A stretch of DNA of 64,000 bases from an uncultured Lachnospiraceae bacterium (lineage in GTDB: Bacteria; Bacillota; Clostridia; Lachnospirales; Lachnospiraceae), in assembly GCA_902760755.1 (NCBI GenBank), contig CACWHK010000015.1:1425-65424 (forward strand). The letters run 5' to 3'. The position numbers and the translations under genes are program-made. The notes beneath the pieces were generated by a model. The model did not search any database and was not told the DNA's origin. It saw only the letters and a program-made list of their open reading frames with translations. How positions within the stretch are numbered: the first letter of the stretch is position 1; each line of letters opens with the position of its first letter. Below are positions 1 to 64,000 of this stretch, piece after piece.

Positions 1-210
1 ATACTTCTCGATCCCGAGGTAATTGATCTCCGGGTGAAGCCGTGCCATCTCCAGAAGAAAGCTGCCCTTTCCCATACCGATCTCAACATGGATCGGATGA
101 TCATTTCCGAAGACCTCCTGCCAGTGCCCACAGTGGCTCTGCTCGTCATGGACAACATATTCATTTTCTGCGATCACCTCGCGGGATCCCGGGATATTTC
201 TTAGACGCAT
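1..210 (-). CDS. trmB: tRNA (guanine-N7-)-methyltransferase, N-terminal part (cut by window edge)
   Basis: The reverse strand from 210 down to the window edge is an open frame of 70 codons beginning MRLRNIPGSREVIAENEYVV, the usual N-terminus of bacterial TrmB, which makes m7G46 in the variable loop of tRNA with S-adenosylmethionine. The first glycine-rich SAM-binding motif is visible as VEIGMGKGSF, followed by LGIEKY. An AGAGGT ribosome binding site lies just upstream of the ATG. The remaining roughly 140 residues, with the later SAM and tRNA contacts, lie outside the window. It is divergent from dacF, with about 140 bp between the two starts. Family assignment is confident; completeness of the gene cannot be judged. 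Confidence 0.88.
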   Translation of the reverse strand, partial: MRLRNIPGSREVIAENEYVVHDEQSHCGHWQEVFGNDHPIHVEIGMGKGSFLLEMARLHPEINYLGIEKY

Positions 211-353
211 GGGTCTACCTCTTTTCTCATTACTCTTCGACGATTATACGGTAGCCTCTTCAAAATTGCAACCCAAGAATCCACCTTGTCTTTTCCTTAT
301 TTTTATGGCAAAATATGTCGTGGATATACTGAACAAACCATGGAGAAATACAA

Positions 354-2093
354 GTGAGACGATTCATCCTAATTCTGATGATCTTTTCTCTGCTCCTTGT
401 GCCCTTTTCGGCGCAGGCGGCAGAGCCGGCCGGGATTCCCGGAAATGAATCCTCCGTGTCCGCAGAAGCCGGCTACACGCCGACGGATGCACCTGCCATC
501 ACCGCAGCCAGCGGGATCGTGATGGACCTGGACACCGGCGATATCTTATACGAGAAGGACTGCCACAGGAAATCCGAGCCCGCCAGCACCACCAAGCTGA
601 TGACTGCGCTTCTGACGGTGGACCACCTGGCACCCACGGATACCACCACAGTGAAGGACGGAGCCCTGCTGGGGATTTCCTACGACGCCGTCACCATAGG
701 CCTCTCCCCCGGGGAGACCATGTCTGTCGGCGACCTGCTCCACGCCATGCTGCTCCCCTCTGCAAATGACGCGGCAAATGTACTTGCCATGGCCGTCTCC
801 GGCACCATCGCAAGCTTTGCCACGGAAATGAATGCAACCGCGGAAGCCCTTGGCTGCAAGGAGACACATTTTACGAATCCCAACGGACTTCCGGATCCGC
901 AGCACTACACCACGGCCTATGATATGGCACTGATCGCGCGGGCAGCCTACAACCGTTCCCGCATCCGCGACATTATCCGGACAGAGGTGTACTGGATCCC
1001 CGCCACCAACATGGCCGAGAAGCGGGAGCTCTGGACCACCAACTACCTGCTGTACGATGTGACCGATGTTTACTACGAGGACTGTACCGGCGGAAAAACC
1101 GGCTACACGGAAGAAGCCGGCTACACCATGGTAGCCTTTGCCGAGAAGAACGGACGCCGTCTGGTATCCGTTGTTTTCCAGTGTCCTACCAGCGATGACC
1201 GCTTCCGGGACGCTGCTGCCCTTCTCCGGTTCGGCCTCAATGAGTATCATAAGATCCGTCCCATGGAGGGCTTCCGGCTTTCGGAGGCTGAGGGTGCAGA
1301 GAGCATCATTCTGGACAATTACTATACCCGTCTGCCCCATTCCCTGCCGGAATTCTCGGTAGACACATCCATATCGATTTACACGCGGAACACCGTATCC
1401 GCCGAGGATATTGAAAAGAAGGTAAGCTTCAACGCGAACCGCACCGGCTCTACCGTCGGAGAGGTAACACTCTCCTACCACGGGCAGGACCTGGCAAGCA
1501 TCCCGATCCTCTCGGAAAAGATCGAGCTCGGTGAAGAGCTTACCCCAGAAAATGCAGATGAACGCCTGAATCCTTCCACAACGGAGAAGGCTCCGACGAA
1601 GGGCGAGATCCTGCAGAAGGTTATGAAGGAATCCCTTCCGCAGATCCTGATCGGCCTGACACTGGCCATCCTGCTTTGCATCAGTACGATCCTGATCGTA
1701 CATTTTCGGAGGAAGCGCCGCGTAAATATCAGCCGCTACTTCGGAGACGGACCGGTTCCGGCCGTGGACCCGGAGGCTGTGGCTGCTGCCGAAGAGAAGA
1801 AGCGGCAGCGTGAGATCCTTCGTCAGATGGAGGATACCGGTGAAACTCCTCCGCGTCCGAAGTTAGATCCTGCCGAGAAGCATCCGACGGATGACGGCAT
1901 CGTGGATACCGGCGAATCCGCACCCAAGAAGAAGGACGACACTGCACCGAAGCACCCGACGGATGACGGCATCGAAGATTCCGGTGTATCCGCTCCCCGG
2001 AAGAAACCGGAAAAAACCACCGAAGAGAAGAAGGAACCTGCGTCCGATAAGGCAAAGAAAAAGGACGTTGATGATATCGTAGATGAAGGATAG
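354..2093 (+). CDS. D-alanyl-D-alanine carboxypeptidase (PBP5/DacF-type), C-terminally anchored
   Basis: Serine-type penicillin-binding carboxypeptidase that would trim the terminal D-Ala of peptidoglycan stem peptides outside the membrane. The GTG start at 354 follows GGAGAA with proper spacing. A signal peptide spans residues 1-22 (cleavage likely after AQA). The three active-site motifs are present: S78-T-T-K81, S136-A-N138 and K248-T-G250. A transmembrane helix near residues 428-450 is followed by a basic stop and a cytoplasmic tail of over 100 residues that is Lys/Asp/Pro-rich and contains a near-repeat (KHPTDDGI...SAP, twice). PBP5-type enzymes usually end in an amphipathic helix, so a true membrane helix plus charged tail is an embellishment. 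579 residues against roughly 400 for the usual family member; the tail explains the excess. Followed at 68 bp by the DegS-like gene on the same strand. Confidence 0.9.
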   Translation: MRRFILILMIFSLLLVPFSAQAAEPAGIPGNESSVSAEAGYTPTDAPAITAASGIVMDLDTGDILYEKDCHRKSEPASTTKLMTALLTVDHLAPTDTTTVKDGALLGISYDAVTIGLSPGETMSVGDLLHAMLLPSANDAANVLAMAVSGTIASFATEMNATAEALGCKETHFTNPNGLPDPQHYTTAYDMALIARAAYNRSRIRDIIRTEVYWIPATNMAEKRELWTTNYLLYDVTDVYYEDCTGGKTGYTEEAGYTMVAFAEKNGRRLVSVVFQCPTSDDRFRDAAALLRFGLNEYHKIRPMEGFRLSEAEGAESIILDNYYTRLPHSLPEFSVDTSISIYTRNTVSAEDIEKKVSFNANRTGSTVGEVTLSYHGQDLASIPILSEKIELGEELTPENADERLNPSTTEKAPTKGEILQKVMKESLPQILIGLTLAILLCISTILIVHFRRKRRVNISRYFGDGPVPAVDPEAVAAAEEKKRQREILRQMEDTGETPPRPKLDPAEKHPTDDGIVDTGESAPKKKDDTAPKHPTDDGIEDSGVSAPRKKPEKTTEEKKEPASDKAKKKDVDDIVDEG

Positions 2094-2161
2094 CGAGTAT
2101 CCTTCCCCTGTTACACGTAACCGTTGATCGTAGCGACAGTATTACTGCGAAAGGAAGCATC

Positions 2162-3277
2162 ATGGAAAAGAAGGAACAGCTGTCTGTTGTCATGAAGGCC
2201 ACCAGCGAGATCCAGAAACATTTCAATCATGTCCATGCCGATGCACTGTCCCGTCTTCAGGAAGTGAAGACCGAACTCTTCGAGCTGAATATCCGACTGG
2301 ACGAGCTCACCCGGACGAAGAACCTGTACTTCATCAACCGGAATCACCGGAAGAATGTATTCAGTCCCATCCCGGCGGATGATGCAACGAATCAGAAGGA
2401 AAATGAGCTGGAAGAAAAGATCACTGCGCTCTCCTCCCGTAAGAAGGAACTGGAGCAGCAGCAGTCGGAAGCCGAGGCGCAGATCCGGGAAACCGAGGAA
2501 CACCTCCGGCTGCTTCACTCCGCACAGCTGGCAGCATCCCGGCTTGGCAAGGATCCATCCTTCCAGTCCGACTCCGAGGAGGATGACTCCTTCGAATTCG
2601 TGGAGACAGATGCTCCCTCCGCAGATATCGCAGCCCACGGCGAGCAGATCCTGCTCCTGGATGCATTTGATAAAACCTACCTGGCTACGGTTCTGGACAA
2701 GCGGGTGAAGCTCCCCCTGTCCAGTCAGACTCACCGGATCGCAACTCTCCGCCGGTTACTCACCACGGACCCCGAGCAGGCCAAGCTGATCCTGGATGAA
2801 TTCGAGACGCAGAACGAGCATCTCCTCGCCACCCTTCAGGCACAGCTCACCCGGATCGAGCCCGGCTTTGACGAGAAGCAGCCCATCGGCTCCATCCTGG
2901 ATGCACGGATCATGAAGTTCCGTGACCAGCACCCGGAGTTCGTTCTCGAATCCTCGGTACAGCTTCGAAATGAAGGACTGGTGCTTCCCTTCATCCGGAC
3001 ACTGACGATGCTCCGGATCCTGGAGATTGCCTTCGACAATATCGTAAGGCACTCCAACGCAAACCAGATCCGCTTCCGCGTGCAGATCAGCGGCTCCGTT
3101 GTGGATGTCTTCATCAGTGACAACGGAATCGGAATCCCCGAGAATCTCATGCAGAATTCTCCCTGGTACAGCAGCCTGCACCGCGCAGAGCAGATGCTCT
3201 TCCTCTTAGACGGACGCATGCAGATCTCCGGCTCCAAGGATCACGGAACCACGCTTCGGTTTACACTTCCATACTGA
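2162..3277 (+). CDS. DegS-like protein with GHKL ATPase domain, H-box not visible
   Basis: 371 residues with the layout of DegS-type sensor kinases: a predicted long coiled coil (about residues 15-125), a helical middle, and a C-terminal HATPase_c domain with N-box IAFDNIVRHS (about residue 290) and G1 box SDNGIGIPENL. In canonical HisKA_3 kinases the phospho-acceptor lies in a motif of the type ER.RIAREIHD; the corresponding region here (about residues 165-215) has no such motif, so autophosphorylation in the standard way is doubtful. There is no signal peptide or membrane helix, so the protein is cytosolic like DegS. No response regulator gene adjoins it. It may act as an ATP-binding scaffold or phosphatase, or the DHp region may simply be too diverged to recognise by eye. 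ATG at 2162 follows AAGGAAG. Confidence 0.65.
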   Translation: MEKKEQLSVVMKATSEIQKHFNHVHADALSRLQEVKTELFELNIRLDELTRTKNLYFINRNHRKNVFSPIPADDATNQKENELEEKITALSSRKKELEQQQSEAEAQIRETEEHLRLLHSAQLAASRLGKDPSFQSDSEEDDSFEFVETDAPSADIAAHGEQILLLDAFDKTYLATVLDKRVKLPLSSQTHRIATLRRLLTTDPEQAKLILDEFETQNEHLLATLQAQLTRIEPGFDEKQPIGSILDARIMKFRDQHPEFVLESSVQLRNEGLVLPFIRTLTMLRILEIAFDNIVRHSNANQIRFRVQISGSVVDVFISDNGIGIPENLMQNSPWYSSLHRAEQMLFLLDGRMQISGSKDHGTTLRFTLPY

Positions 3278-3325
3278 CGCATAGCTGCAGGCCATGCAAT
3301 TCGGGCGCATCGTAAATCTAACATC

Positions 3326-3354
3326 TTGCAAAATCGTATGCACTGTGGCATACT
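3326..3354 (+). promoter_or_regulatory. Predicted sigma-A promoter of argS
   Basis: TTGCAA (3326-3331), a 17-bp spacer and CATACT (3349-3354) lie about 30 bp upstream of the argS start. Fits the vegetative consensus moderately well; not experimentally supported. Confidence 0.5.
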
Positions 3355-3386
3355 TTGTATCTACCTTAAGAAAGGAGACGACGCGC

Positions 3387-5111
3387 ATGGACTCCCATCC
3401 GCGTGTCGCAACATTTCAAATGAAAGAACAGATCATATCCATCCTCGCTGACAAGATCCCCTCGCTCACACGAGAGGAGATCGCTGAGCTGATCGAGATC
3501 CCGCCGAACCCGGACATGGGCGATTATGCCTTCCCCTGCTTCCGTCTGGCGAAAAGCCTTCGCAAGGCTCCGCCAATGATCGCGGCAGAGCTGCAGGCAG
3601 CCATCGAAACCCCGGACTTCGTACAGGAAATCCGTGTGGCAGGCGCATATCTTAACTTCTATCTGAAGAAGGATGCCTTCGCAAAGACCATGCTGGATCA
3701 GGCACGTGATCCAAAGCTGGGAAGCTCCGAGGAAGGAAACGGCCATACCATCTGTATCGACTACTCCTCTCCCAACGTGGCAAAGAACTTCCACGTGGGA
3801 CACCTTCGCACCACCATCATCGGAAACTCGCTTTACAAGATCTACAGCAAACTGGGCTACCATGTGGAGCGGATCAATCACCTGGGTGACTGGGGCACGC
3901 AGTTCGGTAAGCTGATCGTAGCCTATAAGAAATGGGGCTCCGAGGAGGATGTCCGCAGCAAGGGTATCGAAGAGCTGATGCGGCTCTACGTCCTCTTCCA
4001 TCAGGAAGCAGACAAGGACCCGGCGCTGGAAGACGAGGCACGTTTCTGGTTCGCGGAAATGGAGCGCGGAAATGAAGAGGCTCTCTCGATCTGGCAGTGG
4101 TTTGTGGAGATCAGTCTGGAAGAGTTTAAGCGGACCTACAAGCTGCTTGGCATGGAATTTGATCACTATACAGGCGAAAGCTTCTATCGTGACAAGACCG
4201 ATGACGTGGTAAAGCGTATCACCGATGCAGGTCTTCTCACCGAAAGTGAAGGCGCAAAGATCGTTGATCTGGAAGCCTATGATATGGCACCCTGTCTCAT
4301 CCTGAAGAATGACGGCAGCTCCATCTACGCAACCCGGGATCTGGCAGCCATCTTCTATCGTAAGGAAAACTACAATTTTGAGAAATGTCTCTATGTCACC
4401 GGACAGGAGCAAAAGCTCCATTTCCGTCAGGTCTTCAAGGTTGTGGAGCTGATGGGAAATGAATGGGCAAAGGACGGCCTGGTTCACATCCCCTACGGCC
4501 TTGTAAGTCTGGGTGGTGAAAAGCTCTCCTCCCGTGACGGAAATGTCATCTTCGCGGAGGATATCCTTCTCGAAGCCATCTCCAAGGTAAAGGAGATCAT
4601 CGAGCAGAAGAATCCTTCCCTTGAGAATAAGGATGAGGTTGCAAAGTATGTGGGCGTCGGAGCCGTGATCTTCAACGACCTCTACAACCAGCGGATCAAG
4701 GATGTATCCTTCCGTTGGGAGCATCTCCTGAACTTCGACGGTGAGACCGGTCCCTACGTACAGTACACCTACGCACGCTGCTCCAGCATCCTTCGAAAGG
4801 TTGCGGACTACGACCCGGCAGCAGATGCGGATGTAAGCTTCCTGACAGACGAAGCATCCCTCGGCCTCCTGAAGGAGCTCTGCCGTTTCACGGCTGTGGT
4901 AAAGGAAGCCGCCAACCGCTTCGAGCCCTCCGTGGTTGCACGGTACTCGATTGCAGTGGCACAGGCCTTCAACCACTACTACACCGTAAACCGGATCAAT
5001 GTAGAGGATGCAGCTGAGCGAAATGCACGTGTCCTTCTGGTAGATATCACTCGCCGCGTACTTCGCGAGTCCATGGACCTGCTGGGAATCACCTGCGTGG
5101 AGCAGATGTAA
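3387..5111 (+). CDS. argS: Arginyl-tRNA synthetase
   Basis: Class I synthetase charging tRNA-Arg. The ATG at 3387 is chosen because AAAGGAG ends 10 bases upstream; an in-frame ATG at 3294 would sit upstream of the predicted promoter, and one at 3421 would also be possible from the protein alignment. 574 residues, normal for ArgRS. The N-terminal Add-1 domain precedes the HIGH-like signature FHVGHLR in the context SPNVAKNFHVGHLR, the KMSK-like loop is EKLSSRDGN, and the C-terminal anticodon-binding domain includes YARCSSILRK. No T-box leader is visible in the short upstream region. A GC-rich hairpin terminator follows. Confidence 0.97.
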   Translation: MDSHPRVATFQMKEQIISILADKIPSLTREEIAELIEIPPNPDMGDYAFPCFRLAKSLRKAPPMIAAELQAAIETPDFVQEIRVAGAYLNFYLKKDAFAKTMLDQARDPKLGSSEEGNGHTICIDYSSPNVAKNFHVGHLRTTIIGNSLYKIYSKLGYHVERINHLGDWGTQFGKLIVAYKKWGSEEDVRSKGIEELMRLYVLFHQEADKDPALEDEARFWFAEMERGNEEALSIWQWFVEISLEEFKRTYKLLGMEFDHYTGESFYRDKTDDVVKRITDAGLLTESEGAKIVDLEAYDMAPCLILKNDGSSIYATRDLAAIFYRKENYNFEKCLYVTGQEQKLHFRQVFKVVELMGNEWAKDGLVHIPYGLVSLGGEKLSSRDGNVIFAEDILLEAISKVKEIIEQKNPSLENKDEVAKYVGVGAVIFNDLYNQRIKDVSFRWEHLLNFDGETGPYVQYTYARCSSILRKVADYDPAADADVSFLTDEASLGLLKELCRFTAVVKEAANRFEPSVVARYSIAVAQAFNHYYTVNRINVEDAAERNARVLLVDITRRVLRESMDLLGITCVEQM

Positions 5112-5138
5112 TCCTCTTCTACTTCCAATCGAATCAAT

Positions 5139-5183
5139 GGCCCGTCGCATTTAGTTCACTTCAAAATTCGCGGCGGGCCTTTC
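5139..5183 (+). terminator. Intrinsic terminator after argS
   Basis: GGCCCGTCGC (5139-5148) pairs with GCGGCGGGCC (5170-5179) with one wobble, followed by TTT. The T run is short. Confidence 0.6.
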
Positions 5184-5216
5184 ATTATGTAAACCAATCC
5201 TGTTTCCTGGGAGAAT

Positions 5217-5915
5217 ATGAAAATGAACGAATTTCGTACGAAATGTCTGTATGGCGTAGGGCTCGGTCCCGGGGATCCGGAGCTGATCACACTGAAAGCA
5301 CTCCGTGTCATACGGGCCAGTGAAGTACTTGTTGCGCCTTCTTCCAAGCGGGTTCTCAGGATCCTGGAACAGATACTGACTCCGGAAGAGCTGGCACAAA
5401 AGAAGGTGGAAACTGTTTCTCTTCCGATGAATGCAGATTCTATAATTATAGAATCAAACTATATAGGTGCGGTTGACATAATCTGCAATCAATTGGAGGA
5501 ATCCAAAACCGTCTCCTACCTCACGATTGGTGATCCTACCCTCTACTCCTCGTTTACTCCAATCAGGAAACTAGTGGAAACGAAAGGATATGACACGGAG
5601 ATCATTAACGGAATTCCATCGTTTCTGGCTGTAGCTGCGTCCTGTAACGAAACACTAATCTATGGAAAAGAACGGCTGGAGATTCTTCCGTCCAATTACT
5701 CACATAATACTCGCGTGTATATGAAAAACAAAAGCTCTATCCAGGATCTACTCTCCTCTTTGGAGAAAGAATCATCAGAGCATCCGATCAAAGTTTTTGG
5801 AGCTACAAACTGCGGATATGAGGACGAAAAGCGATATCATAATCTGGAAGAGCTGATTTCCGATCCACCGGAGAGTTATTTCACCACGATTATTGTCAAA
5901 GAAATCGACGATTGA
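5217..5915 (+). CDS. Precorrin-2 / cobalt-factor-2 C20-methyltransferase-like protein
   Basis: 232-residue tetrapyrrole (corrin/porphyrin) methylase. The SAM-binding signature GVGLGPGDPELITLKA is near the N-terminus, and later motifs LTIGDPTLYSS and NGIPSFLAVAASCNETL match the CbiL/CobI subgroup, which methylates C20 of precorrin-2 or its cobalt form in corrin-ring synthesis. Two starts are possible: ATG 5217, with GGGAG only 3 nt away, or ATG 5223, with 9 nt spacing, which reads better. No other cobalamin gene lies in the window, so it is an orphan here; the remaining pathway could be elsewhere, or the protein may be a relic or repurposed. Codon use looks more AT-rich than in argS. Its 3' end abuts parS site 1, whose palindrome plus T-rich tail could double as its terminator. 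Confidence 0.75.
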   Translation: MKMNEFRTKCLYGVGLGPGDPELITLKALRVIRASEVLVAPSSKRVLRILEQILTPEELAQKKVETVSLPMNADSIIIESNYIGAVDIICNQLEESKTVSYLTIGDPTLYSSFTPIRKLVETKGYDTEIINGIPSFLAVAASCNETLIYGKERLEILPSNYSHNTRVYMKNKSSIQDLLSSLEKESSEHPIKVFGATNCGYEDEKRYHNLEELISDPPESYFTTIIVKEIDD

Positions 5916-5928
5916 TATATTTGGGGCA

Positions 5929-6802
5929 TGTTTCACGTGAAACATGCTCTTTTTGTTTATACGGTTGATAAGTCTGTGGATAACTCCTGTCATCAACCAA
6001 GTTATCAACACATTAAACAATCATATCAAAACCATTGATTTAGAAGTATTTCCTATTTGAACCCATTCCAGATTTCATTATTTAGGATATCAAGACATAA
6101 AGCTATTTTTGGATAATTTCAAGCATAACAACTATATAGTTCTCCATCAAAACCATCGTGAATCCCTCCATGTTTCACGTGAAACATCTGTCCCCTTCAT
6201 AATTATATATCTATAACTCCAGATTTGTGATGCTTGCATATACAAACGTATCATAATTCCTTAAAGTTTCACGTGAAACATCAAGTATTATATAATGGTA
6301 TTAGGGGACGATCTCATATTCTCCACAAATAACGACATAACTCTATCAACGATTCTAACCACATATGTTTCACGTGAAACATCGTTATTGATACATGTAA
6401 CAAACGAATACAACTATTGTTTCACGTGAAACATGTAGATAGACAAAAAGAATCCGTATCAAACAACAATATAACCAATCCCCGAAATCATCATCCGTAA
6501 TCAATGTTGATGTTTCACATAAAACACAAAGCATAATACAAGTCATAGACCATCGATGAAATCAATGTACATGTTTCACGTGAAACACATATCAAATAAG
6601 GCGAAAGTACCGTTGAACATCATATTTATCCATGTACATGTTTCACGTGAAACAAATAACATATATAGAGATGAAAACATCGCAGAACGCCGATGAAATC
6701 CATTTATATGTTTCACGTGAAACATGTTCAAAATAGATAAAGGTAAACAATAGATGATGATAGATACAAAGCAAATCAAACCACAGTGTTTCACGTGAAA
6801 CA
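5929..6802. repeat. parS: parS centromere array: ten ParB-binding palindromes
   Basis: Ten copies of the bacterial parS 16-mer TGTTTCACGTGAAACA within 874 bp. Eight are perfect: 5929-5944, 6171-6186, 6366-6381, 6418-6433, 6572-6587, 6639-6654, 6709-6724 and 6787-6802. 6265-6280 has one mismatch (first base A) and 6511-6526 has two, which destroy the central CACGTG. The sequence matches the TGTTNCACGTGAAACA consensus known from Bacillus Spo0J-parS. Start-to-start spacings run 52-101 bp after an initial 242 bp. The spacers are AT-rich and show traces of duplication (GATGAAATC at 6554 and 6692; GTACATG just before the sites at 6572 and 6639). No protein-coding gene is credible here. The array sits directly upstream of parA-parB and presumably nucleates ParB loading for segregation and SMC recruitment. 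Confidence 0.95.
5975..6010. other. DnaA boxes beside the parS array
   Basis: TGTGGATAA at 5975-5983 is a perfect reverse-orientation DnaA box (TTATCCACA); TTATCAACA at 6002-6010 differs by one base. They lie between parS sites 1 and 2 at the edge of an AT-rich stretch, about 10 kb from the main oriC. Confidence 0.55.
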
Positions 6803-6935
6803 TCAAATCCAATCCACCAACTCAAAAAGCAAACAAATATCAACAAAAATACGATTTATGGAAAGATCAAAAACTCTCTTTCCCAAAAACAAAATATCTT
6901 GTGCTTTTGAATTTGTCCATCACTACATCTAGTTA

Positions 6936-6964
6936 TGGAAGATAACCCCAAAAAGTGCTATAAT
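6936..6964 (+). promoter_or_regulatory. Predicted parA promoter
   Basis: A perfect -10 TATAAT (6959-6964) lies 63 bp upstream of the parA ATG; at 17 bp the -35 is weak (TGGAAG). Placement just downstream of the last parS site suggests ParB spreading could repress it (inference). Confidence 0.5.
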
Positions 6965-7027
6965 ACTGTTTGCGTCGGGCATTTTAGCCCTATTTTGCAT
7001 GAAACAATCCCTTTTGAGGAGAAGATT

Positions 7028-7813
7028 ATGGGAAGAATTATAGCAATTGCAAACCAAAAAGGGGGCGTCGGAAAGACGACAACCGCCATTAATCTGGCTG
7101 CATGTCTTGCGGAAAAAGGTAAAAAAGTCCTCGCCATCGACATGGATCCTCAGGGAAACATGACCAGCGGACTGGGAGTTGACAAGAACAACCTTACTTA
7201 TTCCATCTATGACGTCATGTGCGGTAATTGTAATCTGGGTGAATGTCTGCAGGTGAATATCTTTGCAAATCAGAAGCTGCAGATCAGCCTGCTTCCTGCC
7301 AGCCGTGAGCTTGCCGGTGCAGAGGTGGATTTCCTGGAAATCGAAGAGAAGCAGTTCATTCTGAAGAAGCTGATCCGTCCGCTCCGGAAGAAGTATGATT
7401 TCATCATCATTGACTGTCCTCCGGCCCTCGGAATCCTAACGATCAACTCCATGACAGCTGCTGACACGGTTATTGTGCCGATTCAGTGCGAATTCTACGC
7501 TCTGGACGGTCTTACACAGCTGATCTACACCATAAATCTGATCAAACAGAAGCTGAACAAGACGCTGGAGATCGAAGGAGTCGTCTTCACCATGTACGAT
7601 TCCCGTACAAATCTCTCCGAACAGGTGGTAGAAAACGTACGAAATGACCTGGATCAGCTGATTTATAACACTCTTGTTCCGAGAAATGTGCGTTTGGCGG
7701 AGGCTCCGAGCTTCGGACTGCCGATCAACCTGTATGATCCCCGTTCCACGGGTGCAGAAGCGTATCGGAAGCTGGCGGACGAAGTTATCCACAACAAGCT
7801 GTTCCTTGATTAA
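7028..7813 (+). CDS. parA: Chromosome-partitioning ATPase ParA/Soj
   Basis: 261-residue deviant-Walker ATPase of the ParA/MinD group. The P-loop is NQKGGVGKTTTAINLA, Walker B is FIIIDCPPALG, and the signature lysine of deviant Walker A motifs is present. It would bind nucleoid DNA in the ATP form and interact with ParB-parS. The ATG at 7028 is preceded by GAGGAG; an in-frame ATG at 6935 would add 31 residues unlike the family and would start upstream of the promoter -10, so it was rejected. The gene follows the parS array and precedes parB by about 200 bp. DnaA boxes in the parA-parB gap recall the known Soj-DnaA link in Bacillus. Confidence 0.96.
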   Translation: MGRIIAIANQKGGVGKTTTAINLAACLAEKGKKVLAIDMDPQGNMTSGLGVDKNNLTYSIYDVMCGNCNLGECLQVNIFANQKLQISLLPASRELAGAEVDFLEIEEKQFILKKLIRPLRKKYDFIIIDCPPALGILTINSMTAADTVIVPIQCEFYALDGLTQLIYTINLIKQKLNKTLEIEGVVFTMYDSRTNLSEQVVENVRNDLDQLIYNTLVPRNVRLAEAPSFGLPINLYDPRSTGAEAYRKLADEVIHNKLFLD

Positions 7814-7818
7814 AAGAG

Positions 7819-7940
7819 TGTGGATAACTGTTATGTCAACAGCATCCAATCGAATTCCGATGTTCACGAAATCCCAGGTTACATAAGGGATTTCACAATG
7901 TTAGTTATTATCAACCGCATTATGTAAACCATGTGGATAA
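7819..7940. other. Two DnaA boxes between parA and parB
   Basis: Perfect boxes in reverse orientation, TGTGGATAA, at 7819-7827 (3 nt after the parA stop) and 7932-7940. The intergenic stretch 7814-8019 otherwise holds only the parB ribosome binding site. Confidence 0.55.
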
Positions 7941-8019
7941 CCGCATTTTCATATATATGTGAAACAACCCCGTTATCCATGATCCGCAATCTATAATCAT
8001 AGAATTATTGGAGGTACCT

Positions 8020-8943
8020 ATGGCAACAAAGAGAGGCCTTGGACGCGGCTTAAGCGATCTCATCCCCACGGATAAACCCGAAAAGTCAGCGCCGAAAACC
8101 GTAACAAAGACGGTGACGAAGACCGTAACGAAGGAGGTCGAAAAGAAACTGAAGATCTCCGATATCGAGCCGAACAAAAATCAGCCGAGAAAGCATTTTG
8201 ATGAGGATGCTCTGGCAGAGCTGGCAGATTCCATCAAGCAGTTCGGTATGATCGAGCCCATCATTGTTGTTAAGAAGAGTAAGTACTACGAGATCATCGC
8301 CGGAGAGCGTCGTTGGCGTGCAGCACGGATCGCAGGACTGAAGGAAGTCCCGGTTGTGATCCGTGAATACACGAAACAGCAGCAGGTGGAGATCGCACTG
8401 ATTGAAAACCTCCAGAGAGAGAACCTGAATCCCATCGAAGAGGCACAGGCGTATCAGCGCCTGATCGAGGAGTTTCACCTGAAACAGGATGAGGTGGCTG
8501 ACCGGGTATCCAAGGGACGTACCACCATAACCAACTCCCTCCGACTCTTAAAGCTCTGCGACAAGGTACAGCAGATGGTGATCGATGAAATGATCACCAC
8601 CGGACATGCTCGTTCCCTGATCATGATCGAGGATCCGGATGTTCAGTATGAAACTGCCATGACCATCTTTGATCGAAAGATGTCCGTCCGTGAAACCGAA
8701 GCCTTCGTAAAGAAGGTCCTTCAGGCACTGGCAGCCTCCGAGGCACCGGCTCCCGCTGAGGCAGCTGCAGAGGTGGATCTCACCCCCATTTACAAGGAGA
8801 TCGAGGAAAACCTGAAGAACGTTCTCGGAACCAAAGCCTCCATCAAGGCAAAGTCAAAGGACCGCGGTAAGATCGAGATCGAATACTATTCCACAGATGA
8901 TATGGAGCGGATCCTGCACCTGATCTACAGCATCCGCAACTGA
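8020..8943 (+). CDS. parB: Chromosome-partitioning protein ParB/Spo0J
   Basis: 307-residue parS-binding CTPase. The N-terminus [16 protein letters not shown] carries the Arg/Gly-rich motif that stimulates ParA. The ParB/Srx nuclease-like domain has NQPRKHF and the CTP-binding GERRWRAA (about residue 95), followed by the [14 protein letters not shown] segment, an HTH ([20 protein letters not shown]) and a C-terminal dimerisation domain. ATG 8020 follows GGAGG with 5-nt spacing. A 14/16 match to parS (8471-8486) lies within the gene, but its centre is CACCTG and the segment encodes the conserved EEFHLKQDE, so it is probably coincidental. The last codons fall inside a 50-bp tandem repeat. Confidence 0.97.
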
Positions 8944-9059
8944 CGATCCGCAGTGTGCCCAGAGATTACATGACCTGCAGCATCCGCAACTGACGATCCG
9001 CGGTGGGCCCAGAGATCACATGACCTGCAGCAACGTAGCTGACATCCCGCTGTGGTCCA
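8928..9059 (+). repeat. 50-bp tandem repeat spanning the parB stop codon
   Basis: Units 8928-8977 and 8978-9027 differ at only a few bases (a CAGCATCCGCAACTGACGAT start is shared). A diverged third part runs 9028-9059. The first unit contains the end of parB including its TGA; the second repeats the same TGA in the intergenic region. Confidence 0.85.
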
Positions 9060-9116
9060 TGCGAATCATTTCATTATTATAAATGCAATTATCGTAACAA
9101 ATGATAGGAGATACCT

Positions 9117-9665
9117 ATGAATGAACCTGTAACCGTTTTCGGTATACGGATCGAGATCGTCGTGATCATTCTTCTGGTCCTGATCGTTGTTCTGGCCGTG
9201 GCGCTGTTCTTTACCATCCGCCGACTGGAGTACGTAAACCGGAAATACTACGTGATCATGAGCGGCAAGAAGGGCAAGGACCTGGAGAAGGTGATCCTCA
9301 CCCGCTTCAAGGAAATGGACAAGGTAAAGAACAATGCCCGCCGCGTAACATCCGAGCATAAGAAGTTCAAAGGACAGCTGGATTCCTGTATCAATAAGAT
9401 CGGCCTCGTGAAGTACGACGCCTTCGATAACCTGGCAGGAAACCTTAGCTTCTCGCTGGCCCTCCTGAATCAGGAGAATTCCGGCGTCGTCCTGAATACC
9501 ATGCATTCCCGCGATGGCTGCTACACCTACGCCAAGGAGATCATCAAGGGAGAGTCCTATATCACTCTGTCCGAGGAAGAGAAGGAAGCCATCAAGAAGG
9601 CCCTGACCGTGGAAGAGGAAATCGAGGCTATGACCACACCGGATGAAACCTTCGATATCGACTGA
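9117..9665 (+). CDS. DUF4446 family membrane protein
   Basis: 182 residues: an N-terminal transmembrane helix (about residues 11-33), a short basic coiled segment, then a cytosolic domain with DSCINKIGLVKYDAFDNLAG and NQENSGVVLNTMHSRDGCY, the pattern that defines DUF4446. This family is regularly encoded just after parB in clostridia, as here, but no biochemical role is known to me. The ATG at 9117 follows GGAG. Downstream, serS begins after 109 bp. The conserved position suggests a link with chromosome or cell-envelope organisation, which is inference only. Confidence 0.85.
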   Translation: MNEPVTVFGIRIEIVVIILLVLIVVLAVALFFTIRRLEYVNRKYYVIMSGKKGKDLEKVILTRFKEMDKVKNNARRVTSEHKKFKGQLDSCINKIGLVKYDAFDNLAGNLSFSLALLNQENSGVVLNTMHSRDGCYTYAKEIIKGESYITLSEEEKEAIKKALTVEEEIEAMTTPDETFDID

Positions 9666-9774
9666 CCGAAACAAAGTGAAACCCCACGTGCATGGCCGAA
9701 GCGATTCCGACACCTCAGCACAGACGGTACATATTAATATAGAAAACAAATGACCCGTAAGGAGACAAAATAAC

Positions 9775-11064
9775 ATGTTAGACATCAAATTCTTAAGAGA
9801 GAACCCGGACATTGTTAAGGAGAACATCAAAAAGAAGTTCCAGGACCGCAAGCTTCCCATGGTAGATGAAGCCATCGAGCTGGATCAAAGGAGAAGAGAC
9901 AATCAGGCAGAAGCAGATCAGCTGCGTGCCGATAAGAATAAGATCTCCAAGGAGATCGGAAAGTACATGGCCCAGGGTGACAAGGAAGCAGCCGAGGAGA
10001 CCAAGAAGAAGGTTGCCGAGTTCTCCAAGCGTCTGGCAGAGCTGGAAGAGGAGGCTCCGAAGATTGAGGAAGCCCTCCGGAAGATCATGCTTGTGATCCC
10101 GAACATCATTGATCCTTCCGTTCCCATCGGTAAGGATGACAGCGAAAATGTAGAGGTTCAGAAGTTCGGTGAGCCTGCGGTTCCCGACTTTGAGATTCCG
10201 TATCATACGGAGATCATGGAGCGTCTGGCGGGCATCGATCTGGATGCCGCACGTCGCGTTGCCGGAAATGGATTCTACTATCTGATCGGAGATATCGCAC
10301 GTCTGCACTCCGCAGTGATTTCCTATGCAAGAGACTTCATGATCAACAAGGGCTTCACCTACTGTGTTCCGCCCTTCATGATCCGCAGTGATGTGGTTAC
10401 CGGCGTTATGAGCTTCGATGAGATGGAGTCCATGATGTACAAGATCGAGGGCGAGGATCTCTACCTGATCGGAACCAGCGAGCATTCCATGATCGGACGC
10501 TTTATCGATTCCATGATCGATGAGCCCACCCTGCCGCTGACACTGACCAGCTATTCCCCCTGCTTCCGGAAGGAGAAGGGTGCTCACGGTATCGAGGAGC
10601 GCGGTGTCTACCGGATCCATCAGTTTGAAAAGCAGGAGATGATCGTGATCTGCAAGCCGGAGGAATCCATGGACTGGTTCCACAAGCTGTATAGCTACAC
10701 CGTAGAGCTGTTCCGCAGCCTGGATGTTCCGGTACGTACTTTGGAGTGCTGCTCCGGTGACCTGGCAGACCTGAAGGTAAAATCCATCGACGTGGAAGCA
10801 TGGTCTCCCCGTCAGAAGAAATATTTCGAAGTCGGCAGCTGCTCCAATCTGGGAGATGCCCAGGCCAGACGTCTGCGCATCCGCGTAAAGGACGAGGACG
10901 GAAAGAAGTATCTGGCACACACCCTGAACAACACCGTGGTTGCACCTCCGCGTATGCTGATCGCATTCCTGGAGAACAACCTGAATGCGGACGGATCCGT
11001 ACGGATCCCCGAGGCACTGCGTCCTTACATGGGTGGAACCGAGCTTCTCGTTCCGAAGAATTAA
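9775..11064 (+). CDS. serS: Seryl-tRNA synthetase
   Basis: 429-residue class II synthetase charging tRNA-Ser (and tRNA-Sec where present). It starts MLDIKFLRENPDIVKENIKK, the standard N-terminus, with the long antiparallel coiled-coil arm at about residues 30-105 that grips the tRNA-Ser variable arm. Motif 2 appears as FRKEKGAHGIEERGVYRIHQF and motif 3 near NADGSVRIPEALRPYMGG. AAGGAGA precedes the ATG. No T-box is visible in the 109-bp upstream gap. The gene is 10 bp from the DUF3881 gene and probably cotranscribed with it. Confidence 0.97.
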   Translation: MLDIKFLRENPDIVKENIKKKFQDRKLPMVDEAIELDQRRRDNQAEADQLRADKNKISKEIGKYMAQGDKEAAEETKKKVAEFSKRLAELEEEAPKIEEALRKIMLVIPNIIDPSVPIGKDDSENVEVQKFGEPAVPDFEIPYHTEIMERLAGIDLDAARRVAGNGFYYLIGDIARLHSAVISYARDFMINKGFTYCVPPFMIRSDVVTGVMSFDEMESMMYKIEGEDLYLIGTSEHSMIGRFIDSMIDEPTLPLTLTSYSPCFRKEKGAHGIEERGVYRIHQFEKQEMIVICKPEESMDWFHKLYSYTVELFRSLDVPVRTLECCSGDLADLKVKSIDVEAWSPRQKKYFEVGSCSNLGDAQARRLRIRVKDEDGKKYLAHTLNNTVVAPPRMLIAFLENNLNADGSVRIPEALRPYMGGTELLVPKN

Positions 11065-11074
11065 GGATTACAAC

Positions 11075-11953
11075 ATGCAGAAATACTTACGAGCCATCGG
11101 CTTTAGTTCAATTAAATCCCTGCACCAGCTGGACCGGATCCATAAGGGCATCCAGCGGGATCCCGACCGGCGCAGCATCGTCAGTCGCTCCCTGCAGACC
11201 TCTCTGGTGCAGCTGGACAAGCAGTACTCCCCGGAGGGACTGGGCATCTCCATGGTGGGAGAGTCCGACGCAGAAGGTTCCTTCCTCTTTGAGTACAGCT
11301 TCCCATATGTAGTTCCCGGCAACTACGTCTTCACCGATGAGATTCAGGTGGAGCGGATGACCGACCGTTCCGGCTATTACGGAATGATCGACAACATCAA
11401 CCTGTCCATCATTTTCTCGGTGCAAAATGTATCAATGATCACGGGCTCGATCTGGAAGGATACCCTTCCCGCCATCCTGTCCGTGCAGCTTTCCGGACTG
11501 TCCCTAAGTGCCAGCATCCTTCTTCCGCTCCAGAAGACGGAGCAGGATCTGCTGTACGAAGCAGAGAAGCGAAGAGAGGACCTGACAAGGATCCATATGG
11601 CCCGTCACGGGCACTCGGATATTCTGGACCAGATGATGCTTCGGGAAATGGATACCCGTGATACCATAGACCACCGTGTAGCCACAGAGGATGTTCTGTC
11701 CATCGTTGACAGCAGCATGATCCCCTCCGGACTGCAGAGCGATATCTACGATATCCTGGGCACGATCCTTCAGGTTCAGGAAACCATGAACGAGACAACC
11801 GGCGAAAAGCTTTACCTGCTGGATGTCGCCTGTCTCTACTATGTGATCCGGGTTGCCATCAACCGGGAGGATCTGGTGGGAGAGCCAGCCCCGGGACGCC
11901 GTTTCCGCGGAGTCACCTGGCTGCAGGGTGTCCTTACACTGGATCGGTTCTAA
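11075..11953 (+). CDS. DUF3881 family protein
   Basis: 292 residues starting MQKYLRAIGFSSIKSLHQLD, the hallmark of DUF3881, a family largely confined to Lachnospiraceae and relatives. No membrane segment, signal peptide or catalytic motif is evident. ATG 11075 is preceded by AAGGA; a longer frame would overlap serS and lose family resemblance. Spaced 10 bp from serS, so very likely in its operon. Function unknown. Confidence 0.8.
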   Translation: MQKYLRAIGFSSIKSLHQLDRIHKGIQRDPDRRSIVSRSLQTSLVQLDKQYSPEGLGISMVGESDAEGSFLFEYSFPYVVPGNYVFTDEIQVERMTDRSGYYGMIDNINLSIIFSVQNVSMITGSIWKDTLPAILSVQLSGLSLSASILLPLQKTEQDLLYEAEKRREDLTRIHMARHGHSDILDQMMLREMDTRDTIDHRVATEDVLSIVDSSMIPSGLQSDIYDILGTILQVQETMNETTGEKLYLLDVACLYYVIRVAINREDLVGEPAPGRRFRGVTWLQGVLTLDRF

Positions 11954-11979
11954 CCCAATTCAACCTTTTAAAATCGACT

Positions 11980-12004
11980 CCCGTGTGGTATACTTACACA
12001 CGGG
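11980..12004 (+). promoter_or_regulatory. Extended -10 promoter of tRNA-Arg inside a perfect palindrome
   Basis: TGGTATACT (11986-11994) is an extended -10 element just upstream of tRNA-Arg. It is framed by CCCGTGTG (11980-11987) and CACACGGG (11997-12004), a perfect 8-bp inverted repeat that could be an operator or a hairpin. The -35 is poor. Confidence 0.5.
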
Positions 12005-12009
12005 ACCAG

Positions 12010-12081
12010 GTTCTCGTAGTTTAACGGATAAAACAAGCGCCTCCTAAGCGCTAGCTCCGGGTTCGATTCCCGGCGGGAGCA
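12010..12081 (+). tRNA. tRNA-Arg (anticodon CCT)
   Basis: Full cloverleaf: acceptor GTTCTCG/CGGGAGC, D-stem GTTT/AAAC, anticodon stem AGCGC/GCGCT with loop CTCCTAA (anticodon CCT, reads AGG), T-stem CCGGG/CCCGG with loop TTCGATT. Discriminator A at 12081. CCA is not encoded. Confidence 0.95.
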
Positions 12082-12136
12082 TTCTGCAAACACTATTTGA
12101 AAATACAAAATAATCCAAAGAACAGGAGGGTCCGCC

Positions 12137-12739
12137 ATGAAATCAGATGTGATCCATGTAACAAACAAGGGAGTCGGAACCAGCGAAGCCCTGGCGCAGG
12201 CAGAAGCAACTGCAGCCTTCAAGTCCCTGACTCCGAAGAACACCCTGCATTTACGACTGTTAACCGAAGAAATGATGAGCCTCGTTCACGCTCTTACCGG
12301 AGAGCAGGAGGCAGACTTCTGGATTGAAGAAGAGGACGGTGTCTTCCGTCTGTATCTGCAGACCATGACCGTCATGAATGCTGAAACACGCCGTCAGCTG
12401 CTTGAGACAGCAACCTCCGGCAAGAATTCCGCAGCCAAGGGACTTCTGGGAAAGCTCCGCGATCTTCTGGAGCGCTCTCTGGAGCCGGCAGACCGCACCC
12501 TGACCGATTACTATCCGGCCGGATGGATCTACGCGGGAACCGATCCTTCCTCCCTGTCCGTAGCAAATGCGGAAATGTGGTCCTTCAACCAGTATCGTGA
12601 TGCCGTTGTTAAGGATCCGACGAAGGTGGAAGAGTGGGATGAGCTTGAGAAGTCCATCCTTGCAAAGATTGCAGATGAGATTCAGGTCAGCATCAACGGA
12701 GATATGGTACTCGTAACTATCTTCAAGACCTTCAAGTAA
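12137..12739 (+). CDS. Hypothetical protein, possibly GHKL-like fold
   Basis: 200 residues, not recognised with certainty. The N-terminal pattern LHLRLLTEEMMSLVHALTGE followed by FWIEEEDGVFRLYLQT recalls the first helix and strand of small anti-sigma-factor-like ATPase folds, but no G1 or G2 nucleotide-binding box is seen. There is no membrane segment. ACAGGAGGGT is a strong ribosome binding site for the ATG at 12137. It follows tRNA-Arg by 55 bp and converges with jag. Probably a lineage-specific cytosolic protein. Confidence 0.6.
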   Translation: MKSDVIHVTNKGVGTSEALAQAEATAAFKSLTPKNTLHLRLLTEEMMSLVHALTGEQEADFWIEEEDGVFRLYLQTMTVMNAETRRQLLETATSGKNSAAKGLLGKLRDLLERSLEPADRTLTDYYPAGWIYAGTDPSSLSVANAEMWSFNQYRDAVVKDPTKVEEWDELEKSILAKIADEIQVSINGDMVLVTIFKTFK

Positions 12740-12752
12740 TACCTATACCGAT

Positions 12753-12811
12753 ACACACATGGAAGAAGCGCGTATGCCAGTAAAATGTCATTCGCGCTTC
12801 TTCTATGTGTA
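12753..12811 (+). terminator. Hairpin downstream of the 12137 gene
   Basis: AAGAAGCGCG (12763-12772) pairs with CGCGCTTCTT (12793-12802), extended by ACACAT/ATGTGT. There is no U run. The loop carries TATGCCAGTAAAATGTC, shared with the next two hairpins. Confidence 0.45.
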
Positions 12812-12893
12812 TCATCATGTGGACATATAGAAAAGGGCATGTATGCCGGTGAAATGTCCCACCCACCGCTTTTATGTCTATCGTCATATATAT

Positions 12894-12952
12894 ATAAAAC
12901 GAAAACGGCATGTGTGACATTTTCCCTGGCACACATACCGTTTTCGTTTTAT
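12894..12952. terminator. Bidirectional terminator between the 12137 gene and jag
   Basis: A 23-bp stem with one mismatch: arms 12894-12916 and 12930-12952, loop 13 nt. AT-rich ends give a T run on both strands, as expected between convergent genes. Confidence 0.8.
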
Positions 12953-12969
12953 AAATAATATGAAGCTGT

Positions 12970-13752
12970 TTACGCGTTCTGACTGTACTTGTCGTTCTTC
13001 TTCAGATAAACAACAACCTTTCTGTAGGGTTCCTCACCCTCACTGCGTGTAGCAACGAACTTGTCGTTCTGCAGTGTGGAGTGGATGATCCGTCTCTCGT
13101 ACGGATTCATGGGCTCCAGGGTGAAGGATCTTCTGGAACGCTTTACCTTGAAGGCGATATTCTTTGCAAGGTTCTCCAGAGTTTCCTTCCGTCTCTCACG
13201 GTAGTTCTCCGTATCCAGCTTCACGCGGATGTACTTATCCTTGCTCTTCTTATTTACGTACAGGCTGATCAGATACTGCAGCGCATCCAGTGTCTGTCCG
13301 CGCTTTCCGATGAGAACGCCCATATCCGGACCCTCAACATCTACGGAGAGAACATCCTCTGCCTCATCCATCTCAACCGTTACGGTAGCTTCCAGCTCCA
13401 TGGCTGCGAACAGCTTGTCAAGATATGCCTTGGTGTCTTCGATCAGATCCTTGCTCTCCTCGGATACCGGAGCTGCAGGCTTCTTCTCTTCCTTCTTTGC
13501 TTCTGCCGGCTTAGCCTCTGCCTTCGGAGCATCTTCCTTTGCTGATTCAGCAACAGCTGCTGATCCCTCAGATGCTGCAGAATCCTTGATCCTTGCACGG
13601 ATCACTGCCTGCTTGGCACCCAGGCCGAGGAACCCGCTGCTTCCCTTCTCAACAACTTCGATCTCGAGGTCTGCAGTTACAACGCCAAACAGTCTGGCAG
13701 CATCAATCTCTGCATCCTCTACTGTTTTCGCACGAAATTCCTTAAAATCCAT
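12970..13752 (-). CDS. jag: RNA-binding protein Jag (KhpB/EloR)
   Basis: 260 residues with the three Jag parts in order: an N-terminal Jag_N domain (MDFKEFRAKTVEDA, SSGFLGLGAK at about 38-47), an Ala/Lys/Glu-rich linker (about 58-98), a KH domain with the GxxG loop GKRG at 149-152, and a C-terminal R3H domain with the motif NPYERRIIHSTLQ. In Firmicutes Jag/KhpB partners KhpA and affects elongation-phase cell-wall synthesis through RNA. It follows yidC by 34 bp in the rpmH-rnpA-yidD-yidC-jag operon. mnmE, mnmG and rsmG, which usually follow jag, are absent here. Confidence 0.95.
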   Translation of the reverse strand: MDFKEFRAKTVEDAEIDAARLFGVVTADLEIEVVEKGSSGFLGLGAKQAVIRARIKDSAASEGSAAVAESAKEDAPKAEAKPAEAKKEEKKPAAPVSEESKDLIEDTKAYLDKLFAAMELEATVTVEMDEAEDVLSVDVEGPDMGVLIGKRGQTLDALQYLISLYVNKKSKDKYIRVKLDTENYRERRKETLENLAKNIAFKVKRSRRSFTLEPMNPYERRIIHSTLQNDKFVATRSEGEEPYRKVVVYLKKNDKYSQNA

Positions 13753-13786
13753 TTCGAACTTACCTCTTATCTTACTTTCTTAAATC

Positions 13787-15082
13787 TTAATTGTTCTTAT
13801 CGTAGTAATCCCGAAGTGCATTTGCCTTGGAAGCGATACTTCCGGGCTTGTACTGTACATTCTTCTTCTCCGCGCTGTTATCCTTGGTGGATGTGGCAGA
13901 AGAGTAGCTCTTCAGTCTTGCACCTCCGTACTTCCGCATGCCTTCTGCGTCCTGAGACTGCTTCTCTGCGGAATTCTGGCCGGTGGCTGCTTCCTGCATA
14001 CGCTCCATGAAGCCCTTCTTTTCAACACCGCCGTTCCTTGCCTTCTTACGTTCGGCCTTGGCTTCGGCTTTCAGTCTTGCCTTCTCGGTGATTGCCTCCA
14101 TATCAGCATGGCTGTAGTAGAAGTTCTGGCTGACAGCGATCAGAACACTTACAAGTGCGCTGACTGCCCAGTAAAGACCGAGACCTGCAGGTACACTGAT
14201 GGTTACGAAGAATGACATCACCGGCATGATCAGCATGAAACGACGCATGGACTTCATCTGTGCGTCCTGCTGCGGATCACCGGTAGACTGCTGCGGAGTT
14301 ACCTTCATGGACAGGAACTGGAACAGGAAGGCTGCGATCGGGATGATCAGCGCCCAGGTCCAGGCCCAGCCCGGTGCCTCGGACAGGTTAATGCCGAGGA
14401 TAAAGTCATTGGATGCTACGATATTTGCCTTATTTGCAGCGATTGCCGAAGCTACGTCCGGGCTGCTGCTGAATACGGTTCCTACCTTGTCCAGCATGTC
14501 ACCGTTGCACTTTGCAAGCACATCGATCACGTAATTTCCGGTAAGTTCCGATACCGAGGAAAGGTCCGGAGCTCTCTGGATTGCATTTTCCGTTACAAAT
14601 GTAGTCAGTGTTTCCTTCGCACTGGGTACCTTCATGATGGCATCCGCGATGGGCTGATACATTTCCTTGATTCTGGTAACGTAAGCCGGGATGTTCTGGA
14701 TCACGTTATACAGAGACAGGAAGATGGGAAGCTGGATCAGGGCTGTGATACAACCCGTACTCATCTTGATTCCATACTTCTTTTGCAGTGCGCTGGTTTC
14801 CTTCTGCTTTGCAAGGATGGAAGCCTGATCCTTCTTTCCCTTATACTTCTTGTTGATCTTCTGGAACTCCGGCTGCAGATACTGCTGGATCTTGGAAGAT
14901 CTCGTAGACTTAATGGAAAGCGGGAACATGAGCAGACGGACAACAACCGTGAATACGATAATACTGAGTGCGATGGTCACAACACCCATATTATTGAACA
15001 GGTTGTAGATACCGTTCATGATCCATCCAAACAGCTTCGCCAGGTTTCCCAGCAAAAAACCGCCTGATTGTGTTAAAATCAT
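13787..15082 (-). CDS. yidC: Membrane protein insertase YidC/OxaA
   Basis: 431-residue YidC/Oxa1/Alb3 insertase that inserts membrane proteins alone or with SecYEG. TM1 contains the conserved hydrophilic-groove arginine (VVVRLLMFPL, Arg49), followed by the cytosolic coiled loop C1 (KIQQYLQPEFQKINKKYKGK), TM2 with an ALIQLPIFLSLYNVI stretch and three C-terminal helices. There is no lipobox or cleavable signal, as in other clostridial versions. A long basic C-terminal tail (about residues 345-431) may bind ribosomes. It is encoded 12 bp after yidD. Confidence 0.95.
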   Translation of the reverse strand: MILTQSGGFLLGNLAKLFGWIMNGIYNLFNNMGVVTIALSIIVFTVVVRLLMFPLSIKSTRSSKIQQYLQPEFQKINKKYKGKKDQASILAKQKETSALQKKYGIKMSTGCITALIQLPIFLSLYNVIQNIPAYVTRIKEMYQPIADAIMKVPSAKETLTTFVTENAIQRAPDLSSVSELTGNYVIDVLAKCNGDMLDKVGTVFSSSPDVASAIAANKANIVASNDFILGINLSEAPGWAWTWALIIPIAAFLFQFLSMKVTPQQSTGDPQQDAQMKSMRRFMLIMPVMSFFVTISVPAGLGLYWAVSALVSVLIAVSQNFYYSHADMEAITEKARLKAEAKAERKKARNGGVEKKGFMERMQEAATGQNSAEKQSQDAEGMRKYGGARLKSYSSATSTKDNSAEKKNVQYKPGSIASKANALRDYYDKNN

Positions 15083-15094
15083 TCTTTTTCTCCT

Positions 15095-15307
15095 TTAAGG
15101 AACCGGATCATATCCACCCTCACTAAACGGGTTGCAACGAAGGATTCTCCACACGGTGAGCCTGGTTGCCTTGAAAAAACCATACTTCTGGTACGCCTGA
15201 AGGGCATACTCCGAGCAGGTAGGGTAGAAGATACAGGTTCCGTGTCCCTTCAGAGGGGACAGGCGTTTTCTGTAGAATTTGATCAGACCGATACAGACTT
15301 TTTTCAT
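15095..15307 (-). CDS. yidD: Membrane protein insertion efficiency factor YidD
   Basis: 70 residues with the invariant family pattern: [31 protein letters not shown] and [17 protein letters not shown]. It is thought to assist YidC at the membrane. Complete at normal length. It lies 17 bp after rnpA and just before yidC, the standard operon position. Confidence 0.96.
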
Positions 15308-15324
15308 AATATTGCACCTGAAAT

Positions 15325-15660
15325 CTACAATAAAATGTGATGCAACCGGCTAAGATGAAGAAAGGCACTTTCAATCTCATGGAAGCTTGTACCCTTCGCC
15401 GTGGCGCGGGCGATAACCACCAGGTCCATGCCTTCCTTCAGTTCATCCTTATGAAGCCGATAGCTTTCTCTGATCAAACGGGTAATCCGGTGTCTTACGA
15501 CACTGTTTCCAACCTTTTTACTTACAGAGATCCCGATTCTACTGCATGCTGTCTGGTTGGGGGCAACATACATCACTAAATATTTGTTGGCAAACGATTC
15601 TCTTTGGGCATACACCCTGCCAAAATCTCTGTAGTTTTTCAGTGAAATGATATTCCTCAT
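15325..15660 (-). CDS. rnpA: Ribonuclease P protein component
   Basis: 111 residues; the protein subunit that helps RNase P RNA bind the 5' leader of pre-tRNA. The signature RNR-type motif reads [19 protein letters not shown] (about residues 50-70), with the preceding [10 protein letters not shown]. Length and location (10 bp after rpmH) are typical. Confidence 0.96.
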
Positions 15661-15670
15661 TTCGCCTCCA

Positions 15671-15805
15671 CTATGCGGAAAGAACCTTTCTTCCCTTAGC
15701 TCTTCTAGAAGCTAATACCTTGCGTCCGTTTGTTGTGCTCATTCTCTTGCGGAAACCGTGCACCTTGCTTCTGGAACGCTTCTTCGGCTGAAATGTCATC
15801 TTCAT
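15671..15805 (-). CDS. rpmH: 50S ribosomal protein L34
   Basis: A 44-residue minus-strand frame: begins [20 protein letters not shown] and ends [11 protein letters not shown], unmistakably L34. An AAAGGAG ribosome binding site precedes the ATG at 15805. It is the first gene of the minus-strand operon that leaves oriC. Confidence 0.98.
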
Positions 15806-15886
15806 GGTTCAAATCTCCTTTCCTGTTCCTCTCTTTCCGGAACATATCTTTCTTATTACCCTTTCCGTAGAGGGTAAACCTACAAT

Positions 15887-15915
15887 ATTCTATTAGAATC
15901 CTTAGGAAAAGTCAA
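15887..15915 (-). promoter_or_regulatory. Promoter of the rpmH operon
   Basis: On the minus strand, TTGACT (15915-15910), a 17-bp spacer and TAGAAT (15892-15887). Good vegetative match, about 80 bp upstream of rpmH. Confidence 0.75.
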
Positions 15916-15943
15916 GAGAATGATGGTTCTTTCCGATATATAG

Positions 15944-16160
15944 TTATCCACAAAATATTTGTGGATAAGAAAATGGTTCACATAAATATCAACTTTTTGT
16001 TTTTAAACTGTTGATAACTTACCTATAACCTGTGGAAACACATTTTATAAAATGAGAAATAAACGCTTTTATTTGCCTTTTTGAGGCATTTAAATTATCG
16101 ACAAATAATTTTTCTGTTTTACATAACTTAAATGGCTGAAATCGGCAGAAATCCTTGTGA
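15944..16160. other. oriC: Chromosomal replication origin (oriC) region
   Basis: The AT-rich rpmH-dnaA gap holds two perfect DnaA boxes facing each other, TTATCCACA (15944-15952) and TGTGGATAA (15960-15968), separated by 7 bp. Near-matches are TGTTGATAA (16009-16017), TGTGGAAAC (16031-16039) and TTATCGACA (16095-16103). The very AT-rich stretch 16040-16140 is a candidate unwinding element. Gene polarity switches here from minus to plus. Another perfect box follows dnaA at 17640. Confidence 0.85.
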
Positions 16161-16183
16161 TTTGACCGATTTTGTAGTATAGT
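16155..16183 (+). promoter_or_regulatory. Predicted dnaA promoter
   Basis: TTGTGA (16155-16160), 17-bp spacer, TATAGT (16178-16183), about 50 bp upstream of the dnaA ATG and adjacent to the origin boxes, which would permit autoregulation. Confidence 0.55.
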
Positions 16184-16235
16184 ATTACTGTATGTTTTTG
16201 GGCATATATGAGGTTACAAAGGCGGTATTTTGTGA

Positions 16236-17639
16236 ATGAAGGAACAGATTGAAAAGAAATGGGACAGCATCCTGAATCTTCTGGAATCCCAGTATGATGT
16301 TTCCAGGATCATTATCGATACATGGATCAAGTCCCTGAACATTTATGAAGTAAAGGATAACGTTGTATATTTCTATGTTGATGAGAAGCGCGGCCAGAAC
16401 GGTGTGGACTATCTGCACAGAAAAGGCTATGACAGCTATCTTCTTTCTTCCATTCGGGAAATCTTAAACGACTCGAATATCGAGATTGTGATCGATGAAA
16501 AATCATCCTATATAAATAGGAAACTTTCCGATAATGAGGAAGGCTCCCCGGAGCATAAGGAGAATCTGCCTTATAGTTCCGCTTATTATGATGCCATCAA
16601 GAAGAGCAATCTGAACCATAAGTATACCTTCGAGAACTTTATCGTCGGTGACAGCAACAAGCATGCCTTTGCAACCTGCGTGGCTGTTGCGGATGAACCC
16701 AGTCAGGATAATTTCAATCCTCTGTTCCTGTACGGAGGCTCCGGCCTTGGAAAGACCCATCTGATCCAGTCCATCGCCCATTATATCCTGCAGCACAATC
16801 CCAATAAGAACGTGCTTTACGTGACATCCGAGGTTTTCACCAACGATATCATTTCTTCCATACAGAATAATAAGACAGATGAATTCCGTGAGAAGTACCG
16901 TCAGGTGGATGTCCTGATCATCGACGATATCCAGGAGATCATCGGACGTGAGCGTACGCAGCAGGAATTCTTCAATACATTTAACTTCCTGTACGAAGCA
17001 GGTAAGCAGATCATCATATCCTCAGACCGTCCGCCGAAGGAGATTACCTCTCTGGATGAACGCCTTCGTTCCCGGTTCGAGTGGGGTGTACCCATTGATA
17101 TCCATGCACCTGACTATGAGACACGTATGGCGATCCTGAAAAACAAGGCGGAGCTTGCGGGTATGTCCGGCATCCCCGAGGAGGTCTTCAAGTATATCGC
17201 CGAGAATATCGTATCCAACGTCCGTGAGCTGGAGGGTGCGCTGAATAAGATCAACGTCTACTCCAAGCTGTCCCACAGCATGATAGACCTGGATATGGCG
17301 AAGGATATGCTGAAGGACCTGATCTCAAAGGACGCAAATATCACGGTCACTCCGGAAAGCATCCTGAATATCGTTGCGGAGCATATGAATGTCTCCGTGG
17401 ATGATATCAAGTCCAAGAAGAGAAATGCGGATATCGCAATCGCAAGGCAGCTGGTAATGTACCTTTCCAGAAATCTTACGGATAAGAGCCTGCAGGCCAT
17501 CGGTGATACGGTAGGCGGAAAGGACCACTCCACGGTCTACAGCGGTATCTCAAGGATCACCGAAAAGATTGAGGAGGACCCGCAGTTTCGGGCCACCGTT
17601 CAGATCATCAAAAAGAAGATTAATCCGCATGAGGAATAA
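16236..17639 (+). CDS. dnaA: Chromosomal replication initiator DnaA
   Basis: 467-residue AAA+ initiator. Domain I (about 1-90) is followed by a short linker, then the AAA+ core with Walker A GGSGLGKT (167-174), Walker B VLIIDDIQ and the sensor/arginine-finger region, and domain IV with the DNA-binding signature VGGKDHSTVYSG. The ATG at 16236 has only a weak AAAGG upstream. The neighbouring DnaA boxes on both sides (15.94-16.1 kb and 17.64 kb) mark the origin. Confidence 0.98.
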   Translation: MKEQIEKKWDSILNLLESQYDVSRIIIDTWIKSLNIYEVKDNVVYFYVDEKRGQNGVDYLHRKGYDSYLLSSIREILNDSNIEIVIDEKSSYINRKLSDNEEGSPEHKENLPYSSAYYDAIKKSNLNHKYTFENFIVGDSNKHAFATCVAVADEPSQDNFNPLFLYGGSGLGKTHLIQSIAHYILQHNPNKNVLYVTSEVFTNDIISSIQNNKTDEFREKYRQVDVLIIDDIQEIIGRERTQQEFFNTFNFLYEAGKQIIISSDRPPKEITSLDERLRSRFEWGVPIDIHAPDYETRMAILKNKAELAGMSGIPEEVFKYIAENIVSNVRELEGALNKINVYSKLSHSMIDLDMAKDMLKDLISKDANITVTPESILNIVAEHMNVSVDDIKSKKRNADIAIARQLVMYLSRNLTDKSLQAIGDTVGGKDHSTVYSGISRITEKIEEDPQFRATVQIIKKKINPHEE

Positions 17640-17648
17640 TTATCCACA
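17640..17648 (+). other. DnaA box after dnaA
   Basis: A perfect TTATCCACA directly follows the dnaA stop codon. Together with the boxes upstream of dnaA it gives a possible bipartite origin layout, as in Bacillus. Confidence 0.6.
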
Positions 17649-17719
17649 GAGGATCTGAGTAATCCAAAGGATAAGAAGAATAAACCGAAAAGATAGTAAC
17701 ACCGAAAACCCTGTATTTA

Positions 17720-17759
17720 TAAGGGCTGCAGCCACTTTTCAACATACAAACAGCCCTTA
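17720..17759 (+). other. Hairpin in the dnaA-dnaN gap
   Basis: TAAGGGCTG (17720-17728) pairs perfectly with CAGCCCTTA (17751-17759). There is no T run, so it is more likely a leader structure or pause site than a terminator. Confidence 0.4.
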
Positions 17760-17831
17760 CTATGAATACTACTAAGATTTATTATATATATTTATTATCA
17801 GCCGGAGAGGCAGGGAGGCTTAGTTCGACGA

Positions 17832-18950
17832 ATGAGAATCAAATGCAAAAAGAATCAGCTGATCGCTGGAATCAACATCGTATCAAAGGCAGTTGCTACA
17901 AAAACAACCATGCCGATCCTGGAGTGCATCCTTCTGAAGGCGATCGGAGGAAATCTTTACTTAACCGCAAATAACATGGAGCTCGGAATCGAGACCATGG
18001 TAGAGGCTACCATCCTTGAGGAAGGACAGATCGCACTGGAGGCAAAGATTTTCTCGGATATTATCCGGAAGCTTCCTGACAGCGAGATTGACCTGGAGAC
18101 AGGATCCGATATCCGTGTGGATATCCGCTGCGAGAAGTCCAAGTTTACCATTCCCTGCAGAACCGGAGATGAGTTCTCACCGCTTCCCGACATCGAGAAG
18201 GAGAAGAGTATCCAGATTTCCCAGCTGGCCCTTCGTGATATCATCCGTCAGACCATTTTCTCCATCTCCGACAATGAGAATACGAAGATGATGACCGGTG
18301 AGTCCTTCGAGGTGGTAAATAACCAGCTGATCGTAATCTCTCTGGATGGTCACAGAATCTCCAGAAGAAAGATCGACCTTCGGGGAGATAATCCGGAGGT
18401 TCATGTGGTTGTTCCCGGAAAGACTCTGCAGGAGCTCTCGAAGATTATCAACGGAGATACGGATGACCTTGTGGATATCTACTTCTCCGACCGTCACCTG
18501 CTGTTTGAGTTCGAGAATACCAGAGTGGTATCCCGTCTTATCGAGGGTGAATATTTCAAGATTGCTACCATGATGTCCATGGGACACAATCTGTCCGTTA
18601 AGGCAAACAAGAAGGAGCTGATGGGAATTATCGACCGTGCAAGTCTTCTGATCCAGGAGACCGACCGGAAGCCTATCATCGTCAGCGTAAAGAATGACAA
18701 CAATCTCTATGTCCGTCTGGATACGAATCTCGGATCCATGAAGGAGGAGATGGAGATCGAGAAGGAAGGCGAAGAGATCATTATCGGCTTCAATCCCAAG
18801 TTCCTTATGGATGCCCTTCGTGTCATCGATGATGACAGTGTATGCATCTATATGACGGATTCCAAGAATCCGTGCATCATCAAGGATGAGGCAGAGACTT
18901 ACGTCTATATCATCCTTCCGATCAGTATCAATACAGATATCTATGCTTAG
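17832..18950 (+). CDS. dnaN: DNA polymerase III beta subunit (sliding clamp)
   Basis: 372 residues, the normal size for the dimeric beta clamp that tethers replicative polymerase to DNA. It starts MRIKCKKNQLIAGINIVSKAVATK and contains the characteristic NIVSKAVATKTTMPILECIL and ETYVYIILPI C-terminus that forms the protein-binding pocket. GGGAGG lies 13 nt upstream of the ATG. Standard dnaA-dnaN order. Confidence 0.97.
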   Translation: MRIKCKKNQLIAGINIVSKAVATKTTMPILECILLKAIGGNLYLTANNMELGIETMVEATILEEGQIALEAKIFSDIIRKLPDSEIDLETGSDIRVDIRCEKSKFTIPCRTGDEFSPLPDIEKEKSIQISQLALRDIIRQTIFSISDNENTKMMTGESFEVVNNQLIVISLDGHRISRRKIDLRGDNPEVHVVVPGKTLQELSKIINGDTDDLVDIYFSDRHLLFEFENTRVVSRLIEGEYFKIATMMSMGHNLSVKANKKELMGIIDRASLLIQETDRKPIIVSVKNDNNLYVRLDTNLGSMKEEMEIEKEGEEIIIGFNPKFLMDALRVIDDDSVCIYMTDSKNPCIIKDEAETYVYIILPISINTDIYA

Positions 18951-19054
18951 GTTCTTGTACAGCCTTCAGCTGTACGAGAACCGTACTGCACCCAACTCCG
19001 AAGGAGTTGCCCGAACGAAGAGAGGGTTTATGTGCGGCCATCCTTTGCCGCACA
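18951..19054 (+). other. Three consecutive hairpins between dnaN and the S4 gene
   Basis: Hairpins: GTTCTTGTACAGC/GCTGTACGAGAAC (18951-18981), CAACTCC/GGAGTTG (18993-19009) and TGTGCGGC/GCCGCACA (19031-19054). None has a T run. They could be processing or stability elements in the operon mRNA. Confidence 0.5.
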
Positions 19055-19078
19055 GAAAGGTATAGGATTATGTAAACT

Positions 19079-19288
19079 ATGGAAACAATTAAGATCAAAG
19101 ATGAATTTATCAAGCTCGGACAGGCTATGAAGCTGGCCGGGATGGTGGACTCCGGCCTGGATGCGAAAGAGATCATTCAGGCAGGGCAGGTCCTTGTGAA
19201 CGGAGAGGTAGACACGCGGCGCGGTAAGAAGCTGGTACCGGGTGATACATTTTCCTATGATGGAAAAACAGTTAAAGTAGAGGCTTAA
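19079..19288 (+). CDS. S4-domain RNA-binding protein (YaaA/RlbA type)
   Basis: 69 residues, essentially only an S4 domain: DEFIKLGQAMKLAGMVDSG, IIQAGQVLVNGEVDTRRGKKL. The same small protein is encoded between dnaN and recF in Bacillus (yaaA), where it is implicated in ribosome assembly. Its TAA stop touches the recF ATG (TAAATG), so translation is probably coupled. Confidence 0.92.
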   Translation: METIKIKDEFIKLGQAMKLAGMVDSGLDAKEIIQAGQVLVNGEVDTRRGKKLVPGDTFSYDGKTVKVEA

Positions 19289-20380
19289 ATGTATATCGAA
19301 TCCGTTGCACTGACGAATTTCAGAAATTACGAAAGCCTGGAACTGGAGTTTAGTGATAAAACGAATATCCTGTACGGGGATAATGCCCAGGGCAAAACAA
19401 ATGTCCTGGAGGCTTCCTATGTGGGTGCGACCACCCGGTCTCACCGCATGGCCCGGGACAAGGATATGATCCGGTTCGGAGAAGAAGAGGCGCATATCCG
19501 GCTGAACGTGAAGAAGCGGGAGGTGGGTCACAGGATCGACATGCACCTTCGGAAGAATAAATCCAAGTCGGTAATGATCGATGGGCTTCCCATCCGCCGT
19601 TCCTCCGAGCTCTTCGGACTGATCAACATCATCTTCTTTTCACCGGAGGATCTTTCCATCATCAAGGAGGGACCGGGAGAAAGAAGAAGGTTCATGGACA
19701 TGGAGCTCTGCCAGCTGAGCCGTATCTATTACGGGAATCTGGCCGGGTATAACAAGGTTCTGAATCAGAGAAATAATATCCTTCGCGGTGTCGGTGCAAG
19801 AAACGGCATGCTGGATACCCTGGAGGTCTGGGATGATCAGCTGGTCCAGTATGGAAAGCGGATCATTACGGAGCGGGAGAACTTCATCCGCATGCTCCGG
19901 GAGGTGGTCCTTCGGGTGCATGAGAAGATCACCGGAGGGAAGGAAAGCATCGAAATCCGTTACGAGCCCAATGTTTCCGCGGATGAGTTTGCGGAAATGC
20001 TTCAAAAGAAACGGGAAACGGATCTTCGTTACATGACCACCATGACCGGTCCCCAGCGGGATGATATCGGAATCTATATCGACGGAAATGATGTGCGTGT
20101 CTACGGTTCCCAGGGGCAGCAGCGGACCGCAGCCCTTACCCTGAAGCTGGCGGAGATCGAGCTGGTCCGGGAGATGATCAGTGATACCCCCATCCTTCTT
20201 CTGGATGATGTGATGTCCGAGCTGGACGGAAAGCGAAGAGAAGCGTTGCTTGGCAGCATTCAGGGAATCCAGACCATCCTTACCTGTACCGGATATGATG
20301 ATTTCATCCGGGAGCATATGGAGCAGGACCGGATCTACCGGGTGACGAAGGGTGTCATCACGAGAGAGCAGGGAAGATAG
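19289..20380 (+). CDS. recF: DNA replication and repair protein RecF
   Basis: 363-residue SMC-like ABC ATPase that loads RecA at gaps with RecO/RecR. Walker A GDNAQGKTN (about residues 30-38), ABC signature YGSQGQQRTAAL, Walker B PILLLDDVMSELD. It begins immediately after the S4 gene without a separate ribosome binding site. A palindromic repeat element lies at 20390, just past its stop. Confidence 0.97.
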   Translation: MYIESVALTNFRNYESLELEFSDKTNILYGDNAQGKTNVLEASYVGATTRSHRMARDKDMIRFGEEEAHIRLNVKKREVGHRIDMHLRKNKSKSVMIDGLPIRRSSELFGLINIIFFSPEDLSIIKEGPGERRRFMDMELCQLSRIYYGNLAGYNKVLNQRNNILRGVGARNGMLDTLEVWDDQLVQYGKRIITERENFIRMLREVVLRVHEKITGGKESIEIRYEPNVSADEFAEMLQKKRETDLRYMTTMTGPQRDDIGIYIDGNDVRVYGSQGQQRTAALTLKLAEIELVREMISDTPILLLDDVMSELDGKRREALLGSIQGIQTILTCTGYDDFIREHMEQDRIYRVTKGVITREQGR

Positions 20381-20389
20381 TTTATAACA

Positions 20390-20420
20390 TGTCATTCTGA
20401 CGATGCGAAGAAATCGGAAG
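20390..20420 (+). repeat. Dispersed palindromic repeat, diverged copy
   Basis: TGTCATTCTGACGATGCGAA, then GAAATC: matches the core GTCATTCTGAG...CGAAGAATC seen elsewhere in the window. It sits in the recF-gyrB gap. Confidence 0.6.
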
Positions 20421-20467
20421 AATAACATTTAACCAGCAATAGACTGAGTAGATAAAAGGAGTACGAA

Positions 20468-22390
20468 ATGGCTGAGAATCAGGACTATGGCGCAGAACAG
20501 ATTCAAATCCTGGAAGGGCTCGAGGCAGTCCGGAAGCGTCCGGGTATGTATATCGGAAGCACCTCCTCCCGCGGTTTGCACCATCTGGTCTACGAGATCG
20601 TAGACAATGCGGTGGATGAGGCACTGGCCGGATTCTGCTCGGAAATCAATGTATTCATCAATGAGGATAACTCCATCACCGTTGTGGATAACGGTCGTGG
20701 TATTCCGGTGGATATTCAGAAGAAGGCCGGACGTCCGGCAGTGGAGGTTGTTTTCACGGTACTGCATGCCGGCGGTAAGTTCGGCGGTGGCGGTTACAAG
20801 GTATCCGGTGGTCTGCACGGCGTAGGTTCTTCGGTTGTAAATGCACTGTCCGACTGGCTGGAGGTAGAGGTTTCCCGTGACGGAAAGATCTATCAGCAGC
20901 GGTATGAGCGCGGAACCGTGATGTACGATCTTCGCGTGATCGGAGAGTCGGAAAGCACGGGAACGAAGGTTACATTTAAGCCGGACGGAACCATCTTTGA
21001 TGACGTGATTTATGACTACGATACCCTTCGGATCCGTCTTCGCGAGACTGCATTTCTTACCAAGAATCTGAAGATTACTCTGCAGGATCTTCGGGGACCG
21101 GAGGAGGAGCGTCGCAGCGATTCCTTCCACTACGAGGGCGGTATCAAGGAGTTTGTCAGCTACCTGAACCGGCACAAGACCGCGCTGTATGATAAGATCA
21201 TTTATTGCGAGGGATCGAAGGACGATATCTACGTCGAGGTGGCTCTGCAGCACAATGATTCCTACAACGAGACGGTTTACAGCTTTGTAAATAACATCAT
21301 CACACCGGAAGGCGGTATGCACTTAACGGGTTTCCGTGCAGCCATCACCAAGGTGTTCAATGATTATGCAAGAAATAACAAGTACCTGAAGGAGCGCGAC
21401 GAGAACCTGACCGGTGACGACCTCCGTGAGGGACTTACGGCCATCATTTCCATCAAGATCTCTGATCCGCAGTTTGAAGGTCAGACGAAGCAGAAGCTCG
21501 GAAATGCGCCTGCCCGGACTGCAGTGGAGTCCATCATGAACGAGCAGCTGGTGTACTTCCTGGAGCAGAACCCTGCGGTGGCAAAGAAGATCATCGAGAA
21601 GGCCCTGCAGGCCCAGAAGGCCAGAAATGCAGCAAGAAAGGCCAAGGAAATGATCCGCAAGACGGAGCTGTCCCAGAGCATGGCCCTGCCCGGAAAGCTG
21701 GCAGACTGCTCGGATAAGGATCCGAAGAACTGCGAGATCTATATCGTCGAGGGAGATTCCGCAGGTGGTTCCGCAAAGACCGCCCGCAATCGTGCAACCC
21801 AGGCAATCCTTCCTCTTCGCGGTAAGATCCTGAACGTGGAGAAGGCACGTCTGGATCATATTCTGGAGAATGCGGAGATCAAGGCCATGATCACTGCATT
21901 TGGTACCGGAATCCATGACAACTTCGATGTGGAAAAGCTTCGTTACGATAAGATCATCATCATGACCGATGCCGACGTGGACGGTGCGCATATCGCGACA
22001 CTGCTCCTTACCTTCTTCTATCGGTTCATGCCGGAGCTGATCCGTCAGGGACATGTATACCTGGCGCAGCCGCCTCTTTACCGTCTGGAGCGGAATAAGA
22101 AGTTCTGGTACGCCTACAGCGATGATGAGCTCTCGAAGATCATCGATGAGGTGGGCCGTGACCAGCAGAACAAGGTTCAGCGGTACAAGGGTCTTGGTGA
22201 GATGGACGCAGATCAGCTGTGGGATACCACCATGGATCCCGAGAGGCGTGTGCTTCTTCGTGTGGGAATCGAGGATCAGGATGAGTCCGAGGTGGATGTG
22301 ACATTTAACATCCTGATGGGCGATAAGGTGGAACCGCGAAAGAAGTTTATCGAAGAGAACGCGAAATTCGTGAAAAATCTTGATATATAA
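20468..22390 (+). CDS. gyrB: DNA gyrase subunit B
   Basis: 640 residues; ATPase subunit of type IIA topoisomerase. The N-terminal GHKL ATPase has [22 protein letters not shown] and [14 protein letters not shown]. The TOPRIM domain has [10 protein letters not shown] and the metal-binding DADVDGAH, and the C-terminus ends [14 protein letters not shown] as usual. AAAGGAG precedes the ATG. gyrA follows after 12 bp, so they are cotranscribed. Confidence 0.98.
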
Positions 22391-22402
22391 GGAGTCTATC
22401 AA

Positions 22403-24913
22403 ATGGAAGACGATAAGATCTTTGATGATGTGCGTGAAGTAGATCTGAAAAAGACCATGGAAACATCCTATATCGATTATGCCATGAGCGTCATCGCAGC
22501 CCGTGCCCTTCCGGATGTAAGGGACGGTCTGAAGCCGGTACAGCGTCGTATCCTGTACTCGATGATCGAGCTGAACAACGGACCTGACAAGCCGCACCGT
22601 AAATGTGCGCGTATCGTCGGTGATACCATGGGTAAGTACCATCCCCACGGTGATAGCTCCATCTATGATGCGCTGGTAAAGCTGGCACAGGAGTGGAATA
22701 CCAGATATCCGCTGGTGGACGGTCACGGGAACTTCGGTTCCGTGGACGGCGACGGCGCTGCTGCCATGCGTTACACCGAGGCAAGACTGACCAAGATGTC
22801 TATCGAGATGCTGTCCGATATCAACAAGGACACGGTAGACTTCATTCCGAACTTTGATGAGACGGAGAAGGAACCCACCGTGCTTCCCAGCCGGTATCCG
22901 AACCTTCTGGTAAACGGTACCACCGGTATCGCAGTCGGTATGGCAACCAACATCCCGCCCCACAATCTGCGGGAGATCATAGATGCAGTGGTTAAGATCA
23001 TCAACAACCGGATCGATGAGGACCGGGAGACCGAGATCGAGGAGCTGCTGGAGATCGTAAAGGGACCGGACTTTCCCACGGGAGCGGAGATCCTGGGCCG
23101 TGCAGGCATCGAGGAGGCGTACCGTACCGGACGCGGCAAGATCAAGGTTCGTGCGATCACGGATATCGAGCCCATGACCGGAGGAAAGCAGCGGATCGTG
23201 GTAACCGAGCTTCCCTACATGGTAAACAAGGCCATGCTGATCGCCAAGATCGCAGAGCTGGTTAAGAATAAGCGTGTGGACGGCATCACGGATCTTCGTG
23301 ACGAGTCCTCCCGCGAGGGCATGCGGATCGTGATCGAGCTTCGGAAGGACTGCAATCCGAACGTCATGCTGAACAACCTGTACCGGCATACCCAGCTGGA
23401 GGATACCTTCGGCGTAAATATGTTGGCCCTCGTGAATAACGAGCCGAAGGTGCTCTCTCTTCTGGACATGCTGAAGTATTATCTGCAGCATCAGGAGGAG
23501 GTTGTCACCCGGAGAACCCGGTTCGACTTAAAGAAGGCAGAGGAGAGAGCCCATATCGTGGAGGGCCTGCTCATAGCCATTGACAATATCGATGAAGTGA
23601 TCAAGATCATTCGCGGTTCCGAAAATGTGGCAGCTGCGAAGGCAGCCCTGATCGAGCGGTTCGGACTGACCGACATTCAGGCGGGCGCCATCGTTGAGAT
23701 GCGTCTCCGTCAGCTGACCGGTCTGGAGCGTGAGAAGCTGGAAGCAGAGTATAAGGAGCTGATGGAGAAGATCGCGGAGTATCGTGCGATCCTGGCAGAT
23801 CCGAAGAAGCTGCTGGCAGTGATCCGGGAGGAGCTGGAGATCCTTGCCGTTAAGTTCGGCGATGACAGAAGGACCAGGATCGGTGCGGCTGTCGGAGAAA
23901 TCATGGATGAAGACCTGATCAAGCGGGAGAATACCGTGATCGCCATGACCCATCTCGGGTACATCAAGCGGATGAGCGTGGACAACTTCCGTTCCCAGAA
24001 CCGCGGTGGCAAGGGCATCCGCGGCATGCAGACCATCGAGGACGATTATATCGAGGATCTGCTGATGACCACCACCCTGCACTACATTTTATTCTTCACG
24101 AATAAGGGACGGGTCTTCAGGCTTCGTGCTTATCAGATCCCGGAGGCAGGCAGGACCGCCAGAGGAACGGCCATCGTCAACCTGCTGCAGTTGGATGGTG
24201 AAGAGAAGATCACGGCCATCATTCCCATCAAGGAATACACGGATAAGAAGTACCTGCTGATGGTAACAAAGCATGGTATGATCAAGAAGACACCGGAATC
24301 CGAGTACGCAAATATCCGGAAGAACGGCATCATCGCCATGACACTGAAGGATGATGATGAGCTGATCGAGGTGAAGACCACCGACAACACCCGGGATATC
24401 TTCATGGTATCCAGGAACGGTATGTGCATCCGGTTCAATGACCGGGATGTGCGCAGCACCGGACGAAGCTCCATGGGTGTTCGCGGCATGAACTTAGGTC
24501 ACGGTGATGAGGTGATCGGTATGCAGATGAATGTTCAGGGACAGTCGCTGCTGATCGTATCCGAGCGTGGCATGGGTAAGCGGACGAATATCGACGAGTT
24601 CACCGTGCAGCGGCGCGGCGGCAAGGGCGTGAAGTGCTATAAGATTACGGGTAAGACCGGTGATATCATCGGTGTGAAGGCCGTAAATGATGATCATGAG
24701 ATCATGATGATCACCACCCAGGGAATCATTATTCAGCTAAAGTGCAGTGATATCTCCACCTACGGAAGAATTACCTCCGGCGTGAAGCTGATCCGCCTGG
24801 ATCAGGGCGAGGATATCACGGTTGCAAGCATCGCAAAGGTGCGGGACGCCGTGGCACAGACAGAGGAGCAGCTTCGGAAGCTGGAAGCCGGTGAAGAGGT
24901 TAAGCCGGAATAA
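22403..24913 (+). CDS. gyrA: DNA gyrase subunit A
   Basis: 836 residues. The catalytic tyrosine is Tyr124 in AAMRYTEARL. The quinolone-determining region HPHGDSSIYDAL keeps Ser85 and Asp89 (equivalents of E. coli Ser83/Asp87), so the visible residues are the sensitive type. The C-terminal beta-pinwheel contains the GyrA box QRRGGKG near residue 735, which identifies gyrase rather than topoisomerase IV. The gene ends 28 bp before a palindromic repeat. Confidence 0.98.
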   Translation: MEDDKIFDDVREVDLKKTMETSYIDYAMSVIAARALPDVRDGLKPVQRRILYSMIELNNGPDKPHRKCARIVGDTMGKYHPHGDSSIYDALVKLAQEWNTRYPLVDGHGNFGSVDGDGAAAMRYTEARLTKMSIEMLSDINKDTVDFIPNFDETEKEPTVLPSRYPNLLVNGTTGIAVGMATNIPPHNLREIIDAVVKIINNRIDEDRETEIEELLEIVKGPDFPTGAEILGRAGIEEAYRTGRGKIKVRAITDIEPMTGGKQRIVVTELPYMVNKAMLIAKIAELVKNKRVDGITDLRDESSREGMRIVIELRKDCNPNVMLNNLYRHTQLEDTFGVNMLALVNNEPKVLSLLDMLKYYLQHQEEVVTRRTRFDLKKAEERAHIVEGLLIAIDNIDEVIKIIRGSENVAAAKAALIERFGLTDIQAGAIVEMRLRQLTGLEREKLEAEYKELMEKIAEYRAILADPKKLLAVIREELEILAVKFGDDRRTRIGAAVGEIMDEDLIKRENTVIAMTHLGYIKRMSVDNFRSQNRGGKGIRGMQTIEDDYIEDLLMTTTLHYILFFTNKGRVFRLRAYQIPEAGRTARGTAIVNLLQLDGEEKITAIIPIKEYTDKKYLLMVTKHGMIKKTPESEYANIRKNGIIAMTLKDDDELIEVKTTDNTRDIFMVSRNGMCIRFNDRDVRSTGRSSMGVRGMNLGHGDEVIGMQMNVQGQSLLIVSERGMGKRTNIDEFTVQRRGGKGVKCYKITGKTGDIIGVKAVNDDHEIMMITTQGIIIQLKCSDISTYGRITSGVKLIRLDQGEDITVASIAKVRDAVAQTEEQLRKLEAGEEVKPE

Positions 24914-24940
24914 ACTTGTCACTTTGAGCATGAAGTTGAT

Positions 24941-24970
24941 GTCATTCTGAGCCCGCAGGGCGAAGAATCT
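24941..24970 (+). repeat. Dispersed palindromic repeat copy
   Basis: GTCATTCTGAG, then CCCGCAGGG (a small stem-loop), then CGAAGAATC: a clean copy of the repeat family, placed between gyrA and the next gene. A partial GTCACTTTGAGC precedes it at 24918. Confidence 0.8.
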
Positions 24971-24985
24971 TAAACGGAGGTCCCC

Positions 24986-25186
24986 ATGGACGGTTTAAAG
25001 GAAAACATAGAAAATCTCACAAATACAAAGGGAATCGAGGATATTCTGATCGGTATCTCCTACTGGCTTGCGGTGATCGTGGTCGTACTTCTGATCTTCT
25101 ATGTCTGCATCAAGATCTACAACTATACGCAGTCAAGAAAGATCAAAAAGAAGCCCTTCAAGGGAAGAGATGATTTCCTGTCATAG
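24986..25186 (+). CDS. Small single-pass membrane protein
   Basis: 66 residues; one hydrophobic helix (about residues 24-43, ISYWLAVIVVVLLIFYVCIK) followed by a basic tail RKIKKKPFKGRDDF, implying the C-terminus is cytosolic. A good GGAGG precedes the ATG at 24986. No family recognised. It lies after gyrA and before the fumarase genes, separated from the latter by a GC-rich hairpin. Confidence 0.7.
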   Translation: MDGLKENIENLTNTKGIEDILIGISYWLAVIVVVLLIFYVCIKIYNYTQSRKIKKKPFKGRDDFLS

Positions 25187-25244
25187 CGGGAGGATTGTCG
25201 AAAGGATCCCGAAGGGGACAGGGCAGATATCAGAAACGGAGCAC

Positions 25245-25268
25245 TCCGGCGCGGCTTGCCGCGCCGGA
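25245..25268 (+). other. GC-rich perfect hairpin upstream of the fumarase genes
   Basis: TCCGGCGCGG and CCGCGCCGGA flank a 4-nt loop CTTG. There is no T tract, so it is at best a weak terminator; it may instead stabilise or insulate the fumarase transcript. Confidence 0.45.
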
Positions 25269-25301
25269 ATGTCATAGTATATAAAAAGGACAGGTAACAG
25301 T

Positions 25302-26141
25302 ATGCGTGAGATCCTTGCAGCAGATGTGGTTGCTGCGGTAAAGAAGATATGTATCGAGGCGAATCTTTCTCTTGCACCGGATATGGTGCGGGCGCTGGAT
25401 GATGCCCGTGAGACAGAGAAGTCACCCCTTGGGAAGAAGGTCTTAGGACAGCTGCAGGAGAACCTGAAGCTGGCGAAGGAAGCCGAGATTCCCATTTGCC
25501 AGGACACGGGAATGGCGGTCTTTTTCGTGCGTCTTGGTCAGGAGGTCCATGTGGACGGAGGGCTGACGGAGGCCATCAACGAGGGTGTCCGCCAGGGCTA
25601 CACGGAGGGGTATCTTCGGAAATCCGTGGTGGGTGACCCCCTGCTTCGCGTGAATACGAAGGACAACACCCCGGCCATCATTCACTATGATGTGGTTCCG
25701 GGAGAGGAGCTTTCCATCACCATCGCACCGAAGGGCTTCGGAAGCGAGAATATGAGCAGGCAGTACATGCTGAAGCCTGCGGACGGTGTGGAGGGTGTTC
25801 GAAATGCCGTCTTAAAGACCGTAAATGAAGCCGGACCCAATGCATGCCCGCCCTTCGTGATCGGTGTCGGAATCGGCGGAGATTTCGAGCTTTCCGCGAT
25901 CCTTGCAAAGAAGGCACTGACCCGTTCCGTGGAGGTGCGCAGCAGTCTGCCGCATATCCGCCAGCTGGAGGAGGAGCTGCTACGCTCCATCAACCGCCTC
26001 GGTATCGGACCCGCGGGTCTCGGTGGACGAAACACCGCACTGGCAGTCAACATCGAAACCTATGCAACCCATATTGCCGGACTTCCGGTAGCTATCAACA
26101 TGTGCTGTCATGTAAACCGGCACAGGACGGTAAAGTTATAA
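25302..26141 (+). CDS. Class I fumarate hydratase, alpha subunit
   Basis: 279 residues of the iron-sulfur hydro-lyase family (two-subunit fumarase or L(+)-tartrate dehydratase alpha). Candidate [4Fe-4S] ligands are the cysteines in PICQDTGMAVFF (about residue 67), NACPPFVIGVGIGG and INMCCHVNRH. Reaction: reversible hydration of fumarate to malate. The beta subunit is encoded just downstream, the usual order. Fumarase and tartrate dehydratase cannot be separated by eye; fumarase is more likely in a Lachnospiraceae context. Palindromic repeats begin right after the stop. Confidence 0.88.
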   Translation: MREILAADVVAAVKKICIEANLSLAPDMVRALDDARETEKSPLGKKVLGQLQENLKLAKEAEIPICQDTGMAVFFVRLGQEVHVDGGLTEAINEGVRQGYTEGYLRKSVVGDPLLRVNTKDNTPAIIHYDVVPGEELSITIAPKGFGSENMSRQYMLKPADGVEGVRNAVLKTVNEAGPNACPPFVIGVGIGGDFELSAILAKKALTRSVEVRSSLPHIRQLEEELLRSINRLGIGPAGLGGRNTALAVNIETYATHIAGLPVAINMCCHVNRHRTVKL

Positions 26142-26252
26142 TGTCATTCTGAGGCGTAGCCGAAGAATCCTATCACGGGTCAGGAGATCCTTCGCACTTC
26201 GTGCTCAGGATGACAGGAGGATGTCATTCTGAGGCCGTAAGGCCGAAGAATC
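26142..26252. repeat. Three palindromic repeat copies inside the fumarase operon
   Basis: A direct copy at 26142-26170, an inverted copy at about 26184-26215 and a second direct copy at 26222-26252 fill the gap between the two fumarase genes. The direct/inverted pair can fold into one long hairpin. A fragment GTCACTTTGAA follows at 26255. Confidence 0.85.
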
Positions 26253-26280
26253 CCGTCACTTTGAATACAGGAGAAAAGCC

Positions 26281-26841
26281 ATGGAAACAGTACTTCATGT
26301 CCCCGCAGCCAGAGAAGAGCTCGCAGAGCTTCGGGCAGGAGATTATGTATATATTTCGGGAACCATCTACACGGCACGGGATGCGGCCCATAAGCGGATG
26401 TACGAGAGCCTGACACAGGGAGAGGAGATTCCCATCTCGCTGGACGGCACATTTCTCTACTATCTCGGACCTACCCCCGCAAGGGAAGGACAGGTGATCG
26501 GCTCCGCCGGCCCCACCACCTCCAGCCGGATGGATAAGTACACCCCCCTCCTTCTTCGGAAGGGCCTGGCCGGCATGATCGGCAAGGGCAAGCGGTCAGA
26601 GGAGGTTCGTCGCACCATCGTGGAGCAGCGGGCTGTCTACTTCGCGGCCGTGGGCGGAGCCGGTGCGCTTCTTTCTCAGTGCATCAAGGCGTCCGAGGTG
26701 ATCGCCTATGAGGATCTGGGGACGGAGGCCATCCGGAAGCTTACCGTAGAGCGGCTTCCGGTGATCGTGATCATCGACAGCAACGGAAACAATCTGTATG
26801 AATCGGCGGTGCAGGACTATCTGGAAAAATACGGCGAGTAA
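26281..26841 (+). CDS. Class I fumarate hydratase, beta subunit
   Basis: 186 residues; FumA/TtdB C-terminal swivelling domain. Typical motifs are GDYVYISGTIYTARDAAHKRM, GPTPAREGQVIGSAGPTTSSRMD, GMIGKGKR and YFAAVGGAGALL. It forms the second half of the fumarase active site with the alpha subunit. The gap to the alpha gene (139 bp) is filled by repeats, unusual for a tightly paired operon. A GGAG site precedes the ATG. Confidence 0.88.
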   Translation: METVLHVPAAREELAELRAGDYVYISGTIYTARDAAHKRMYESLTQGEEIPISLDGTFLYYLGPTPAREGQVIGSAGPTTSSRMDKYTPLLLRKGLAGMIGKGKRSEEVRRTIVEQRAVYFAAVGGAGALLSQCIKASEVIAYEDLGTEAIRKLTVERLPVIVIIDSNGNNLYESAVQDYLEKYGE

Positions 26842-26884
26842 AGAGAAGCACGGCGGACACGGAGTTCTAAAAGGACAGGATAAG

Positions 26885-27436
26885 ATGGCAGCGGCAAAAA
26901 AGAAACGTCGGAAAAAAATGAATAAACAAAAGAAGATCCTGCTGCTCAGCCTTCTGGGAATCGTGTTGGCGGGAGGGATCGGCTTTGCGATCTTCGCCTT
27001 CACGGGACGCGGAAAGTTTACCGTCGGAGGTGCGATCCGCGGGTACTTCAAGGCCATCGAGGCCGAGGATGTGGATCAGTATATCAGCATCTGCTATCCC
27101 TCCGCCTGGTCGGAGCATTACCGTCCCTACGAGAATGACGTGGATCTTACCCTTCTGGTACAGGCTGTCTTCGCGCAGCAGTCCGGCGCAAATGTGGAGG
27201 ATATCAATATCCAGCGGGAAGAGAAGCTGGAGGATGTATTCGTTCAGCGGTTCGAGAAGAAGATCAGGGAGATCTACGACGTGGATATAAGCCTTTCCGC
27301 GGTGTATCGCGTGTATTTCACCTTCGGAGGAGGCGAGGAAGGCAGGGAGCTGGCGCGGTACGTCTATAAGTACAAGGGGAAGTGGTACTATCTGGCGGAT
27401 TCGCTGCTGCTGATCGAGATGGACCTGGATGAGTAG
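26885..27436 (+). CDS. Membrane-anchored protein with NTF2-like extracellular domain
   Basis: 183 residues from ATG 26885 (AGGACAGGA upstream): a very basic N-terminus (AAAKKKRRKKMNKQKK), one transmembrane helix (about 19-40), then an extracellular domain. The segment GGAIRGYFKAIEAEDVDQYIS followed by alternating strands and KYKGKWYYLADSLLL resembles NTF2-like/DUF4878 lipoprotein domains. No catalytic residues can be assigned. Probably the last gene of the fumarase transcript, as a strong terminator follows. Confidence 0.65.
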   Translation: MAAAKKKRRKKMNKQKKILLLSLLGIVLAGGIGFAIFAFTGRGKFTVGGAIRGYFKAIEAEDVDQYISICYPSAWSEHYRPYENDVDLTLLVQAVFAQQSGANVEDINIQREEKLEDVFVQRFEKKIREIYDVDISLSAVYRVYFTFGGGEEGRELARYVYKYKGKWYYLADSLLLIEMDLDE

Positions 27437-27459
27437 GTTAGATCCGGAAACATATATAG

Positions 27460-27519
27460 AAACCGGAGGATCGGTTCGTATGGCATTTAAATGTCATACG
27501 AACCGATCCTCCGGTTTTT
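27460..27519. terminator. Long intrinsic terminator
   Basis: A perfect 23-bp stem (27460-27482 with 27495-27517), loop 12 nt, then TTTTT. Flanking A/T ends suit both directions, between converging genes. Confidence 0.9.
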
Positions 27520-27570
27520 GACGTTTCCGGTCGTTCGTATCGCTCTTCCTGTTCTCTGACGTTTCCGGCC

Positions 27571-28407
27571 TTATTCTTTGGGTTTCTTGTTCTCCATGTA
27601 GATGGACTGCACGATGGATTCACGGAGACGGTCGGGGACGAAGCGTGTCAGCTGGACCACCGCCTTATACTGCAGACCTGCGGTAACCTTCGCCGGCGGG
27701 TTCTTCTTCTCTGCCAGCTTCATGGCAATCCGCGCAATCTGGTAGGGGCTTCCTCCGTTTCGCTCATCCTTCTCCATCTGGCCGATGGCATGCTCTATGG
27801 CCTCATTGTAGGGCGAGCCCTCCTTGTAGTAGGTCTTCCGGCAGTCGGTAAAGCCGGTTTTCGTATCCCCGGGCTCGATGATGGACGCCGTGATTCCGAA
27901 GGGACGAACCTCCATACGAAGGGCATCCACAAGGGCCTCAAGGGCATATTTACTGGAGGAGTAGTGGCTCTGCATGGGTATGGAGATCCTTCCTGCCACG
28001 GAACCGATCACCAGGATCTTTCCCTCGCCCGCCTGCCGCATCACCGGCAGGATGGCCTGGCAGGAGCGAAGCACACCGAAGTAGTTCACCTCCATTTGCT
28101 GCCGCGCGTACTCCAGCGGCGTATCCTCTATGGAGCCTGCGACCCCCATGCCTGCAGCCAGGATGGCGATATCGATCTTCGGAAGGTCGCGGACCACACG
28201 CTGGATCGAAGCCTTCTTGGTCACATCCATCCGGCGGAGCGTAAGGCTTCCCCCTTCCGGAAAATGCTTCGTCCCTTCCGGACAGCTTCTGGAAACACCG
28301 GTCACATGGCATCCGGCGTGTGCGAAGAGAAGCGCACAGGCCTTGCCGATGCCGCTGGAGGCACCGGTGATGAATACGGTTTTCCCTGCAAGTGAGGATT
28401 GTTTCAT
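27571..28407 (-). CDS. Short-chain dehydrogenase/reductase
   Basis: 278-residue classical SDR. The Rossmann cofactor motif TGASSGIG is at about residues 14-21, the NAG-equivalent is LAAGMGVAG, and the catalytic triad region has GSVAGRISIPMQSHYSSSKYAL (Ser, Tyr, Lys of YxxxK). NADP(H) preference and substrate cannot be determined. SDRs of this layout often act on ketones, sterols or retinol-like substrates. It is transcribed alone on the minus strand, divergent from the RsgA-fusion leader. Confidence 0.88.
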   Translation of the reverse strand: MKQSSLAGKTVFITGASSGIGKACALLFAHAGCHVTGVSRSCPEGTKHFPEGGSLTLRRMDVTKKASIQRVVRDLPKIDIAILAAGMGVAGSIEDTPLEYARQQMEVNYFGVLRSCQAILPVMRQAGEGKILVIGSVAGRISIPMQSHYSSSKYALEALVDALRMEVRPFGITASIIEPGDTKTGFTDCRKTYYKEGSPYNEAIEHAIGQMEKDERNGGSPYQIARIAMKLAEKKNPPAKVTAGLQYKAVVQLTRFVPDRLRESIVQSIYMENKKPKE

Positions 28408-28495
28408 GGAGAGAACTCCTTTCTGTAGACGGTTAAAGACCCTGATAACATTCTAACATTTACAATGAATGATTACAACAAAAGCATTTTTCTGC

Positions 28496-28524
28496 TTGAC
28501 TTCCGGTGCTGTATCTGTTACAGT
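28496..28524 (+). promoter_or_regulatory. Promoter of the leader peptide and GNAT-RsgA gene
   Basis: TTGACT (28496-28501), exactly 17 bp, TACAGT (28519-28524). Strong vegetative promoter starting a roughly 225-nt leader. Confidence 0.75.
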
Positions 28525-28559
28525 GTGTACGAATTAATCTTAAAGAAAGCGAGGTATAA

Positions 28560-28625
28560 ATGATGAGTGTAGTAGCAACCCCTGTAACTGAATATAGCAT
28601 GATGACCTCGGTTTTGTCTGATTGA
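28560..28625 (+). CDS. Putative 21-residue leader peptide
   Basis: ATG ATG tandem start at 28560/28563, 21 codons (beginning MMSVVATPVT, ending VLSD), TGA stop at 28623. Its Shine-Dalgarno CGAGGT (28550-28555) is complementary to ACCTCG (28605-28610) within the same small gene, so it can self-fold. The segment 28590-28601 of the coding region is perfectly complementary to 28701-28712 near the main gene. That placement is what is expected of a regulatory leader peptide. No homology claimed. Confidence 0.6.
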   Translation: MMSVVATPVTEYSMMTSVLSD

Positions 28626-28744
28626 TCGTTTCATAAACATCAAAAAGCGTTTTCCCGTGGCCTTGTTGTCGCGGTTTTTTTGCGCCCATTTCCGGGTCTC
28701 CATGCTATATTCCGATGAAATCCAAGATTTATATAGAATGGAGA
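28590..28744 (+). promoter_or_regulatory. Predicted attenuator controlling the GNAT-RsgA gene
   Basis: Three segments can form mutually exclusive helices. A = GAATATAGCATG (28590-28601, inside the leader peptide). B = 28697-28712, whose CATGCTATATTC part is the perfect 12-bp complement of A. C = ATATAGAATGGAGA (28731-28744), which contains the ribosome binding site of the main gene and pairs with 28697-28710 over 14 bp with one mismatch. A:B frees the RBS; B:C hides it. Between A and B lies a weak hairpin CCGTG/CGCGG followed by seven T (28675-28681), a possible intrinsic terminator. Confidence 0.65.
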
Positions 28745-28752
28745 TATCAAAA

Positions 28753-30339
28753 ATGAATTCAAATATTATTATACGAAAAGAAACGAAGGACGATTATTTT
28801 GCAACAGAGCTTTGCACCCTGCGGGCATTCTGGAATCTTCACGGCCCCGGATGCTACGAACATCTGATGGTACATAAACTCAGGGATTCCAAGGATTATC
28901 TGCCGGAACTCAGCCGGGTTGCGGAGCTGAACGGGCAGATCGTCGGTGTGATCATGTACCATAAGGCACGGGTCGTAAATGAAGAAGGAGAAACCGAAAT
29001 CCTCTCCTTTGGTCCGCTGGCAGTGGAACCCACCTGCTTTAATATGGGGATTGGCGGCATGTTACTGAAGGAAACCCTGGCCCTGGCAAAGGAAGCCGGA
29101 TACCTCGGGATCGCGCTTTGCGGCGAACCGGACTACTATCCGAGATTCGGATTCCTTCGCGGTAGAGACACGAAGCTTACCCATGGCATCTACGGCACAC
29201 CGGATCCCTTTATGGTCTATCCCTTAAATGACGGGTTCGAGAAGCTGCAAGGGAAGTTCTATGAAACCGCGATCGATGACGAGTGCCAGGATGAGGCAGA
29301 GCTCGCGGAATACACCGCAAGATTCCCGTATTACAAGCCCCTGAAGCTTTCCTGCCAGTGGCTTCATGCGGAGAAGCTGGGTCGGATCTCGGAGATCCAG
29401 AAGAACAGCTTCACCATCCGCTTCTGGGAGAAGGAAATCCCGGCAAAGCTGAAGGGAAGCTTTTATGAGGCAGATGCAGAGGCCCTTCCGCTGGTGGGGG
29501 ATTACGTGACATTTTCCTATAACCCCTATGGGGATTCTACGATCCTTTCGGTCTGTGAGAGGAAAAGCCTCCTGCAGCGCCCGGATCAGGCGAAAACCGG
29601 CGTGATGCAGTACATGGTGGCAAATGCGGATTATGCCTTTATCGTGACCTCACTGAACGAGGATTACAGCTATAACCGGATCGCACGCTATGTCAGCGTT
29701 GCCCTGCAGGGAGATGTGACGCCCGTGGTGATCCTGACAAAGTCGGACCTTTGCGCTGACACCGACCGCTATGTGGAGGAAGTTACAGGCATCTCCGAGA
29801 AGGTGCGAGTCCATGCGATCTCCGCACTTCACGAGACCGGCATGGAGGCACTGGCAGAGTATCTGGTTCCCGGGACCACCATTTGTCTTATGGGCTCCTC
29901 CGGAGCCGGAAAATCCACCCTGATCAATGCCCTGGCAGGTACGGAGCTGATGAAGACCGGGGAAGTCCGCAGGTCGGATTCCACCGGAAAGCACACCACC
30001 ACCTACCGACGGCTGATCGAGCTGGAAAACGGTGTTACCCTGATCGATACTCCGGGCATGCGCGAGATCGGAATCGCCAACAGCGAAGAAGGTGTAAATG
30101 AAACCTTTTCCGATATCGAAGAGCTGGCCTTAAGGTGCCGCTTCAGCAATTGCCGGCATGAATCAGAGCCCGGCTGCGCCATCAGAGCCGCAATCCAAAG
30201 CGGAGAACTGTCGCAGGAACGCTACGACCTGTACTGCTCCCTGAACACCGAAAATGTAAGAAATTATGCCAAAAAAAAGGAAATATCCAGGTGGATCAAG
30301 GCCGAAAAGAAGGCGGGGAAAAAGAAGTTCAGGTACTAG
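28753..30339 (+). CDS. GNAT acetyltransferase-RsgA GTPase fusion
   Basis: 528 residues from ATG 28753, chosen because GGAGA lies 8 nt upstream. Residues 1-165 form a GNAT N-acetyltransferase domain (acetyl-CoA loop around FNMGIGGMLL, then YYPRFGFLRG). From about residue 205 the protein is RsgA/YjeQ: an OB-fold, then the circularly permuted GTPase with G4 TKSD (329-332), G5 SALH, G1 GSSGAGKST (381-389), G2 TTT and G3 DTPG (432-435), and a zinc knuckle C462-x4-C467-x-H469-x5-C475. RsgA acts in late 30S maturation as a ribosome-stimulated GTPase. All GTPase motifs are intact, so it should be active; the acetyltransferase substrate is unknown. The leader suggests translation-dependent control. 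Confidence 0.9.
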   Translation: MNSNIIIRKETKDDYFATELCTLRAFWNLHGPGCYEHLMVHKLRDSKDYLPELSRVAELNGQIVGVIMYHKARVVNEEGETEILSFGPLAVEPTCFNMGIGGMLLKETLALAKEAGYLGIALCGEPDYYPRFGFLRGRDTKLTHGIYGTPDPFMVYPLNDGFEKLQGKFYETAIDDECQDEAELAEYTARFPYYKPLKLSCQWLHAEKLGRISEIQKNSFTIRFWEKEIPAKLKGSFYEADAEALPLVGDYVTFSYNPYGDSTILSVCERKSLLQRPDQAKTGVMQYMVANADYAFIVTSLNEDYSYNRIARYVSVALQGDVTPVVILTKSDLCADTDRYVEEVTGISEKVRVHAISALHETGMEALAEYLVPGTTICLMGSSGAGKSTLINALAGTELMKTGEVRRSDSTGKHTTTYRRLIELENGVTLIDTPGMREIGIANSEEGVNETFSDIEELALRCRFSNCRHESEPGCAIRAAIQSGELSQERYDLYCSLNTENVRNYAKKKEISRWIKAEKKAGKKKFRY

Positions 30340-30397
30340 TATATCACGTTATAATCAGTTGGATCCATGCATGCTGCTCCGTTTCGGAGGGCTGCAG

Positions 30398-30430
30398 AAC
30401 CGGCGGGGAATCACTCCGCCGGTTGATTTC
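30398..30430 (+). terminator. Terminator after the GNAT-RsgA gene
   Basis: AACCGGCGG (30398-30406) pairs with CCGCCGGTT (30416-30424), followed by GATTTC, a poor T run. Confidence 0.5.
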
Positions 30431-30451
30431 CATCAGAAACGTGGATAATGC

Positions 30452-30480
30452 TTGACAGTTGGGGTGGTATTTGATATTAT
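30452..30480 (+). promoter_or_regulatory. Strong promoter of the tRNA Ser-Asn-Cys cluster
   Basis: TTGACA (30452-30457), 17 bp, TATTAT (30475-30480). The 80-nt leader to tRNA-Ser can fold (TCACTGG...TTGGTGA arms around 30514-30547). Confidence 0.85.
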
Positions 30481-30561
30481 TATTAGGCGCTTAAATGCGC
30501 GATAACTGATGAAGTCACTGGTTTCGTGGCATGCGAAGCCTTGGTGAGGGATTCAGGCACT

Positions 30562-30649
30562 GGAGATGTACTCAAGTGGCTGAAGAGGCGCCCCTGCTAA
30601 GGGTGTAGGTCGGGGAACCGGCGCGAGGGTTCAAATCCCTCCATCTCCG
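30562..30649 (+). tRNA. tRNA-Ser (anticodon GCT)
   Basis: Class II tRNA with a long variable arm. Acceptor GGAGATG/CATCTCC, anticodon loop CTGCTAA (GCT, reads AGC/AGT), T-loop GGTTCAAATCC, discriminator G. CCA not encoded. Confidence 0.95.
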
Positions 30650-30711
30650 CTATCTGAGAAATGAAGGGATGACCTTTCCTAAGGCCGGCTTCACTCAGAT
30701 TAAAATATCAT

Positions 30712-30783
30712 TCCTCGATAGCTCAATGGTAGAGCACTCGGCTGTTAACCGAGTTGTTGTAGGTTCGAGCCCTACTCGGGGAG
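30712..30783 (+). tRNA. tRNA-Asn (anticodon GTT)
   Basis: Acceptor TCCTCGA/TCGGGGA, anticodon stem ACTCGG/CCGAGT with loop CTGTTAA (GTT), T-stem GTAGG/CCTAC with TTCGAGC, discriminator G at 30783. Confidence 0.95.
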
Positions 30784-30787
30784 TAGC

Positions 30788-30850
30788 ATGATTTTCAAAG
30801 AAAATCATACGAGTATATAGCGTGATTTTGCTTCGCAAAATAACGCTATA
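30788..30850 (+). other. Two hairpins between tRNA-Asn and tRNA-Cys
   Basis: ATGATTTTC/GAAAATCAT (30788-30808) and a 15-bp stem TATAGCGTGATTTTG/CAAAATAACGCTATA (30816-30850, one mismatch). Likely processing or spacing elements of the tRNA transcript; neither has a T run long enough for a terminator. Confidence 0.5.
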
Positions 30851-30851
30851 T

Positions 30852-30922
30852 GGTGCTGTAGCCAAGTGGTAAGGCGTGGGACTGCAACTCCCTGATCATC
30901 GGTTCAAATCCGTTCAGCACCT
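30852..30922 (+). tRNA. tRNA-Cys (anticodon GCA)
   Basis: Acceptor GGTGCTG/CAGCACC, anticodon stem TGGGA/TCCCT with loop CTGCAAC (GCA), T-loop TTCAAAT, discriminator T at 30922. Confidence 0.95.
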
Positions 30923-30925
30923 CGA

Positions 30926-30956
30926 AACCTTCCGAAATTAATCGGAAGGTTTTTTG
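30926..30956 (+). terminator. Terminator of the tRNA cluster
   Basis: AACCTTCCGA (30926-30935) pairs with TCGGAAGGTT (30942-30951), followed by a T6 run. Confidence 0.88.
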
Positions 30957-31067
30957 TATTGAAAGGGTGCGTGCTTAATGCATGTGCGGAGCGTTTCTGA
31001 CCATTACAGGCGCGCCCAGTCCGGACACGGTGCCGAATACTTAATCCGCACTTATATAAGCTCTCCT

Positions 31068-31096
31068 TTGCATATAGTGTTATTACATGGTATGAT
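31068..31096 (+). promoter_or_regulatory. Promoter of the 31127 gene
   Basis: TTGCAT (31068-31073), 17 bp, TATGAT (31091-31096), 30 bp before the start codon. Confidence 0.6.
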
Positions 31097-31126
31097 AGGT
31101 CACAGGAGAAGACAGGGGGATACGCC

Positions 31127-32206
31127 ATGCCGGAAATGGTTACGAAAAAAAAGAATCATATGAATCTCTGGCTCGTGCTCGGAAGCGGAGTCCTGGCGGT
31201 GCTTTCATACGTGATCGTGATCACGGATGACCTTACCACGGGAGGCAGGATCGGCTACTTCCTTCTTTGCGCAGGCCTGTACCTGGCAGAGCTCTGGCTG
31301 GTGGAAATCTTCTTCGGGGAAGGCATAAAGTGGCTGATGGACCGGGAATCCTACGTCGCGATCCGAAAGAGCTCTCTGGAGAATCCGCGGGCAGCTTTGT
31401 TTTATGAAGAATACCGGAAAAAGATGCGGAAGATCACCTTCTGGAACCAGATGATCATGAACGTGATCCTTGTGGGCCTTCTGATGCTCTTCACCCTGAA
31501 GGGCGGTAGCGCCTCGGAGTTTCAGGCACTGGTCATCCTGGTATGCATCCTCGCACTCCTGAATCCGGTGGACCGGAACTTCCGTAAGAAGGAAAAGGCA
31601 AAGCGGGACAAGATCCTGTACGAGGACTGTGACCCCGCCCTTGCCTATGATGTTCATGAACTCTTCCGCATGGATCCCATGATGCGGCAGGAGCGGAACA
31701 TGCACCTCATGCAGCAGGCTATCGCATGCTTTTATCTCTGTGATTACAGAGAAATGCGCCGAAAGCTGGACTGCATGGAGAAGGTGCTGTTGCAGAATGT
31801 GATCGCGCTCCGAATCGGACTGAAGGGGCTGGCATCCATCGATGAGGGACGTCCGGATCTTTATCAGCAGTGCGTTGCGGAGCTGGATCTGACCATGCAG
31901 CGGCTGAAGATGACTGTGGCAACACAGAAGGTATTTAACGAAGTAAGAAAGGACTGGCAGGGACGTCTGGACCTCTCCAGTGAAGATCCGTCCCGTGCGG
32001 AGCCCTATGTAAGAGAGTATATGGCTCAGGGAAAGAAGCCCATCTTCTGGATGGATGCCACCTTCCAGATGGCCTGGATCCAGCTCTCCAGAGGTGAGAA
32101 GGAGCAGGCAAGAGCAAACCTGCAGCTGGTGGGAGAACGGGCCGGAACCATGGATATCCGGGACCGGGCGGTACGGATCCTTCGCTCCATGAACGATAAT
32201 TCATAA
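31127..32206 (+). CDS. Membrane protein with TPR-like C-terminal region
   Basis: 359 residues. Four predicted membrane helices occur in two hairpins (about 12-33 and 43-62; 107-126 and 131-150), followed by a helical cytosolic half. The latter has repeating degenerate 34-residue-like helical pairs (QQAIACFYLCDYREMRRKLDCMEKVL; QMAWIQLSRGEKEQARANLQLVGERA), suggesting TPR-like packing. No enzymatic motif. A monocistronic unit with its own promoter and terminator. GGGGGA precedes the ATG. Not recognised as a named family. Confidence 0.65.
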   Translation: MPEMVTKKKNHMNLWLVLGSGVLAVLSYVIVITDDLTTGGRIGYFLLCAGLYLAELWLVEIFFGEGIKWLMDRESYVAIRKSSLENPRAALFYEEYRKKMRKITFWNQMIMNVILVGLLMLFTLKGGSASEFQALVILVCILALLNPVDRNFRKKEKAKRDKILYEDCDPALAYDVHELFRMDPMMRQERNMHLMQQAIACFYLCDYREMRRKLDCMEKVLLQNVIALRIGLKGLASIDEGRPDLYQQCVAELDLTMQRLKMTVATQKVFNEVRKDWQGRLDLSSEDPSRAEPYVREYMAQGKKPIFWMDATFQMAWIQLSRGEKEQARANLQLVGERAGTMDIRDRAVRILRSMNDNS

Positions 32207-32226
32207 AGGAATTGCAGGAAATACCC

Positions 32227-32269
32227 ATGCCCCGATCGTATCTTCAGGTGATACGACCGGGGCATTTTC
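32227..32269 (+). terminator. Terminator after the 31127 gene
   Basis: ATGCCCCGATCGTATC (32227-32242) pairs with GATACGACCGGGGCAT (32250-32265) with one mismatch, followed by TTTTCT. Confidence 0.85.
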
Positions 32270-32365
32270 TATTCACTATGGTTAGCAAAGAGTAATTATC
32301 TCCGGGTTCCGCTGTGAAAATGTCACGAATCGTCTGACAAATTGCAATATATCTTGCGAATCAAC

Positions 32366-32394
32366 TTGCAAAACCGCAAAATGTAGTGTAAACT
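32366..32394 (+). promoter_or_regulatory. Promoter of the LTA-synthase-like gene
   Basis: TTGCAA (32366-32371), 17 bp, TAAACT (32389-32394). TTGC recurs upstream at 32343 and 32354, possibly an operator. Confidence 0.55.
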
Positions 32395-32466
32395 GTATTA
32401 GTTATATTCTACCTATTTTCTGTAATTATGGTAAACTAATGTGAATTCACATTTGGGGAGAATGAA

Positions 32467-35424
32467 ATGAGTGAAGAAATGAGATCCATGGCAGGTGCTG
32501 CCATGACAGAAGAAGACCTCGACTTCATCCGCGAGCTGGAGGAAGAAGAGGAGGAGCTTCTGTCCGGAAAAAGAAGACCGGCACGAACGCTGTCGGGCTA
32601 TGGGGGGACGGCTGAACGGTACGGCGTAACAAGAAGCTACGCAGCTACCGGAACCGATGGAGCCTATGAGGTGCCCGAGAGACCGAGACCGGCCCGTGCA
32701 TCCGAGAAGCTGCAAAGAAGCCGCACCTCGGAAACCAGAAGTCACGGCCTGTTCGGACGGACGGAGACCACGGAGAAGAAAAAGGCCCGTGATATCCGGA
32801 TGTCGGAATCGGTAGTGGAATCCAACGGAAGGATCGCACCGGATGTGCGAAGCGACGGATCCCTCCGGTTACCCCCGGCAGGACGCAGCTATCAGCGTCC
32901 GGTTGCTGAGGTCGGAGAGGAAAGACCGGTACGTCAGCAGAGAAGCGCAGAGCGGCCACGTCCCTCCCAGAGTCAGAGAAGTCGTGAGGGTGCAAATCCT
33001 GAGAGAAGACGCTCCGGCGGTGGCGGAGGCGGAAATGGCGGCGATGGAAGCCGCGGTGGCAGCGGACGCTCCGGCGGAAAGAAGACGATGCAGGCGAAGT
33101 TCGAGACGGCATTCCAGAACAACAAGCCGCTGTTCTTCCTGATCTCCAGAGCCATGATCCCCTTCTCGATCTTCTGGTATGAGCTGGTATTCAGTCTTGG
33201 TACAAAGAAGGAATTCTTTGGCTGGCACACGGTATATATCCTGCTGTTCTCCATCGCATATGGTATGATCGGCTCCGTGTTGTCCTCCATTTCCAAGAAC
33301 CGTACCGTGAACATGATCGTGAAAGCCGTGCTGATGTTTATCCCGGTGATCCTGTTCATCGTTGAGTTCTTCGTATTCTTCCAGTTCGGTGTGTTCTACG
33401 ATCTGAACACCGTAACGGAGGGTGCGGGCGGTGTCGTAAAGCAGTTCATGGGCGATGTTATGGACATGGTATTCTCCTTCAAGGGTATCTTCCATATCAT
33501 TCTGTTCCTGCTTCCGACGGCAGCCTTCCTCTTCTTCGAGCTGAAGATCGACAAGAAGCACCTGATGTCCCTGAAGACCGGATGGCGTCGGAAGGTGAAG
33601 ATGGGCATCGTCATCGTGGCAACCTGGGTTGCAGCACTGCTGCTCATCGCCATGGTAAAGACCTACCGCGAGACCTACTGGTCCAAGTATACATTTGAGC
33701 CGAATGTCGTAAACTTCGGTCTGCTGACCGGCGTTCGTCAGGAGGTTCAGCGTAAGATCACCAAGGCGGATAAGAATCGTGGCTTCGATATCGATACCTC
33801 CACCGGCAGCGGTGACGATAATACCGAGAGCAGTACGAAGAACACCTCGGATAATCCGTCTACCGGAACCAATCCGGGAACCGAGACGGCTACGACGGAG
33901 AAGCCGAAGGAATACAAGATGCAGACCTACGCGGTGGATTATTCCAAGCTGGCCGCAGAGGAAAGCAATGATACCTACGCAGATCTGGATACCTACGTCG
34001 GTTCGGTAACACCGTACAAGACCAATGATTACACCGGTATCTTCAAGGGTAAGAACCTGATCTTCATTTCCGCAGAGGCATTCAGCGGTGATATCATCGA
34101 TCCGACCCTGACACCGACCCTGTACCGGATGGCTACCAAGGGTATCAACTTCACGGATTACTATCAGCCGGCAACGGCAGGTACCACGGGCGGTGAGTTC
34201 GAGAACCTGATGGGCTTCTTCCCGACCATGGGTGGTAAGTCCATGAAGCAGACCGCAACCTACAACAACTACTTCACCATGGGTAGTCAGCTGGATCGTC
34301 TCGGCTACTATGGTAAAATGTATCACAACAATGATTACACCTACTACAGCCGTGATATCACCCACGTGAACCTGGGTTACTGCGATGGTTTCGAGGGTGT
34401 GGGAAATGGTGCAGAGGCGTACATCAGCGGCGGCTGGCCGGAGAGTGACCTGGAAATGATGGAAGGTACCCTTCCGCAGTACATCAACAAGCAGCCGTTC
34501 AACATTTACTACATGTCCGTCAGCGGGCACTCATCCTACAGCTACAACTCCAACGCCATGTCCCGGAAGCACTGGGATAAGGTGGAGAACCTTCCGTACT
34601 CGGAGGATGTAAAGGCTTACATCGCATGTAACCTGGAGCTGGAGGCAGCGCTGACCTACCTGATCGATCAGCTGGAGAAGGCAGGCATTGCGGATGACAC
34701 CGTAATCTGTATCTCGGCAGACCACTTCCCGTACGGTCTGGATGACGACGCGGCCCTCGGCGAGATGCCGCTGCTGTCCGAGCTGTATGGCTACACAGTT
34801 ACCAACTATCTGCAGCGTGACCACAACCGCCTGATCCTCTGGAGCGGCTGTCTCGAGAAGCAGGATCCGATCATTGTAAATGATCCGGTATGCTCGATCG
34901 ATATCGTTCCGACGCTGTCGAACCTCTTCGGAACCGAGTGGGATTGCCGGCTGCTGCCGGGTCGTGATGTATTCTCGGATTCCGAGCCCATCATGTTCAA
35001 CCTGTGGTACAACTGGAAGACAGACAAGGGTACCTATATCGGCGGAGAGTTCACACCGGCCAATGCTGCGGAGAAGATTTCGGATGATTACGTAGACAAG
35101 ATCAACCGGATCGTAAGCAACAAGATCAACTACTGCTACGGCGTACTTGAAACGGACTACTTCGGACATCTCTATAACAAGGGAGTCTTCCCGGAGATCA
35201 AGAAGGAATACGATTACACGAAGAATATGGGTAAACCTGCCTATACACCAACCCCGAGCTCCGGAGCCACTGACTCCGGTACGGGTACGGGCACAGGCAC
35301 CGGTACAGGCACCGGTACCGGAACCGATACAGGAACCGGTACGGGAACCGGCAACGGAGACGGAACCACGAATAACAATGGTGGAAATGCCGGAACCGGC
35401 AACGGAGACGGGACGACTCCATAG
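32467..35424 (+). CDS. LTA synthase family protein (membrane sulfatase/phosphoglycerol transferase)
   Basis: 985 residues. The long Arg/Glu/Ser/Gly-rich cytosolic N-terminus (about 1-200, with a Gly-rich run near 180-200) precedes five predicted transmembrane helices (about 218-415). A Ser/Thr/Asn-rich linker (about 440-480) leads to the extracellular alkaline-phosphatase-like domain. The likely catalytic nucleophile is Thr573 in PATAGTTGGEFEN, aligned with the LtaS threonine; SVSGHSSYS and ISADHFPYG provide metal-binding His/Asp. The C-terminus is a Thr-Gly repeat followed by Asn/Gly. LtaS polymerises glycerol phosphate from phosphatidylglycerol; this domain also occurs in other glycerol-phosphate transferases, so the exact product is open. 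The N- and C-terminal low-complexity regions are unusual additions to a roughly 650-residue family. Confidence 0.88.
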   Translation: MSEEMRSMAGAAMTEEDLDFIRELEEEEEELLSGKRRPARTLSGYGGTAERYGVTRSYAATGTDGAYEVPERPRPARASEKLQRSRTSETRSHGLFGRTETTEKKKARDIRMSESVVESNGRIAPDVRSDGSLRLPPAGRSYQRPVAEVGEERPVRQQRSAERPRPSQSQRSREGANPERRRSGGGGGGNGGDGSRGGSGRSGGKKTMQAKFETAFQNNKPLFFLISRAMIPFSIFWYELVFSLGTKKEFFGWHTVYILLFSIAYGMIGSVLSSISKNRTVNMIVKAVLMFIPVILFIVEFFVFFQFGVFYDLNTVTEGAGGVVKQFMGDVMDMVFSFKGIFHIILFLLPTAAFLFFELKIDKKHLMSLKTGWRRKVKMGIVIVATWVAALLLIAMVKTYRETYWSKYTFEPNVVNFGLLTGVRQEVQRKITKADKNRGFDIDTSTGSGDDNTESSTKNTSDNPSTGTNPGTETATTEKPKEYKMQTYAVDYSKLAAEESNDTYADLDTYVGSVTPYKTNDYTGIFKGKNLIFISAEAFSGDIIDPTLTPTLYRMATKGINFTDYYQPATAGTTGGEFENLMGFFPTMGGKSMKQTATYNNYFTMGSQLDRLGYYGKMYHNNDYTYYSRDITHVNLGYCDGFEGVGNGAEAYISGGWPESDLEMMEGTLPQYINKQPFNIYYMSVSGHSSYSYNSNAMSRKHWDKVENLPYSEDVKAYIACNLELEAALTYLIDQLEKAGIADDTVICISADHFPYGLDDDAALGEMPLLSELYGYTVTNYLQRDHNRLILWSGCLEKQDPIIVNDPVCSIDIVPTLSNLFGTEWDCRLLPGRDVFSDSEPIMFNLWYNWKTDKGTYIGGEFTPANAAEKISDDYVDKINRIVSNKINYCYGVLETDYFGHLYNKGVFPEIKKEYDYTKNMGKPAYTPTPSSGATDSGTGTGTGTGTGTGTGTDTGTGTGTGNGDGTTNNNGGNAGTGNGDGTTP

Positions 35425-35505
35425 CAGTGATCAAAGGCAGATGAAGCCCTTAGTTGTCACATAAGGGCAGCAGATGCCCGTAGTACATTACGATAGTAAA
35501 GAAAG

Positions 35506-35544
35506 AGGACCGCCTGCATCGAAGGATGCAAGCGGTCCTTTTCG
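35506..35544. terminator. Terminator between converging genes
   Basis: AGGACCGC (35506-35513) pairs with GCGGTCCT (35532-35539), with an inner stem TGCATC/GATGCA; TTTT follows on the plus strand. Confidence 0.85.
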
Positions 35545-35546
35545 TA

Positions 35547-35606
35547 TGTCATTCTGAGTGCGAGGCATTCTGTCATTCTGAGTGCGAAGCACGAAAAAGC
35601 CCGTGA
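35547..35606 (+). repeat. Two partial palindromic repeat copies
   Basis: GTCATTCTGAGTGCGA occurs twice in tandem (35548 and 35572). The second copy continues AGCACGAA but lacks the AGAATCC end. Located in the convergent gap. Confidence 0.7.
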
Positions 35607-35624
35607 CTTCAGACGATAGCAAAA

Positions 35625-36758
35625 TTAGCTCGGGTTGTAGGAATCCGAATCGTAGGAGCCTGAGGATGCGGAATCCGGTGTCGAATAATCCGCAGTGTAG
35701 GTCGGTGCTGCAGGCTGCTCCGCCTGGTACGTGGGCTGCTCTGCCTGGTACGTGGGCTGCTCTGCCTGGTATGTGGGCTGCTCTGCCTGGTATGTGGGCT
35801 GCTCTGCCTGATACGTGGGCTGCTCTGCCTGATATGAGGGTGCTGCGGGAGCAGCAGGTTCTGTGGGTACTTCGTAGAATCCGCCGGTCTGTCCCGGAGT
35901 CTGGTAAGGATTCTCCGGTGCATTTACATTTGCAGCACCGGCAGCTCCGCCGATGAAGGGCTGCTTCATGGTAGCTGCGTAGGGATTAGCTCCCGTTCCG
36001 TCAGGTGTATAGGGATTGGTTGTTGCCCCGCCGTTCAGGAAGGGGTTCAGAGCAGGATCGGATGCATTTTCCCGGGCGATAGCCTGCAGATTCTCGGAGT
36101 TCTTCATCTGCTTCCGGCTGCCGAAGCCTGCTGCTACCATGACGGCGATAAAGAGCAGGAAGAGGCCGGTGTAAAGGAACTTGGAGAACCGGGACTCGGT
36201 TGCATCCAGTGTGAGATCGTAGATCTCCTTGAAATACTCGGTGGTTGCACCGGCAGAACTAAGCTGCTGGTGGTAGAAGCCCTTGATCTCGGAATCCATG
36301 GTGGTAACCTTACCGGTGAGCTCGATATTGGACGGAGTGGCACCTTCCACGCCGGTCAGAATATCCCAGGAGGAATCTACCATAGACTCCAGCTTCTCGA
36401 TATCACTGCTGCTTTTAACGGTAAGAGACATGATGTACAGGTTTTCATTCTGATCAAAGAGAACGATTGCATAGTGCTGGTCGGTTCCCACCGGGATGAA
36501 GCCGTTGATCTTATGCTTGGTCTCCGCGTAGTTTCCCAGCACGAGATTTACGTTCAGGGTTACATACTCACCGCTCTCAGGAGAACCGCCGTTGTAGATC
36601 TTCTCGTTCAGATTGGTGGTCTTTCCGAGGACCATGTAGTTGAAGTTGATCGCTACGTAGATCGCCATGATCACCGTAAGGACGATAGCAACGCCGAAGA
36701 AGATACGCATATTTGTGCGGTACTCACTCTTCGTCTTTTTCTTTTTAACCTGTGCCAT
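35625..36758 (-). CDS. Two-pass membrane protein with Gln/Pro repeat tail
   Basis: 377 residues from ATG 36758 (GGGGAAG upstream). A basic N-terminus (KKKKTKSEY), TM1 (about 16-37), an extracellular domain of about 150 residues with strand-rich text such as YVTLNVNLVLGNYAETKHKI, then TM2 (about 198-217). The cytosolic tail carries NPY/NPF-like motifs and six exact-length repeats of (S/T)YQAEQP before a Ser/Tyr-rich end. No family recognised. Divergent from the decarboxylase gene and convergent with the LTA-synthase-like gene. The repeated tail recalls linkers for cytosolic partners. Confidence 0.65.
   Translation of the reverse strand: MAQVKKKKTKSEYRTNMRIFFGVAIVLTVIMAIYVAINFNYMVLGKTTNLNEKIYNGGSPESGEYVTLNVNLVLGNYAETKHKINGFIPVGTDQHYAIVLFDQNENLYIMSLTVKSSSDIEKLESMVDSSWDILTGVEGATPSNIELTGKVTTMDSEIKGFYHQQLSSAGATTEYFKEIYDLTLDATESRFSKFLYTGLFLLFIAVMVAAGFGSRKQMKNSENLQAIARENASDPALNPFLNGGATTNPYTPDGTGANPYAATMKQPFIGGAAGAANVNAPENPYQTPGQTGGFYEVPTEPAAPAAPSYQAEQPTYQAEQPTYQAEQPTYQAEQPTYQAEQPTYQAEQPAAPTYTADYSTPDSASSGSYDSDSYNPS
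35715..35840 (-). repeat. Six 21-bp coding tandem repeats
   Basis: Six units of 21 bp (35715-35840) encoding (S/T)YQAEQP on the minus strand; units differ only at silent or near-silent positions. A candidate length-variable locus. Confidence 0.95.
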
Positions 36759-36810
36759 AGTTCTTCCCCTTTCTGATTCGAACCGTTGATTGCCCGCGCG
36801 GCTTTGCATA

Positions 36811-36819
36811 TGCTATAAT
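36811..36819 (+). promoter_or_regulatory. Extended -10 promoter of the decarboxylase gene
   Basis: TGCTATAAT (36811-36819): TG extension plus perfect -10. No convincing -35. Confidence 0.5.
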
Positions 36820-36852
36820 GATACGGGCACACAAAAGGTATTATATATAACC

Positions 36853-38463
36853 ATGATGAAAAAGGCAACGAGGAAAATGGAACGCAAGATCAAAGACATG
36901 CTGGAATCATATACAGCGCGGGAGCTTTCCCCCTGGCATATGCCGGGACATAAGCGAAAGAAGGCCCTGGGCGGGATGTGGGATGACATGTTCCGCCTGG
37001 ATGTGACGGAGGTTCCCGGAACCGATGATCTGCACCATGCAACGGGTGCGATCCTTCGGTCCGAGCAGGCTGCCGCGGAGGCGGTGGGAGCTTCCTACGC
37101 CCATTATCTGGTGGGTGGTTCCACTGCCGGAATCCTTGCTGCCATTGCAGCGACAACGAAGCTCTGGAGAGAGCGGATCTCGGGAGCATCCGTTCCGGTC
37201 TGGGCTGAAGGGAAGTCCGGTGGAGCGCCCGGTGCGGATGCTGACGGGTACGTGGAGCTTACGGGAAGTGTGGATTCTGCAGAAAATGTGAATCTTTCTG
37301 ACGTATCGGAGGAGCATCGACCGGTCTTTCTTGTAGCTGCCAACTGTCATAAGTCGGTGTGGAACGGGCTTCGGCTGGTGGGTGCGAGGATCCTTACTCT
37401 CTCGCCCACGGAGGATCCGGTGTACGGACCGGTGGATTCCGGAGAGGTGCTTCGGGTTCTTTCCGAAGAGGCGGGAGACAGCGCGGGGATCGCAGGCTGT
37501 ATCATAACATCTCCGACCTATGGCGGAAGCATTTCTCCCATTGGTGCGATCCATGCGGTATTGGAAGTATATGGAATCCCGCTGATCGTGGATGAAGCTC
37601 ACGGAGCACACCTTCCGTTTTCGGAGGAGCTGGCATGGAACAGTGGTGTTTCCGCAGGTGCGGAATATGTGATTGCCAGTTTACATAAAACCCTTCCTGC
37701 GCTGACACAGACAGCGGTTCTTTATGTAGGAACGAAGACTTCCGCGGAGGGTGATACCGCGAAGCGTCTGGAGGGAGCCATAGCAGAACAGCTGGCGGTG
37801 TTCCAGTCCAGCTCACCCTCCTACCTGCTGATGCTTTCCGCAGAGGAAGCCATAGCCTGGGCGGATGAGAACCGGGAGCGGATGGATGCTTATATTGAGA
37901 GGATCAAAGCCTTCCGGGAGGAGCTGGAACAGCTGTTATCCAATATGGAGCTTGTGACACTTCCCGGGACCCAGGACCCGACGCGGCTTCTGCTGCGTGG
38001 AAAGGACGGGGTCGAGACCTGCTTTACCGGAACCGATATGGCGGAGTGGCTGGAACAGGAAGAGGGCATCGTAGTTGAGCTGGCCGGAAGCCGTGAGATC
38101 ATCCTCATCTCCACGGTGATGGATGAGGAAGCGGATCTGCAGCGGCTGAAGGAAGCACTGACAAGGCTGGACGAGGAGATCAGACTGGAGCTGGAGGCTG
38201 CAAAAAAGAAGGCCGGGGCACTGCAAAGGAAGAAGGCGAAGGAAACCGTAGCTAAGACACAGCCGGAGAAGAAGGACGAGGAGCTTAAGATGCGCCGGAG
38301 GGAGGAGGAGAAGCTTCCCTCGGTGGGGGACTTCGTGCAGCGGGACATTTACATCTATCCGCCGGGAGTTCCGATCCTTCGGGCAGGAGAGCATGTGACG
38401 GAGGAAGCCCTTTGCAAGCTTCGGGAGATGCAGGCTGCGGGCTGCAGGATCTACGGCCTGTAA
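36853..38463 (+). CDS. Orn/Lys/Arg decarboxylase family PLP enzyme (YaaO-like)
   Basis: 536 residues, fold-type I PLP enzyme. The N-terminal ELSPWHMPGHKRK substrate/cofactor loop and EVPGTDDLHHATGAI match the group; the PLP lysine lies in IASLHKTLPALTQTAVL (Schiff-base Lys of SxHKT), with VDEAHGAHLPF as the conserved Asp. The smaller C-terminal domain ends in QRDIYIYPPGVPIL. A charged Lys/Glu segment near residues 455-500 interrupts it. In Bacillus the related yaaO precedes tmk and holB; here tmk and holB follow 2.6 kb downstream, so the neighbourhood is partly kept. Substrate (lysine, arginine or ornithine) is not decidable. The start could also be ATG 36877, directly after GAGGA. Confidence 0.82.
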   Translation: MMKKATRKMERKIKDMLESYTARELSPWHMPGHKRKKALGGMWDDMFRLDVTEVPGTDDLHHATGAILRSEQAAAEAVGASYAHYLVGGSTAGILAAIAATTKLWRERISGASVPVWAEGKSGGAPGADADGYVELTGSVDSAENVNLSDVSEEHRPVFLVAANCHKSVWNGLRLVGARILTLSPTEDPVYGPVDSGEVLRVLSEEAGDSAGIAGCIITSPTYGGSISPIGAIHAVLEVYGIPLIVDEAHGAHLPFSEELAWNSGVSAGAEYVIASLHKTLPALTQTAVLYVGTKTSAEGDTAKRLEGAIAEQLAVFQSSSPSYLLMLSAEEAIAWADENRERMDAYIERIKAFREELEQLLSNMELVTLPGTQDPTRLLLRGKDGVETCFTGTDMAEWLEQEEGIVVELAGSREIILISTVMDEEADLQRLKEALTRLDEEIRLELEAAKKKAGALQRKKAKETVAKTQPEKKDEELKMRRREEEKLPSVGDFVQRDIYIYPPGVPILRAGEHVTEEALCKLREMQAAGCRIYGL

Positions 38464-38489
38464 ACCGTAAGGTTTTTCCTTAATCATCA

Positions 38490-38518
38490 TTGAATCTCGG
38501 GATTTTAGTTGTTATAAT
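38490..38518 (+). promoter_or_regulatory. Promoter of the MBL-hydrolase gene
   Basis: TTGAAT (38490-38495), 17 bp, TATAAT (38513-38518). Confidence 0.7.
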
Positions 38519-38573
38519 AGCATTTAGAAGGTTTTTTTTACTATAATTATGGGAAAAGGGGGAAGTTTACAGC

Positions 38574-39215
38574 ATGATAACGAAGGATATTGAGCTTTTC
38601 ACACAGAATAGTATCAGGATCACGGAAGGTGACCGGAGGATCTATATCGATCCGTTCCAGATGCGGAGAGAGCCGAACAATGCAGACTTTATCCTGATCA
38701 CACATAACCATGTGGATCATTTCTCACCGAGGGACATCGAGAAGGTTGCCTGCGAGCGTACCGTGCTGGTGGTTCCGGAGGCCATGGCTGACAAGGCAGA
38801 GGAGGTGTCACATCTGGTGGCGAAGATCTGCACCGTGAAGCCGGGCGAGTATTATACCTTCGACGGCCTGCGTCTGGAGACCGTACCGGCCTACAACATC
38901 GGAAAGGATTTCCACCCGAAGTCAGCGGGGTGGGTCGGATATATCGTAATGATCGCCGGACACCGGATCTATATTGCCGGAGATACGGACGAGACGGCAG
39001 AGGCACTGAATGTGATCTGTGATATCGCGCTGGTACCGGTTGGCGGAACCTATACCATGGATGCAAGAGAGGCTGCGCGTCTCATTAATATCATTCATCC
39101 GAAGATCGCGATCCCCACGCATTACGGAAGTATCGTGGGATCGAAGACAGCGGCCGAGACCTTCCGGGACTGCGTGGATACGTCCGTGAAGGTAGAGGTT
39201 AAAATGTTATACTAA
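38574..39215 (+). CDS. MBL-fold metal-dependent hydrolase
   Basis: 213 residues of the beta-lactamase-like fold, UlaG/L-ascorbate-lactonase-like branch. The metal motif is ITHNHVDHFS (HxHxDH variant with Asn at the second position), followed by YIAGDTDETAEA (Asp ligand) and IPTHYGS (last His). Reaction unknown. It has its own promoter and terminator, so it is monocistronic. The Asn substitution is common in this subgroup and does not by itself imply inactivity. Confidence 0.8.
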   Translation: MITKDIELFTQNSIRITEGDRRIYIDPFQMRREPNNADFILITHNHVDHFSPRDIEKVACERTVLVVPEAMADKAEEVSHLVAKICTVKPGEYYTFDGLRLETVPAYNIGKDFHPKSAGWVGYIVMIAGHRIYIAGDTDETAEALNVICDIALVPVGGTYTMDAREAARLINIIHPKIAIPTHYGSIVGSKTAAETFRDCVDTSVKVEVKMLY

Positions 39216-39245
39216 GCAGCGCGAACCCGGGGTTCGCCCGAAGGC

Positions 39246-39299
39246 AGGACTCTGCGGATCTCTCCTTATATGGGAAGGATCCGCAGAGTCCTTCTTTTT
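39246..39299 (+). terminator. Terminator after the MBL-hydrolase gene
   Basis: AGGACTCTGCGGATC (39246-39260) pairs with GATCCGCAGAGTCCT (39278-39292), followed by TCTTTTT. Confidence 0.92.
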
Positions 39300-39427
39300 G
39301 GTTTAAGGGGTGTTTTTTCTTGCATTTTCATGGAAAAATCGGTAAGATGGATACAGGGATACTGTATACAAAATACAGGCATACAAAAAACAAGGTTGAT
39401 TTCATTCGGAGAAGATAAGGAGAATCC

Positions 39428-40342
39428 ATGGGAGACAGGGTAGAGCGGAAGGCATATGCAAAGGTGAATCTGGGACTGGACATCATCGGACGAAGAGATG
39501 ACGGGTATCATCTGGTCCGGATGGTGATGCAGCAGGTGGGGCTCTATGATGTGCTGACCTTCGAGCGGTCGGAGGAGCCGGGAGTACGGCTGCAGCTGGC
39601 AGAGGACTGCACGATCCCGGATATCGCGGATATGCCGCTGGATGACCGGAACCTGATCGTTCGCGCGGCGAAGGCCGTGCTGGAGAAGCATGGGATCACC
39701 GCGGGGCTTACCATCACCCTGGAGAAGCATATCCCCATGGCAGCTGGCATGGCCGGCGGAAGCACAGACTGTGCAGCGGCCCTGAAGGGGGTTGCGGAGC
39801 TCTTTGAAACCGGAAGCACGGAGGAAGAGCTGGCGGAGCTGGGTGTCCGTCTTGGGGCGGATGTGCCCTACTGCCTCATGGGAGGTACGGCTCTGGCAGA
39901 GGGAATCGGTGAGGAGCTGACCCGGCTTCCGGAGCTTCCGGACTGTGAATTCATCATCATCAAGCCTTCCTTCGGGGTGTCCACGAAGGAGGTTTATACG
40001 GCCTATGACAGCCAGGATCCGGATGCGGTGGAGCATCCGGACATCGACGGCATGGTTCAGGCGCTGCAGGAGGGTTCCCTGGAGGGCGTTACGTCCCGCC
40101 TCGGAAATGTACTGGAACCCGTTACAGTTGCAAACCATCCGGAGATCCGTACCATCGAAGCGTGCCTGAAGGAAATTGGAGTTATGTCAACTATAATGAC
40201 CGGCAGTGGTCCCACGGTGTTCGGAATCCTTCCCGCAGGGACGGAGGATGACAGTGATGTGGTTCCGGATATTCCGGCGCTGCAGGAGAAGCTGGCGTCG
40301 GAAGGAATCCCGGCGATGATCTTTTTGACGACACAGAAATGA
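39428..40342 (+). CDS. ispE: 4-diphosphocytidyl-2-C-methyl-D-erythritol kinase
   Basis: 304-residue GHMP kinase that phosphorylates CDP-ME in the MEP isoprenoid pathway. The N-terminus AYAKVNLGLDIIGRRDDGYH is diagnostic, and the ATP loop PMAAGMAGGSTDCAAAL (about residues 103-119) and ADVPYCLMGG follow. AAGGAG precedes the ATG. The TGA stop is contributed by a palindromic repeat that starts exactly there, so the original C-terminus may have been altered by repeat insertion. The window also has an IspD-type cytidylyltransferase at 60.9 kb, but that one sits in a glycan cluster. Confidence 0.95.
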   Translation: MGDRVERKAYAKVNLGLDIIGRRDDGYHLVRMVMQQVGLYDVLTFERSEEPGVRLQLAEDCTIPDIADMPLDDRNLIVRAAKAVLEKHGITAGLTITLEKHIPMAAGMAGGSTDCAAALKGVAELFETGSTEEELAELGVRLGADVPYCLMGGTALAEGIGEELTRLPELPDCEFIIIKPSFGVSTKEVYTAYDSQDPDAVEHPDIDGMVQALQEGSLEGVTSRLGNVLEPVTVANHPEIRTIEACLKEIGVMSTIMTGSGPTVFGILPAGTEDDSDVVPDIPALQEKLASEGIPAMIFLTTQK

Positions 40343-40410
40343 GATCCTTCGCCTTCGGCTCAGGATGACAAACCATGTCATTCTGAGGCACGAAGTGCCG
40401 AAGAATCCTG
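40340..40410. repeat. Inverted plus direct palindromic repeat pair after ispE
   Basis: Inverted copy TGAGATCCTTCGCCTTCGGC, then TCAGGATGACA (40340-40369), and direct copy at 40376-40408. The TGA at 40340-40342 is the ispE stop. Confidence 0.85.
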
Positions 40411-40427
40411 AAAGATGGAGGCTGCGT

Positions 40428-41108
40428 ATGAAGTTAGAGTTTGATCCGGCGGAGTATCTGCCGCTACGGGAAGTCGTTTTCAAAACCCTGCGAAATGCCA
40501 TCATCCGCGGCGAGATGAAGCCCGGGGAACGATTGATGGAGGAGAAGCTGGCCAAGAGCCTGGAGGTCAGCCGGACACCCGTCCGGGAGGCCATCCGCAT
40601 GCTGGAGCTGGAGGGCCTGGTGGTGATGCTTCCTAGGAAGGGTGCGGAGGTTGCAAAGATCACGGTGGAGGATCTGCAGGAGGCTCTGGAGGTCCGCATG
40701 GCCGTAGAGGATCTGGCGGTCCGTCTGGCAAGTCTTCGGATCGATGATGAGGGCCGGGAGAAGCTGCAGAAGGCAGCAGCGGACTTTGACGCAGCCCTTG
40801 AGAAGAAGGATGTGGAGCGGATCGTGGAGAAGGATGAGCGGTTCCATGATGTTATCTTTGAAGCCACGAAGAACCGCAGGCTGGTGAATCTGGCACACAG
40901 CCTCCGGGAGCAGGTCTACCGCTATCGCTACGAATACGTGAAGGATTTCAGCTCTCATGACAAGCTGTCCCGTGAGCACGCCCGTATCATGGAGGCCATC
41001 CTGGAGGGCGACGTCGTAAAGGCACAGCAGGCCATGCGCGGGCATATCTACGATCAGCTGGAGCGTGTCATCGAGATCATTATGGTGGAGACAGGAGAAA
41101 CGGTATGA
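40428..41108 (+). CDS. GntR-family transcriptional regulator (FadR/FCD type)
   Basis: 226 residues from ATG 40428 (GGAGG 7 nt upstream). N-terminal winged HTH: LREVVFKTLRNAIIRGEMKPGERLMEEKLAKSLEVSRTPVREAIRMLE, the classic GntR motif. The C-terminal all-helical FCD ligand domain contains the metal-site-like residues in DERFHDVIFEATKNRRL and REHARIMEAI. Ligand unknown. It overlaps tmk by 4 nt (ATGA), so the regulator and tmk are translationally coupled, an uncommon pairing. Confidence 0.9.
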   Translation: MKLEFDPAEYLPLREVVFKTLRNAIIRGEMKPGERLMEEKLAKSLEVSRTPVREAIRMLELEGLVVMLPRKGAEVAKITVEDLQEALEVRMAVEDLAVRLASLRIDDEGREKLQKAAADFDAALEKKDVERIVEKDERFHDVIFEATKNRRLVNLAHSLREQVYRYRYEYVKDFSSHDKLSREHARIMEAILEGDVVKAQQAMRGHIYDQLERVIEIIMVETGETV

Positions 41109-41728
41109 GAGGAATATTTATAACCATGGAAGGACCGGACGGAGCCGGAAAGACCACACAGATTGAGCGCCTGAAGGCATATCTTACCGAGGCGGGCTAT
41201 GATGTGCTGCTGACCCGGGAGCCCGGGGGAACCGTGATCAGTGAAGCAGTCCGCGGCATCCTGCTGGATCCCGCACATAAGGAAATGAAGCCTTCCACGG
41301 AGCTTCTTCTCTACGCGGCAGCCCGGGCCCAGCTGGTGGGTGAGGTGATCGGACCCGCAGTGGAAGCAGGCAAGGCCGTGATCAGTGACCGGTTCGTGGA
41401 TTCCTCGGTGGTGTACCAGGGGATCGCCCGGGGACTGGGTGTGGAAACCGTGTACGAGGTGAACCGTCCGGCCATCGGAGCCTACATGCCGGACGTTACA
41501 TTTCTGCTGGACCTCCCTGCGGAGGTGGGGATTGCCCGGAAGAAGAACCAGGCAGAGCTGGACCGGATGGAGCAGGAATCCATAGAGTTTCATAGGAAGG
41601 TGGCAGAGGGCTACCGGACGCTGGCAGCGCGGGACCCGGAGCGGATCCTTACCATAGATGCCACTTTACCAATCGATAGTATTTGTGATATGATAAAGGG
41701 TAAGGTTGACGAACTGTTGAAGAGATAG
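41105..41728 (+). CDS. tmk: Thymidylate kinase
   Basis: 207 residues; phosphorylates dTMP to dTDP. P-loop MEGPDGAGKTTQ (about residues 8-19), DR(F) motif VISDRFVDSSVVYQG, and the lid region near ARKKNQAELDRMEQE. Starts inside the GntR stop (ATGA overlap); holB follows 15 bp later, the common tmk-holB pairing. Confidence 0.96.
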   Translation: MRGIFITMEGPDGAGKTTQIERLKAYLTEAGYDVLLTREPGGTVISEAVRGILLDPAHKEMKPSTELLLYAAARAQLVGEVIGPAVEAGKAVISDRFVDSSVVYQGIARGLGVETVYEVNRPAIGAYMPDVTFLLDLPAEVGIARKKNQAELDRMEQESIEFHRKVAEGYRTLAARDPERILTIDATLPIDSICDMIKGKVDELLKR

Positions 41729-41743
41729 AAAGGAGGGCCGGGC

Positions 41744-42730
41744 ATGGACTTTCAGCATATCATCGGACATGAAGATATCATTCGACATTTCAAGAGCAGT
41801 ATCGAGCAGGACCGGGTAGGTCATGCATATATCATTTGCGGCGAGGATGAGAGCGGGCGAAGCTCGCTGGCCTTTTCCTTTGCCAAGACCCTGCAGTGTG
41901 AGGCCGGTGAGGCGGATCCCTGCAACGAGTGTCCGTCCTGTAAGAAGGCAGATTCCGGGAATCACCCGGACATCATCATGGTGTCCCACGAGAAGCCGAA
42001 TCTGATCTCTGTTGAGGAGATCCGTGACCAGGTGGTACAGACCATGGACATCCGCCCCTACAGCGGAAAGTACAAGATCTATATCATAAATGATGCGCAG
42101 CTGATGAATCCGCAGGCGCAGAATGCACTGTTAAAGACCATCGAGGAGCCGCCGAGCTACGGGATCGTGATCCTGATCACCAATTCCCTGGAGAAGCTGC
42201 TTCCCACCATCATTTCCCGGTGCATCACCCTCAGCACCAAGCCGGTGAAGGAACGGGATGTGGAGGAGTATCTGAAGGAGCACTACGAGATCGATGATGC
42301 GAAGGCGCGGTTCTGCGTGGAGTACGCCCAGGGCAACCTCGGCAAGGCCATCCTGCTTGCTACCAACGAGGAGTACGAGGCGCTGGTGCGCTCCGTGATC
42401 CGGCTGGAGAAGCAGATCTACGACATGGACATGGAGGACATCGCGGATGCCATCGAGTCCTGTGTCAATTATAAGATGAGCATCGGCGAGTACCTGGACC
42501 TGATGATGGTATGGTACCGCGATATCCTGATGCTGAAGGTGACCGGCAAGCCGGACAAGATCATTTTCAGCGAGGAGTACAGCACCATCCGGGATCAGGC
42601 GAAGTACCTGTCCTACAACGAGCTGGAGGATAAGGCGAAGGCCATAGAGAATGCAAAGCGGCGGATCGCCGCAAATGCAAGGCTGGAGGACGTAATGCGT
42701 CTTCTGATCCTGACATTGAAGGAAACGTAA
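41744..42730 (+). CDS. holB: DNA polymerase III delta-prime subunit
   Basis: 328-residue clamp-loader subunit. The AAA+ core has a degenerate P-loop GEDESGRSSLA (Lys to Arg), as is usual for catalytically silent delta-prime, a zinc module with Cys at CEAGEADPCNECPSC, and the SRC motif in IISRCITL. AAAGGAGG precedes the ATG. It lies between tmk and ricT as in Bacillus (where small yaaQ/yaaR genes intervene; these are absent here). Confidence 0.93.
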   Translation: MDFQHIIGHEDIIRHFKSSIEQDRVGHAYIICGEDESGRSSLAFSFAKTLQCEAGEADPCNECPSCKKADSGNHPDIIMVSHEKPNLISVEEIRDQVVQTMDIRPYSGKYKIYIINDAQLMNPQAQNALLKTIEEPPSYGIVILITNSLEKLLPTIISRCITLSTKPVKERDVEEYLKEHYEIDDAKARFCVEYAQGNLGKAILLATNEEYEALVRSVIRLEKQIYDMDMEDIADAIESCVNYKMSIGEYLDLMMVWYRDILMLKVTGKPDKIIFSEEYSTIRDQAKYLSYNELEDKAKAIENAKRRIAANARLEDVMRLLILTLKET

Positions 42731-42755
42731 AGAAAAGGTAGGAGTTTAGTTAAGC

Positions 42756-44012
42756 ATGAAGGAAGTGATCGGCGTCCGTTTCCGGACGAACGGACGTGTG
42801 TATTTTTTTGATCCGAGAGACAACGAGGTTCCTCTCGGGACCAAGGTGATCGTGGAGACAACCCGTGGTGTGGAGTACGGCTGGGTGGTCCTCGGACGTC
42901 GCGAGGTGGATGAAGAGAAGGTGCAGGGCGGGCTTCGCCCCATCCAGCGCCTGGCAACCCCCCAGGACGAGGCACGGTACGAGTCCAACAAAGAGAAGTC
43001 CCGCAGGGCCTATGAGATCTGCGTACAGAAGATCAAGGACCACGATCTGAAGATGAAGCTGGTGTCCGCAGAGTACGCATTTGATAACAACAAGATCATG
43101 TTCTACTTCACGGCAGACAACCGTGTGGATTTCCGCGAGCTGGTGAAGGACCTGGCTTCCGTCTTCCGCACCCGGATCGAGCTTCGGCAGATCGGTGTCC
43201 GTGATGAGGCGAAAATGTGCGGCGGTATCGGCATATGCGGCCGCGAGTTCTGCTGTCATGCATATCTGGCAGACTTTGTCCCCGTATCCATCAAGATGGC
43301 GAAGGAGCAGAGCCTGTCCCTGAACCCGACTAAGATTTCCGGTGCCTGCGGACGACTGATGTGTTGTCTGAAAAATGAGCAGGACACCTATGAATATCTG
43401 AACTCCAAGCTGCCGAACGTGGGAGACCGGGTGACGGCCTATGACGGTGTGACCGGAGATGTGGCATCCCTGAACGTGCTTCGTCAGAAGGTGAAGATCT
43501 ACGTGACGGATGAAGAAGGCAACAAGGAGCTGGTGGAGTACCGTGTGGAGGAGCTGGTATCCGGTCCCCGCGGAAGAAAGTTTGATACGGATGAATCCCT
43601 GCTGGATCCGGAGCTGACACGTCTTGTGGATAACGGAGAGGCATCGGAAGAGAGTGCTCCCGAGGGCGGACGCCGGAGGAAGGAGCGCGGTGCGGACGGA
43701 GAATCCGGACGCGGCGGAAGAGGCGGTCGTTCCAACCGGGATCATAACGGCGGAAAGGACCGGAAGGAAGGTGCGCCGAAGGAACGGGGCGACCGGAAGC
43801 AGGAGCGGGAAGGTTCCGGCAAGGGTCACCAGGACGGCGAGAAGAAGAACCGCCACAGACAGGACGGCGGAAGAAGGGACGGAAACCGGAAGGGTGAGCA
43901 GGGTGCAAAGCCCGGAAAGGACCAGGGTGCTCCCCAGGGAGGAAACCAGGCTCCGAAGTTCCACCGGAGAAGCAACCGCCCGAACCGGAAGCCGGAGGAT
44001 AAGAAGCAGTAA
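42756..44012 (+). CDS. ricT: RicT (YaaT), PSP1-domain protein
   Basis: 418 residues. The PSP1 region contains the cysteines CGGIGICGREFCCHAYL and GACGRLMCCL, which in Bacillus RicT bind [4Fe-4S] clusters in the RicA-RicF-RicT (Y-complex) that stimulates RNase Y-dependent mRNA maturation and affects phosphorelay and competence. After about residue 300 the protein continues as a Gly/Arg/Lys/Asp-rich disordered tail of about 120 residues, absent from the roughly 275-residue Bacillus protein; such tails often bind RNA. Follows holB by 25 bp. Confidence 0.93.
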   Translation: MKEVIGVRFRTNGRVYFFDPRDNEVPLGTKVIVETTRGVEYGWVVLGRREVDEEKVQGGLRPIQRLATPQDEARYESNKEKSRRAYEICVQKIKDHDLKMKLVSAEYAFDNNKIMFYFTADNRVDFRELVKDLASVFRTRIELRQIGVRDEAKMCGGIGICGREFCCHAYLADFVPVSIKMAKEQSLSLNPTKISGACGRLMCCLKNEQDTYEYLNSKLPNVGDRVTAYDGVTGDVASLNVLRQKVKIYVTDEEGNKELVEYRVEELVSGPRGRKFDTDESLLDPELTRLVDNGEASEESAPEGGRRRKERGADGESGRGGRGGRSNRDHNGGKDRKEGAPKERGDRKQEREGSGKGHQDGEKKNRHRQDGGRRDGNRKGEQGAKPGKDQGAPQGGNQAPKFHRRSNRPNRKPEDKKQ

Positions 44013-44042
44013 GGAAACGCGATCAGGCGGGAAAAAGGCACT

Positions 44043-44852
44043 ATGAACGAAGCAGAGCTCCTTCGCGAAGGAGAACGAATTGACGACTTAGAGGTACATG
44101 GGTTCCGGATCATCCAGAACCCATCCTTTTTCTGTTTCGGAATGGATGCGGTGCTGCTTTCCGGCTTTGCCCGCACCCGGAAGAAGGACCGGGTGATGGA
44201 TCTTGGCACCGGCACGGGGATCATCCCCCTGCTTCTTACGGCGAAAGGAAAATGCAGTGCCTGCGACGGTCTGGAGCTGCAGGAGGCTGTGGCAAAGATG
44301 GCCGGTCGGAGTGTGCAGCTGAATCAGATAAGGCTTGCGGAGGAATCAAAGAAGCCGGTTGCTTCGGAAGAGACGAAGGCCCTTCTGGAGGCTGCATCAA
44401 GGCTCCGGATCCTGCAGGGCGATATCCGTGAGGTACCGGACCGCTTTCCGAAGGCGGAGTATGATGCGGTGACCTGCAATCCTCCGTATATCAAGCAGAC
44501 GAGCGGTTTACATAATGACGAAACTGCCTACAATCTGGCAAGACATGAGATCGCGGTTTCCTGGGAGGAGATCGTACGGGCAGCGGCACATCTTCTGAAG
44601 CCGGGTGGTACATTTACCATCGTGCATAAGCCCTTCCGTCTGCCGGAGCTTATGCAGGTTCTGCAGAAGTACCGGCTGGAGCCGAAGCGCATGCAGATGG
44701 TGCAGCCCTACGCGGATAAGGAGCCGAACATGGTGCTGCTGGAGGCCGTGCAGGGCGGCGGACCACAGCTGACGGTGCTTCCGGCACTGGTGGTCTACAA
44801 TCCTGACGGAAGCTATACAAGACAGGTGCTGGATATATACGGGAAGCCATGA
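44043..44852 (+). CDS. tRNA1(Val) adenine-N6-methyltransferase-like protein (YabB/TrmN6)
   Basis: 269 residues. SAM motif I VMDLGTGTGIIPLL (about residues 45-60) and the N6-adenine catalytic motif NPPY in AVTCNPPYIKQ are present, and the N-terminus IDDLEVHGFRIIQNPSFFCFGMDAVLLS matches YabB/YfiC. Located between ricT and rsmI as in Bacillus. The TGA stop is supplied by a palindromic repeat, so the last residues may differ from the ancestral sequence. The relevant modification is likely m6A37 of a tRNA. Confidence 0.88.
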   Translation: MNEAELLREGERIDDLEVHGFRIIQNPSFFCFGMDAVLLSGFARTRKKDRVMDLGTGTGIIPLLLTAKGKCSACDGLELQEAVAKMAGRSVQLNQIRLAEESKKPVASEETKALLEAASRLRILQGDIREVPDRFPKAEYDAVTCNPPYIKQTSGLHNDETAYNLARHEIAVSWEEIVRAAAHLLKPGGTFTIVHKPFRLPELMQVLQKYRLEPKRMQMVQPYADKEPNMVLLEAVQGGGPQLTVLPALVVYNPDGSYTRQVLDIYGKP

Positions 44853-44925
44853 GATCCTTCGGCCTGCGGCCTCAGGACGATAACCTGTATCCGTGTCACT
44901 TTGAGCCCGCAGGGCGAAGAATCCC
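44850..44925. repeat. Inverted plus direct palindromic repeat pair after the yabB-like gene
   Basis: Inverted copy from TGAGATCCTTCGG (44850) to CAGGACGA, direct copy GTCACTTTGAGC...GAAGAATCCC (44896-44924). The TGA at 44850-44852 is the stop of the preceding gene. Confidence 0.8.
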
Positions 44926-44956
44926 GTGGGTTATGGCAGATTGGAGAGGAAGGATC

Positions 44957-45823
44957 ATGAGCGGAATACTCTATCTGGTGGCAACACCCATCGGCAATCT
45001 GGAGGATATGACCTACCGGGCTGTCCGCATCCTGCAGGAGGCGGACGAGATCGCTGCGGAGGATACGCGGAACAGCCGGAAGCTGCTCACGCATTTTGAG
45101 ATCCACACGCCGATGACCAGCTATCATGAATTCAATAAATACGAGAAGGCAGACGTGCTGATCGGTCAGCTGCTGGAGGGTAAGACCATCGCACTCATCA
45201 CGGATGCGGGAACCCCGGGGATCTCCGATCCCGGAGAGGTTCTGGTAATGCGCTGCTACGAGGCCGGTGTTCCGGTGGTACCGGTGCCCGGTGCCTGCGC
45301 GGCAGTAAATGCACTGGTGGCCTCCGGACAGGCAACCCGCCGGTTCGCCTTCGAGGCATTTCTCCCTCAGGAGAAGCAGGATAAGAAGGAACGGCGCAGG
45401 ATGCTGGAGGAGCTCTCCCGCGAGACGCGGACCATCGTGCTTTATGAGGCACCCCACCATTTACTCGGAACCCTGGAGGATCTGGCAAAGACTCTGGGAG
45501 ACCGGCCCGTCACCCTCTGCAAGGAGCTGACGAAGAAGCATGAGAGCTTCTTAAAAACCACCCTCTTTGCGGCGGTGGAGCGATTCCGGGAGGAGGAGCC
45601 AAGAGGCGAGTATGTGCTGGTGATCGCAGGAAAGCCTGAGGAAGAGGTTCGGGCGGAGGAAGCCTCCCGGTGGGAGCAGCTGTCCATCGAAGCACACATG
45701 AAGCAATTTCTGGGCGAAGGCCTGTCGGAGAAGGAAGCCATGAAGGCTGTGGCTGCGGAGCGCGGGATTCCGAAGCGGGAAGTGTATCAGGCATGGCTCG
45801 AAGTGAAGGGAAATGCGGAGTAG
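44957..45823 (+). CDS. rsmI: 16S rRNA (cytidine(1402)-2'-O)-methyltransferase
   Basis: 288 residues from ATG 44957 (GAGAGGAAGG upstream); an upstream in-frame ATG at 44849 lies in the repeat and was rejected. Tetrapyrrole-methylase fold: LYLVATPIGNLEDMTYRAVRIL at the N-terminus, AEDTRNSRKLL, ITDAGTPGISDPGE and the VPVPGACAAVNALVASG motif. It 2'-O-methylates C1402 in the 30S decoding centre. Same position as Bacillus yabC. Confidence 0.96.
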   Translation: MSGILYLVATPIGNLEDMTYRAVRILQEADEIAAEDTRNSRKLLTHFEIHTPMTSYHEFNKYEKADVLIGQLLEGKTIALITDAGTPGISDPGEVLVMRCYEAGVPVVPVPGACAAVNALVASGQATRRFAFEAFLPQEKQDKKERRRMLEELSRETRTIVLYEAPHHLLGTLEDLAKTLGDRPVTLCKELTKKHESFLKTTLFAAVERFREEEPRGEYVLVIAGKPEEEVRAEEASRWEQLSIEAHMKQFLGEGLSEKEAMKAVAAERGIPKREVYQAWLEVKGNAE

Positions 45824-46042
45824 TGCTTCTATCATCATAGAAGGATCGCTGTAGAAAGATTAAATATTCTTAACAAATGACAAAAAACCGTTGATTCTAC
45901 GGGAAGTTTGACAAAAAAACGGGATAGTCACCTGTTATTTTGCTGGATTTCCGATAGTACATGTGATACCATATCTGAGATTGGTGTTATTCTGCCCGAT
46001 TTTTGGCATAGGAATAACAAAGATCAGCGGAGGTATAAGTTC

Positions 46043-46570
46043 ATGGGAAGAAAGGCTTCAAAGGCAACCGAGAATATTTATTATATCGCACGGATCCGTG
46101 CAGCGGAAAAGAACGGGACCTTTACCAGTCGTGAGAAGGCAGCACTTCAGCTCGGGATCGAGCGGAGCCGTCTGGCGAGGATCGAGCTGGACAAGATCGA
46201 GCCCTACGCCGAAGAAGTACTGATCATGGCCCGCGAGTATAACGCACCCTACCTCTGCGAGGATTTCTGCAGAAATGTCTGCCCCATCGGCAACGAGAAG
46301 GTGCTGGGACATCACAAGAAGGCAGTCCGTGTGGATTCCCTGGAGCGTCTCTCCCTGCAGTTCCTCAGTAGTGCGCAGTCCATTGACGATATCTCCAAGA
46401 TCCTGGTGAATATCTCCAAGGACGGAAAGATCACCGAGGAAGAGTATGAGAGCTTCCACAACGTGCTTCGCGCCATGGATGAGCTCTCCGATAATATCCG
46501 CAGCATCAAGGCGTATATTGATGCGAACCCGAATCTCCGCAGCCGGTTTGATGCGGACCTTCGAATCTGA
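46043..46570 (+). CDS. XRE-type HTH regulator with cysteine motif
   Basis: 175 residues from ATG 46043 (GGAGG 9 nt upstream; a longer frame to 45908 lacks a ribosome binding site). The N-terminal helix-turn-helix spans about 11-60 (TSREKAALQLGIERSRLARIE). It is followed by C72-x3-C76-x3-C80 in LCEDFCRNVCPIG, a possible metal or Fe-S site, then a long helical region with LSDNIRSIKAYIDANPN. The arrangement of HTH, short Cys triad and helical tail suggests a redox- or metal-responsive regulator; this is inference. A ferredoxin gene follows. The upstream region contains two TGACAAAAAA repeats 31 bp apart. Confidence 0.75.
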   Translation: MGRKASKATENIYYIARIRAAEKNGTFTSREKAALQLGIERSRLARIELDKIEPYAEEVLIMAREYNAPYLCEDFCRNVCPIGNEKVLGHHKKAVRVDSLERLSLQFLSSAQSIDDISKILVNISKDGKITEEEYESFHNVLRAMDELSDNIRSIKAYIDANPNLRSRFDADLRI

Positions 46571-46585
46571 TCAAAGAATCCATGG

Positions 46586-46620
46586 ATCGGGGTACCGGTA
46601 AGGTATCCCGGTCTTTTTTT
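46586..46620 (+). terminator. Terminator after the HTH gene
   Basis: ATCGGGGTACC (46586-46596) pairs with GGTATCCCGGT (46602-46612) with G-T wobbles, followed by CTTTTTTT. Confidence 0.9.
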
Positions 46621-46683
46621 GCCCGCGGGAGGTACATTTTTGCAGGGCGGATTGTGACAACTTCGTGATTTTCACGATTTTTG

Positions 46684-46712
46684 TTGTGGAAAATGACAAA
46701 ATGGTGTAAAAT
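46684..46712 (+). promoter_or_regulatory. Ferredoxin promoter
   Basis: TTGTGG (46684-46689), 17 bp, TAAAAT (46707-46712). The spacer contains AAATGACAAAA, shared with the region upstream of the HTH gene. Confidence 0.6.
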
Positions 46713-46759
46713 ACACTCACAATCGTTTATCTACATCATTTTAGAAGGAGGGATGGACT

Positions 46760-46930
46760 ATGGCATATGTAATTGGTGATGCTTGCATCGGATGCGGTGC
46801 ATGCGCTGGAACCTGCCCGGTAGGTGCAATCTCTGATAACGGCGGACAGTTCGTGATCGATGAGAATAGCTGCATCAGCTGTGGTGCCTGCGCAGGTGGC
46901 TGCCCGGTTGGAGCAATCTCCGAGGGCTAA
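46760..46930 (+). CDS. 2[4Fe-4S] ferredoxin
   Basis: 56 residues, starting MAYVIGDACIGCGACAGTCP: two cluster motifs CIGCGACAGTCP and CISCGACAGGCP (each CxxCxxCxxxCP), the clostridial-type low-potential electron carrier. GGAGGG lies upstream of the ATG at 46760. It is transcribed alone, with its own promoter and a following hairpin. Ferredoxin would serve pyruvate:ferredoxin oxidoreductase, hydrogenase or Rnf elsewhere in the genome. Confidence 0.97.
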   Translation: MAYVIGDACIGCGACAGTCPVGAISDNGGQFVIDENSCISCGACAGGCPVGAISEG

Positions 46931-46969
46931 GGATCGAAACAATCCTTTGCAGCCAGTCTGCCGGAAGGA

Positions 46970-47001
46970 AATGGGACATACTCCACGGAGCATGTCCCAT
47001 T
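46970..47001 (+). terminator. Ferredoxin terminator
   Basis: AATGGGACAT pairs with ATGTCCCATT across a short loop (46970-47001); CTCTCTCTTT follows, so the T run is broken. Confidence 0.6.
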
Positions 47002-47154
47002 CTCTCTCTTTGGATTCTCTCTTATGGGAATCAAAGATACGTGATATGCAAAGTATCCTGTTTTTACAGGAACAAAACGAAATAACCTCCTTTCTTCCCG
47101 TGGCAGCGAAGGTAAGCTCTGTGATAGTTTCCGGATGCCATAGGAGTATTCTAA

Positions 47155-47337
47155 GGATCAAAGTCAGTCGGGAATATGCCGAAGCAGGGTCTTCCTGAAA
47201 CCGCTTCGAAGGAGCGGCGGAATCCCACGGCAGGAACTTTGATGATTGGGTGTTCTATTCCATGATAGAACGAAGGGACAGGATTTGCAAGAACTATATT
47301 GTGCAGGATTCTGGCATGCGCCGGATTCTGTCATCCC
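47155..47337 (+). ncRNA. Candidate structured RNA upstream of mecA
   Basis: No protein gene fits 46931-47412, but the interval folds extensively. ATCAAAGT (47157-47164) pairs with ACTTTGAT (47236-47243), enclosing CGG/CCG (47169-47181) and a stacked stem: GGG (47187) with CCC (47224), TTCC with GGAA, and CCGCTTC (47201-47207) with GGAGCGG (47211-47217). Downstream GTTCTAT (47252-47258) pairs with ATAGAAC across TCCATG, and GGGACAGGAT (47276-47285) pairs with ATTCTG...TCCC (47325-47337) around CTGGC/GCCGG. At least five helices over about 180 nt suggest a cis-regulatory leader of mecA or a small RNA. Not recognised as a known riboswitch. Confidence 0.45.
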
Positions 47338-47412
47338 ATTCATAGACAGATAAACGACAGGACCAATCGATGCGCACCGCATGGCGGAGTGCTTCGGAAA
47401 TGGAGTGAGTAA

Positions 47413-48393
47413 ATGAGAACGGAACGAGTAAGTGAGAATAAAGTCCGGTTTATCCTGGACCAGTCCGATCTGGAGGAGCGGAATCTGCAGCTTTCCGAGC
47501 TGGCCTACGGCTCAGAGAAGGCAAAGGAGCTCTTCGATGATCTGATGGAGCTGGCGCGGGAGGAGCTTGGCGTGGAGGAAGGACCGCAGCCCTTCATGGT
47601 GGAAGCAATTCCCATGTCCAAGAACGGTCTGGTGGTCAACATCAGCCGCGTGGAGAATCCCGATGAACTGGATACGCGGTTCTCACATTTTACAAACGGA
47701 ATCGAATATGATCATGATCCCTCCGAACCGGGTTCGGAGGAGGACGAGGAGGATGGTCCCGGACGGGGACCGGGCTTCGAGAGGCCGGATGGTCCCGGCT
47801 ACGAGGACGCTCCCTACAACGGACCGGACAGCCCCGAGAATGACCCTGACTTAAAGCAGGGACCGGATGGTGTCCAGATCCAGCAGGGTCCGGAGATCCG
47901 GGCGGAGTTCAGTATCCCGAAGTCAGCGGAGATCAATCCGAAGGATATCATGAGTATGATCGACAACATCGTGTCCGGTCTGGCCGGCAAGATGGGTGCC
48001 GAGGTGCGGAAGCTTTCTACCAATGACGCACCGGGAAGCGGGCCGGGTGCCGGCGGACCGGACAAGGCAGCGGAGAAGAAGCCGGGAAGCAATGCTCCGG
48101 ATCCCTTCGCACTGTATGAATTCAAGGATCTGCAGAGCGTGATCCACGCATCGAAGCTGCTCAGCATGCACTACGACAGTGAGAATATCCTCTACAAGAA
48201 TCCCATGAACCAGAGATACTATCTCTACTTAGGCCGGGAGAAGAGCTCCGTCGACGAGTTCGCGAAGCTTTGCACCACGCTGAATGAGTTCGGCAGCCGG
48301 TGCCGCATCTCCTATGCCTCCAGGGAGTACTTTGAAGAGCATATGATCGTCGTCCTCCGGGACGCACTGATCCAGCTGGAAGAGCTGGCATAA
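47413..48393 (+). CDS. mecA: Adaptor protein MecA
   Basis: 326 residues. The N-terminal domain (RVSENKVRFILDQSDLEERNLQLSELAYG, then MEAIPMSKNGLVV) binds substrates, and the C-terminal domain (FALYEFKDLQSVIHASKLL...RYYLYLGREKSSVDEFAKLCTTLNEFG) docks on ClpC. Together they deliver substrates such as ComK to ClpCP in Bacillus. A disordered acidic Gly/Pro/Glu/Asp linker of about 110 residues (100-210) separates the two domains and is far longer than in Bacillus MecA (218 aa). It is the only gene between the candidate RNA and the convergent transketolase. Confidence 0.93.
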   Translation: MRTERVSENKVRFILDQSDLEERNLQLSELAYGSEKAKELFDDLMELAREELGVEEGPQPFMVEAIPMSKNGLVVNISRVENPDELDTRFSHFTNGIEYDHDPSEPGSEEDEEDGPGRGPGFERPDGPGYEDAPYNGPDSPENDPDLKQGPDGVQIQQGPEIRAEFSIPKSAEINPKDIMSMIDNIVSGLAGKMGAEVRKLSTNDAPGSGPGAGGPDKAAEKKPGSNAPDPFALYEFKDLQSVIHASKLLSMHYDSENILYKNPMNQRYYLYLGREKSSVDEFAKLCTTLNEFGSRCRISYASREYFEEHMIVVLRDALIQLEELA

Positions 48394-48408
48394 TACATGT
48401 AAAACAGA

Positions 48409-48475
48409 GAGCCCGGTGTTCCCCGTAAACGCATGGAAATGGTTTACGGCGGAACACCGGGCTCCTTATTTTTAT
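48409..48475. terminator. Bidirectional terminator between mecA and tkt
   Basis: A long stem GAGCCCGGTGTTCC/GGAACACCGGGCTC with inner CCGTAAAC/GTTTACGG (48409-48464), then a T-rich tail; serves converging genes. Confidence 0.9.
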
Positions 48476-48488
48476 TTGACTCTTACGC

Positions 48489-50477
48489 TTAGAACTGCGC
48501 CTTCACCGCATCGATCACTGCCTCTGTAGTGATTCCGAACTTCGGGAAGAGCAGACCTGCCGGTGCGGATGCACCGAAGGTGGTCATGCCGACGATCTTG
48601 CCGGTAAGGCCTACGTAGCGCTCCCATCCGAAGGTGGTAAGTGCTTCCACAGCCACACGCTTTGTAACGGCTGCCGGAAGTACGGACTCCTTATACTCTG
48701 CGGACTGATCATTGAAGAGGTCCATGCAGGGCATGCTGACAACCCGGGCATCGATACCCTCTGCCAGCAGCTTCTGGCGAGCCTCTACGGCCAGCTGCAC
48801 CTCGGAACCGGTGGCGATGAGGATCGCATCCGGAGTTTCCTTCGTGCTGTCCTCCAGGATGTAACCGCCCTTCAGAGCCTCCTTGGAGGAGCCTGCAAGC
48901 TGCGGCAGATTCTGACGTGTGAGCACGAGAGCGCACGGAGTGGTTTTGCTGGTTACTGCATAGTACCATGCAGCAGCAGTCTCGGTTGCATCTGCCGGAC
49001 GGAATGCGTAGAAGTTCGGCATAGCGCGGAACATAGCCAGCTGCTCGATGGGCTCATGGGTCGGACCGTCCTCACCGACACCGATACTGTCATGGGTCAG
49101 AACGTAGGTGAGCGGTGCCTGCATCAGAGCGGAAAGTCTTGCCATGGGCTTTACATAGTCACTGAATACGAAGAAGGTGGAAACGAAGGGGCGAAGTCCG
49201 CCGTGGAGCCAGATACCGTTTCCGATGGCTGCCATGGCCAGCTCACGTACACCGAAGTGCAGGTTGCTTCCCTCCGGGGTTTCCCTGGAGAAGTCGCCCA
49301 GATCCTTCATGTAGGTCTTGGTGGAAGGAGCCAGATCCGCAGCACCGCCGAAGAAGTTCGGGATCTTATCCTTCATGTAGTTGATCAGCTTGCCGGAAAG
49401 ATTTCTGGTTGCTTCCGGAGCATCTGCCATGTTCCAGAAAGCCTCGTCATCATAGAGAACCTTCGCACTGTCCTCGTCATGATACTTTGCCCAGAGCTCT
49501 GCCATCTCCGGGAACGCCTTCTTATAATCCTCGAAGAGTGCATTCCATGCATCCTCAACCTTTGCTTTCTCAGCCACGATCCCTGCGATATGATCGTAGA
49601 TATCCTGCGGAACCGCGAAAGGAGTGGAGTCCTCCCAGCCCAGATTCTCGCGAAGGGCAGCCACGTTATCCACGCCCAGAGGCTCGCCGTGAGCGGAAGC
49701 CTTGCCTTCCTTTGCCGGGCAGCCTGCACCGATCTTGGTCTTGATCTCGATCATGGACGGACGGGTCGTGTCAGCCTTTGCCTCTTCGATGGCTGCGAGG
49801 ATCGCATCCGGATCATTTCCGTCCTCCACACGAAGTGTCTGGAAGCCGAAGGCCTCGAAACGCTTCTGCACGTTCTCGCGGAACGCGATATTGGTACCGC
49901 CCTCGATGGAAATGTCGTTGGAATCGTAAAGCACGATCAGCTTGGAAAGTCCGAGGGTTCCTGCCAGGGAGAATGCCTCATAGGAGATACCCTCCATCAT
50001 GCAGCCGTCACCGCCCAGAACGTAGGTGTAGTGATCTACAACAGGATAGTTTTCTTTATTGAATACGGAGGCCAGATGCTTCTCTGCCATAGCCATGCCC
50101 ACAGCCATCGCCATACCTGCGCCCAGAGGGCCGGTGGTTGCTTCCACACCCACGGTGTGACGGTACTCCGGATGTCCCGGGGTGAGGGAGTCCAGCTGAC
50201 GGAAGTTCGCCAGATCCTCCGTAGTGAGGCCGTAGCCGAAGAGATGAAGCAGGGAGTACAGCAGCATGGAGCCGTGTCCTCCGGACAGGATGAACCGGTC
50301 ACGGTTCTCCCACTTCGGATCCTTCGGATTGTGGTTCATCACCTTGCTCCAAAGGGTATAAGCTGCAGGTGCGGCACCGAGCGGCAGGCCCGGATGACCG
50401 GAATTTGCCTTCTGGATCGCATCTGCGGACAGGATTCGAATGGCATTGATGGAACGGGTATCGATTGAATTTGACAT
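48489..50477 (-). CDS. tkt: Transketolase
   Basis: 662 residues, full length for the TPP-dependent enzyme that transfers two-carbon ketol units in the pentose-phosphate pathway. The N-terminus [23 protein letters not shown] carries the conserved substrate His; the TPP/Mg motif is [22 protein letters not shown]...LYDSND; the pyrimidine-domain signature is [23 protein letters not shown]. An AAAGGGA ribosome binding site lies upstream of the ATG at 50477. Monocistronic on the minus strand, with an extended -10 promoter at about 50569. Confidence 0.97.
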
Positions 50478-50564
50478 GGCACAGTCCCTTTCTGAAAATG
50501 TGGCACCGCCCCGGTGTTTCCGAAACGTCTGCCCTGATTATGAGAGTCGAGCCCTCAACTCCAC

Positions 50565-50573
50565 AGTATAGCA
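50565..50573 (-). promoter_or_regulatory. Extended -10 promoter of tkt
   Basis: On the minus strand TGCTATACT (50573-50565). The -35 is poor (T-rich). The 88-nt leader contains GC-rich inverted repeats. Confidence 0.5.
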
Positions 50574-50604
50574 TATCCGCGAAGGCAAAAAAAGGGGAGG
50601 TCTT

Positions 50605-50643
50605 ATGTTTTTTGGTAGTTTTTCGAAGAAAAACGCGATATAA
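50605..50643 (+). CDS. Possible 12-codon upstream ORF coupled to the transglutaminase gene
   Basis: AAAGGGGAGG ends 5 nt before ATG 50605. The 12-codon frame MFFGSFSKKNAI ends in TAA at 50641-50643, which overlaps the next ATG (TAATG). The strong ribosome binding site makes sense for this frame rather than for the downstream start, which has none. Confidence 0.4.
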   Translation: MFFGSFSKKNAI

Positions 50644-51950
50644 TGGGGAACATGAAGGCACATAACAGAAAAAACAGAATCTGGTTTTCCATCATCCTTT
50701 CCGCGCTCGTGCTCCTTCTTGGGACGGTGATCACGGGAGGGATTTTAATGCTGCGCTTTGACAGGAGCATCCGAACCGAGGTGTCCATTGAGGCAGGGGA
50801 GGCCCTTCCCGGTGTTTCTGCATTTCTGGAAAGTGAGAATAGCTCCGTCCGTGTCGAAAGCGGCCTTGACTCCATAGATACCAAGGTACCGGGGGTGTAC
50901 CCGGTAGAGCTTGCCTGGGGCCCCTTCCATAAGACCACCTACCTTACGGTGCGGGATACGGTTCCGCCCACGGGAGAGGTGCAGGATCTCCTCAGTGAGA
51001 CCGGTGTGGAGCACCCGGTGACGGACTTTGTTGTAAACGCGGAGGACATCACGTCGGTGGTGCCGCATTTTGTAAAGACCCCGGATTATCAGACCGAGGG
51101 TGTGCAGGAGATAGAGATCTTCCTGGAGGATGCCGGCGGAAACCGGACCTATCTTACGGCAGAGCTGACCCTGTATGATCCGGCGTATGAGCCAAAGATC
51201 CGGGGGCTGCGGAACCAGACCGTGTTTGTGGGAGAGAGTATCGCCTACCGTCCCGGAGTCACCATCGAGGACCCCATGGACCCGGAGGCACAGCTTTCCA
51301 TCGACAACTCCAAGGTGAATCTGGAGGTGCCGGGGAGCTATCCCGTGGTCTACACCGCAAACGATAAGTACGGAAGGACCTGCAGTGAGACCGTCTACGT
51401 GAAGGTGGAGGAGCTTCCGGAGAACTACGCGGACCGGCAGCTGCTGGATGAGCTCTGCACGGAGCTGCTGTCCGAGCTGATCACGGACGGAATGACGGAT
51501 ATCGAGAAGACCTTCGCCATCTTCCGGTGGGTACGTAGAAATGTTCCGTGGAACGGTACAAGAACCATCCGCGATGAGGTGGCAGAGGCCCTGGAGGGCC
51601 TGCAGGGACACTCCGGCGACTGCTTCACCCATATGATCACCTGTAAGGCGCTGCTGGATAAGGCGGGGATCGAGAATATCCAGATCCAGCGGTATCCGGG
51701 GCCCGGAAAGCATTTCTGGCTGATGGTTCATATCGACGGGGAATGGTATCACCTGGATCCCTCCCCGATCTACATGCATCAGCATGTGGGATTCCTGGAA
51801 ACCGACGGGGAGCTGGAGATGTTCTCGGCTGCGATCCGTCCGAACTACTATGCCTATGATCACAGTGCATATCCCGAGACTCCCCTTACGAGTCCCGCAA
51901 AAGCGACCTATAAAAACGGAGATTATTACCTGAAGCTGGAGGAGCAGTAA
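50643..51950 (+). CDS. Membrane-anchored Ig-like / transglutaminase-like protein
   Basis: 435 residues from ATG 50643 (ATG 50652 is an alternative). One N-terminal transmembrane helix (about 14-37), then two or three beta-sandwich repeats of the DUF5011/Ig-like type (DSIDTKVPGVYPVELAWG...; VNLEVPGSYPVVYTANDKYG), and a C-terminal transglutaminase-like core. Its catalytic triad residues are Cys327 in GHSGDCFTH, His357 in GKHFWLMVH and Asp372 in YHLDPSP. Extracellular, and probably a protein crosslinker or peptidase-like enzyme acting near the envelope. The start overlaps a short upstream reading frame, suggesting coupled translation. The PP2C genes follow 42 bp later. Confidence 0.75.
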   Translation: MGNMKAHNRKNRIWFSIILSALVLLLGTVITGGILMLRFDRSIRTEVSIEAGEALPGVSAFLESENSSVRVESGLDSIDTKVPGVYPVELAWGPFHKTTYLTVRDTVPPTGEVQDLLSETGVEHPVTDFVVNAEDITSVVPHFVKTPDYQTEGVQEIEIFLEDAGGNRTYLTAELTLYDPAYEPKIRGLRNQTVFVGESIAYRPGVTIEDPMDPEAQLSIDNSKVNLEVPGSYPVVYTANDKYGRTCSETVYVKVEELPENYADRQLLDELCTELLSELITDGMTDIEKTFAIFRWVRRNVPWNGTRTIRDEVAEALEGLQGHSGDCFTHMITCKALLDKAGIENIQIQRYPGPGKHFWLMVHIDGEWYHLDPSPIYMHQHVGFLETDGELEMFSAAIRPNYYAYDHSAYPETPLTSPAKATYKNGDYYLKLEEQ

Positions 51951-51992
51951 AGCGGTTCCTGTGAAAGAAAAACGGATTTAACGAAAGAAACC

Positions 51993-53798
51993 ATGAAAGA
52001 AAGAGAAGCGGAAAAACTGAATCCGAAAAAACGCCCGGGAATCTTCCGGATCAGTCTGCTGAAGCAGGTTGCGTTCTTTTTCGCCCTCGCGGTCCTGATT
52101 ACGGGGGTGATCTCTTTCTTTACCCTGAAGGCGATCACCGAACGAAGCATCCGGAAGCAGCGTGAGGAGCTGGCGATCCAGATCGTAAAGAGTCTGGCAG
52201 TGGAAATGTACCAGTATGAGACCATGGACTGGCTGCTGGAGTACTGGGCAGAGCACGCAGCGGATCTGGACGTTGAGTACGGAACCTATGAAAAGACGCT
52301 GAAGAAGGAGGAGGAGTTCGGGAAGAAGCATCCGGAATTTATCCTCGGAGCCCCCAGCCTGTCGGAGGTTCAGGCTATGTCAGAGGAAGATCAGAAGCTA
52401 TATGCCGAGATCATGTATTCCTGGATTACGGATGAGTTCAATATGACGAAGATGGTATACGAGATAAGCTATATCTATATCATCCGTACGGATCCCGAGT
52501 ATCAGGAGGATATCTACCTGATCAGCGGAGCCGCCTATGATCAGAGTCGTGGCAGCGGTCCCGAGGATGCATATACCCTGGGGGTTACGGTCGGGAATAC
52601 GGAGGCTCAGAAGAAGTCGTTGGAGACGGCGGCTTCCCAGGGCACCGGACTTTTCCAGACGGATGACTATATCGACTATTACTTCTGCATGCTGGATGAG
52701 GGAGGCGGAAAGAGCTTTGTGGGAGTTTCCTATGATCTTGGCGCTATGAAGGCCTCCGCGAAGCAGGATACGCTGCACGGCGTCATCAACTTCGTCGGAA
52801 TGCAGATCGCGCTTTCGGCCTTCTGCCTGATCCTGCTGTTCTTCTTTACGATCCGTCCGGTGCGGAGGATCCAGAAGCGTGTCAGAAGCTATAAGGATAA
52901 CAGGGATCCGGAGGAGATCCTTCGCCGTCTTTCCCATGTACAGTCCCGGAATGAGATCGGCGAGCTTCGGGATGATATCTCGGAATGCGTGATCGAGATC
53001 GAGGATTATCTGGAAACGATCAGTGAGATCACCTCCGAACAGGAGCGGATCCGGACGGAGCTTTCCGTCGCCACGAGGATTCAGGAAGGCCTTGTTCCGA
53101 AGACATTTCCGCCCTTCCCGGAACGGAAGGAGTTTGATCTGTATGCCTCCATGACTCCCGCGAAGGAGGTGGGGGGTGATTTCTACGATTATTTCCTTGT
53201 GGATGAGGACCATCTTGCCATGGTGATCGCGGATGTCTCCGGGAAGGGAGTTCCCGCAGCCCTCTTCATGGCAACCTCCATGAGCCTGATCCGAAGCCGG
53301 ACCATGCTGGGGGGCAGTCCGTCGGAGATTCTGGCGGATGTAAATGAGCAGCTTTGTGAAGGAAACAACTCGGACTTCTTTGTCACCGTCTGGCTTGCGA
53401 TCCTGCAGATCTCCACGGGAGAAGGCGTTGCCGCAAATGCAGGGCATGAGCATCCCATGCTCCGGAGGAAGGGAGGAAGCTTCGAGCCCGTAAAGTACCG
53501 TCATTCCCCGGCGGTTGCAACCATGAAGGGAATCCCCTTCCGGGAGCACACCTTCCGGCTGGAACCGGGAGACCGTCTTTTTGTTTTCACCGACGGTGTA
53601 CCGGAGGCCACGGATGCAAAGGAAGAGCTGTTCGGAGAGGACCGTACCGTGGAGGCGCTGAACCGGTATGCAGATCAGGAGCTCTCGGGTCTTCTTGAAG
53701 GGGTAAAAGAAGAGATTGACCGCTTCACGCTGGGAGCGGAGCAGTTTGATGATATAACCATGCTGGCACTGGATTATTTCGGACCGACGCGTCGCTAA
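51993..53798 (+). CDS. Membrane sensor with SpoIIE-type PP2C phosphatase domain (paralogue 1)
   Basis: 601 residues. TM1 is at about 21-43, followed by an extracellular sensor domain of about 215 residues, TM2 at about 265-287, a HAMP-like/coiled segment (288-365) and a C-terminal SpoIIE/PPM phosphatase. Metal-binding signatures are EVGGDFYDYF, IADVSGKGVPAALF, TDGVPEATD and FDDITML. By analogy with RsbU/SpoIIE it would dephosphorylate an anti-anti-sigma (STAS) protein in response to an external signal; no STAS or anti-sigma gene adjoins. The next gene is a paralogue with the same layout. Ribosome binding site weak (GAAAG). Confidence 0.82.
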   Translation: MKEREAEKLNPKKRPGIFRISLLKQVAFFFALAVLITGVISFFTLKAITERSIRKQREELAIQIVKSLAVEMYQYETMDWLLEYWAEHAADLDVEYGTYEKTLKKEEEFGKKHPEFILGAPSLSEVQAMSEEDQKLYAEIMYSWITDEFNMTKMVYEISYIYIIRTDPEYQEDIYLISGAAYDQSRGSGPEDAYTLGVTVGNTEAQKKSLETAASQGTGLFQTDDYIDYYFCMLDEGGGKSFVGVSYDLGAMKASAKQDTLHGVINFVGMQIALSAFCLILLFFFTIRPVRRIQKRVRSYKDNRDPEEILRRLSHVQSRNEIGELRDDISECVIEIEDYLETISEITSEQERIRTELSVATRIQEGLVPKTFPPFPERKEFDLYASMTPAKEVGGDFYDYFLVDEDHLAMVIADVSGKGVPAALFMATSMSLIRSRTMLGGSPSEILADVNEQLCEGNNSDFFVTVWLAILQISTGEGVAANAGHEHPMLRRKGGSFEPVKYRHSPAVATMKGIPFREHTFRLEPGDRLFVFTDGVPEATDAKEELFGEDRTVEALNRYADQELSGLLEGVKEEIDRFTLGAEQFDDITMLALDYFGPTRR

Positions 53799-53852
53799 AG
53801 CGAAGCGAGGGGGCAAAACATAACAGGACAGGAAAAGGAAACAAAGCCTCGT

Positions 53853-55685
53853 ATGGATGAGACCGTAAAAAAGAAAAAAAAGTTCATCGAACGGCTCCCA
53901 CGGGTCAGTCTGATCTTGGAGGTCGCTATCTTCTTCGTGCTGGGACTTCTCATCACGGGGGTGATTTCCTATGCGATCCTGAAGCGTCAGTACAACGAGA
54001 CCGTCAAAACCGAGAAGGAGCAGTACGCCGGTTACGTGGTAATCGATGTGCTGAAGAGTATAGCCCGGTATCCGGCGGCGGACTGGCTGCTGGATTACTG
54101 GTGGGTCCATGCATCCGAACTGGACCCGGAGTATGTGGGAGCAAGATTTTCGGATACACAGAGCACCATCAACAAAACCCTGGAGCTTCGGAAAAACCAC
54201 CCGGAGCTTCTGATCGAGCATGCAGAGGTTGAGCAGGTGGAGGCGCTGAGTCCCGCGGAGCAGAAATCCTACGCGGAGATCATCTACAACCGGGTAAAAA
54301 CGGATATCGATTATACCATGGCCATCAACGAGTCCAGAGAGATGATGCTCGTGGTGGTGGATCCGGAACAAAAGGGCGTGCGCGCCATGTTCTGTGGTGC
54401 CATGGGATATATGGATGAGGTTGGGGAATACAAGCTCCCCAAATTGTATTTTCTGGGGGATCCGGTTCCCTTTACGGAGGAGCAGATCGCGGACATGATG
54501 AAAACCGCGGAGCTGGAGGAGGGGTATTCCACCACATCCTCAGACGGTATGCTCCGTTATTATTACTATCTCACCAAGCTGGACACCGGTGAGACGTTGA
54601 TCTTCTGCGAGTCCTATGATCTGGATGCCTATCTTGCCAGGATCAAGACGGATACGAAGGAGGGGACCTTCACCCAGATCCTGTTCCAGCTGCTGTTATC
54701 CGTGATCTGTCTTCTGCTCCTTACGATCTTCATCCTCCGGCCCATCCGGAAGACAAGGAACGGGATCCGGAAGTACACCTCCGATAAGGACTGTGATGCC
54801 GTGCTGGAGCAGCTGCGAAAGATCCGGACCCATAACGAGATCGGAGATCTTCGGGATGATCTCTCGGACATGATCTATGAGATGGATCAGTACATGAAGG
54901 AGATCCGGGAGAAGACGGCGGAGAAGGAGCGGATCGGTACCGAGCTTTCGGTGGCAAGGAAGATTCAGGCGGACGTGCTCCCGAAGAACTTCCCGGCCTT
55001 CCCGGACCGGAAGGAGTTTGATATCCGTGCCACCATGACGCCTGCGAAGGAGGTGGGGGGAGACTTCTACGACTTCTTCCTGATCGATCCCGACCATCTG
55101 GCGCTGGTGATCGCGGACGTCTCCGGCAAGGGCGTTCCCGCAGCCCTCTTCATGATGATCTCCAGGACACTGCTCCGGAGCCTTGCCATGAAGGGCGGAA
55201 CCCCGGCAGAGATCCTGGGAGAGCTGAATCATCAGCTCTGTACGGAGAATGCGGCAGAGATGTTCGTAACCGTCTGGTTTGCGATCCTGGAGCTATCCAC
55301 CGGCCGCGGCATGGCCGCAAATGCAGGGCATGAGCACCCGGCCATCCGCAGGAAGGACGGAAGCTTCGAGCTTGTAAAGTATAAGCATTCACCGGCGGTT
55401 GCCACCATGGATGGGATCCCCTTCCGTGAGCACGAATTCCTGCTGGAGCCGGGAGACCGCCTCTACGTTTACACGGACGGAGTGACGGAAGCCACGGATC
55501 ATGAAAAAGAGCTCTTCGGAGATGCGCGTCTTCTTGCGGCACTGAGCGGTGCAAAGGATGCGGATCTGGAGGGACTGCTGGAGCATGTGAAGGAAGAGAT
55601 CGACGCCTTCGTCGGTAAGGAGGAACAGTTTGATGACATCACCATGCTGGCGCTGGACTACTACGGAACGCCTATCGCTCCTTGA
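53853..55685 (+). CDS. Membrane sensor with SpoIIE-type PP2C phosphatase domain (paralogue 2)
   Basis: 610 residues with the same order as its upstream neighbour: TM1 (about 22-44), extracellular sensor, TM2 (about 272-291), linker, and a phosphatase with EVGGDFYDFF, IADVSGKGVPAALF, TDGVTEATDH and FDDITML. The C-terminal domains are very similar (KEFDIRATMTPAKEVGGDFYD here; KEFDLYASMTPAKEVGGDFYD there), while the sensor parts differ more. That fits a tandem duplication with divergence of signal input. AGGAAA lies upstream of the ATG at 53853. Possibly cotranscribed with paralogue 1 (54-bp gap). Confidence 0.82.
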   Translation: MDETVKKKKKFIERLPRVSLILEVAIFFVLGLLITGVISYAILKRQYNETVKTEKEQYAGYVVIDVLKSIARYPAADWLLDYWWVHASELDPEYVGARFSDTQSTINKTLELRKNHPELLIEHAEVEQVEALSPAEQKSYAEIIYNRVKTDIDYTMAINESREMMLVVVDPEQKGVRAMFCGAMGYMDEVGEYKLPKLYFLGDPVPFTEEQIADMMKTAELEEGYSTTSSDGMLRYYYYLTKLDTGETLIFCESYDLDAYLARIKTDTKEGTFTQILFQLLLSVICLLLLTIFILRPIRKTRNGIRKYTSDKDCDAVLEQLRKIRTHNEIGDLRDDLSDMIYEMDQYMKEIREKTAEKERIGTELSVARKIQADVLPKNFPAFPDRKEFDIRATMTPAKEVGGDFYDFFLIDPDHLALVIADVSGKGVPAALFMMISRTLLRSLAMKGGTPAEILGELNHQLCTENAAEMFVTVWFAILELSTGRGMAANAGHEHPAIRRKDGSFELVKYKHSPAVATMDGIPFREHEFLLEPGDRLYVYTDGVTEATDHEKELFGDARLLAALSGAKDADLEGLLEHVKEEIDAFVGKEEQFDDITMLALDYYGTPIAP

Positions 55686-55770
55686 CAAGTCCTGCATTTT
55701 TGCATAAAATACAAGGAAGGATTACGTACCGGGGAGTACGGAGAAGCGGATCATTTCAGGAGGAAATATC

Positions 55771-56646
55771 ATGACAGAATACAAGAAGCCATTTGTCATA
55801 GCCGAAGCCGGCTGCAATCATATGGGTCAGATGGAGATCGCAAAGGATCTGATCGAGACCGCAGCACATTTCTGTAAGGCAGACGCGATCAAGTTTCAGA
55901 AGCGTTGTCCGAAGGAGCTTCTGACACCGGAGCAGTACAACGCACCCCATCCGAATCCTGCAAACTCCTATGGTGATACCTACGGTGCACACCGTGAATT
56001 CCTGGAGTTTGATGTGGACCAGCACGCACAGCTGAAGAAGTGGTGCGAGGATGCCGGCATAATCTATTCCACCTCCGTGTGGGATCTGACCAGTGCCAAG
56101 GAGATCACCTCCCTGCACCCGCGGTTCATCAAGATCCCTTCTGCCTGCAACACGCATTTCGAGATGCTGCAGTGGCTTTGCGACAACTATGAGGGAGAGA
56201 TCCAGCTGTCCTTCGGTATGACCACGAAGGAAGAGGAGGAAGAGGTGGTTCAGCTCTTTGAGAAGAACCAGAGAGCCAAGGACCTGATCCTTTATAACTG
56301 CACCTCCGGTTATCCGGTCCCCTTCAAGGATATCTGCCTTCTGGAGATCAACCGGATGAAGGAGCAGTACGGCGGACGCGTAAAGGCTATCGGATTCTCG
56401 GGCCATCACCTGGGAATCGCCGTGGACGTTGCAGCCTATACCTTAGGAGCAGAGTATATCGAGCGTCACTACACGCTGGACCGCACATGGAAGGGAACCG
56501 ATCATGCAGCATCCCTGGAGCCGGACGGCATCCGGAAGCTGGTGAGAAACCTGAATGCGGTACACGAAGCACTGACCTACAAGTCGGAGGAGATCCTTCC
56601 GATCGAGCAGGTACAGAGAGATAAACTGAAGTACAGAAAGCACTAG
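55771..56646 (+). CDS. NeuB-family nonulosonate synthase lacking the SAF domain
   Basis: 291 residues. The TIM-barrel synthase domain begins FVIAEAGCNHMGQMEIAKDL and has the PEP/metal features KFQKRCPKELLT, FGMTTKEEEEEV, YNCTSGYPVPF and GFSGHHLGIAVDVAAYTLGAEYIERHYTLDRTWKGTDHAASLEP. NeuB enzymes usually continue with a roughly 60-residue antifreeze-like (SAF) domain; here the protein stops after the barrel. Condenses PEP with a hexosamine or hexose derivative to make a sialic-acid-like sugar. The substrate cannot be read from sequence. GGAGG precedes the ATG. It starts the glycan cluster running to 62.8 kb. Confidence 0.85.
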   Translation: MTEYKKPFVIAEAGCNHMGQMEIAKDLIETAAHFCKADAIKFQKRCPKELLTPEQYNAPHPNPANSYGDTYGAHREFLEFDVDQHAQLKKWCEDAGIIYSTSVWDLTSAKEITSLHPRFIKIPSACNTHFEMLQWLCDNYEGEIQLSFGMTTKEEEEEVVQLFEKNQRAKDLILYNCTSGYPVPFKDICLLEINRMKEQYGGRVKAIGFSGHHLGIAVDVAAYTLGAEYIERHYTLDRTWKGTDHAASLEPDGIRKLVRNLNAVHEALTYKSEEILPIEQVQRDKLKYRKH

Positions 56647-56747
56647 GGACTGGACTATCCAGCATTTCCCGTAAGAAATGGTGCCGGGAGGTTGCCTTGC
56701 ACAGGGATCGCCCGGCACCGTTCTTTTATGGGAAAGGAGACCGATCT

Positions 56748-58244
56748 ATGGGAAAGATAAAGAAGGCCGTTCGAAGAGTGGAGCGGTCCGTAAAGCGAAG
56801 AAGAGAAAACCACCTGATCAGGAAGGAGAAGGGTAGGAAGGCAGAGGTATCCATCGCGGATCTTCTTTCCTGCAATTCGAAGAATGCCACCTTCCGCTAT
56901 GATATCGTGGTTCGTTATCTGGCCGTTTCCGAGTTTCATAAGGGCTCGGACCGCGGCTTTTTACTGTATGAAAAAATGCAGGACCGCCGGATGGGTGACG
57001 GCTTCTCGAAGGGTGCAGTGAAGCGCTTCAAGGCGCTGATCCGTTCCTACGACGAGAAGGGCTATGACCGGGATTCCTATATCCTGGTGGACCGGAATCT
57101 GGGGCTGATCGACGGCTCCCACCGCATGGCCATGGCGCTTTACTACGGCTATCAGAATATCAACGTCCTGATCGTGGATTCGGACCATCCCGTGGAGTAT
57201 TCCATCGACTGGTTTGTGGAGAACGGCTTTACGACCGAGGAGATCCGGTGGATCGTGGAAACCGGAGCAGAGCTGCTCCGCAGGGTTCAGGTTCCCTTCT
57301 CCTGCGTGATCTGGGCTCCTGCAGCGGATCTGGCAGACCGGATCGTGGAGGACCTTTCCTTCTTCGGCACCGTGACGAGTGTAAAGCGTTACGACTACGC
57401 ACCGGGGGAGTATCAAAGTATCGTCCGTGCGGTATATTCCATCGATGATATCGAGAAGTGGAAGATCGAGAAGAAGCTTTCCTACATGAAGAATTATAAG
57501 CCGTCCCTTGTGGCGGTGGATCTTACGATACCGGATCCGGCGTACCGGATCAAGGCTGCGACGGGCCTTCCGCTTTCCACCGTGGGCGAGCGGATCAAGC
57601 GGGCCATCCGTTCGAAGTATAAGAAGGAGATCAAAGAGTATTTCTTTGATATCATCCTGCACATCGGAGACAACATGTACCAAAGCGAGTATATGCGGGA
57701 TGTCTTCGAGAACCGGATCGACTTCCCGAAGGCCGTGGAAATCCTGAATAAATACACCTACGCCTTTGTGAAGACGGACGTTCCCTATATGCCGAAGGAC
57801 TTCCCGAACCGGATTCCCGTGGGAAAGGATGCAGACATCCTCTGTAAGAAGGAGGATGCGGATGCGCTTGTCCGTGAGATGGAGGCCTTCTGCAGACAGT
57901 ACCGGAATTACAATGTGATCACCATTCCCGAGGCAGCGGGTACGAGAATCCGCATGCAGTGGGGCAAGGTTCTGGTCTATCAGGTGGACATCTCCTACGC
58001 GGTGTCCGGACTGGCGGACGGCTTTGTGCCGGATGCGCTGGAATCGCGGCAGAGTAAGAACGGTTACTATATCCTGGATCCGAGGTTTGAGTATATCCTC
58101 CGGATGCAGGCCTATCAGAAGAAGAAAACAAAACAGCATCATAAGGTATATCTGAAGGAGCATATGGCAGAGTATGATGCGGCACTGGCAGGGAAGTATA
58201 TCAGCTGCACGCCTGAGAGTCTGCTGGAGGACGGAAAGTCCTGA
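56748..58244 (+). CDS. Protein of unknown function with ParB-like motif in glycan cluster
   Basis: 498 residues from ATG 56748 (GGAG 10 nt upstream). A basic N-terminus is followed by a ParB/sulfiredoxin-like segment VDRNLGLIDGSHRMAMALYYG (about residues 123-143), where ParB-type CTP or nucleotide binding would lie. The C-terminal half has IPVGKDADILCKKEDADALV (a nucleotidyltransferase-like DxD arrangement) and IRMQWGKVLVYQVDISYAVSG. No membrane helix. The combination suggests a nucleotide-using enzyme acting on the cluster's sugar or its carrier, but no homologous function is known to me. Its place between NeuB and the flippase ties it to the glycan pathway. Confidence 0.6.
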   Translation: MGKIKKAVRRVERSVKRRRENHLIRKEKGRKAEVSIADLLSCNSKNATFRYDIVVRYLAVSEFHKGSDRGFLLYEKMQDRRMGDGFSKGAVKRFKALIRSYDEKGYDRDSYILVDRNLGLIDGSHRMAMALYYGYQNINVLIVDSDHPVEYSIDWFVENGFTTEEIRWIVETGAELLRRVQVPFSCVIWAPAADLADRIVEDLSFFGTVTSVKRYDYAPGEYQSIVRAVYSIDDIEKWKIEKKLSYMKNYKPSLVAVDLTIPDPAYRIKAATGLPLSTVGERIKRAIRSKYKKEIKEYFFDIILHIGDNMYQSEYMRDVFENRIDFPKAVEILNKYTYAFVKTDVPYMPKDFPNRIPVGKDADILCKKEDADALVREMEAFCRQYRNYNVITIPEAAGTRIRMQWGKVLVYQVDISYAVSGLADGFVPDALESRQSKNGYYILDPRFEYILRMQAYQKKKTKQHHKVYLKEHMAEYDAALAGKYISCTPESLLEDGKS

Positions 58245-58292
58245 CCGGACGAAAGTTCGTTGAAATGAGAGTACGCAGGAGGAGTAGTTTGC

Positions 58293-59717
58293 GTGGACGA
58301 TAAGGAAAGGGGAAAATTAGCTGCGAAGGCCGGAAGCTGGTTCGTTGTGTCTTCCATCATGGTGAAGCTGGCTGCGCTGATCACAACCCCGATCTTCACG
58401 CGAATCCTTACCAAAGCGGAATACGGAAATGTTGCGACCTTCATTTCCTGGTCCTCGCTTCTTTACGCCTTCTGTATGCTGGATCTTCCATCCAGCACCG
58501 GTCGTGCCAAGCTGGACTACCCGGGAAAGCTCCGGGAGTATATCGGATCCGTCCAGCTGCTGGCAGCCATGATCACGGGAGGAATCCTCGGGGTGTCGGC
58601 CATCTTCCTCTCCAAGCTGACCGGCTTTATGGAGCTGGATGTTCCGGAGCTGCTCCTTCTCGGAGCCTATCTCTTCTTTTCTCCGGCCATCACCTTCCGG
58701 CAGTTATCCTACCGCTATCAGTATCAGTATAAGCAGAATATCGCCATCGCATTTTATACGACCTTCAGCTCGCTGCTGCTGTCGCTGCTGTTGATCTTCT
58801 GTATCCCCGGGAACAACGAACATCTACGGATCATCGGTATCGTGCTTCCCTCGGTGGTACTGTCCATCGTATTCTGGGTTCAGGATATCCGGAAGGGACA
58901 CATTAAGATCAATACGGAGTTCTGGAAGTACGGACTTGCGATCTCCGTACCGCTGGTGCTCCACAAGGTGGCAGCCAGTATCCTTACCCAGTCGGACCGT
59001 CTCTTTATCACGAAATACCACGGGTCGGAGAATACCGCTCTTTACACCCTGATCTACAGCTATTCCATCCTGATCACAACCATTACTACGGCCATCAACG
59101 ACGGGTGGCTGCCCTGGTTCCATGATACATTTTTCGAAAAGAAGTATGATCAGATCCGTAAAAATGTAAAGCCTCTGATCGTTCTCGGTGCGTATATCGG
59201 GCTTGCCTGCGTGGCACTGGCACCGGAGGCCATCCTGGTCCTGGGCGGTAAGGACTACATGGATGCCATCGGGTGCGTAACCCCCATCGTGGTGGGCGTT
59301 GTGTGCCAGTATATCTATACCCACTACGTAAATATCGAGATCCATCTGAAGAAGACCTATTATGTGTCCATCGGAACAACCGTCGCGGCGGTCACAAATA
59401 TCGTCCTGAACTTTATCTTCGTGCCGCAGTACGGCTTTGTTGCAGCGGCCTATACCACCCTGGCCAGCTACTTCGTGCTGATGGTGGTCCATGCGTTCAT
59501 CACCCGGCGGATCCTTCATGTGAAGCTCTATGATGAGCGGTGGATGTTCGGAACGGTTGCCGTTGTTGCTGTTGTTGCCTGGGCCCTGCAGTGGACCTAT
59601 GACCATCCGGTGATCCGCTACGCGGTAACGGCAGTCGGATTCCTGTCCTTCCTGTTCGTATTCAGGAAGTATATCAGAGGATTTTTGAAGAAAAGAAAGA
59701 AGAGGAGCGCATCATGA
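58293..59717 (+). CDS. Polysaccharide flippase (Wzx/MATE-like)
   Basis: 474 residues; GTG start at 58293 after GGAGGAG. About 12-14 hydrophobic helices are spread over the whole length, e.g. AGSWFVVSSIMVKLAALITTPIF and IGLACVALAPEAILVLGGKDYM, the latter part of a signature loop of the polysaccharide_synt family. It would flip lipid-linked repeat units across the membrane. Ends in a basic tail KKRKKRSAS and overlaps the next gene by 4 nt (ATGA). Confidence 0.88.
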   Translation: MDDKERGKLAAKAGSWFVVSSIMVKLAALITTPIFTRILTKAEYGNVATFISWSSLLYAFCMLDLPSSTGRAKLDYPGKLREYIGSVQLLAAMITGGILGVSAIFLSKLTGFMELDVPELLLLGAYLFFSPAITFRQLSYRYQYQYKQNIAIAFYTTFSSLLLSLLLIFCIPGNNEHLRIIGIVLPSVVLSIVFWVQDIRKGHIKINTEFWKYGLAISVPLVLHKVAASILTQSDRLFITKYHGSENTALYTLIYSYSILITTITTAINDGWLPWFHDTFFEKKYDQIRKNVKPLIVLGAYIGLACVALAPEAILVLGGKDYMDAIGCVTPIVVGVVCQYIYTHYVNIEIHLKKTYYVSIGTTVAAVTNIVLNFIFVPQYGFVAAAYTTLASYFVLMVVHAFITRRILHVKLYDERWMFGTVAVVAVVAWALQWTYDHPVIRYAVTAVGFLSFLFVFRKYIRGFLKKRKKRSAS

Positions 59718-60904
59718 ATGTAGCATTTATTCCGGTAAGAGGCGGGAGCAAATCCATCCCGCTGAAGAATATACGCCCCATCAGCGGTCGTCCGCTGGTG
59801 TACTGGACCGTTCGGGCAGCCTGCGGCTGCAGCGCCATCGACCGCGTGTATGTGGCGACCGACAGCGATAAGATCCGTGAAACGGTAGAGTCCTTCCAAA
59901 GGGGGGTGGAAGCAAAGCTCTTCTCGAAGGTCGAGGTGATCGGAAGGTCTGCGGAGTCCGCATCGGACACGGCTTCCACCGAGTCCGCCATGCTGGAGTT
60001 CGCGGAGCAGTATGATTTCGACAATATCGTTCTGATCCAGGCAACCTCACCGCTTCTTACGGCAGAGGATCTGGACCGGGGCTTCGAGGCCTATGCGAAG
60101 GAGGGTACGGACAGCGTGCTTTCCGTGGTGCGTCAGAAGCGCTTCCACTGGGCAGAGGACGCAGAGGGGGTTGCATACCCCACAAACTATGATGTGTATC
60201 ACCGTCCGCGCAGACAGGAATTCGACGGGTATCTCGTGGAGAACGGAGCATTTTATATTTGCTCGAAGGAGGATCTGCTCCGAACGAAGAATCGTGTATC
60301 CGGAAGGATCCGTGCCGTGGAAATGAACGAGGATACCTTCTTTGAGATCGATGAGCCCAGCGACTGGGTGATCATCGAGGCGCTGATGAAGAAGAACGGC
60401 ATCACCGCACCGGAGGAGCTGCCGGACATCAAAATGTTCCTTACGGATTGCGACGGGTGCCTTACGGATGGCGGCATGTACTACTCGGAGCACGGCGATG
60501 AGTTAAAGAAGTTCAATACCCGCGACGGCATGGGCTTCGGCCTGCTTCGTGCGAAGGGGATCGTAACCGGTATCGTGACCAGCGAGTCCGTGGATCTGAA
60601 CCGGAGACGTGCAGAGAAGCTGAAGCTGGATATCCTGGAGGCAGGCTGCAGGGATAAGGTGGAAGCCGTGAAGCGGCTTGCAGAGGAGCGGGGGATCCCC
60701 ATGGAGCAGATCTGCTATATCGGCGATGACATCAATGATGTGGAGGTGTTGAAGCTGGTGGGTTACGGCTGTGCACCGGCAGATGCGAGACCCGAGGCCA
60801 TTGAAGCCGCAAGGTACGTAACGAAGGCGAAGGGCGGCGAGGGCGTGATCCGCGAGGTAGTGGACCGGATCCTGTCAAATAAAGGAGAGAATAAGCATGA
60901 GTAA
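59714..60904 (+). CDS. CMP-acylneuraminate cytidylyltransferase fused to KdsC-like HAD phosphatase
   Basis: 396 residues. N-terminal CMP-sugar synthetase domain: FIPVRGGSKSIPLKNIRPISGRPL (nucleotide-binding R-G-G-S-K loop), VATDSDKI, SASDTASTESAMLEF, QATSPLL and RPRRQEF. The C-terminal HAD domain (from about 240) has D245-C-D247-G in TDCDGCLTDGG, TSE as motif II, and GDDINDVEVL as motif IV, resembling Kdo-8-P phosphatase. Coupling of phosphatase and cytidylyltransferase implies a nonulosonate-9-phosphate intermediate that is dephosphorylated then activated, as in the mammalian-type route. The upstream NeuB fits. Starts inside the flippase stop. Confidence 0.9.
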   Translation: MNVAFIPVRGGSKSIPLKNIRPISGRPLVYWTVRAACGCSAIDRVYVATDSDKIRETVESFQRGVEAKLFSKVEVIGRSAESASDTASTESAMLEFAEQYDFDNIVLIQATSPLLTAEDLDRGFEAYAKEGTDSVLSVVRQKRFHWAEDAEGVAYPTNYDVYHRPRRQEFDGYLVENGAFYICSKEDLLRTKNRVSGRIRAVEMNEDTFFEIDEPSDWVIIEALMKKNGITAPEELPDIKMFLTDCDGCLTDGGMYYSEHGDELKKFNTRDGMGFGLLRAKGIVTGIVTSESVDLNRRRAEKLKLDILEAGCRDKVEAVKRLAEERGIPMEQICYIGDDINDVEVLKLVGYGCAPADARPEAIEAARYVTKAKGGEGVIREVVDRILSNKGENKHE

Positions 60905-61610
60905 CATAGCTCTGATCATAGCAGGCGGTTCGGGAAACCGCATGCATCAGGACATTCCGAAGCAGTTTCTGACCGTAAATGAGAAGCCGGTCATCGTCTA
61001 TACCCTGGAGGCCTTCCAGGAGCATCCCGAGATCGACGCCATCGCGGTGGTCTGCATCGACGGATGGGAACAGGTGCTCCGTGCCTATGCAAAGCAGTTT
61101 AATATCACAAAGCTGCAGCACGTGATCCCCGGCGGGGAGAACGGGCAGGGCTCGATCCGGAACGGCGTGTACGAGCTGGAGAAGCACTATGATGCGAAGG
61201 ATCTGGTATTGATCCACGACGCCATTCGTCCCATGGTTTCGGCGGAGATCATTTCCGACAACATCCGCGTTGCTCTGGCACACGGAAATGCCATCACCGT
61301 GATCCCCTGTGCGGAGGCCATGCTTCAGACCGAGGACGGACAGGTGTCCGCAGGAAGCTACCCGAGAGACCGGCTGAAGAGAACTCAGACCCCGCAGGCC
61401 TTCCACATAGGAGATATCGCAAACCTGCACAGAGAAGCACTGGAAGCAGGGATCACGAACTCCGTGGCATCCTGCACTCTGATGATCGAGATGGGGAAAG
61501 AGGTATACTTCTCCGCAGGCTCCGAGAAGAATATCAAATTGACGACGGTAGAGGATTTGGATATTTTCAAGGCGCTATTAGCAGCGAAGCGTGCAGACTG
61601 GTTGAAGTAA
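60897..61610 (+). CDS. IspD/TarI-type cytidylyltransferase
   Basis: 237 residues. N-terminal loop LIIAGGSGNRMHQDIPKQFL (with the conserved PKQF), VLIHDAIRPMVS, and the C-terminal KNIKLTTVEDLDIFKALL. The family covers MEP cytidylyltransferase (IspD) and ribitol-5-phosphate cytidylyltransferase (TarI/Bcs1). Its position in a glycan cluster followed by an extended SDR favours CDP-ribitol or another CDP-sugar for teichoic-acid-like polymer; IspD remains possible. Overlaps the preceding gene by 8 nt, so coupled. Confidence 0.85.
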   Translation: MSNIALIIAGGSGNRMHQDIPKQFLTVNEKPVIVYTLEAFQEHPEIDAIAVVCIDGWEQVLRAYAKQFNITKLQHVIPGGENGQGSIRNGVYELEKHYDAKDLVLIHDAIRPMVSAEIISDNIRVALAHGNAITVIPCAEAMLQTEDGQVSAGSYPRDRLKRTQTPQAFHIGDIANLHREALEAGITNSVASCTLMIEMGKEVYFSAGSEKNIKLTTVEDLDIFKALLAAKRADWLK

Positions 61611-61701
61611 GTGTCGACGATCGCACATCCTCCCGCTTGCGGGAGTGGCAAAGCCACGGAGCAATCCGGGCTTCAACCAATCATATGGAGGAATAATACC
61701 C

Positions 61702-62769
61702 ATGATCTATGATAGCAATCGTTGGTTCGAGGATATCGACCACGTAACGGCGGAAGCCCTTCCGTTCCTCGGAGAGCTGGCAGGGAAGTCGGTGATGATC
61801 ACCGGTGCCGCAGGCCTGGTGCTCTCCCCGGTGGTGGACATCCTGATCCGATACAATGAGACGCACGAAACCCCGATCCGCATCCTGGCTGCCGGACGCT
61901 GGCAAAGGGAGATGACGGACCGGTTCGGAGCGTACTGTGAAAAGCCGTACTTTACATTTGTGATCTACGACGCATCCCGCACGGATAACTGCATCACAGA
62001 GAAGGCGGACTACATTATTCACGGGGCCAGCAACGCCTCTCCGGATATGATCGTAAAGGAACCCGTGGAGACCATGATGAGCAACTTCACGGGCATGAAA
62101 TATCTGCTGGATGTGGCAAAGGAGCTTGGAACAAAGCGGCTGCTTTACATCAGCTCCAGCGAGGTGTACGGGAAGAAGGAAGGCGACCAGCCGTACCGCG
62201 AGGGAGAATACGGCTATATCGACCTTCTGTCCGCACGGAATTCCTACTCGGTCGGAAAGCGTGCAGCAGAAACCCTCTGCGCATCCTATGCGGATGAGTA
62301 CGGTGTGGATTCCGTGATCGTACGCCCCGGACATATCTACGGACCGACCGCATCCCCCATGGACCGGCGTGTAGCCTCTGTCTGGGCTTATGCGGTAGCA
62401 AGAGGCGAGGATATCGTGATGAAGAGCGACGGAGCCCAGCTCCGCAGCTACTGTCACTGCCTGGACTGCGCTTCGGCGATCCTGACGGTACTTCTTCGCG
62501 GAGAGTCCGTGCATGCCTATAACATCTCCAATCCGAATGCTATCGTAAGCATCCGAGAGATGGCCGAGCTACTGGCCGGATCTGCCGGCGTACAGCTTCG
62601 GATGGAGCTTCCGACGGAAGAAGAGAAGAAGGGCTTCAACCCCATGAGTAACTCCTCCCTGGACAGCGCTGTCCTGGAATCCCTGGGTTGGAAGGGCCTC
62701 TTTGATGCCCCGTCCGGATTTGCGGAGACAGTGGAGGTACTGCGGGAGATGTCCCGCTGTGTTGCCTGA
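61702..62769 (+). CDS. NAD-dependent sugar epimerase/dehydratase (extended SDR)
   Basis: 355 residues from ATG 61702 (GGAGG upstream). The Rossmann motif is slightly unusual, ITGAAGLVLSPVVDIL (GxxGxxxS), followed by HGASNASPDM, the catalytic SSSEVYG with YSVGKRAAE (YxxxK), and the RPGHIYGPT motif. The group includes UDP-glucuronate decarboxylase and dTDP-glucose dehydratase relatives; the substrate is open. It closes the glycan cluster; a long terminator follows. Absent obvious partner, it may produce the sugar activated by the preceding cytidylyltransferase. Confidence 0.82.
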   Translation: MIYDSNRWFEDIDHVTAEALPFLGELAGKSVMITGAAGLVLSPVVDILIRYNETHETPIRILAAGRWQREMTDRFGAYCEKPYFTFVIYDASRTDNCITEKADYIIHGASNASPDMIVKEPVETMMSNFTGMKYLLDVAKELGTKRLLYISSSEVYGKKEGDQPYREGEYGYIDLLSARNSYSVGKRAAETLCASYADEYGVDSVIVRPGHIYGPTASPMDRRVASVWAYAVARGEDIVMKSDGAQLRSYCHCLDCASAILTVLLRGESVHAYNISNPNAIVSIREMAELLAGSAGVQLRMELPTEEEKKGFNPMSNSSLDSAVLESLGWKGLFDAPSGFAETVEVLREMSRCVA

Positions 62770-62788
62770 AGAACTAAATATAAAAAAG

Positions 62789-62844
62789 GCCGGAGACGGA
62801 ATGTGGTACATATCAAATGCACCACATTCCGTCTCCGGTTTTTT
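62789..62844 (+). terminator. Terminator of the glycan cluster
   Basis: A perfect 19-bp stem, GCCGGAGACGGAATGTGGT-type arms (62789-62807 and 62821-62838), ending in TTTTTT. Confidence 0.92.
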
Positions 62845-62868
62845 GATTTTTCATTGGCGATAAGAACT

Positions 62869-62940
62869 TTGACAATTTCGCCATATTTCCTATTGTATTT
62901 TTGACATTTTGACGTCGTTTTCGGTTGTATTTTTGACAAT
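62869..62940 (+). repeat. Three TTGACA elements at exact 32-nt period
   Basis: TTGACA occurs at 62869, 62901 and 62933. Between the last two copies TTGTATTTTTGACA is repeated verbatim (62893-62906 and 62925-62938). It precedes the AAA ATPase gene and may be an operator array or the remains of a duplicated promoter. Confidence 0.8.
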
Positions 62941-62974
62941 AATGATATAGAATCAGGTTGGAGGTGATATTCTG

Positions 62975-64000
62975 ATGCAACTTGACAGGAAGATTGAGAA
63001 AAAAATAGAGAAATGGATAAATGAAAGTGAAAAAGCTTTACTTGTCAGGGGGGCGAGGCAGGTTGGTAAAACACATATAATCCGTTCAACATTGAAAAGG
63101 ATGGGATGCAGATATGTGGAGCTTAATCTGATAGAACAACCGTCCGCAGTAGATATTCTAAGGGAAAGCCATACGATTAATGAAATTATCATGGGCATTT
63201 CAACGTTGACGGATGAACCATTGGTTAAAGGAGAGACGCTTATCTTTATTGACGAGGTTCAGAAGTATAAAGAAATGGTCTCAAAGATTAAATTTCTTGT
63301 TGATGAGGGAAGCTTCCGATACATCCTAAGCGGATCCCTGCTGGGTGTGGAACTGACAAATCTCACATCAGCACCGGTTGGATATCTTACGATACTTGAT
63401 ATGTTTCCTTTGGATTTCGATGAGTTCCTCCAGATCACCAATATTACATCAGATGTAAGGAATCATTTGAAACAATGCTTTAAGGATCGAACCCCGGTAA
63501 TGAATACGGTAAACGAAAAACTGCTATCATTATTCAGGCAATACCTCGTGGTTGGAGGTATGCCTGAAGCAGTAAGCAAATTTGCGGAATCCTATAGCCT
63601 GCAGGATGTACAGACGATCCACGAGGACATCATGAGATTGTACAAAATGGATTTCACACAGTATGAGGCAGAGAACAGGCGTCTGATCCTGGCGCAGATT
63701 TACGATTTAATTCCTGCAGAACTGCTGAAACAGAACAAAAGATTCATCGTGACTGATTTGAAAAAAGGGCTTCATTTTGAACGTGTAGAGGATTCTTTTT
63801 TATGGCTCAGGAACGCCGGCGTGGCTATATCCGTTTTTAATGCGTCTGAAACCAGGATTCCACTTAAACTCAGCGAAAAACAGAGCCTATTTAAACTTTA
63901 TATGTCAGATGTCGGTATGCTTACAAGCGTATATGGAATGACAACAAAATCAAGAATTCTTACCAGAGACCCAAACCTGAACTGTGGTGGCATCTATGAA
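62975..64000 (+). CDS. AAA_14/DUF4143 ATPase, 3' end cut by window
   Basis: An open frame of 342 codons running to the window edge. ATG 62975 follows the strong ribosome binding site GGAGGTGAT. The N-terminus LDRKIEKKIEKWINES leads to Walker A VRGARQVGKTH (about residues 25-35), Walker B LIFIDEVQKY (near 92) and sensor-like ILSGSLLG. Then come GYLTILDMFPLDFDEFL and the start of a DUF4143 domain (QYLVVGGMPEAV, YMSDVGMLTSVYG). This family is common, variably distributed and of unclear role, often near mobile or defence loci. Base composition is clearly AT-richer than the glycan cluster, suggesting acquisition by transfer. Confidence 0.85.
   Translation, partial: MQLDRKIEKKIEKWINESEKALLVRGARQVGKTHIIRSTLKRMGCRYVELNLIEQPSAVDILRESHTINEIIMGISTLTDEPLVKGETLIFIDEVQKYKEMVSKIKFLVDEGSFRYILSGSLLGVELTNLTSAPVGYLTILDMFPLDFDEFLQITNITSDVRNHLKQCFKDRTPVMNTVNEKLLSLFRQYLVVGGMPEAVSKFAESYSLQDVQTIHEDIMRLYKMDFTQYEAENRRLILAQIYDLIPAELLKQNKRFIVTDLKKGLHFERVEDSFLWLRNAGVAISVFNASETRIPLKLSEKQSLFKLYMSDVGMLTSVYGMTTKSRILTRDPNLNCGGIYE

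Follow-up and report, generated by a model that had tools for sequence, protein, structure and literature searches.

The window analysed here is the whole 64,000-nucleotide stretch of DNA from an uncultured Lachnospiraceae bacterium. It contains, at positions 28753..30339 of the + strand, a gene encoding a 528-aa fusion protein in which a GNAT domain (residues ~1-160) is followed by an RsgA part (residues ~207-520). The RsgA part scores 160 bits against the TIGR00157 profile (cut-off 100), and the protein holds GSSGAGKST (G1), DTPG (G3) and the zinc site C-x4-C-x-H-x5-C. The residues of these GTPase and zinc motifs are invariant in 27 aligned proteins, save A385 of G1 and positions that do not belong to the motifs. 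PADLOC returned generic GTPase matches only. The same genome carries a second RsgA homologue (G000:C50), 33% identical across the matched stretch. Just 3' of the fusion gene, three tRNA genes (Ser, Asn and Cys) are located at 30562-30923.

The region preceding the gene, all on the + strand, begins with a sigma-70-type promoter-like site (28496..28524; TTGACT-17-TACAGT, 9/12 match, with TG ahead of the second hexamer), found where the preliminary description of the locus had placed it. Segment 1 (GAAAGCGAGGT, 28545..28555) combines the Shine-Dalgarno (SD) sequence of a leader ORF with the 5' half of a putative anti-antiterminator. The leader ORF had been read as 21 codons from 28560; the ORF is present, but its conserved AUG is the second one, which leaves 20 codons (28563..28625). 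Segment A (GAATATAGCATG, 28590..28601) pairs with segment C, as covariation supports, and segment 2 (ACCTCGGTTTT, 28605..28615) can pair either with segment 1 (anti-antiterminator) or with segment 3 (antiterminator). A candidate intrinsic terminator (28652..28681) is built of segment 3 (28652-28661), segment 4 (28668-28677) and a T-run ending at 28681. Downstream of it lie segment C (GGTCTCCATGCTATATTC, 28695..28712), a potential partner of A or D, and segment D (28730..28747), the ribosome binding site (RBS) region of the GNAT-RsgA gene.

The pairings proposed earlier were borne out by the letters of the window: 28590-28601 is the exact reverse complement of 28701-28712, 13 of 14 pairs can form between 28697-28710 and 28731-28744 (the RBS of the GTPase gene), the leader SD at 28550-28555 (cgaggt) is complementary to 28605-28610 (acctcg), and a terminator-like hairpin at 28655-28674 is followed by T7. 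Absent from that description was the complementarity of segment 2 (28605-28615) to the 5' arm of the terminator (28652-28661). When 28530-28760 was dinucleotide-shuffled 5000 times, a 12-nt perfect inverted repeat came up in 8 shuffles, and in none of the 5000 jointly with an overlapping 13/14 alternative. Folding of 28530-28775 was better than that of its own shuffles (z -2.58; 1 of 200 equally good). Promoter-like sites (4 observed vs a shuffle mean of 2.5) and terminator-like sites (4 vs 2.4) are common in shuffled sequence too, and so the case for both elements of the window is one of conservation.

A scan of genome contigs yielded 169 relatives, and the best 80 of these 169 come from Lachnospiraceae, Butyrivibrio, Pseudobutyrivibrio, Eubacterium sp., Acetatifactor sp. 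and Clostridiales/Bacillota, many of them from rumen samples. Relatives of the leader are present in many bacteria of the rumen and of other guts. The sample for comparison comprised 91 loci (L001-L011 and L031-L110) with a homologue of at least 55% identity, from which 8 duplicates were removed; 77 distinct leaders could be cut into segments. Parsing required segment 2, a preceding GAGG (or the contig start) and a following hairpin with a T-run, so the presence of the segments in all 77 is not independent evidence; the terminator was picked by pairing, and C and D by complementary motifs, which partly builds in the pairing of 3:4 and of the C:D core. Segment 1 was present in 75 of the 77, the contigs of the other 2 beginning 3' of it. 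Among the 6 loci left unparsed, L091 has no upstream sequence, and L004 (= L032) and L096 are cut off before segments 1 and 2, yet show the terminator, C and D. A GNAT-RsgA homologue without a leader in the 513 nt upstream was found at L002 (= L034). There, the start codon follows directly on the preceding gene region, with neither a promoter nor a leader in between, an arrangement that may reflect either a deletion or a metagenome-assembly artefact.

The leader ORF is intact in 75/75 leaders containing segment 1. Its length, counted from an in-frame AUG chosen by script, is 17-26 codons (21 in 57 leaders), and the spacing between its stop codon and segment 2 is nearly fixed (median and 5th percentile 17 nt, 95th percentile 17.9; 75 leaders). 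In a 43-row alignment of segments 1-4, the AUG is invariant, gaps within the ORF are of 3 nt, and the invariant columns fall in the SD, the AUG, segments A and 2, and the terminator. The unbroken frame, the invariant AUG with its SD, the near-constant stop and the 3-nt gaps are all features that a coding ORF would show. A promoter-like site (at least 9/12) was present within 95 nt 5' of the leader SD in 53/74 leaders, compared with 7/74 mononucleotide-shuffled sequences. Transcripts should therefore start before the leader ORF, which speaks against a start past 28625.

Covariation was strongest for the A:C helix, with 65 double-sided changes in 77 leaders (300 shuffles: mean 27.1, maximum 37); sliding the partners by 1-3 positions gave at most 34. 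Since the original consensus for C had included the part that pairs with A, and a few rows had been placed by hand, the count was repeated with C located by GGTCTCC alone and the hand-placed rows dropped. This recount gave 55 double-sided changes in 72 leaders (500 shuffles: mean 23.8, maximum 33). On a tree (a single FastTree tree of 76 RsgA sequences without support values), at least 24 Watson-Crick pair-type switches were counted over the eight inner pairs by the Fitch method, with a single pair contributing 9 of these; such exchanges can be seen in L042 (GAUGUG:CACAUC) and in L063 (CGUAUG:CAUACG). For the terminator stem 3:4, 16 double-sided changes exceeded the shuffles (mean 4.2, maximum 9), the hairpin itself having been selected by pairing. 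The antiterminator 2:3 gave 5 (shuffle mean 2.8, maximum 6), and 1:2 gave 0 in 77 leaders, its core being invariant. The C:D helix, with 51 changes vs a shuffle mean of 48.2, did not covary above shuffles, but the pairing itself is kept: the five core pairs are retained in 71-75 of 75 leaders. The idea of a leader-ORF attenuator with mutually exclusive helices has thus held up, in that the complementary segments are conserved in relatives and A:C covaries, although 1:2, 2:3 and C:D do not rise above their controls.

The gene downstream of the 77 parsed leaders encodes a fused RsgA in 65 cases and an unfused RsgA in 12. Five of the unfused proteins (L097, L100, L101, L103 and L108) begin with first residues of the fused form (e.g. 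NNIIIRKETKED); this IIIRKET-like N-terminus was recognized by pattern in L097 and L101 and by eye in L100, L103 and L108. It looks as if the GNAT domain had been deleted from inside a fusion in these five. Other genes were scored with a mechanical rule, fixed after the paralogues had been inspected by eye, that asks for a short ORF with an SD and then an intrinsic terminator within 400 nt upstream. The rule was passed by 0/20 low-identity, presumed housekeeping RsgA genes, by 4/10 distant RsgA paralogues from other families of the order (L012, L014, L016 and L019) and by 2/8 GNAT-only homologues, one of which has a doubtful ORF. The leaders of the distant RsgA paralogues are, by eye, unrelated in sequence, which suggests that spare RsgA genes may have come under attenuation on more than one occasion. 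A leader of another kind, containing a mini-ORF (MLSVVR or MFSVVIN), precedes the gene in the GNAT-only homologues L021-L024 (42-44% identity); at least in L021, the start region of this leader is by eye complementary to a segment that can pair with an arm of a terminator as well. GNAT-only homologues (L017, L020-L022 and L024) align to the fusion past the GNAT domain and into the N-terminal region of its RsgA part, to residues 233-283; a reading of their C-terminal ~65 residues as an RsgA-type OB domain was kept as a lead only, the comparison with stand-alone RsgA not being significant.

The distribution of the leader class was surveyed with R1, a covariance model of segments 1 to 4. Matches were obtained in 44 of 397 genomes drawn from the family Lachnospiraceae and in 17 of 391 from the class; these 17 comprise 7 family members and 10 weak matches elsewhere (E 4e-6 to 9e-4). 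The four matches outside the family that were inspected (L164-L167) were rejected as leaders, since by eye they look like plain terminators without a leader ORF. Thirty R1 loci were kept, one of them the window, and RsgA was found by tblastn in 20. Among the remaining 10, a RimI-like GNAT gene follows the leader in L128 and L138, L133 shows by eye the same GNAT start, seemingly shortened, and L135, L137 and L140 precede an MsbA-type ABC transporter gene. The following gene has no Pfam match in L134 and L136, the contig ends in L139, and L131 is followed by a gene that appears transposase-like by eye. Within 19 further family matches, L141 precedes a RimI-like GNAT gene, L143 precedes RsgA by eye, and L142, L147, L152 and L157 precede an ABC gene and then, by eye, a second one; these four ABC-type loci have no segment 2 by the pattern used. 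About half of the 19 (L148-L151, L153-L156, L158 and L159) were discarded as terminators, by eye, after other genes. The names of the GNATs and transporters are approximate, the NCBIfam scores lying under the curated cut-offs.

Complementarity of segment A to downstream sequence recurs in 4/4 scored leaders that are of the GNAT type or L174 (shuffles as good: L128 1/200, L133 2/200, L138 5/200, L174 0/200). It did not exceed shuffles in L135 (98/200), L136 (50/200), L137 (174/200) and L140 (107/200). This pattern indicates that the RBS level is common to the GNAT group and is not shared by the exporters tested. In L174, the same leader type (1501-1633) precedes a 306-aa open frame (MRDQNEVWQNDLYLQEE...).

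Folding computations, in which the ribosome was modelled as a block of ~31-35 nt of unpaired bases, gave two effects of ribosome position, one bearing on transcription and the other on the RBS. For nascent RNA ending before segment 4, the mean probability of 2:3 pairing was 0.69 with the ribosome at the start codon, 0.04 for free RNA and 0.00 with the ribosome at the stop codon; a control block between the stop and the terminator gave 0.012. Overlapping anti-antiterminator, antiterminator and terminator helices are supported by the conservation of segments 1-4 and by this dependence of 2:3 pairing on ribosome position. In full-length RNA (72 leaders), the RBS was unpaired with a probability of 0.50 with the ribosome at the start, 0.20 free and 0.20 with the ribosome at the stop, the corresponding values for A:C pairing being 0.65, 0.07 and 0.08; RBS access was higher with the ribosome at the start than at the stop in 67/72 leaders. 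Helices that alternately hide and expose the RBS, as in erm-type attenuators, are supported by these values, by the covariation of A:C and by the retained C:D pairing.

In a codon-by-codon scan (75 leaders, 65 for the RBS), codons 1-3 were the only positions at which the two levels went up together; 2:3 pairing rose again at codons 10-11 (0.41-0.46), with no counterpart at the RBS. The window itself is less pronounced. Its 2:3 helix is weaker than the family median (-7.1 vs -9.6 kcal/mol), and the probability of 2:3 pairing falls from 0.80 with the ribosome at codon 1 to 0.42 at codon 2 and to 0.00 at codon 3, so that the transcription level responds in the computation only at codons 1-2. The RBS is accessible with a probability of 0.35 when the ribosome is at the start, compared with 0.09 for free RNA and 0.23 with the ribosome at the stop, where A:C pairing is still 0.55. 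The earlier proposal that stalling or slow translation of the leader switches the gene on thus fits a ribosome held at codons 1-3, and not one held anywhere in the leader. Once segment 4 is present, the terminator dominates every state at equilibrium (mean probability 0.95-0.99), and the antiterminator exceeds it in only ~1/75 leaders with the ribosome at the start. Equilibrium folding was for this reason rejected as proof of antitermination, and read-through would have to be kinetic. It is a general point that an antiterminator, being upstream, can form first (made in PMC9226507).

Taken together, conservation, A:C covariation and an intact ORF with a nearly fixed stop support a switch at the sequence level, and we regard it as probable that the leader is a ribosome-sensing attenuator acting on both transcription and translation in the manner of Bacillus subtilis vmlR. 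When no ribosome is on the leader, segment 1 would pair with segment 2, the terminator 3:4 would form and transcription would end. During normal translation, the ribosome would reach the stop just past segment 2 and mask it, and the terminator would form again; transcripts that leak through would be shut by pairing of C with the RBS (D). An initiating or early ribosome held at codons 1-3 would cover segment 1, allowing 2 to pair with 3 before 4 is made. This pairing would delay the terminator and let RNA polymerase read through, after which the uncovered segment A could pair with C and free the RBS. The natural signal is likely to be inhibitors of translation by which ribosomes are trapped at start codons. 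The product is likely a spare, inducible RsgA paralogue, which would help 30S subunits or ribosomes cope, whether or not its acetyltransferase takes part.

Other kinds of regulation would leave some of the same traces. Alternative helices combined with a terminator are common in riboswitches, but for a ligand-binding RNA one would hardly expect an ORF intact in 75/75 leaders or invariant columns confined to the SD, the AUG, A, 2 and the terminator (43-row alignment of segments 1-4). At gathering thresholds, Rfam gave tRNAs only in the window, and six loci searched at E 0.1 gave no match for the leader; such a riboswitch is very improbable. Slightly more room is left for a sensor of peptide or amino acids, in which a specific arrest peptide or codon run stalls the ribosome, since a core of the leader peptide is conserved (mostly VTEYSM.TSV) and 41 of the 57 leaders with 21 codons have K or R at codon 5. 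It is in segments A and 2, however, that the conserved codons lie, and codons 16-18 show almost no third-position variation (entropy 0.14 each), as RNA pairing would lead one to expect. At codon 13, which lies in A, the residue is S in 32, G in 11, R in 5, C in 3 and T in 1 of 52 leaders; many changes in A alter the peptide, and thus it is pairing rather than peptide that is kept at this segment. Codons 2-6, where the stall would be required, vary in amino acid (codon 2: R 19, S 14 and I 7 of 52; codon 3: V 23 and A 20 of 52), and the RLR arrest motif of macrolide-type leaders is found in 0/75 leader peptides. Peptide sensing is accordingly also judged improbable.

Control of translation alone, in which A:C vs C:D is decisive and the terminator incidental, would be the purely translational form of the Erm-type comparison made in the preliminary description. 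That the strongest covariation is that of A:C agrees with it, as does the retention of the C:D core pairs, though C and D were located by complementary motifs. The RBS level of that comparison is retained here; the purely translational part is not, as the leader of the window contains a terminator and, by the parsing requirement, each of the 77 parsed leaders has one between its ORF and C. The double changes in 3:4 above the shuffle maximum, the near-constant distance from the stop codon to segment 2 and the complementarity of segment 2 to both 1 and 3 point the same way, and bring the leader nearer to vmlR than to erm; a translation-only device is rather unlikely. Of a comparable but somewhat higher standing, while still unlikely, is a feedback on assembly, in which immature 30S subunits or blocked initiation resulting from RsgA shortage occupy the leader start and induce the gene. 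The predicted sensing window is indeed the initiation site, and a 30S subunit parked there would mimic a drug-stalled ribosome. The gene is a paralogue, however; the genome has another RsgA at G000:C50, such copies lack the ORF-plus-terminator arrangement in all 20 cases scored, and the leader class also precedes RimI-like GNATs and, more weakly, ABC transporters. The direct feedback to 30S maturation suggested earlier is for these reasons judged less likely than a response to inhibitors.

Comparison with described systems places the leader closest to vmlR (PMC9226507), which has, as predicted here, a uORF in an anti-antiterminator, an antiterminator, an intrinsic terminator and an RBS-sequestering hairpin removed on induction, and whose inducers lincomycin and retapamulin stall initiating ribosomes. 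The likeness is one of architecture, with differences: the uORF has 3 codons in vmlR and ~20 here, where it carries segments A and 2, and the target of vmlR control is an ABC-F protein instead of RsgA or GNAT-RsgA. In Listeria rli80-hflXr (PMC6310831), a second copy of a ribosome-associated GTPase is also under ribosome-dependent attenuation, the other HflX copy elsewhere having no role in resistance; the control described there is transcriptional, and rli80 contains the RLR arrest motif that is missing here. A uORF motif before hflX is reported in PMC8632094, the main text of which does not mention RsgA. The bmrB-bmrCD system of B. subtilis (PMC4191407) is a ribosome-mediated transcription attenuator of an ABC exporter, the kind of gene preceded by the weaker R1 matches, but its 53-codon ORF contains the terminator, and RBS-level control is not mentioned in the passages that describe it. 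As the 30S-targeting kanamycin and gentamicin did not induce it (PMC4191407), caution is advisable regarding a 30S-drug signal here. In Escherichia coli toiL-topAI (PMC12121999), a uORF senses several classes of ribosome inhibitors, with tetracycline and retapamulin stalling at the toiL start codon, and the target RBS is unmasked; it differs in Rho-dependent termination, in induction by stalling anywhere in toiL and in its target, a toxin-antitoxin operon. The ermC attenuator, as outlined in PMC4191407, shares the exclusive helices, leader ORF and hidden RBS, but controls the RBS without a terminator level, and the drug stalls the ribosome within its leader. The start-codon sensing shared with toiL and vmlR, together with the company of GNATs and transporters, favours a response to translation inhibitors.

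No description of this leader was found in the titles and abstract openings of the open-access papers listed for RsgA and for ribosome-mediated attenuation, leader peptides and Lachnospiraceae. HflX splits 70S ribosomes, and RsgA acts on 30S. By analogy, HflXr is perhaps the nearest idea for the effector. A wider proposal, which we put forward tentatively and would not yet back over its alternatives, is that a family of spare RsgA proteins, many of them GNAT-fused, is silenced by a two-level attenuator and induced by drugs that trap ribosomes at start codons; its members might serve as 30S-side protection or rescue factors, the small-subunit counterpart of HflXr, and the same leader family would also control RimI-like acetyltransferases and, more weakly, ABC exporters in Lachnospiraceae.

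The gene rsgA is named in a study of producers of protein-synthesis inhibitors (PMC9290621), and in tetracycline-treated Streptomyces an RsgA pair is one of the paralogue sets listed for the genes that WblC activates (PMC7157823), a hint toward RsgA paralogues in antibiotic tolerance. If the proposed reading is true, the leader would offer a compact two-level switch, rich in natural variants, that responds to ribosomes held on the first codons. It would also explain why one leader class is common to GNATs, transporters and an RsgA, and RsgA paralogues would come under suspicion of contributing to the intrinsic tolerance of rumen and gut bacteria to antibiotics.
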